A stretch of 23,117 nucleotides of DNA from a virus. This document shows positions 1-23,117 of this stretch, in pieces. The position numbers were made by a program, and so were the translations under genes. The stretch lies in IMG/VR virus record IMGVR_UViG_3300010316_000053, positions 1 to 23,117 of that record; one strand, given 5' to 3'. The notes below the pieces were generated by a model. That model saw only the letters and a list, made by a program, of their open reading frames with translations. It did no database searches and had not been told where the DNA came from. How positions within the stretch are numbered: the stretch's first letter is position 1; every line of letters begins with the position of its first letter.

Positions 1-99
1 ATCTGCATCGTCGATCTGCATCGTCGATCTGCATCGTCGATCTGCATCGTCGATCTGCATCGTCGATCTGCATCGTCGATCTGCATCGTCGATCTGCAT
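1..99. repeat. 13-bp tandem array A (7 perfect copies plus a partial)
   Basis: The unit ATCTGCATCGTCG is repeated perfectly seven times (1-91) and followed by an 8-base partial copy (92-99). Each unit junction creates a GATC, and each unit holds ATCG-T-CGAT dyad symmetry across its end. The window begins exactly at a unit boundary, so the array may continue to the left or may be a contig edge. No spacers separate the copies. Iteron-like arrays next to packaging and HTH genes can be protein-binding sites (pac/cos recognition, operator or replication origin). Which of these applies cannot be told from sequence. Confidence 0.93.
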
Positions 100-203
100 A
101 ATCTGTGATCACGTTCTGCGATCCCGTTCTGTGATCACGTTCTGTGATCACGTTCTGTGATCACGTTCTGTGATCACGTTCTGTGATCACGTTCTGTGAT
201 CAC
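100..203. repeat. 13-bp tandem array B (8 copies with palindromic core)
   Basis: The unit GTTCTGTGATCAC occurs six times perfectly (126-203). Two diverged copies precede it (100-112 and 113-125, each 11 of 13 matches). Every perfect unit has the 8-bp palindrome GTGATCAC at its centre, so a dimeric DNA-binding protein could sit on each. Period and TCTG core match array A, and about 7 of 13 positions agree after rotation. The two arrays therefore probably share an origin or a binding protein, although the phase slips at the junction. The array stops abruptly at an A-rich stretch (204-218). Confidence 0.93.
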
Positions 204-326
204 AAAAAGCCCAAAAAAGATCCAGGCTGGGCCACCGTAGCCCCCTCTAAGTCCCCAGCACGATTCCCACCAAGAATTAACGACCCGCTAAAAATTTTCT
301 GGGGAGTTTCAGGCCCGACCGAATCA
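204..326. other. Non-coding spacer between repeats and first promoter
   Basis: No credible gene. The frame open from 183 starts inside the repeats and runs out of frame through the next gene. The stretch has an A-rich start (204-218) and an AT-rich patch (about 276-300, around CTAAAAATTTTCT) that could serve as an upstream element for the promoter at 327-354. I see no strong hairpin. Confidence 0.5.
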
Positions 327-354
327 TTGACACTCCCGCCCGCCCCGCCACAAT
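327..354 (+). promoter_or_regulatory. Putative sigma70-type promoter of the HTH/kinase operon
   Basis: A perfect -35 box TTGACA (327-332), a 16-bp spacer and a -10-like CACAAT (349-354, 4 of 6 matches) give a predicted start near 361. That is upstream of the ATG at 389 but downstream of the earlier in-frame ATG at 353, which supports 389 as the true start of the first gene. An AT-rich patch lies just upstream. Confidence 0.55.
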
Positions 355-388
355 GCACAACACCCCCGAATCACACAAGGCAGAACGT

Positions 389-916
389 ATGTGGCCCGAA
401 CCCTACGCGACCATCGCCCGCGAGCGAGAGAAAGGAACACCCGCCGCCGAGGTGGCGAAAATGCTCGGCATCCACACGACCACTCTGCTGAGCCGAGTGC
501 GTGAGTGGAACCTGAGCAACCCCGACAACCCGATCCCGCGCCAGTGCAAGGTCAACACCGCGCTTTATGTGCGGGCCGCTGAGATGAAAAAGCAGGGCTT
601 GCAGCGCGCCGAGGTCGCGCGCCAGCTCGGGGTGCCCGAGTACCAAGTGACGAATATGTGGTCACACGCCCGCGCGCGTGGCCTGCTACCGCGTCGCATA
701 CCGAACATAGAGAAGGGTGGCTTCACCGCCTACGAAGCGTACTGCCGCAAGGGCGCGGCACCGAGCATGGGGGCTTTCCGCGACATCCTCAACTCGTTCA
801 GCGCCAAAGAGATTGAACACATCGTCACGATCATCGACCCCCGCAACGACGTCACCTTCGCCCAGATGATCGCCCGCGTCCTGAAGGAGCATCTCCGTGA
901 CAACCCGAAAGGATGA
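389..916 (+). CDS. Double helix-turn-helix DNA-binding protein (small-terminase candidate)
   Basis: A 175-aa protein with two HTH-like segments. The first is about residues 19-40, around AAEVAKMLGIHTTTLLSRV. The second is about 72-95, around RAEVARQLGVPEYQVTNM. A charged helical C-terminus follows (about 128-172). The start at 389 is chosen because AAGG (377-380) sits 8 bases upstream and the promoter at 327-354 would begin transcription after the alternative ATG at 353. It is the first gene of a compact operon with the 70-aa HTH gene and the kinase. Position upstream of the large terminase, with tandem DNA repeats just before it, fits a small terminase or a local regulator. I cannot distinguish these, and I do not recognise a named family beyond HTH. 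Confidence 0.8.
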   Translation: MWPEPYATIAREREKGTPAAEVAKMLGIHTTTLLSRVREWNLSNPDNPIPRQCKVNTALYVRAAEMKKQGLQRAEVARQLGVPEYQVTNMWSHARARGLLPRRIPNIEKGGFTAYEAYCRKGAAPSMGAFRDILNSFSAKEIEHIVTIIDPRNDVTFAQMIARVLKEHLRDNPKG

Positions 917-1109
917 TGAAGATACGCTGGAGATGCTGCGGCTGCACTGCACGGAGGGCAAAAGCTACGCCGAGGTCGCCAAGATCACAGGTAAGGCCAG
1001 ACAAACTGTCGCCACACGCATCCAGCAGGTAAGACGCCAAGACCTACTCCACGACCCAGCCGAGGCAGCCGCCTACTGGAACAACCTATCGAAAGGAACC
1101 CCGACATGA
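897..1109 (+). CDS. Small HTH protein (70 aa)
   Basis: A 70-aa protein with one HTH-like segment at about residues 23-45 (SYAEVAKITGKARQTVATRI) and a basic helix after it. It starts with GTG at 897, supported by AGGAG (885-889) seven bases upstream inside the previous gene, which it overlaps by 20 bases. It ends in an ATGA overlap with the kinase start, implying translational coupling. The EVAK...G motif resembles both HTH segments of the preceding gene, so the three may be related. Role unknown: small terminase subunit or regulator are the main options. Confidence 0.8.
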   Translation: MTTRKDDEDTLEMLRLHCTEGKSYAEVAKITGKARQTVATRIQQVRRQDLLHDPAEAAAYWNNLSKGTPT

Positions 1110-1726
1110 CCCCACCAACGCTCCCTCACGTCGTCGCCTTCACCGGCAAAGCAGGCTCCGGCAAGACCACCGCCGCCAACTGGATTCTGCGCAACCACCC
1201 CAAAGCGATGAAGATGTCCTTCGCCCAACCGCTGAAAAAGATGCTCTACGAGCTGATCCGGCAGAGCATCCCGAAGGCGTGGCCGCACACGCCCATCGAA
1301 TACATCGACGGGGCGCTAAAGGAAGAGCCGATCCCGTTCCTGTCTAACCGCACCGGGCGCGAACTGATGCAGTCGCTGGGCACGGAATGGGGCCGCAACA
1401 CGGTCCAATCGGACTTCTGGGTCAACATCGCCCAAGGCAAGCTGGAGCGTCTGCTGGGAGATCGCCGCGTGGCCTCCGACACGCCACAGATCTTGGCGGT
1501 GTACGATGACATGCGGTTCCAGAACGAGGCCGACATGATCCGCTCGTATGGCGGCCTGATCGTCAATGTCCAGCGCCCGCTGACCAAGGTGACCTCGGAC
1601 ACGACCACGAACCATTCTTCCGAGCAACAAGAGATCGCGCCGGATCTGATCTTGCAGAACGATGGCACGGAAGAGGACTTCATCGCCAAGGTAGCAGAGT
1701 TGCTGCCTGTGCCACAGAAGGCTTGA
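1106..1726 (+). CDS. Deoxynucleoside monophosphate kinase-like protein
   Basis: A 206-aa P-loop kinase. The Walker A motif GKAGSGKT is at residues 14-21. The block RELMQSLGTEWGR (about 85-97) and the DDMRF motif (134-138) are typical of phage deoxynucleoside monophosphate kinases of the T4 gp1 kind. Such enzymes phosphorylate dNMPs to dNDPs, often including modified nucleotides, to feed phage DNA synthesis in the cytoplasm. The start ATG overlaps the previous stop by four bases, with AAAGGA (1092-1097) 8 bases upstream. It is the last gene before a terminator at 1774-1801. Placing a nucleotide kinase between HTH/packaging genes and the large terminase is slightly unusual. Assignment to the kinase family is firm; exact substrate is unknown. 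Confidence 0.85.
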   Translation: MTPPTLPHVVAFTGKAGSGKTTAANWILRNHPKAMKMSFAQPLKKMLYELIRQSIPKAWPHTPIEYIDGALKEEPIPFLSNRTGRELMQSLGTEWGRNTVQSDFWVNIAQGKLERLLGDRRVASDTPQILAVYDDMRFQNEADMIRSYGGLIVNVQRPLTKVTSDTTTNHSSEQQEIAPDLILQNDGTEEDFIAKVAELLPVPQKA

Positions 1727-1773
1727 CCTCACCGCGCGAATCAGACAGGTTATTCTCACTTCCCTGTTGTACT

Positions 1774-1801
1774 GGCCGGGCCTAGCGCTCGGTCTTTTTT
1801 T
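1774..1801 (+). terminator. Intrinsic terminator/attenuator before the large terminase
   Basis: An 8-bp stem, 1774-1781 (GGCCGGGC) with 1787-1794 (GCTCGGTC), includes two G-U pairs and has a 5-base loop. Seven T residues follow (1795-1801). It would end the kinase operon. Because the terminase ATG is only 16 bases beyond it, it could instead attenuate read-through into terL. Confidence 0.75.
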
Positions 1802-1817
1802 GTGCCATGTTCCGCAC

Positions 1818-3329
1818 ATGCAGCTCGACGAGAACCTGATCCAGAACGCCCCCGCCATGCTCTCCAAGCTGAGAGCCGAGGCCGCGCGGCGTTCGTTCAA
1901 GGAGTTCATCCATCAGGCTTGGGAGACCGTTGAACCGGGCCGCAAGCTGACCTGGGGCTGGGCATTGGACGCGATGGCGGACCATCTGCAAGCCGTGGCC
2001 GAAGGCGACATCAAAAAACTGGCGATCTTTGTTCCGCCGGGTTTCGGGAAGAGCCGATTGACCCGAGTTTTCTACCCGTGCTGGGTCTGGACGCGCGAGC
2101 CGCACCACAAGTTCCTCAGCGCATCGTATGGTATCGACCTGACCATCCGCGACACGCTAGATGCGCGCCGGATCATACTGTCGGATTGGTACACTGAGAC
2201 GTTCGACCTCAAGATCTCGGAGGATGACGGCGGACGCTCCGGCTTCTCGCTGAACACACTCGGCACCATCAAAGCCATCACGGTTGGCGGTAAGACAACA
2301 GGTTTTCGCGGCGATTCCGTGTTGTTCGACGACATCATCGGTGTTCAGGACGCCAACAGTCCGTCCAGACGCGCCGAAGCGATTGAATGGTTCCGCGAGT
2401 CGGCTCAGAACCGCGTCAACGACCTGAATATGTCCGCCCGCGTTCTCATCATGCAGCGTATCCACGAGGACGACCCTGGCGCGCTGGCGATGAAGATGGG
2501 CTACGAGCCGCTCATCATTCCGATGGAGTGGGACGAGAGCCTCCGGCGCACGACATCTATCGGCTGGACAGACCCACGCAAGGAAGAAGGCGAAATGGCC
2601 TTTCCCGAGCGGTTCCCGTCAGAGGCCATCGAGGAGTTCAAGGACGCCGAGACGGGCATTGGCTCCTACGCATACTCCGCGCAGTACCAGCAGCAGCCTG
2701 TGCCGCGCAAAGGCGCGTTCTTCGCCACTGAGAACATTGACGTGATCGACGAACTGCCTGACGACGAGTTCACCGTCGTCCGCGCATGGGACTTGGCCGC
2801 CAGTGCGGGCACAGGCGCATACACGGCAGGCGTCAAGCTGCTTTGGGGCAAGAAGACCAAGCGGTTCTACTTCGCGGATGTCAGCCGAGGCCAGTGGGGC
2901 GCAGGACAAGCCCGCGACGAGATGTCGAGCACCGCCGAGGATGACGGCACCTCGACACGCATTGTCATCCCGCAAGACCCCGGACAGGCCGGTAAGGCGC
3001 AGGCAGACGACATCGTGGCGCAGCTTTTGGGCTTCGACGTGCGCGTAGAGCGCCAGTCAGGCGACAAGGAGACGCGCGCCAACCCTCTGTCGGCCCAGAT
3101 TGACCGGGGCCACGTCGCCGTACTCAAGCGCCCGTGGACACAGGCGTTCCTCGACGAGCTGCGCATGTTCCCCAAGGGTAAATGGAAAGATCAGGTGGAC
3201 GCCGCCTCGTCCGCCTTCAACATGCTCTCGTCGATGGTGCGGACAAAAAAACGCACCCTGAACCTCGTCGTGGGCGGCGAGCGGCAAGAGAACTGGGCCG
3301 GAACGGGCGGCAAGGTCGCAAATCTGTAG
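1818..3329 (+). CDS. terL: Terminase large subunit
   Basis: A 503-aa packaging motor: an N-terminal ATPase pumps DNA into the prohead, and a C-terminal RNase H-like nuclease cuts it. Visible motifs are Walker A VPPGFGKS (72-79), Walker B VLFDDIIG (168-175), and nuclease acidic residues in RAWDLA (D325), IPQDPGQAGK (D387) and KDQVDAASSA (D458/D461). Length is normal for the family. I start at ATG 1818. The frame is open back to a TTG at 1767, but that would translate through the terminator hairpin at 1774-1801. No clear Shine-Dalgarno precedes 1818, so initiation may be weak or leader-dependent. The stop is followed by a 108-base gap with the portal promoter. Confidence 0.95.
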   Translation: MQLDENLIQNAPAMLSKLRAEAARRSFKEFIHQAWETVEPGRKLTWGWALDAMADHLQAVAEGDIKKLAIFVPPGFGKSRLTRVFYPCWVWTREPHHKFLSASYGIDLTIRDTLDARRIILSDWYTETFDLKISEDDGGRSGFSLNTLGTIKAITVGGKTTGFRGDSVLFDDIIGVQDANSPSRRAEAIEWFRESAQNRVNDLNMSARVLIMQRIHEDDPGALAMKMGYEPLIIPMEWDESLRRTTSIGWTDPRKEEGEMAFPERFPSEAIEEFKDAETGIGSYAYSAQYQQQPVPRKGAFFATENIDVIDELPDDEFTVVRAWDLAASAGTGAYTAGVKLLWGKKTKRFYFADVSRGQWGAGQARDEMSSTAEDDGTSTRIVIPQDPGQAGKAQADDIVAQLLGFDVRVERQSGDKETRANPLSAQIDRGHVAVLKRPWTQAFLDELRMFPKGKWKDQVDAASSAFNMLSSMVRTKKRTLNLVVGGERQENWAGTGGKVANL

Positions 3330-3375
3330 CGCCGCGCTAATCCGACACCTTGACAACCGCCCGACTGATTCGCGC

Positions 3376-3389
3376 CGGTTGGCAAACCG
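3376..3389. promoter_or_regulatory. Operator-like dyad over the portal -35 box
   Basis: The perfect inverted repeat CGGTT-N4-AACCG covers the -35 hexamer (3379-3384). A similar dyad, CGTTG-N3-CAACG (9026-9038), covers the -35 box of the promoter at 9028-9056. The shared placement suggests a regulator site, but arms of 5 bp can arise by chance. Confidence 0.4.
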
Positions 3390-3407
3390 CTACATCTGCC
3401 GTATAGT
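3379..3407 (+). promoter_or_regulatory. Promoter of the portal-capsid operon
   Basis: TTGGCA (3379-3384), a 17-bp spacer and TATAGT (3402-3407) each match the sigma70 consensus at 5 of 6 positions. The predicted start is near 3414, about 24 bases before the portal ATG. An additional TTGACA (3350-3355), 29 bases upstream, begins a near-copy of the same -35 element. This is the best promoter in the window and probably drives portal to capsid. Confidence 0.72.
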
Positions 3408-3437
3408 CGCCCACAAATCCGCGTGGAGACGACCTCA

Positions 3438-4778
3438 ATGAGCGACAACGAAATCAAAAAGTTTGGCCGATACTCGGAACTCGGCGTCGCCTCGGACACC
3501 GATCCGCGCTATGGCCTGCGCCAAGACGAGTTCGTCAACGACCTGCGCGGTCAGCGCGGCATCAAGCGCCTGCGTGAGATGGCGTCCAACGACGCGATCA
3601 TCGGCGCGATCCTGTCTGCGATGGACTTGATGATCCGTTCCACGCCCGTGCGGATCGAGGGCGGTACGGAAGAAGCCCGCGACCTGATCGAGTACAGCCT
3701 GCACAACATGCAGGGCGCGACATTCGAGATGTTCATCAGCGACGCGCTCTCCTTCCTGCCCTACGGCTTCAGCCTGTTCGAGATCGTGGCCCGCCCGCCC
3801 TCGCAGCACCCGAAAGGCTGGGTAACGTTGAAAAAGCTGGCCCCGCGAGCGCAATGGACGGTCGAACGCTTTGAGTCCAACATCAACGGCGACATTCTGG
3901 GTGTTTACCAGACCGCTACGACACGCTCGGCCTATATCCCGATCAGTAAACTGTTGCACTTCCGCACGGCGTCCAAGCAGTCCGATCCGGCAGGGACATC
4001 TGTGCTCCGCTCGGCGTACTCGTCGTGGTACTTTATGCGGCGTATCCAAGAGATCGAAGCCATCGCCATCGAACGCGAGCTGAACGGTCTGCCCTTAGTC
4101 CGCGTGCCGTCTGAATACTTGGACCCCGACGCCGACGCCACGAAAAAAGCCTTCGTCAACAAGATCAGCCAGATCGCCCGCGACGTGAAACGCAACGAGA
4201 TGGGTCACATCGTTCTGCCCTCGGACGTTTATGAACACGCGGACGGAAAACTGACCGAGATCCGGCTTGTCGAGTTTGAACTTATCGCCTCGCAAGGCAA
4301 GCGAGACATCGACACCAACATCGTGATTCAACGCTACGCGCAGGACATGGCCCGCTCGGCCCTCGCAGACTTCGTGCTCCTTGGCTCCAACGACCGTGGC
4401 TCTTTCGCCCTGTCCAAGTCCAAGTCCGACCTGTTCCTGAAAGCCCTTGAGGGCTACGTCAGCGCGATCACCAGCGTCCTGAACCGCCAGCTTGTGCCGA
4501 AACTGCTCGGCTGGAACGGCATGGCGGCAGACGACATGCCGGAGATCAAGTTTGGCCGCATCGCGCCCATCGACCTCGATCAGCTCGGCTTCTACATCCA
4601 GTCGCTCACAGGCGCGGGCATCGACCTGACCGACGACGACACTCGCGACTTCATCCGCAACGCGGCGGGCTTACCGCCTGCCGTCACCGTACCGGGCGAA
4701 CGATTGAACGGCAAACCTGACCGCGAGCAGCAGGTTCTGCCCAACGCAACGCCGCCCGCACCGGAGCAGGCTGAGTAA
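3438..4778 (+). CDS. Portal protein (DUF935 / Mu gp29-like)
   Basis: A 446-aa portal protein that forms the ring at the unique capsid vertex through which DNA enters and leaves and where the tail attaches. The sequence has the pattern of the DUF935/Mu gp29 portal family: an N-terminal helical region (LREMASNDAIIGAILSAMD), a conserved FLPYGFSLFEIV segment near residue 105, and a long-helix region with RYAQDMARSALADFVLLG. A disordered, Pro/Glu-rich tail follows. The start at ATG 3438 is set by GGAGAC (3425-3430) seven bases upstream; a GTG at 3423 in the same frame overlaps that site and is rejected. The stop overlaps the next start by one base (TAATG). Confidence 0.92.
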   Translation: MSDNEIKKFGRYSELGVASDTDPRYGLRQDEFVNDLRGQRGIKRLREMASNDAIIGAILSAMDLMIRSTPVRIEGGTEEARDLIEYSLHNMQGATFEMFISDALSFLPYGFSLFEIVARPPSQHPKGWVTLKKLAPRAQWTVERFESNINGDILGVYQTATTRSAYIPISKLLHFRTASKQSDPAGTSVLRSAYSSWYFMRRIQEIEAIAIERELNGLPLVRVPSEYLDPDADATKKAFVNKISQIARDVKRNEMGHIVLPSDVYEHADGKLTEIRLVEFELIASQGKRDIDTNIVIQRYAQDMARSALADFVLLGSNDRGSFALSKSKSDLFLKALEGYVSAITSVLNRQLVPKLLGWNGMAADDMPEIKFGRIAPIDLDQLGFYIQSLTGAGIDLTDDDTRDFIRNAAGLPPAVTVPGERLNGKPDREQQVLPNATPPAPEQAE

Positions 4779-5530
4779 TGGTTCAGGGCACACAAAGCTG
4801 GCACGAGCGCCTGTGGCGCACCAACAATCTCGCGGACATCGCGCGAGGTGAGGTGCCGGGTGCCAAGCCGTTCTCGGCGTTTGGCGAAAACGTCACTTCA
4901 GGGTCCGTTACCGACCAAGTGCTGTGGGAAACAGGGATGCCCACCACGCTGACCGTGCCGGACTCCATCCAACTGTCTTTCGTGTCGAGCGCCGCTGATA
5001 CCCGCCGACTGAAACTGGTCTATCTGGACGGCGATCTGGTCGAGCGCACGGAGACAGTCACGCTCACAGGCACCACGCCTGTCCTGACCACGGCCACGGA
5101 CATCCGTTTCGTCAACGGTCTATACAGCCTCGACAACGCAGCGGCCGCGAATGTGACGGCCACGAGCGGCGGCGTGACCTACGCACGGCTAAATTCGGGC
5201 GGTGTGCAGTTTGACCAAGCGATGTACCGCGTCCCCGCAGGCCGCCGCCTTATGGTCAATTCGCTCTACGCAGGCACGGCGTCCGAGTCGCAGGGCAGTT
5301 CCGGTGCCCGCGTCGTCATCAAGGCCGAGGTATCTTTCTTCAACGGCGACAGCTTTGGGGAGCAGGGCATCCTGCATCCCGTTGGCGGCATCGCCATGCA
5401 AGACAACGCCGTGACCCTGCCCTTTGGCCCGTTCCCGATCCCTGCGGGCGAGATCGTGGCCATGACTTTCAGTTGCAGTAAAGCCGCCGACGTGGTGGGC
5501 GGCTTCTTTGGATGGACGGAGACCGCCTGA
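4778..5530 (+). CDS. Hypothetical protein between portal and protease
   Basis: A 250-aa protein that I do not recognise. It is rich in Thr, Ser, Val and Gly with many alternating hydrophobic stretches, so it is probably largely beta-sheet. The ending FPIPAGEIVAMTFSCSKAAD and a preceding PVGGIAMQDNAVTLPFGP block look like a beta-sandwich virion protein. There is no signal peptide or membrane segment. It is coupled to the portal stop (TAATG) and to the protease start (TGATG), so it is made with the prohead proteins. In many Mu-like gene orders a minor head protein occupies this slot, but this one does not look like the usual Mu F-like protein. A capsid fibre or minor head role is inference. Confidence 0.85.
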   Translation: MVQGTQSWHERLWRTNNLADIARGEVPGAKPFSAFGENVTSGSVTDQVLWETGMPTTLTVPDSIQLSFVSSAADTRRLKLVYLDGDLVERTETVTLTGTTPVLTTATDIRFVNGLYSLDNAAAANVTATSGGVTYARLNSGGVQFDQAMYRVPAGRRLMVNSLYAGTASESQGSSGARVVIKAEVSFFNGDSFGEQGILHPVGGIAMQDNAVTLPFGPFPIPAGEIVAMTFSCSKAADVVGGFFGWTETA

Positions 5531-6774
5531 TGCCCTACGACACACTCCCCAAGCGTTTACGCGACCTGATCCCGTCCAAGGACGGCCAAGAGATGTTCCG
5601 GCAGGTCGTCAACAGCCAACTGGCGGCCAATAAGACCGAGGCCGTGGCGATGGCGTCCGCATGGGCCGCGCTGGAACGCGCGGGCTACGACAAAGGCGAA
5701 GACGGCAAATGGGTGAAGAAGACCATGCCAACCCTGAGCCAAGTCCACGTTCCCGGCGCGGAATGGGACGACAAGAAGCGCAAGAAGAAGCCGAAGGTCG
5801 AAAAGGCCGAGTACCAAGGTCGCACTGTCTCACTGGACAAGCCGTTTCGGATGCCAAAGGGTTCGAGCAAAAAGTTCGGCGTCTATGTGAAAGACGGCGA
5901 CCGCGTGAAGCGTGTGACGTTTGGCGATCCGGACATGGAAATCCGCCGCGATGACGCGCGGGCCCGCGCCAACTTCCGTTCGCGTCACTCCTGCGACACG
6001 GCCACGGACAAGACGAGCGCCCGGTATTGGTCGTGCAGAATGTGGACCGCAAAGACGCCCGTGAGTGACCTCGCCAAACGCTACCTGAACGACGACAGCT
6101 TCACCACCCGCGATGAAGCCGCAGCACGCAGCTACGACCTCGGGATGGAGGGCGAAGTGCATGTCCACCAGACCGCTGACGGCCAAGCCGTCTACATGCC
6201 GGGAGAGAGCCACGAGGACTATCTCGAAGCGATGGCGAGCGCGGCTGGACTCCTTGAACCCGAAGAGATCGAGGAGGAAGAATACGAGGACGACGAGGAC
6301 GAATCAGGAACAGGATTGCTTGAACGCGCCATTTCCGCCATACTAGAGGCCGTGACCGACATGGAAAAGGCCGACATGACCGAGAACGTGACCAAGACCG
6401 CCGACATCCTGAAGGTGGACACCGAGCGCCGCATTGTGTGGGGCTGGGCGTCTGTCTGCACCATGAAAGGCGAGACCGTCACCGATCTACAGGGCGACCG
6501 CATCGCGCCCGCGCAGATGGAAAAGATGGCAGACCGCTTCATGCGCAGCGCCCGCGCCGCCAAAGCGATGCACTACGGCGACGACGTGGGCGAGGTTATC
6601 CACTCCTTCCCGATGACCAAAGAACTTGCAGACGCCTTCGGCATCCAAAGCGAGCGTGAAGGTTGGATCACCGGCACCTACGTCAAGAGCGACGAGGAGT
6701 GGGCCAAGGTGCGCCGAGGTGAATACAAAGGGCTGTCAATCGGCGGCCGCGCACGTCGCAAGGAGGCAGAGTGA
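5530..6774 (+). CDS. Prohead protease, ChaB-DUF6321-XkdF-type fusion (N-terminal part of protease fold)
   Basis: A 414-aa, three-part protein. Residues about 1-55 are ChaB-like (LPKRLRDLIPSKDGQEMF, then AWAALERAGY). Residues about 94-172 match the phage domain usually called DUF6321/DUF5872: KKFGVYVKDGDRVKRVTFGD, RSRHSC (H153, C155) and ARYWSCRMW (C169). An acidic linker (about 243-260, many E/D) leads to an XkdF-like prohead protease (about 291-414), with candidate catalytic H348 (MHYG) and S403 (GLSIGG). The start at 5530 has GGAGAC (5518-5523) six bases upstream and overlaps the previous stop (TGATG). It ends soon after SIGG, before the SLVD.PAN strand normally in the same chain. That strand opens the next gene. 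It would cleave scaffold and capsid proteins during maturation. Confidence 0.85.
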   Translation: MPYDTLPKRLRDLIPSKDGQEMFRQVVNSQLAANKTEAVAMASAWAALERAGYDKGEDGKWVKKTMPTLSQVHVPGAEWDDKKRKKKPKVEKAEYQGRTVSLDKPFRMPKGSSKKFGVYVKDGDRVKRVTFGDPDMEIRRDDARARANFRSRHSCDTATDKTSARYWSCRMWTAKTPVSDLAKRYLNDDSFTTRDEAAARSYDLGMEGEVHVHQTADGQAVYMPGESHEDYLEAMASAAGLLEPEEIEEEEYEDDEDESGTGLLERAISAILEAVTDMEKADMTENVTKTADILKVDTERRIVWGWASVCTMKGETVTDLQGDRIAPAQMEKMADRFMRSARAAKAMHYGDDVGEVIHSFPMTKELADAFGIQSEREGWITGTYVKSDEEWAKVRRGEYKGLSIGGRARRKEAE

Positions 6775-7577
6775 TGGCTTATGATCTCGAAGATATTGAC
6801 CTGCTGGAACTCAGTCTGGTCGATAATCCCGCGAATCAGCACGCGAGTGTTGTGCTATTTAAGCGTTCGGGGTATAACCCCTATGTCAAGTCCGAAAATT
6901 CGGACCTAACCGAGAAAGGAGATGGTTCAGTGACCGTCGAAGAACTCACGAAGAAGCTGGAAGACCTCCAGTCTCAGGTCACTGACCTGACCGAGAAGGC
7001 GTCCTACGCGGACAAAGAGCGTATGAAAGCCGAAGACGAGAAGAAAAAGGCCGAAGATATGGCTGCCAACATGAAGAAGTCGGCTGAAGAAGCTGGTTTC
7101 ACCGTGGATGGCGACACCATCACCAAGGCTGCTGACCCTGAGTATGTCGAGATCGAAGGCGAGCGGGTTGAGAAGTCTCTCGTTCCGGCTCCGATCCTGA
7201 AGGCCATCGAAAAGCAGGCCGAAGCCATCGCCAAGATGGAAAAGGCGGCTCGGGAAGTCGAACTCGCCAAGTCGGGCGCGACGGAACTGCCGAACCTCGC
7301 AGGCACCGATCTTGCCAAAGGCAAGCTGCTGGCTGCCGTTGCAGGCGACGAGGAGCTGCTCAAGGGTCTCAAGGCCGCCGACGCAGCTATGGCTTCGCAG
7401 TACGTCGAGAAGGGCACCGCCGAGACGGATGAAGCCTCCCCGACGCACAAGTTGAACGAGCTTGCCAAGGCGCACGCATCTGCACAGAACGTCTCGTTTG
7501 AGACCGCCTATGCCGAAGTGACCAAGGCTGGCCCCGGCGCGGATCTGCTTACAGAACTCCGTACAACCGCCAACTGA
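6774..7577 (+). CDS. Protease C-terminal strand fused to coiled-coil scaffold
   Basis: A 267-aa protein. Residues about 8-30 (LDIDLLELSLVDNPAN-like; read as DIDLLELSLVDNPAN) match the closing strand of XkdF/HK97-type prohead proteases, whose His and Ser lie in the upstream gene. Residues about 54-120 are a charged coiled coil (EELTKKLEDLQSQVTDLTEK and following), and the rest is Ala/Glu/Lys-rich helix, as in capsid scaffolds. The ATG overlaps the protease stop (TGATG), with AGGAGG (6761-6766) 7 bases upstream, so translation is coupled. An internal GTG at 6930 with an excellent binding site can yield scaffold alone. Scaffold proteins guide capsid assembly and are then degraded. A sequencing indel at the junction cannot be excluded. 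Confidence 0.85.
   Translation: MAYDLEDIDLLELSLVDNPANQHASVVLFKRSGYNPYVKSENSDLTEKGDGSVTVEELTKKLEDLQSQVTDLTEKASYADKERMKAEDEKKKAEDMAANMKKSAEEAGFTVDGDTITKAADPEYVEIEGERVEKSLVPAPILKAIEKQAEAIAKMEKAAREVELAKSGATELPNLAGTDLAKGKLLAAVAGDEELLKGLKAADAAMASQYVEKGTAETDEASPTHKLNELAKAHASAQNVSFETAYAEVTKAGPGADLLTELRTTAN
6915..6932 (+). promoter_or_regulatory. Internal ribosome binding site and GTG start
   Basis: AAAGGAG (6915-6921) lies eight bases before GTG 6930-6932. The GTG is in frame with the surrounding gene at codon 53, exactly where the protease-like N-terminus gives way to the coiled coil. The match to the Shine-Dalgarno consensus is as good as that of any full gene here. Confidence 0.65.
6930..7577 (+). 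CDS. Nested scaffold protein from internal start
   Basis: A predicted 215-aa product that shares frame and stop with the 6774 gene but lacks its protease-derived first 52 residues. It begins at GTG 6930 (MTVEELTKKLEDLQ), directly at the start of the coiled coil, with AAAGGAG eight bases upstream. The arrangement parallels phage lambda, where scaffold Nu3 is made from an internal start within protease gene C. It would supply scaffold in excess over the protease-bearing form. Support is from sequence only; the alternative is a single product from 6774. Confidence 0.6.
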   Translation: MTVEELTKKLEDLQSQVTDLTEKASYADKERMKAEDEKKKAEDMAANMKKSAEEAGFTVDGDTITKAADPEYVEIEGERVEKSLVPAPILKAIEKQAEAIAKMEKAAREVELAKSGATELPNLAGTDLAKGKLLAAVAGDEELLKGLKAADAAMASQYVEKGTAETDEASPTHKLNELAKAHASAQNVSFETAYAEVTKAGPGADLLTELRTTAN

Positions 7578-7589
7578 GGAGAGTGACTC

Positions 7590-7946
7590 ATGGCTACTAC
7601 CAAAGCAGGCATCAGCATCACGCTCCCCGCAGCCGCTGATCTTCGCACCCACCAATACAAGTTCGTGTCCATTGACGCGAACGGCAAAGCGGCACTGACT
7701 GCCGACGACGCACACGCCGACGGCATCCTGTGCAACGACCCGAACACCGACGAGGCGGCCATCGTGCTGATCTCTGGCGTGGGCAAGGTCAAGTGCGGCG
7801 CGGCTGTAACACGCGGCGGCGACATCTCGTCGGGTGCAAACGGGGCAGGCAAAGATGCCGACTCCGGCGCGGCCATTCTTGGCACCGCACTCGAAACTGG
7901 CGCGGACGGTCGGATCATCTCCGTCCTGTTCCACCCGCGCGGCTGA
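7590..7946 (+). CDS. Capsid decoration protein (DUF2190-like)
   Basis: A 118-aa, Ala/Gly/Asp-rich, beta-type protein placed just before the major capsid gene, the usual slot for lambda gpD-like or DUF2190 cement proteins. The pattern of short strands (YKFVSIDANGKAAL, AIVLISGVGKVKCG, GGDISSG, GRIISVLFHPRG) fits that family. It would bind the capsid surface after expansion and stabilise it. The start ATG follows GAGGAGAG, 13 bases after the scaffold stop. The capsid gene follows after 15 bases. Family is inferred from pattern, size and position. Confidence 0.8.
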   Translation: MATTKAGISITLPAAADLRTHQYKFVSIDANGKAALTADDAHADGILCNDPNTDEAAIVLISGVGKVKCGAAVTRGGDISSGANGAGKDADSGAAILGTALETGADGRIISVLFHPRG

Positions 7947-7961
7947 TAGGAGACCACAGCA

Positions 7962-8960
7962 ATGACGCAACCCACCGCACGCGCTGTTCATACCGATCAG
8001 CCTCTCACCAATATCTCGGTCGCGTTCCTTCAGAACGCTTCCAACTTCGTCGCGTCGCGGGTGTTTCCAAACATCCGCGTGCAGAAGCAGTCGGACGTGT
8101 ACTACACGTATGACCGGGGTTTCTTTAACCGCAACCAAGCCGAGCTGCGCGCTCCGGCCACTGAAGCGGCAATCGCCGGTTTCGGTCTGAGCACTGACAA
8201 CTACCGCGCAGACGTTATCGCCCTCAAGACCCAGCTTGCATGGCAGGTCGAGGCCAACGCCGACGCTCCGGTTCAGCTTGAACGTGCCAACACCGAACTG
8301 TTGCTGCACCAAATGCTGATCCAGAAAGAAGTTGACTGGGCGACCAAATACTTCGGTTCCGGCATCTGGGGCACCAACTATGCTGGTGTGGCCGCTACAC
8401 CGGGTACAGGCGAAGTTGTCCAGTGGTCCGACCAGACCTCGGGCGATCCGATCAGCAACATCCGTACTGCCAAGACAGACATGATGGAATCCACTGGCTT
8501 CATGCCGAACACCGGCGTCATGTCGCAGCGTGTGGTTGACGAGCTGCTGGATCACCCGGACATCGTTGACCGCATCAAGTATTCTGGCGGCGTCGGCAAC
8601 CAGAACCCAGCAATGGCGTCGGAGCAGACACTGGCACAACTGTTTGGTCTGGAGCGTATCCTCGTGATGCGCGCGATCCAGAACACCGCTGCGGAGGGCG
8701 ACACCAACGCGCACTCCTTCATCGGTGGCAAGAACGCGCTGCTGGCCTATGTTGCACCGACACCGGGCTTGATGACCCCGACCTCCGGCTACACCTTCAC
8801 ATGGTCTGGCTATCAGGGCGGCGGCAACGAGTTCGGCGTGACGATCTCGCGCCGTGAGGACGACAAGATCAAGGCGACCGAAGTGGAAGCCGAACTTGCC
8901 TATGCCCACAAGCTGGTTGCCAGCGACCTCGGCGTGATGTTCAACGACATCGTGGCCTAG
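7962..8960 (+). CDS. Major capsid protein
   Basis: A 332-aa protein that should adopt the HK97 fold and form the icosahedral shell. It has the typical N-terminal block FPNIRVQKQSDVYYTYDRG, an RAPATEA segment, the long helix region ERANTELLLHQMLIQKEVDW and a closing beta part (FGVTISRREDDKIKATEVE). There is no N-terminal delta-domain, in line with a separate scaffold. Length is normal for the Mu/lambda E-like capsid group. GGAGAC (7949-7954) precedes ATG by seven bases. The gene ends with two stops in a row (TAG TAA) and is followed by a strong terminator, as expected for the most abundant protein. Confidence 0.9.
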   Translation: MTQPTARAVHTDQPLTNISVAFLQNASNFVASRVFPNIRVQKQSDVYYTYDRGFFNRNQAELRAPATEAAIAGFGLSTDNYRADVIALKTQLAWQVEANADAPVQLERANTELLLHQMLIQKEVDWATKYFGSGIWGTNYAGVAATPGTGEVVQWSDQTSGDPISNIRTAKTDMMESTGFMPNTGVMSQRVVDELLDHPDIVDRIKYSGGVGNQNPAMASEQTLAQLFGLERILVMRAIQNTAAEGDTNAHSFIGGKNALLAYVAPTPGLMTPTSGYTFTWSGYQGGGNEFGVTISRREDDKIKATEVEAELAYAHKLVASDLGVMFNDIVA

Positions 8961-8987
8961 TAACGCCTCGAAAATCAGTGAGTGAAG

Positions 8988-9016
8988 CCCCCGCCATGTG
9001 CGGGGGTTTTGCTTTT
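8988..9016 (+). terminator. Intrinsic terminator after the capsid gene
   Basis: A 7-bp perfect stem, CCCCCGC (8988-8994) with GCGGGGG (9000-9006), has a 5-base loop and is followed by TTTTGCTTTT (9007-9016). It caps the portal-to-capsid transcript. Confidence 0.88.
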
Positions 9017-9027
9017 CAGCCCCGCCG

Positions 9028-9056
9028 TTGACGCAACGCGCATGGCAAGGTAGAGT
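9028..9056 (+). promoter_or_regulatory. Promoter of the head-completion operon
   Basis: TTGACG (9028-9033), a 17-bp spacer and TAGAGT (9051-9056) sit right after the capsid terminator. The predicted start is near 9063, about 28 bases before the next ATG. The dyad CGTTG-N3-CAACG (9026-9038) overlaps the -35 box. Confidence 0.62.
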
Positions 9057-9090
9057 CCAGATCAACTTTCATCATGTCAGGACCGCTCCA

Positions 9091-9522
9091 ATGGCTCGAC
9101 TTCTCTCCCGACCCTTCGACCCGACCAAGCCGGTCTATGCGCGGCGCTTCTTCGTGGCCGCAGGTCGTCACTACGAACCCGGCACCCTTTTCGACTGGCA
9201 GCGCCTCTCTGTCGCCCAGCGGCGTGTGTTCCTGCTTTATGAAGCTGGAAAGCTGACCCACGAGGCTGGGCCAGAAGCACCCGCGCCCAAGGCAGAGAAA
9301 CCTGCACCCGCGCCAAAGCCGATTGAGCAAGAGGTGCAGGACGATGAAATTCTGACCGCAGCCGCAGAGCCGGAAGTGCCCGCACCCACCGACGAACTCG
9401 ACGATCTCAACATGAAAGAGCTTCGTGCCATTGCCGAAAGAGAAGGTGCTCCCTACCGCACCAGCCGCGACGCCCAGCGCCAAGCCATCCGAGAGCACCG
9501 TGACGGCAGCGCGGACGCTTGA
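9091..9522 (+). CDS. Head-associated protein with SAP/Rho-N-like C-terminus
   Basis: A 143-aa protein in three parts. The N-terminal 60 residues include RRFFVAAGRHYEPGTLFDW. A Pro/Ala/Glu-rich linker (about 64-105) follows. The C-terminal helix pair around LNMKELRAIAEREGAPYRT (about 108-140) resembles the SAP, HeH and Rho N-terminal-like modules often seen in small proteins next to capsid genes. Such modules bind nucleic acid or other proteins. The start at ATG 9091 uses AGGA (9079-9082); the frame opens upstream at 8998, but that lies within the terminator. First gene after the promoter at 9028. The exact role in head completion is unknown. Confidence 0.78.
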   Translation: MARLLSRPFDPTKPVYARRFFVAAGRHYEPGTLFDWQRLSVAQRRVFLLYEAGKLTHEAGPEAPAPKAEKPAPAPKPIEQEVQDDEILTAAAEPEVPAPTDELDDLNMKELRAIAEREGAPYRTSRDAQRQAIREHRDGSADA

Positions 9523-10051
9523 GGTCCAGAAGTACGAGCAAGCCTATCGCCACGACGATTACCGTCTGGGCGATAGGCGGCGCGTCCACATCACAGAGCA
9601 TCTGAAGCGGCTGCCCAAAGGCAGCCTTCTTGACGTGTCCACCGGGCGCGGAGAGGTTTTGCAGATCGCCCGCGATCTCGGCCACGGCCCTGTGCAGGGT
9701 ACGGAGGCCGTAAAGTATCTCTGCGACGGCCTGAACATTGTTCACGCCTTCGGTCACGCCCTGCCCTTCGCAGACAGCAGTTACGACACGGTGACGATGT
9801 TTGATGTGATGGAGCATCTGCTGCCAGAGGACACCAAGGCGGTCTGCCAAGAACTCGCCCGCGTTGCCAAGCGGCACATTCTGATAACCGTCCACAACGG
9901 CTCGCATCGCTACCGTGGCCAGGAACTACATGTGAACCGTCGGGCCTCGTATGAGGCGTGGCGCATTGAATTGGAACATCACTTCAAACGTGTCGTACAT
10001 CGGCACGGTAAGGGCGACTCCATCAGCGAGATGTTTGAGGTCGCACTGTAA
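9500..10051 (+). CDS. SAM-dependent methyltransferase (class I)
   Basis: A 183-aa Rossmann-fold methyltransferase. Motif I LLDVSTGRGEVL is at 43-54 (D45, G49, G51), with an acidic strand end at E69 and the post-core motif YDTVTMFDVMEHL at 95-107. This is the pattern of Methyltransf_11/25-type enzymes. The substrate cannot be read from sequence; small molecules, glycans, lipids and proteins are all possible, and DNA methylase motifs (DPPY, PCQ) are absent. GTG at 9500 is my preferred start, overlapping the upstream gene by 23 bases with GAGAG just before it. The frame opens to 9425, which would give a larger overlap. It looks like an accessory gene set within the head-completion genes. Confidence 0.8.
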   Translation: MTAARTLEVQKYEQAYRHDDYRLGDRRRVHITEHLKRLPKGSLLDVSTGRGEVLQIARDLGHGPVQGTEAVKYLCDGLNIVHAFGHALPFADSSYDTVTMFDVMEHLLPEDTKAVCQELARVAKRHILITVHNGSHRYRGQELHVNRRASYEAWRIELEHHFKRVVHRHGKGDSISEMFEVAL

Positions 10052-10096
10052 GGACCGCCGTGGTATTGTCCGAACAAAGCACAGGAGACCCCCGCC

Positions 10097-10513
10097 ATGA
10101 GCGCGATTGATGACGGCGTGACGCCAACCAGTTCCGTCCGGTTCCTTGTGGGTGACGCCATCGAGCCGTACCAGTTGTCGGACGCGGAGATCGCCTTCTC
10201 GCTTGACCAGATGAACAACAACACCTATCTGGCAGCGGCGTTCTGCGCCCGCGCCCTGTCGGCTTTCTACGCGCGTCGTGTCGACACCCGCTTTGAGACC
10301 ATTGACAGCAAGTACAGCCAGTTGCGCGACAGCTACGAGCGGCTGGCCCGCAGTCTGGAATCGCAAGGTAAGAAACAGGGCGGCCTCGGTCTGCCCATCG
10401 CGGGCGGCTTGACCAAGAGCAACGTGGATCTGGCGACTCAGAACACCGACCGCCTTGATCCGTACTTCTACGACGGCATGTTTGAGAACGCTCCAGAGCA
10501 GAATGACCGATAG
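10097..10513 (+). CDS. Head-tail connector/adaptor protein
   Basis: A 138-aa mainly helical protein: VRFLVGD, then YQLSDAEIAFSLDQMNNNTY and a helix with AAAFCARALSAFYARRVD. This is the pattern of gp6/gp15-like adaptors that bind under the portal and start the neck. The C-terminus is polar and ends in a low-complexity tail. GGAGAC (10084-10089) precedes ATG by seven bases. Position between the capsid and stopper genes agrees. It overlaps the next gene by 11 bases. Role is from pattern and order, with fair confidence. Confidence 0.78.
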   Translation: MSAIDDGVTPTSSVRFLVGDAIEPYQLSDAEIAFSLDQMNNNTYLAAAFCARALSAFYARRVDTRFETIDSKYSQLRDSYERLARSLESQGKKQGGLGLPIAGGLTKSNVDLATQNTDRLDPYFYDGMFENAPEQNDR

Positions 10514-11084
10514 TGTTTGCTACGTCATCGGCAGCGGGCCGAGCCTTCTAGGCTTTGACTTCGACGCGCTGCCAGAAGGCTACCGCATTGGTGCCAACCG
10601 ATCCGGTTGGCTGGCGAAGTGCAACGCCCTCGTCACCGTGGACCGCAACTTCCACAAAAAGGAAGCCGAGCGGCTAGAGAACTTCGACGGCGAGGTCCAT
10701 GTCGCGCTGACGGACACCTACCACAGCATCCCCGGCGTCACGTACTGGAACTACGCCCGCAACCTCGACGGCTTGGCCCTATCACCGCAAACGCTCACCG
10801 GGTCAAATTCTGGTTTCGCCGCGCTGAACCTCGCCGTGCAAAAAGGCTTCACGGACATTGCGCTGCTCGGCTTTGACTTCAGATGGGACGCGGGCCGGTC
10901 GCACTTCCATGAGGGCTACAACCAGCGGTTCAACGTGGACCGCCAGCTTGGCCGATGGGCGCGGGCGTTTGACGCGGTTCCGGCACAAGTGCAGCGTCTG
11001 GGAATCACCGTGATGAACTTCGTCGGGCCGATGGGAAGCCGTGTCAAGGCTTTTCCAACAGCCCCATTGTCGGACCTGCTCTGA
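10503..11084 (+). CDS. DUF115/MptE-like (glycosyltransferase-type) accessory protein
   Basis: A 193-aa protein with an N-terminal nucleotide-binding signature YVIGSGPSL (7-15), ANRSGW (31-36), then TGSNSGFAALNLAVQKGF (99-116) and IALLGFDFRW (119-128). This is the layout of the DUF115 domain, found in MptE-type pterin kinases and Maf-like flagellin glycosylation proteins, and in phage proteins of unclear role often called norphogenetic. The function may be sugar or nucleotide transfer; the substrate is unknown. ATG 10503 overlaps the adaptor gene by 11 bases, and the frame is open back to 10455. Like the methyltransferase, it interrupts the head-completion genes. Confidence 0.72.
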   Translation: MTDSVCYVIGSGPSLLGFDFDALPEGYRIGANRSGWLAKCNALVTVDRNFHKKEAERLENFDGEVHVALTDTYHSIPGVTYWNYARNLDGLALSPQTLTGSNSGFAALNLAVQKGFTDIALLGFDFRWDAGRSHFHEGYNQRFNVDRQLGRWARAFDAVPAQVQRLGITVMNFVGPMGSRVKAFPTAPLSDLL

Positions 11085-11095
11085 TCGCGTAGTAT
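11067..11095 (+). promoter_or_regulatory. Possible promoter giving a leaderless mRNA
   Basis: TTGTCG (11067-11072), a 17-bp spacer and TAGTAT (11090-11095) each match the consensus at 4 of 6. The start would fall at about 11102, the ATG of the next gene, which has no Shine-Dalgarno. Speculative. Confidence 0.35.
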
Positions 11096-11101
11096 GCGCC
11101 C

Positions 11102-11437
11102 ATGCTAGGTGACGACGTTGCATATCTCTTGGAGGACTTCGGGTCCAATCTGACGCTGACACGCGACGTTGGCGGCACCTACGATCCTGCGACCGGAACG
11201 TACACGGATGGTACTGCAACCGCCTTCACCGTCCGAGGCGTGTTCATCAACTACCGCGACGACCGTGTTGACGGCAGCGTGATCCAGATGGGCGACCGCC
11301 AGCTTCTCGTCAGCGTGGACGGCTCGGATACAACGCCCGCGATTGGCGATAAGGTAGGTGGACTGCAACTGATCGACGTGCGCTCCTTCGCGCCCAACGG
11401 CACCGCGATTGCGTGGTCCTGCCAGGCGAGGAAGTAG
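11102..11437 (+). CDS. Head-tail stopper-like protein
   Basis: A 111-aa beta-rich protein. It carries LTRDVGGTYDPATGTYTDG near residues 18-37, a pattern common in small head-closure/stopper proteins (HK97 gp7-like and SPP1 gp16-like), then GVFINYRDDRVDGSVIQMGD and a C-terminal strand pair. The stopper closes the connector channel before the tail joins. Order (adaptor, stopper, gp10-like, tail terminator) agrees. No clear ribosome binding site precedes ATG 11102; a weak promoter ends about six bases before it. The neighbouring gene begins two bases after the stop. Confidence 0.75.
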   Translation: MLGDDVAYLLEDFGSNLTLTRDVGGTYDPATGTYTDGTATAFTVRGVFINYRDDRVDGSVIQMGDRQLLVSVDGSDTTPAIGDKVGGLQLIDVRSFAPNGTAIAWSCQARK

Positions 11438-11439
11438 CG

Positions 11440-11934
11440 ATGGTCGTCAGCCAGCTTGAAGCCATCAGCAAACGGGACTCAGAGGACATCGCCGCCAAAT
11501 TTCTCGCGCGGGCTGCCGAGATGCGACGCCGCGTGGGCGAAGCTATCGCGGACGACATCATCGACAACAGCCCCGTGGATACAGGCACCTACATCATGGC
11601 GCATGTCGCGGGCGCGGGCGACACGGCGGACACAGGTGAGCGCACCAGCCGAGGCAAGCAACGCAACCGCAATGCTTCGCAGTTCAAGAACCTCGCCCGA
11701 GGCAACCTGAAGCGCAGCGTTCTGGCAGAGGCCATTGAGACCAGCGGTGAGATATGGTTCCGCAACCGTGCGGCACACGCGGCCCGCGTTGAGTTCGTTG
11801 GCTGGCCCGCACCGCTGTTCGGCAATCCGAACTCCTCTGGTCCCGGGCCGTATCACGTCTACGCCAAGACCGCCGCCAAGGTTCCCGCTATCATCCGTCG
11901 CGTTGCAACTGAAATGGGGATGCAGGCACGATGA
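11440..11934 (+). CDS. HK97 gp10-like head-tail joining protein
   Basis: A 164-aa protein with the family signature ADDIIDNSPVDTGTY (about 37-51), followed by a basic disordered stretch and a helix-strand part with EFVGWPAPLFG and a GPYHVYAKTAAKVPAI segment. This matches HK97 gp10-type proteins that complete the head-tail joint or tail end. ATG 11440 is chosen over an in-frame GTG at 11413 that would overlap the upstream gene; AGGA at 11429-11432 serves it. The stop overlaps the next start (ATGA). Confidence 0.82.
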   Translation: MVVSQLEAISKRDSEDIAAKFLARAAEMRRRVGEAIADDIIDNSPVDTGTYIMAHVAGAGDTADTGERTSRGKQRNRNASQFKNLARGNLKRSVLAEAIETSGEIWFRNRAAHAARVEFVGWPAPLFGNPNSSGPGPYHVYAKTAAKVPAIIRRVATEMGMQAR

Positions 11935-12344
11935 GCACGACAAACGCGATCCGCGTCGCCCTTGAGAACCACCTAAACACGTCCACGCCGACTCTACCTG
12001 CAATCGCATGGGAGAACGTGCCCTTCGCCCGTACCGAAGGCACACCCTACATCCGCGCCGAGTTTATTCCGGTCGTGCGGAGGCCTGTGACCGCAGGCCC
12101 GACACCGGAACAGCGCACGAACGGGCTGTTCTACCTGACGATCTTTACGTCGGAGAACAAGGGCGCGAACGCGGGTATGGCTCTGGCCGATCAGTTGCTC
12201 GCCCGCTTCAACGGCTCAGACGCCATCGTGACTGATTCGGTCATCGTCCGCATCGAATACAGTGAAGTCAAGCAGCCTTTGCACGACCCGCCTTTTTACG
12301 CTATACCAGTGGAGATTGGCTGGTACAGCCACACAACACCGTAA
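11931..12344 (+). CDS. Tail terminator-like protein (DUF4128)
   Basis: A 137-aa protein like DUF4128/gpU-type tail terminators, which cap the growing tail tube and dock it to the head. Visible are the N-terminal helix AIRVALENHLNT, IAWENVPF, YIRAEFIPV with FYLTIFTSENKG, and a C-terminal IPVEIGW strand. Length is typical. It is coupled to the upstream gene by ATGA and directly precedes the tail tube gene, the usual order in siphoviruses. Confidence is good for the family, moderate for exact role. Confidence 0.8.
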   Translation: MSTTNAIRVALENHLNTSTPTLPAIAWENVPFARTEGTPYIRAEFIPVVRRPVTAGPTPEQRTNGLFYLTIFTSENKGANAGMALADQLLARFNGSDAIVTDSVIVRIEYSEVKQPLHDPPFYAIPVEIGWYSHTTP

Positions 12345-12356
12345 GGAAACGTCGCC

Positions 12357-13283
12357 ATGTTCGCACAAGGTTCCCGCAGCCGTCTATCCATCGCCGCCGA
12401 GGCATCCTTCGGCGTTCTTCCCGGCACGCCAGCTTTCGCCACGCTGCCATACAAAACGCACTCTCTGACACTCAACAAAGAGCGGGTGCAGGGCCAAGAC
12501 ATCCTTGGCGACCGTATGGAATCCGTGGACCGTCACGGCAACCGCACCGCCGCTGGCAGCATCGAAGTTGATCTTCGGCGTGGCGACTATGACTTGCTGC
12601 TGGAAAGCGCGTTCTTCAACACTTTTGATGCCGATAACCTGACTATTGGCACCACGCCAAAGTATTTCGCGCTTGAGGATGCGGCGCTGGACATCACACA
12701 GTTCCGCCAGTTTGAGGGCTGTCTGGTAAACTCCGCCACTTTCAACGTCGCACCGAACCAGATGGTACAGACCACGTTTGATGTCGTGGGCAAAAACATG
12801 CTCCAGGCAGCGACCACACGGGGCGCTCCGTCCGCGCCTGCGGGCTTTGAGCCATTCGACAGTTTCAACGGCGAGTTGCTGGAAGGTGGTATTTCTTCAG
12901 GCAGCGAAAACTGTAGCGTGTCGCAGCTTCAATTCAGCATCAACAACGATGTCGCGCCTATTCACACGATCCTTTGCGGCGCGAACGCAGACGAAGCGGC
13001 GGCCATGCAGTTCGGTAATGCGACCATTGAAGGTACGCTGACCGCGTACTACGAGGACGCCGCGCTCATCAACAAGTTCCTCAACGAGACAGAGTCCGTG
13101 CTGTCCGTGACTGTTGACGACCCGACAGGCACGAACGGCTATACGTTCTACATGCCACGCATCAAGTACAATGGCGGCTCGGTTCCGGTGGCGAATATGC
13201 AATCGCGCATGATTGAGCTTCCGTTTGTTGCGCTCAAGGACTCTGTAACAGGCTACAGCCTGCGTCTGACGCGCACATCGTAA
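12357..13283 (+). CDS. Major tail tube protein
   Basis: A 308-aa tube protein, a main virion component that polymerises around the tape measure. The N-terminus (QGSRSRLSIAAEASFGVLPG) and ETSFG-like motif, the GNRTAAGSIEVDLRRGDYD block and the SVTVDDPTGTNGYTFYMP segment are typical of the phage tail tube family (Phage_tube_2). AAGGAA (12343-12348) precedes ATG by eight bases. A hairpin at the stop codon and a 93-base gap follow, before the chaperone genes, as is common because the tube must be made far in excess of the chaperones. Confidence 0.88.
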   Translation: MFAQGSRSRLSIAAEASFGVLPGTPAFATLPYKTHSLTLNKERVQGQDILGDRMESVDRHGNRTAAGSIEVDLRRGDYDLLLESAFFNTFDADNLTIGTTPKYFALEDAALDITQFRQFEGCLVNSATFNVAPNQMVQTTFDVVGKNMLQAATTRGAPSAPAGFEPFDSFNGELLEGGISSGSENCSVSQLQFSINNDVAPIHTILCGANADEAAAMQFGNATIEGTLTAYYEDAALINKFLNETESVLSVTVDDPTGTNGYTFYMPRIKYNGGSVPVANMQSRMIELPFVALKDSVTGYSLRLTRTS

Positions 13284-13298
13284 TCCCCGAGCGGGGAT
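13283..13298. other. Hairpin at the end of the tail tube gene
   Basis: A perfect 6-bp stem ATCCCC/GGGGAT with loop GAGC, overlapping the last base of the TAA stop. There is no T-tract, so it is not a standard terminator; it could protect the mRNA end or slow polymerase. Confidence 0.6.
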
Positions 13299-13319
13299 AC
13301 CTAGCGGGTGGCTGTTCGT

Positions 13320-13357
13320 CGGGGTGCAGCCGCCCGCACCATAACCCTGTCACCCCG
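13320..13357 (+). promoter_or_regulatory. Competing hairpins in the chaperone leader
   Basis: CGGGGTG (13320-13326) pairs perfectly with CACCCCG (13351-13357). The inner GGTGC (13323-13327) can instead pair with GCACC (13336-13340). The two structures exclude each other and lie just before the ribosome site at 13364, so they may limit transcription or translation of the chaperones relative to the tube. Inference only. Confidence 0.4.
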
Positions 13358-13376
13358 AGCAATGGAGACCCGACCA

Positions 13377-13796
13377 ATGAGCCTACGCAATGTTGGCACC
13401 GTCAAAGACACCACGACGGTCACGCTTTACCACCCCGCCACCAACGAAGACCTGCTGAACGCCGACAAGTCGCCCATGACTGTCACGGTGCATGGTCCGT
13501 ACAGCAATCGGTACAAGAAGGCGCTGCGCGACCAGCAGCACTCGCGGATGACGGCGATTGGCCGTGGCCGCGCCAAGTCGGCCACTTTGTCGCCGGAAGA
13601 ACTGGACGCTTTCAGCGAGGCACTGCTGATTGAGTGCATCGAGGACTGGAAGATCACGCTGGAAGGCGACAAGACGTTGCCGTTCTCCGCAGAGACCGCC
13701 ACTGAGGTATTCAAGGAGTTCCCTTGGGTGCGTGAGCAGATCAGCGCGGCGATGGGAGACGTGGGCGATTTTTTGGAACCATCCAAAGAGTCCTGA
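13377..13796 (+). CDS. Tail assembly chaperone, short form (G-like)
   Basis: A 139-aa protein in the position of lambda gpG, between the tube and tape measure genes. It contains VTLYHPATNEDLLNADKSPM and a helical C-terminal half (LDAFSEALLIECIEDW, EVFKEFPWVREQI). Such chaperones coat the tape measure and recruit tube subunits but are absent from the virion. Start ATG 13377 has GGAGAC (13364-13369) seven bases upstream; the in-frame codon at 13308 is rejected. The codons near the end read GAT TTT TTG, a -1 slip site giving the long form. Confidence 0.87.
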   Translation: MSLRNVGTVKDTTTVTLYHPATNEDLLNADKSPMTVTVHGPYSNRYKKALRDQQHSRMTAIGRGRAKSATLSPEELDAFSEALLIECIEDWKITLEGDKTLPFSAETATEVFKEFPWVREQISAAMGDVGDFLEPSKES

Positions 13797-14137
13797 CCGA
13801 GTACGCGGAGCATGATTTCCGGCTTGCCAAGACGGACAAGAACGGCGTCACGCTCCGCGCGCATCTCGAACAGGTCGCCAAGTCCACCGGACGCACCCCG
13901 CCTGAACTGGCCGAAGCCCCTGAGTTCCCCGACCGCTTCGCGCGGTTGTGGGAAGCCTTCATCGAACTGCACTCCGGTCGGTCTTACGGCATGAACGGCC
14001 CTGACTCCCTGTCGTGGTCGGACATCAAGGCGTGGAACGACCTGACACGATCGGGTTTGAAAGATTGGGAGGTTCGTGTCATAAAGTCCCTAGACCTGCT
14101 ATGGTTGCGGATCATGCGTGAGAGCGAGGAACAGTAA
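13377..14137 (+). CDS. Tail assembly chaperone, long form by -1 frameshift (GT-like)
   Basis: The product of slippage at T TTT TTG (13769-13775). Frame 0 runs from 13377 through codon 133; reading then continues in the -1 frame from base 13775 (GGA ACC ATC) to the TAA at 14135-14137, giving about 253 aa. The -1 frame is open across the site and encodes LTEYAEHDFRLAKTDKNG and LWEAFIELHSGRSYGMNG, a typical T domain that contacts the tape measure. It has no ATG or GTG and no ribosome site for its first 50 residues, so it must be reached by frameshifting. TAA overlaps the tape measure ATG. Confidence 0.85.
13769..13775 (+). other. -1 ribosomal slip site T TTT TTG
   Basis: In the zero frame the codons are GAT TTT TTG; both tRNAs can re-pair after a one-base backward slip (TTT TTT). 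It lies 21 bases before the frame-0 stop at 13794, and the -1 frame stays open for a further 360 bases. The pattern is X XXY YYZ, as in most siphovirus G/GT pairs. Confidence 0.85.
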
Positions 14138-17100
14138 TGGCTGATGTCGTCGGGCTTCGCTTTGTAACGACAGGCGAGAGAGAAGCCATCGCCGCGTATG
14201 ACAGGTACAAGGCGGGTCTTCTCAGTCTCGGGCAGGTACAAGACAAGCATGTCGCGGCGTTCAACCGGCGCGCCAGAGAAGAGTTGCGGGCGATCAACGA
14301 TGTGGCGCGCGCCGCAGCGCAAGCCGCGCGGGTTCGGCAGCAGGCAGCACAGTCGTACAACCAGCTTGCGGGGTCTATGTACCCCGCTGTCGCCGCCACG
14401 AACCGACTACAGGCGGCGCAGAAGGTTTTGCAGAACGCCTTTGACCAAGGCGTCATCTCGGCCCAAAAGAAGGCCGCGATGCTGCGGCAGTTGAACGCGC
14501 AGTACAAGGCCGACGAACTTAACCGATACGCCGCCGCGCAGCGCAAGGTCAGCGACACCATCATCCAAGGCGACGCGGTTGTGAAGCGTCTCAGCGGCGA
14601 TATGCAACTGCTCACTGAACGGCTGAAGCAGGGCACGGTCACGCAGCAGCAGCACGACACGGCGCTGAAAGCCTTGGCGCATCAGCTTGCGATCAATAAC
14701 AACTACGTTAAGGCCAACGGGCAGCTAAATGTCCAGAAGGCGATGGCCGAACTGCGGGCGACGGAAGCAACCCGTGCCGCCGCCGCCGCCGATGCCGCCG
14801 CAGCGGCCACCAAAGCCCGCCTGTCGCAGTCGTACAACCAGCTTCTCGCGTCCATCAATCCGGTCATTGCACGTCAGCAACAAACGCGGCAGACCGTTGA
14901 CATGCTCCGCGCAGCAGTCGCCGCAGGCGCGATCACGACAACGCAGGCCGCGCAGGCGTTGCTTCAGTACAGAAACGCGCTTCGGCAGATGGACGTAGCC
15001 AACCAGATCGCAACGCGCGGTATGAACCGCGTGGGTGTCATCACCCAGCAGGCGGGTTATCAGGTAGGCGACTTTATCGTTCAGATTCAGTCTGGCACGA
15101 ACGTAATGGTGGCCCTTGGGCAACAGGCTACGCAGCTTATCGGCACGTTCGCTATGCTGGCGCGCACCACTCGCGGCATTGCCATCTTCTCGGCGCTCGG
15201 TGTCGCGGTGCCGATTCTTACAGCCGTCGGGGCAGCCATCATGCGCGCCTCAGGCGAGTCAGATACGCTAGAGAAAAAGCTGCAAAAGCTGGACCAGTCC
15301 GCTGATAAGCTAGGTAGAACCCTCGACCGCCTTGAAGACACCGATCTAGCGGAAAAATTCGGTAACTTGACGGACGAGGTTATCAGCATCTCGAACGCTA
15401 TGGGGCTTCTTGACGAGTCCGCCCAGCTAAAGAACCTTATCGGTGTTTTGGATCGTGTAGAGGATGCCGCGAGCGCCAATGTGTTCCGAAAGTTCTTTGA
15501 GGGCATGGCTTCCGGCCTGACTTTCAACCTGGTGGGCGCGGGCGCAGCGCAGTCTGACGAGAAAGCCTTTCAGGCGCTCGGGTTCGGTATGGCCCGCAGC
15601 CAGTTTCTTTCGTACACGGAAGAACTGAAACGCTTGGCGCAGTCAGGCGATAAAGCGGGCGTCGTGGCAGAGTTCAACCGTTTCATCCAAGACGCTACGG
15701 ATAACGGGGCTGAGTTGTCCATGTCGGGCATCGCGCTTGCGGCGTCGATAGAGAAGGCGGCTCTCCAGACAGCAGAGACCGCAGCGCGTCTGAACGGGTC
15801 CGCTCAAGCTGCCAAAGACGCCGCCGAAGCCGAAAAACAGCTGGTAAACGCTATCCAGAGTAGCATTGACTATCGCTTCAGAAAAGAAGAGCAGTTGATG
15901 GCGCAGATTGTCGCCATAGACGAAGACGTGCAGAATAAGCGCATAGCGGCAAGTGACCGTGCTATTGACCAGCGCTACTCCAAAGAAGCGCAATTAATGG
16001 GGCAGACTGTCGCCATCTCTGACGCCAACGCCCAGCGCTCTCGGGGCATAGTCTCGGCACAAGAAAGGGCCATAGACCAGCGCTACTCCAAAGAAGCGCA
16101 ATTAATGGGGCAGACTGTCGCCATCTCTGACGCCAACGCCCAGCGCTCTCGGGACATAGTCTCGAGACAAGAAAGGTACATAGACCAGCGCTACTCCAAA
16201 GAAGCGCAATTAATGGGGCAGTCTTTGACGGCGGTTCAAAGCCAAACTGTTGCGCTTATGGATCAGACAGCATTGGCGCGTCGCCGACTGGAGATTCTGC
16301 AATCTTACAACGCTGAAGGTCAGAAAACCCCAGAGACATTAATGTTGGAGCTCGCTCTGGCTTCGGAATTGCTGCGAGAGCAGGAACTTCGAAAATTAGC
16401 AACGGATGGGATCACGCAAGCCGAACGAGATGCCGTTGACGAACTGGTTGAGGCGAACGCTAAGATCATGCAAGTAGAGGCTGGACTGGCGAATGCTGCT
16501 TCCGCCGCCAAAGGTTTGACCGCCGAACTGCGGGCAGCGGCTTCGGCTATGGCGTCTCTTGCGGGCATGGGGGCTTCAGTTGATGTGCGCATTGCGGGGC
16601 TAGAGGCTGAGATTAACGCTTATGCGCAAGGTCTAAACACTCAGGCAGAACGGAAGCGCGCAACAGAGCTTGAGAAGGCTCGCCAAGAGAGGGATAAGGC
16701 GTTCCTCGCTCCTGGGGCCGACGTTGCGGGTGTTGATGCAGTCTTTCAAGGCGTGGTTCAGCGTCTGGACAAAGAGGCGGCACTTACGACCAAAAGGGAC
16801 GCCATCGTCGAAGCCCAACGTGAAGACGACCGCGCGGCCAAGCGTGGCGGCACCGCAGCTCGCAAAGACGAGCAGTACCTCTACAAGCTGGAGCAAGAGG
16901 CCATCGCGCAACGCGCTCTGATCGGTCTCAGCGAAGAGCAGCGCATTCAGGACGAACGTCGTGCTCAAATCACGTTGAAGCTCTCTGAAGATGGTCGTGC
17001 GCTGACAGTAACTGAGCAACAGCGCATCGAAAAGATCATTGCGATGGAAGCTGAAACCCGCAAGCTGATCGAGGCCGAGCAGCAGCGCGAACAGTTGATG

Positions 17101-17661
17101 CAAACCATTGAGGGCAACATCAAGAGCGCCTTCATGTCGATGGTAGACGGTTCGCAGTCCGTCGAAGATGCCTTCCGCAGTATGCTACGGAACATCTTGT
17201 TGGCAGTGTACGAGCAGCAGGTGGCGGCACCGGCGGCGAAAGGTATCAGCAACTTCTTGAGCAACATCGTGAGTGGCTTCACGGGCGGCATAACTGCCGC
17301 TGAAGCGAACGGCGGGGGTTGGAACAACGGGGTCAAATTCTTCGCCAACGGCGGCGTGGTCGGCTCTCCGACCATGTTCGGCCATTCTGGCGGTCTCGGC
17401 GTTATGGGCGAGGCAGGCCCAGAAGCGATCATGCCGCTCAAGCGCGGATCGGATGGTAAGCTGGGCGTGGCGGCTAACGGTGGCAGCCTGACGGTCAACG
17501 TCGTCATGGATCCGAGCACTGGCGCTCTGGGCGCGTTCGTGCAAGATCAGGCGGGTCAGGTAGTCGCCAAGGCCGCCCCGCAGCTTGCGCAGTACGCCAA
17601 CAAGACGATGGTCGATCAACGTCGCAGAGGCGGCACAATGAAGGCGGCATTCAGAGGCTGA
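14137..17661 (+). CDS. Tail tape measure protein
   Basis: A 1174-aa protein that sets tail length and is later ejected with the DNA. It is mostly Ala/Gln/Glu-rich coiled coil (about 1-300 and 540-1030). A hydrophobic stretch (about 335-370, FSALGVAVPILTAVGAAIM) probably inserts in the host membrane. The closing motif GGVVGSPTMFGHSGGLGVMG and GEAGPEAIMPL (about 1072-1102) is a hallmark of tape measures. A 36-residue repeat lies at about 610-695. By the usual rule of about 0.15 nm per residue the tail would be near 175 nm. The ATG overlaps the chaperone stop, with GAGGA (14126-14130) six bases upstream. No peptidase domain is evident. Confidence 0.95.
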   Translation: MADVVGLRFVTTGEREAIAAYDRYKAGLLSLGQVQDKHVAAFNRRAREELRAINDVARAAAQAARVRQQAAQSYNQLAGSMYPAVAATNRLQAAQKVLQNAFDQGVISAQKKAAMLRQLNAQYKADELNRYAAAQRKVSDTIIQGDAVVKRLSGDMQLLTERLKQGTVTQQQHDTALKALAHQLAINNNYVKANGQLNVQKAMAELRATEATRAAAAADAAAAATKARLSQSYNQLLASINPVIARQQQTRQTVDMLRAAVAAGAITTTQAAQALLQYRNALRQMDVANQIATRGMNRVGVITQQAGYQVGDFIVQIQSGTNVMVALGQQATQLIGTFAMLARTTRGIAIFSALGVAVPILTAVGAAIMRASGESDTLEKKLQKLDQSADKLGRTLDRLEDTDLAEKFGNLTDEVISISNAMGLLDESAQLKNLIGVLDRVEDAASANVFRKFFEGMASGLTFNLVGAGAAQSDEKAFQALGFGMARSQFLSYTEELKRLAQSGDKAGVVAEFNRFIQDATDNGAELSMSGIALAASIEKAALQTAETAARLNGSAQAAKDAAEAEKQLVNAIQSSIDYRFRKEEQLMAQIVAIDEDVQNKRIAASDRAIDQRYSKEAQLMGQTVAISDANAQRSRGIVSAQERAIDQRYSKEAQLMGQTVAISDANAQRSRDIVSRQERYIDQRYSKEAQLMGQSLTAVQSQTVALMDQTALARRRLEILQSYNAEGQKTPETLMLELALASELLREQELRKLATDGITQAERDAVDELVEANAKIMQVEAGLANAASAAKGLTAELRAAASAMASLAGMGASVDVRIAGLEAEINAYAQGLNTQAERKRATELEKARQERDKAFLAPGADVAGVDAVFQGVVQRLDKEAALTTKRDAIVEAQREDDRAAKRGGTAARKDEQYLYKLEQEAIAQRALIGLSEEQRIQDERRAQITLKLSEDGRALTVTEQQRIEKIIAMEAETRKLIEAEQQREQLMQTIEGNIKSAFMSMVDGSQSVEDAFRSMLRNILLAVYEQQVAAPAAKGISNFLSNIVSGFTGGITAAEANGGGWNNGVKFFANGGVVGSPTMFGHSGGLGVMGEAGPEAIMPLKRGSDGKLGVAANGGSLTVNVVMDPSTGALGAFVQDQAGQVVAKAAPQLAQYANKTMVDQRRRGGTMKAAFRG
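15967..16221 (+). repeat. 108-bp near-identical repeat in the tape measure gene
   Basis: Copies start at 15967, 16075 and 16183, spaced exactly 108 bp (36 codons). The first two are full and almost identical; the third stops matching after 16221. Each encodes DQRYSKEAQLMGQ followed by TVAISDANAQRSR in the full copies. A diverged 33-residue version (DYRFRKEEQLMAQIVAID) lies just before. The spacing keeps the frame. Confidence 0.92.
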
Positions 17662-17662
17662 C

Positions 17663-18262
17663 ATGAGCATCACGTACCCGTTGAGCACTCCGACCAGCAT
17701 CGGCATCGCAGAGATCACGCTTCGCGCACGAAACGCCGTGGCGATCAGCGAGTCGCCTTTCAGCTTCAGCCAGCAGATCGTTCGTCACCCAGGACAACGC
17801 TGGGAAGCGGATGTGTCTCTACCGCCTGTTCGCAAAGATCTGCTCGCGCCGTGGCTGTCCATGCTCATCGCGCTGCGCGGGCAGTTCGGCACGTTCCTGT
17901 TGGGCGACCCAGACTTCACCGAACCGCAGGGCACCGCCACGGGCGGCACCATCTCCGGCGCGGCAGGCGCGGAAACAGTAACCGCTACGCTGACAGGGCC
18001 AGAGGTGTCTGATACGCTATTGGCCGGAGACTACATTCAAGTTGGTTCGGGTTCCGGCGCAAGGCTACACAGGGTATTGCAAGATCGTGTAGGCAGCGGG
18101 TCGATGGAAATATGGCCCGCACTTCGAGCAACATACACGAACGCAAACCTCACGCTGACCAACCCCCGAGGCGTGTTCCGGCTTGCCGCGCCTGCGACAG
18201 AGTGGAGCATCAACAACAATAATGCCTACGGCATCAGCTTTTCGGCAGTGGAGGTCATCTGA
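17663..18262 (+). CDS. Distal tail protein-like
   Basis: A 199-aa protein directly after the tape measure, the usual slot of distal tail (Dit-like) or tail-tip adaptor proteins. It is beta-rich: FSFSQQIVRHPGQRWEADVS, then LRGQFGTFLLGDPDF (about 72-86), a Gly/Thr-rich strand region and the closing WSINNNNAYGISFSAVEVI. This arrangement is common in phages of Alphaproteobacteria. It probably forms the ring joining the tube end to the tip. GAGG precedes ATG; TGA/ATG overlap couples it to the next gene, where GGAGG (18250-18254) lies in its last codons. Confidence 0.75.
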   Translation: MSITYPLSTPTSIGIAEITLRARNAVAISESPFSFSQQIVRHPGQRWEADVSLPPVRKDLLAPWLSMLIALRGQFGTFLLGDPDFTEPQGTATGGTISGAAGAETVTATLTGPEVSDTLLAGDYIQVGSGSGARLHRVLQDRVGSGSMEIWPALRATYTNANLTLTNPRGVFRLAAPATEWSINNNNAYGISFSAVEVI

Positions 18263-18822
18263 TGAGCCGTGACATCTCAACCTCCGTCAACACCGCCGTC
18301 GCGGCCCCGACCATTCAGCCGTTCTTCGCGGTGGACCTGATGTTTGACAGCCCGAACGAACTGTACCTGTGGTCGGGCTATGGCACCAAGACGATCAACG
18401 GCAAAGACTATCTTGGTGCGGGCGAACTGCTGTCCGTGTCCACCGTCACAGAGACCACCGACATATCCGCGCAAGGTGCGACCATCACGATTAGCGGCGT
18501 CCCGAGCGACCTTCTGGCGAAAGCCTTTGACGAGCCGTACCAGAACCGAGGGTGCAACATCTATTTAGGCGTCGTCGGTTCCGAGGCGGACTATGTGAGC
18601 GTGTTCGCGGGCTACCTCGACACGATGAATATCACGGAAGGCCCAGAGACCGGGACCATCGAGCTGTCGGTCGAGAACAAGCTGATCGACTTGGAGCGAC
18701 CGCGCGTGTTCCGCTACACCGACACGTTTCAGAAATCGCAGTTCGCGGGCGACAAGGGATTCGAGTTCGTCGCGTCCTTGCAGGACCAGCGTTTGCCTTG
18801 GGGTAAGGGTATCAAAGATTGA
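18262..18822 (+). CDS. Tail hub/baseplate-like protein
   Basis: A 186-aa protein resembling the N-terminal region of DUF2163-type tail hub proteins. Visible are FFAVDLMFDSPNELYLWSGY, an ISAQGATITISGVPSDLL block, GYLDTMNITEGPETGTIELS and the ending DKGFEFVASLQDQRLPWG, a pattern often found at the end of hub proteins. It lies between the distal tail protein and a GNAT gene, where lambda has gpL/gpK. It lacks the peptidase domain of gpK. Start uses a perfect GGAGG seven bases upstream. Its stop overlaps the TTG start of the next gene (TTGA). Function within the tail tip is inferred. Confidence 0.75.
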   Translation: MSRDISTSVNTAVAAPTIQPFFAVDLMFDSPNELYLWSGYGTKTINGKDYLGAGELLSVSTVTETTDISAQGATITISGVPSDLLAKAFDEPYQNRGCNIYLGVVGSEADYVSVFAGYLDTMNITEGPETGTIELSVENKLIDLERPRVFRYTDTFQKSQFAGDKGFEFVASLQDQRLPWGKGIKD

Positions 18823-19271
18823 TTTACCGCCAAGAGTTCATTGATGATGTCTACGAGGACTGCCAGCCGCTCATTGAGCAGCACTGGAAAGAGATTGCGC
18901 TGAACCAAGACAAGATCAAGCTGAACCCGAACTGGGACGCCTATAGGGCGTTGGAGGGTATTGGCGCGTTTCGGATCTTCACCGCGCGAGACGACGGCAA
19001 TCTGGTCGGCTACTTCGCTGTGTTCGTCGAACCGAACTTGCACTATCAAGACCATCTCTTTGCCCGCAACGACGTGCTGTTCTTGCATGAGGACTACCGC
19101 AAGGGCTTCTGCGGCGTTCGACTCATTCGCTTTGCGGAGAAGTGCTTGAAGGGTGACGGGGTGTCTGTTCTTGTGATAAACACCAAACTGCATAAAGATT
19201 TCTCTTCCGTCCTCCGGTGGATGGGGTTCAAGCATACTGAGTCCCTTCACACAAAGTACATAGGTGCCTGA
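18819..19271 (+). CDS. GNAT-family acetyltransferase
   Basis: A 150-aa protein with the GNAT layout: strand GNLVGYFAVFV (60-70), core VLFLHEDYRKGFCGVRLIRF (86-105) with an acetyl-CoA loop RKGFCG (94-99), helix, then VLVINTKLHKDF and a closing MGFKHTESLHTKYIG. GNATs transfer an acetyl group from acetyl-CoA to an amine on a small molecule or protein. Start is TTG 18819, overlapping the previous TGA (TTGA) with AAGGG (18805-18809) nine bases upstream; no better start exists, because the next ATG lies well inside the domain. GNATs sit at this position, between hub and J-like genes, in several phages. Target unknown. Confidence 0.82.
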   Translation: MIYRQEFIDDVYEDCQPLIEQHWKEIALNQDKIKLNPNWDAYRALEGIGAFRIFTARDDGNLVGYFAVFVEPNLHYQDHLFARNDVLFLHEDYRKGFCGVRLIRFAEKCLKGDGVSVLVINTKLHKDFSSVLRWMGFKHTESLHTKYIGA

Positions 19272-22200
19272 ATGGCTATCTCCGCAGGGTCCGCACTTTT
19301 AGCTACTGTCAGCTCCGGCGTGACTTTCAGCGCCGCCGCTGGTTTCGGCTTTTCTATGACTTTGGGCGCTTTCGGCACTAAGTTCCTCGTCTCGACTGCC
19401 ATCGGCGCGGCCATCAACGCCCTGACACCCAAGCCGACGACCCCCGGCGCGGCGGGCTACACCGTCACGGCCCGAGGGTCCAATCTCGACCACCAGATCA
19501 TCTACGGCCAGACCCGCGTGGCGGGTGCAGTCATTGCGGACTTCTTGGCGGGCGAGGGCGGGAAGGCAGGTACACGTTTCCTGCATCGCGTTCAGGTTAC
19601 AGCAGGTCACGAAATTGAGTCCTATGAGGAAGTCTACGTCAACTCCTACAAGGTGACGGAGTGGAAGGCGAACACGGCTGCGGGTGGCGTCGGTGCGGTA
19701 ACTGGCATCACGGATCTTACCCCATGGTATAATGATCCCTTTGCTGTGCTCGTGCCAACAAAACTGGTTGAGGTCGCGCCCGACGGTACTGAGACCGAAG
19801 TCACAGACGTTGACTACAGCAAAGGGAATGCGCTCGCCATACAGTTTTGGACGGGCGCTGATGACCAGATCGCGTCGACTCGACTAATTTTTGAACATCC
19901 AGAAGGCAAGTGGACTTCAGATCACCGTCTGCGGGGGCGTGCTTATGTGTATGTCCGCCTAGGCCGCGACGCGGAGGGTGACAACTTCCCGACAGGCGTA
20001 CCGGAGATCACCGCCGTCATCAAGGGTCGCAAGGTCTATGACCCGCGCGAGGTCTCGCACGATCCTGACGACAAATCAACATGGGCGTGGAGCGACAACC
20101 CCGCGCTCTGCATCCGGGATTACCTGACCCAAGACTTCGGTCTAGGAGAGAGAAGTACCCAAGTTGATGACGATCTCGTTGAGGCCGCTGCCAATGTCTG
20201 TGACCAGACCGCCGACGATGGTTCAACGCGCTACACTTGCAACGGCGCGTTCACGACAGGAATCCAGCCCTACGACCTGCTGAACAGCATCCTCACGTCA
20301 ATGGGCGGGCTACTCTGGTACGCCCAAGGGCAGTGGCGGATGAAGCCCGCCTATTGGACCGCGCCCACGGAGAGTTTCAGCGAGGGCGATTTTCGGTCGT
20401 CGATCAGCGTGTCTACACGGCACAGCCGCAAGGACAATTTCAACACGGTCGAGGGTACGTTCCGAGGCCCGAAGAGCAATTACGCGCTCACCACCTTCCC
20501 TGCGGTGGACAGCACTGCGGCCCTCGCGGCGGATGGCGGGACGGTCAGCAAGATCGACCTTGAGATGCCCTTCACCGACACGCCCGAGGAGGCGCGTCGG
20601 ATCGCTCGCATCGTGCTGGAACGCAACCGTCAGCAGCTCACCGTCCGCACATCGTTCGGCCTCAAGGCGTTCCGTGTGCAGGTCGGAGATATCATTAACC
20701 TGAGCCTCGAACGCTTTGGGTGGGTCAACAAGACCTTTGAGGTCACGGAATGGTCTTTCGGCAGTGTCGATCAGTACGACATCCAGATCGAACTGACCCT
20801 GCGCGAGATCACCGAGAGTGTCTTTGACGAGGCGGACGATGGCGTCACGTTTGAACTGGACAATGCCAGCGTGCCGTCACCCCTAGCCGGTCTTACGGTT
20901 GGGAATCTTTCAGTCATCACCAACGGCTTTTTCTCGACCGACGGTACGTTCATTAACAACCTGCTGGTGAACTGGGACGCGCCCGTGAACTCTAACGTCG
21001 CGGAGTACGCTGTAGAGTGGCGTATCGACAGCTTTGACTACGCCGCGAACGGCGGTATCGTGACTCTAGGAACGAGTCCTACGAACCGAGAAGTGTTCGT
21101 CTACCAAGCATACGAAGATGTGCTTTTCCGACAGCCAGATCAGGACGGTTTTGACTTCTATGTCACGGGCGGCGGGTCCACGCTGACTGAACAGGAAATC
21201 CGAGCGCAGTTTGAGGCATCCGCAGAGGGCGTCGCGGCGCGTTCCTACGTCATAAGCGGCGCTAAAGTGAACGGCACGGCGAATGAGTACAACATCTACC
21301 CTGTCCGAGACGATGAAATATACAGCGTGCGCGTGCGGGCGATAAACGACTTTGGGGCAGCATCTCGTTGGGCAGCGGCTACGGTGGACGCATCTAAAGA
21401 CGTAACCGCACCCAACGCGCCTACGAGCCTGTCCGCAACGGGCGGCATCCAGTCTGTTTCTCTATCTTGGATCGCGCCGACTACAAACACCGACGGCACC
21501 CCGCTCACAGACTTCCGCGAACATATCGTCTACGGGGGCACGAGCAGCAGCCCGACGACAGAGATCGGTCGCACAACAGGCCGGTCTTTCACGCACGGTG
21601 GACTTCTGGACGACACGACATATTACTACCGCATCAAGGCAGTGGACTATTCTGGCAACGATAGCGCGTATTCGGGGCAGGATAGCGCCGTCACGAATGC
21701 GGAGATCGCTGATGGTGTGTCGGTTTTGGTTGTCTATGCAGACGACGCTATTGGCACAAACCAAAGCCTGACCGCAGGGACTCGCCGCTACGTCCAATAC
21801 GTTGAATATACAGGAACCGCGCCGTCTCTCCCTGTAAGCGGCACTTTTGTCCTGTTTGTGGGTGAAGACGGCGCGGACGGCATTGATCCGATACTTATCG
21901 TTGTTGAAAGCCCTGTTGTCGTGGTCAACGCGGACGCAGCGGGTAACGACGACTACGCAAACACCGGCACAATCATCCGCGTTTTTGAAGGCGCAACCGA
22001 ACTCGTGTACGATTCTACGCCCGTTGCGGGGCAGTGGGAGATCACCTCAACAAGCGCCACGGGGCTGACGCTTGGCGCAATTACGGACAGCGGCACCTTC
22101 GGTACTGTGGCCGATCTTGTTGACATGCTCACGTCGCAAGACACACGAACAGCAACGTACACCATTGCGGGAAAACGGCTTGACGGCACCAATTTTACTC

Positions 22201-23117
22201 GCACCGCAAAGCAAACAGTCCGACGTGTCTTTGATGGCGTGAACCCCATCACCGTAATCAGCGACAAGACAGCTTATGCTATTCCCGTCGCTTCTGATGG
22301 TACGGTAAACTATGCTGGGTCTGGTCCGGCGGTGCAGGTATTTGAGGGTGACACCGAACTGGATTACGATTCAAATCCTTTTTCAGGGGAGTGGGAGTTT
22401 ACTGGGTCGCCAACGGTCGAAAGCGGGTCAATACGCGCCGGAGCATACAATCTGTTAACTGGGGCCATATCCAACCACAGCAATATGACCACGGACACGG
22501 CGGTCATTCGGTACGACATCGTTGGGTTGAGAGCAAACGGGTCTGCGTTCAGTGCGGCGTTCCGTCAAACGATAACGAAAGTGTTTGATGGCACTGCGGG
22601 CGACCGAGGCGCGGGCCGTTGGCACATCGACGTGGACGCCGTGAATTACCCAACAGGAACGGATGGCAGACTGCCGCTGAGTAGCGCAGACGCGCAAAAA
22701 GCATGGGACGACGGTGCGGGTAATCAACCGGCTACGCAGGTTCAAGGCGATCAAGCATGGTTTTACAAAGGGACCGAAGCCAACCCCACCGCGCAATCTG
22801 TGTGGATTTACAACGGGGCGGTTTGGAACGAGCAGAACGAGGTCATTGACGGCAATCTGCTGGTCACGGACACGATCACAACCGACAAGTTGCAAGCCAA
22901 CGCGGTTACTGCTGACAAGATTTCTATTGGCGATTCCACGCTTACTTCTGATGGCTCCGGTAGTCTTGTGGTTGGTACATTGGATGCCGGCAAGATTACC
23001 GCCGGGACATTTGACGCCGCGCGGATTCCAACACTTCCCCAGTCTCAGATCACTGATCTGACGGATGATCTTGCTGTCGGCATTGGCCGCGCAACCACCT
23101 TCTACGCCACCACGGAC
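19272..23117 (+). CDS. Tail tip/host-specificity protein J-like, partial
   Basis: Open from ATG 19272 (directly after the previous TGA) to the window end: 1282 codons without a stop, so the 3' end is missing. N-terminus has a hydrophobic Gly/Ala stretch (about 15-50). A gpJ-like hub region follows (about 70-520; QIIYGQTRVAGAVI, YDLLNSILTSMGGLLWYA, FRVQVGDIINLSLERFGWV). Then come fibronectin III-like domains (one clear at about 714-799), two Ig-like repeats (about 871-989 and 990-1105) and a fibre-like end with IDGNLLVTDTITTDKLQANA as in gpJ/DUF1983 stalks. It forms the tip that contacts the host receptor. The rest probably lies beyond the window. Confidence 0.9.
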   Translation, partial: MAISAGSALLATVSSGVTFSAAAGFGFSMTLGAFGTKFLVSTAIGAAINALTPKPTTPGAAGYTVTARGSNLDHQIIYGQTRVAGAVIADFLAGEGGKAGTRFLHRVQVTAGHEIESYEEVYVNSYKVTEWKANTAAGGVGAVTGITDLTPWYNDPFAVLVPTKLVEVAPDGTETEVTDVDYSKGNALAIQFWTGADDQIASTRLIFEHPEGKWTSDHRLRGRAYVYVRLGRDAEGDNFPTGVPEITAVIKGRKVYDPREVSHDPDDKSTWAWSDNPALCIRDYLTQDFGLGERSTQVDDDLVEAAANVCDQTADDGSTRYTCNGAFTTGIQPYDLLNSILTSMGGLLWYAQGQWRMKPAYWTAPTESFSEGDFRSSISVSTRHSRKDNFNTVEGTFRGPKSNYALTTFPAVDSTAALAADGGTVSKIDLEMPFTDTPEEARRIARIVLERNRQQLTVRTSFGLKAFRVQVGDIINLSLERFGWVNKTFEVTEWSFGSVDQYDIQIELTLREITESVFDEADDGVTFELDNASVPSPLAGLTVGNLSVITNGFFSTDGTFINNLLVNWDAPVNSNVAEYAVEWRIDSFDYAANGGIVTLGTSPTNREVFVYQAYEDVLFRQPDQDGFDFYVTGGGSTLTEQEIRAQFEASAEGVAARSYVISGAKVNGTANEYNIYPVRDDEIYSVRVRAINDFGAASRWAAATVDASKDVTAPNAPTSLSATGGIQSVSLSWIAPTTNTDGTPLTDFREHIVYGGTSSSPTTEIGRTTGRSFTHGGLLDDTTYYYRIKAVDYSGNDSAYSGQDSAVTNAEIADGVSVLVVYADDAIGTNQSLTAGTRRYVQYVEYTGTAPSLPVSGTFVLFVGEDGADGIDPILIVVESPVVVVNADAAGNDDYANTGTIIRVFEGATELVYDSTPVAGQWEITSTSATGLTLGAITDSGTFGTVADLVDMLTSQDTRTATYTIAGKRLDGTNFTRTAKQTVRRVFDGVNPITVISDKTAYAIPVASDGTVNYAGSGPAVQVFEGDTELDYDSNPFSGEWEFTGSPTVESGSIRAGAYNLLTGAISNHSNMTTDTAVIRYDIVGLRANGSAFSAAFRQTITKVFDGTAGDRGAGRWHIDVDAVNYPTGTDGRLPLSSADAQKAWDDGAGNQPATQVQGDQAWFYKGTEANPTAQSVWIYNGAVWNEQNEVIDGNLLVTDTITTDKLQANAVTADKISIGDSTLTSDGSGSLVVGTLDAGKITAGTFDAARIPTLPQSQITDLTDDLAVGIGRATTFYATTD
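21883..22587 (+). repeat. Two Ig-like protein repeats in the J-like gene
   Basis: Two diverged domains of about 117 residues share VFEGATELVYDSTPVAGQWE versus VFEGDTELDYDSNPFSGEWE and close with AKQTVRRVFDG versus FRQTITKVFDG. DNA identity is modest, so the duplication is old or under selection. Such domains often bind surface glycans. Confidence 0.8.

Follow-up and report, generated by a model that had tools for sequence, protein, structure and literature searches.

A capsid-maturation protease fold that is probably divided between a protease gene and the overlapping gene of a probable scaffold

The window analysed here, an entire 23,117-base IMG/VR virus record (IMGVR_UViG_3300010316_000053, positions 1 to 23,117), probably encodes a capsid-maturation serine protease of the XkdF/T4 gp21/herpesvirus type whose fold is divided over two polypeptides. 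Chain 1 would supply His348 and Ser403 and end with the strand that bears the serine, and the next strand, ELSLVDNPAN, which is in-chain in one-chain relatives, would here form the N-terminus of chain 2, a probable scaffold. The two chains would be made separately from overlapping genes, the second from its own ribosome site, and would associate by strand addition, with chain 1 alone short of part of the active site. The coordinates of the two genes and of the features discussed below are collected in Table 1.

Table 1. Protease, junction and capsid features of the window (positions count from the first base of the window)
Feature	Position	Strand	Basis
Gene 1, protease chain, 414 aa from ATG 5530	5530..6774	+	ORF and domain matches
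XkdF (Peptidase_S78_2, PF14550) core	6403..6762	+	profile 4-125 of 126, E=3.6e-15
His348 codon (MHYG)	6571..6573	+	invariant across relatives aligned
Ser403 codon (GLSIGG)	6736..6738	+	invariant across relatives aligned; 11 codons from Ser to stop
Shine-Dalgarno-like AAGGAGG for gene 2	6760..6766	+	sequence; ends 7 nt before ATG 6774
TGATG stop-start overlap, gene 1/gene 2	6772..6776	+	sequence; start offsets in relatives
Gene 2, predicted active-site strand followed by probable coiled-coil scaffold, 267 aa	6774..7577	+	ORF and profile match
Predicted complementing strand LEDIDLLELSLVDNPA	6786..6833	+	conserved: E12 (6807-6809), S14 (6813-6815), D17
Capsid cement/decoration-type protein	7590..7946	+	phrog_673
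Major capsid protein	7962..8960	+	phrog_1005

The head operon of the window runs in the order terminase, Mu-type portal, a gene of unknown function, gene 1, gene 2, cement-type protein and major capsid protein, and three successive gene pairs in it are joined by stop-start couplings with one-base overlaps at 4778, 5530 and 6774 (TAATG, TGATG and TGATG, respectively). Gene 1, whose reading frame is also open from an ATG at 5512 (420 aa), encodes ChaB and HVA1-like domains (window positions 5545-5721 and 5794-6045) followed by a C-terminal XkdF core; the region ahead of the core is variable or missing in relatives. Counting from the ATG at 5530, the MHYG (H348) and GLSIGG (S403) motifs and the stop 11 residues past the serine are all present as a preliminary description of this DNA had claimed, and the His and Ser of the core are invariant among the 28 aligned relatives. 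The Pfam profile PF14550 matches gene 1 at residues 298-417 with 56.5 bits (cut-off 24), and this profile itself stops at the split point. The HK97-type profile PF04586 (Peptidase_S78) gave no match to chain 1 alone, and a strand-profile search found no strand motif at the N-terminus of gene 1.

The start of gene 2 carries the strand LELSLVDNPAN, and gene 2 by itself shows a sub-threshold match to the tail of PF04586 (profile 129-158 of 165, 17.5 bits against a cut-off of 21). When the two chains of the window were joined, PF04586 was reached at 22.3 bits, whereas neither chain passes apart, and the joined chains of the relative L194 reached 23.5 bits against the same cut-off. The alignment to XkdF and HK97-type models proposed in the preliminary description thus places PF14550 within gene 1 and reaches PF04586 with the joined chains only. 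Joined L194 also matches the one-chain families phrog_34096 and phrog_9427 across the junction. The fold model was built from L194 read through its natural TAA, which is followed directly and in frame by an ATG, and not from the window's own chains; the strand in the model is backed by no more than four joined rows, three with a natural in-frame stop (L193, L194 and L181) and L073. In the AlphaFold model of joined L194 (pLDDT 84, pTM 0.78), residues 111-123 form the Ser strand, and the strand that comes immediately behind it, residues 128-142, belongs to chain 2; block-mean pLDDT is 81-88 over residues 121-140 and drops to 64 in the ten residues that follow. The best PDB match found with Foldseek is T4 gp21 (5JBL; prob 1.00, TM 0.57, a modest E of 1.1e-3, 159-174 alignment columns), the next matches are herpesvirus proteases, and among viral models XkdF, psiM2 and COG3740 proteases were matched. 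At the sequence level, the joined profile had no match in the PDB and could not be usably aligned to T4 gp21 with hhalign. The profile scores and the predicted model support a protease fold to which the next gene contributes the missing strand from its N-terminus, in agreement with the two-chain protease proposed earlier.

Relatives were gathered by core-only searches from IMG/VR contigs, isolates and one bacterial contig, and since they were chosen on the protease gene only, the sample is not biased towards the split. The core chain ends 10-15 residues past the Ser in 170 of 171 loci, a set that includes near-copies (53 loci are distinct at <80% identity), and the one remaining locus is cut off by the contig end. 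The search of related phage genomes suggested in the preliminary description therefore recovers the same break almost throughout, and a split position shared by 170 of 171 relatives excludes chance. The next ORF opens with the strand, [E]-[IL]-S-x-V-D-x-P-A, in about 165 of 169 loci, a count adjusted by inspection (L154 removed, L196-L198 added), so that the strand predicted at the start of the following gene is found in the window and in nearly all of these relatives; among the 169 loci it is not at the start of the following gene in L150, L154, L172 and L190. Split isolates include Roseobacter phage CRP-6, RDJL Phi 1, Salmonella phage 9NA, in which gp37 and gp38 are the two chains, Klebsiella phage Carvaje and Escherichia phage PDP46, and further ones are Enterobacter phage Mulvp2, Rhizobium phage RHph_TM3_3_9 and Vibrio phages 1.250.O and 13VV501A.

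The strand occupies a different place in the XkdF-type proteins of Bacillus and Lactococcus, in which it is N-terminal (ITHVSYVDKAANKKQFF) and precedes the core, and a long C-terminal region and then the capsid gene follow. The profile of this permuted strand matches the N-terminus of chain 2 at 95% probability with a score of 31.2, compared to a maximum of 13.9 for 200 column-shuffled controls, and the core profiles of the split and permuted forms align at 98.5%. Because the strand profiles match and the cores match too, the Bacillus/Lactococcus XkdF proteins are, as judged by profile comparison, circular permutants relative to the HK97 order. A PDB fold search with a model of permuted XkdF (pLDDT 69) found no match. 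The HK97 order, core then strand, is present in one uninterrupted chain in psiM2, whose closest kin in the tree, L263 and L264, are both split; one-chain psiM2 and split L263 are collinear, chain 1 of L263 aligning to psiM2 76-181 at 55% identity and the start of its chain 2 matching psiM2 188-240 (E 5e-7). The second genes of RcKickapoo and MS01 have the strand near their start, and both lie among the permuted forms in the tree. In the window's own clade all 29 of 29 members are split (support 99/99), and the earlier premise that this protease family is normally one polypeptide fails for this clade, in which the two-gene form is universal. Since the split state must have changed three times or more on the starred branches of the tree, the split appears to have arisen at least three times, an approximate number given that bootstrap is not fully settled and that several branches are long. 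The first gene of some wider relatives continues past the Ser, so that 'split' labels do not all denote the same break.

The strand profile did not match the second genes of Pakpunavirus (EM), CR3 and Colwellia 9A, whose N-termini, along with that of the ICP1 second gene, are similar to the strand by eye only. In Cronobacter phage CR3 (L213, 1863-2438) the protease chain extends ~28 residues past the Ser, possibly with a strand of its own, and the gene after the protease has a start motif that resembles that of ICP1 gp124. Arthrobacter phage LiSara gp18 (L210), annotated as an RNA ligase, ends in an XkdF-type core with GYSIGG ~17 residues from the end, and the gene after it, annotated as a hydrolase, is without the strand. 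PHROG 1530 goes by the name 'DNA methyltransferase', but the XkdF protease core occupies its positions about 220-362; many phage prohead proteases bear this misleading product name.

E12 and/or S14 of chain 2 would stand at the position of the third catalytic residue of one-chain relatives. The catalytic residues of SPN3US gp245 are H77, S153 and D178 (PMC5694885), and loss of activity is expected when gp245 is truncated ahead of the third of these (PMC7411985). The conserved strand Glu of L194 is found at Ser+25, the spacing of D178 in SPN3US gp245 (PMC5694885), and this Glu is replaced in other families, by Phe in 9NA-type phages and, among permuted XkdF proteins, by His, Phe or Tyr, while Ser14 of the strand is invariant in the split and permuted rows. 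A VES glutamate is found in the core of 12 of 12 permuted rows versus 1 of 26 scored split rows (L216-L262, L202, L203 and L206 compared with L034-L199); the exchange of an acidic residue between strand and core may be functional, and it is confounded with descent. The replacement of the strand Glu in some families would also suit a different explanation, in which chain 1 is a complete enzyme and the N-terminus of chain 2 merely a docking peptide for prohead entry with no catalytic part, and the tight gene coupling and strand conservation are equally compatible with it. We nevertheless regard such a docking role as unlikely, because the strand has its homologue within the single chain of psiM2 and of the PF04586/phrog proteases, the match of the joined model to T4 gp21 extends over 159-174 alignment columns, and Ser14 is invariant in both split and permuted rows.

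The gene order protease, chain 2, cement and capsid is that expected for scaffold genes, and by this analogy chain 2 is probably the scaffold, as had been proposed before. ICP1 gp124, the product of the gene at the equivalent position, assembles coat into procapsids in E. coli (PMC10945586), and its N-terminus gave no match to the strand profile. This missing match, together with the fact that the chain-2 families 24785, 19463, 4103 and 27672 are without function in PHROGs, would fit chain 2 being a minor head protein or a protease cofactor, but we judge a role other than scaffold to be quite unlikely in view of the place of chain 2 between the protease and the cement and capsid genes, the coat-assembling activity of gp124 at the same place (PMC10945586) and the arrangement in Bacillus, where one-chain XkdF has its own long C-terminal region and adjoins the capsid gene, a separate scaffold gene being absent.

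At the junction, the TGATG overlap with AGGAGG upstream and no slip site was confirmed: the window contains no TTTAAAC slippery heptamer, and the RNA fold of the junction is unremarkable (z -0.58). A GTG at 6771 lies one codon upstream of the gene 2 ATG at 6774. The TGATG junction is not special, because the same one-base overlaps occur at 4778 and 5530, and the coupling of gene 1 to gene 2 is ordinary for the operon. In 51 of the 53 distinct loci the second gene starts within -20..+12 of the stop, most often through ATGA (18 loci), a TGATG-type overlap (13) or an 8-nt overlap (10). The frame of the second gene relative to the first is +1 in 81 relatives and +2 in 79, and as the frame relation varies, frameshifting is excluded as a general mechanism. 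Frameshifting or read-through as the general mode of expression was rejected on the same grounds and for lack of both a slip site and RNA structure, which supports the separate translation favoured in the preliminary description. A fused single product of both genes, made by programmed frameshifting or stop read-through, finds some encouragement in L181, L193 and L194, whose genes are parted by an in-frame stop only, but it is highly unlikely given the divided frames of the relatives, the absence of TTTAAAC from the window, the unremarkable junction RNA and the identical one-base overlaps that join other genes of the operon.

Compared to L004, dN/dS is 0.07 for the core, 0.16 for chain 2 and 0.02 for the strand region, and the first 35 codons of gene 2 differ by 9 synonymous changes and 1 non-synonymous change; both chains are under purifying selection, the strand most strongly. 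The architecture of the window recurs in the independent records L002-L005 and in isolates such as CRP-6, which rules out an indel near 6760-6775. That one gene was broken by a sequencing or assembly indel, an explanation that the different frames of the two genes might invite, has negligible probability in the face of the same break in 170 of 171 relatives, several independently sequenced isolates among them, and of a start, a ribosome site and purifying selection on each side. We conclude that the split is genuine and not a sequencing error.

XkdF (PF14550) of Bacillus and Lactococcus has the His...Ser core in common with gene 1 of the window, but it is a single chain with the strand ITHVSYVDKAAN before the core, whereas the strand of the window is on the next gene. 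In psiM2 ORF12 (phrog_34096), the head maturation protease of an archaeal virus, core and strand and their order are as in the window, yet in a single uninterrupted chain instead of two genes. The HK97-type Peptidase_S78 proteases (PF04586), whose cut-off the chains of the window pass once joined, are likewise one chain, in contrast to the form split in the window and in 170 of 171 relatives; in HK97 the scaffold forms part of the capsid protein (PMC12749128). The predicted fold of joined L194 is like that of T4 gp21 (5JBL) and herpesvirus assemblin, but in these the protease domain is one chain, and in T4 protease and scaffold are separate and the protease is complete. In ICP1 gp125/gp124 an XkdF core is directly followed by a scaffold gene as in the window, and gp124 has been shown to scaffold (PMC10945586), but unlike in gene 2 its N-terminal strand homology is below detection by the strand profile. 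Known arrangements place protease and scaffold together in a single gene, as in P2, lambda and Mu, or give each a complete gene of its own, as in T4 (PMC8508860, PMC9958956). In the open-access literature searched, no split or permuted XkdF-type protease is described, and, as far as this search shows, a protease domain divided between protease and scaffold genes is undescribed.

We hypothesize that activation of the two-chain protease is scaffold-dependent. Each active protease would hold a scaffold molecule that carries the enzyme into the prohead, proteolysis would be limited to where the scaffold is, and after digestion of the scaffold its N-terminal peptide may remain as a small second subunit. 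In T4 the scaffold is in large excess over the protease, at about 580 gp22 to 55 gp21 (PMC9958956), and since scaffold usually far exceeds protease, strand binding on its own would not make activation coincide with completion of the prohead; binding would target the enzyme and keep it scaffold-dependent.

It is a long-standing question how phages hold their capsid protease inactive before the prohead is complete, and another how the enzyme enters the prohead. We see an even chance that many tailed phages and some probable archaeal viruses form the active site of this protease from the products of two genes, of which the second encodes the scaffold, such that the enzyme works only on, and is carried by, the scaffold, that the strand has moved repeatedly, and that the two-gene form links the HK97 order with the permuted XkdF order. 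The split would account for the end point of the Pfam XkdF profile and would give a probable function to chain-2 families that now have none (PHROGs 24785 and 19463). If true, the scaffold N-terminus, as the last strand of the active site, would be both a targeting device and a lock, in a fold that has had its edge strand severed and re-attached several times.
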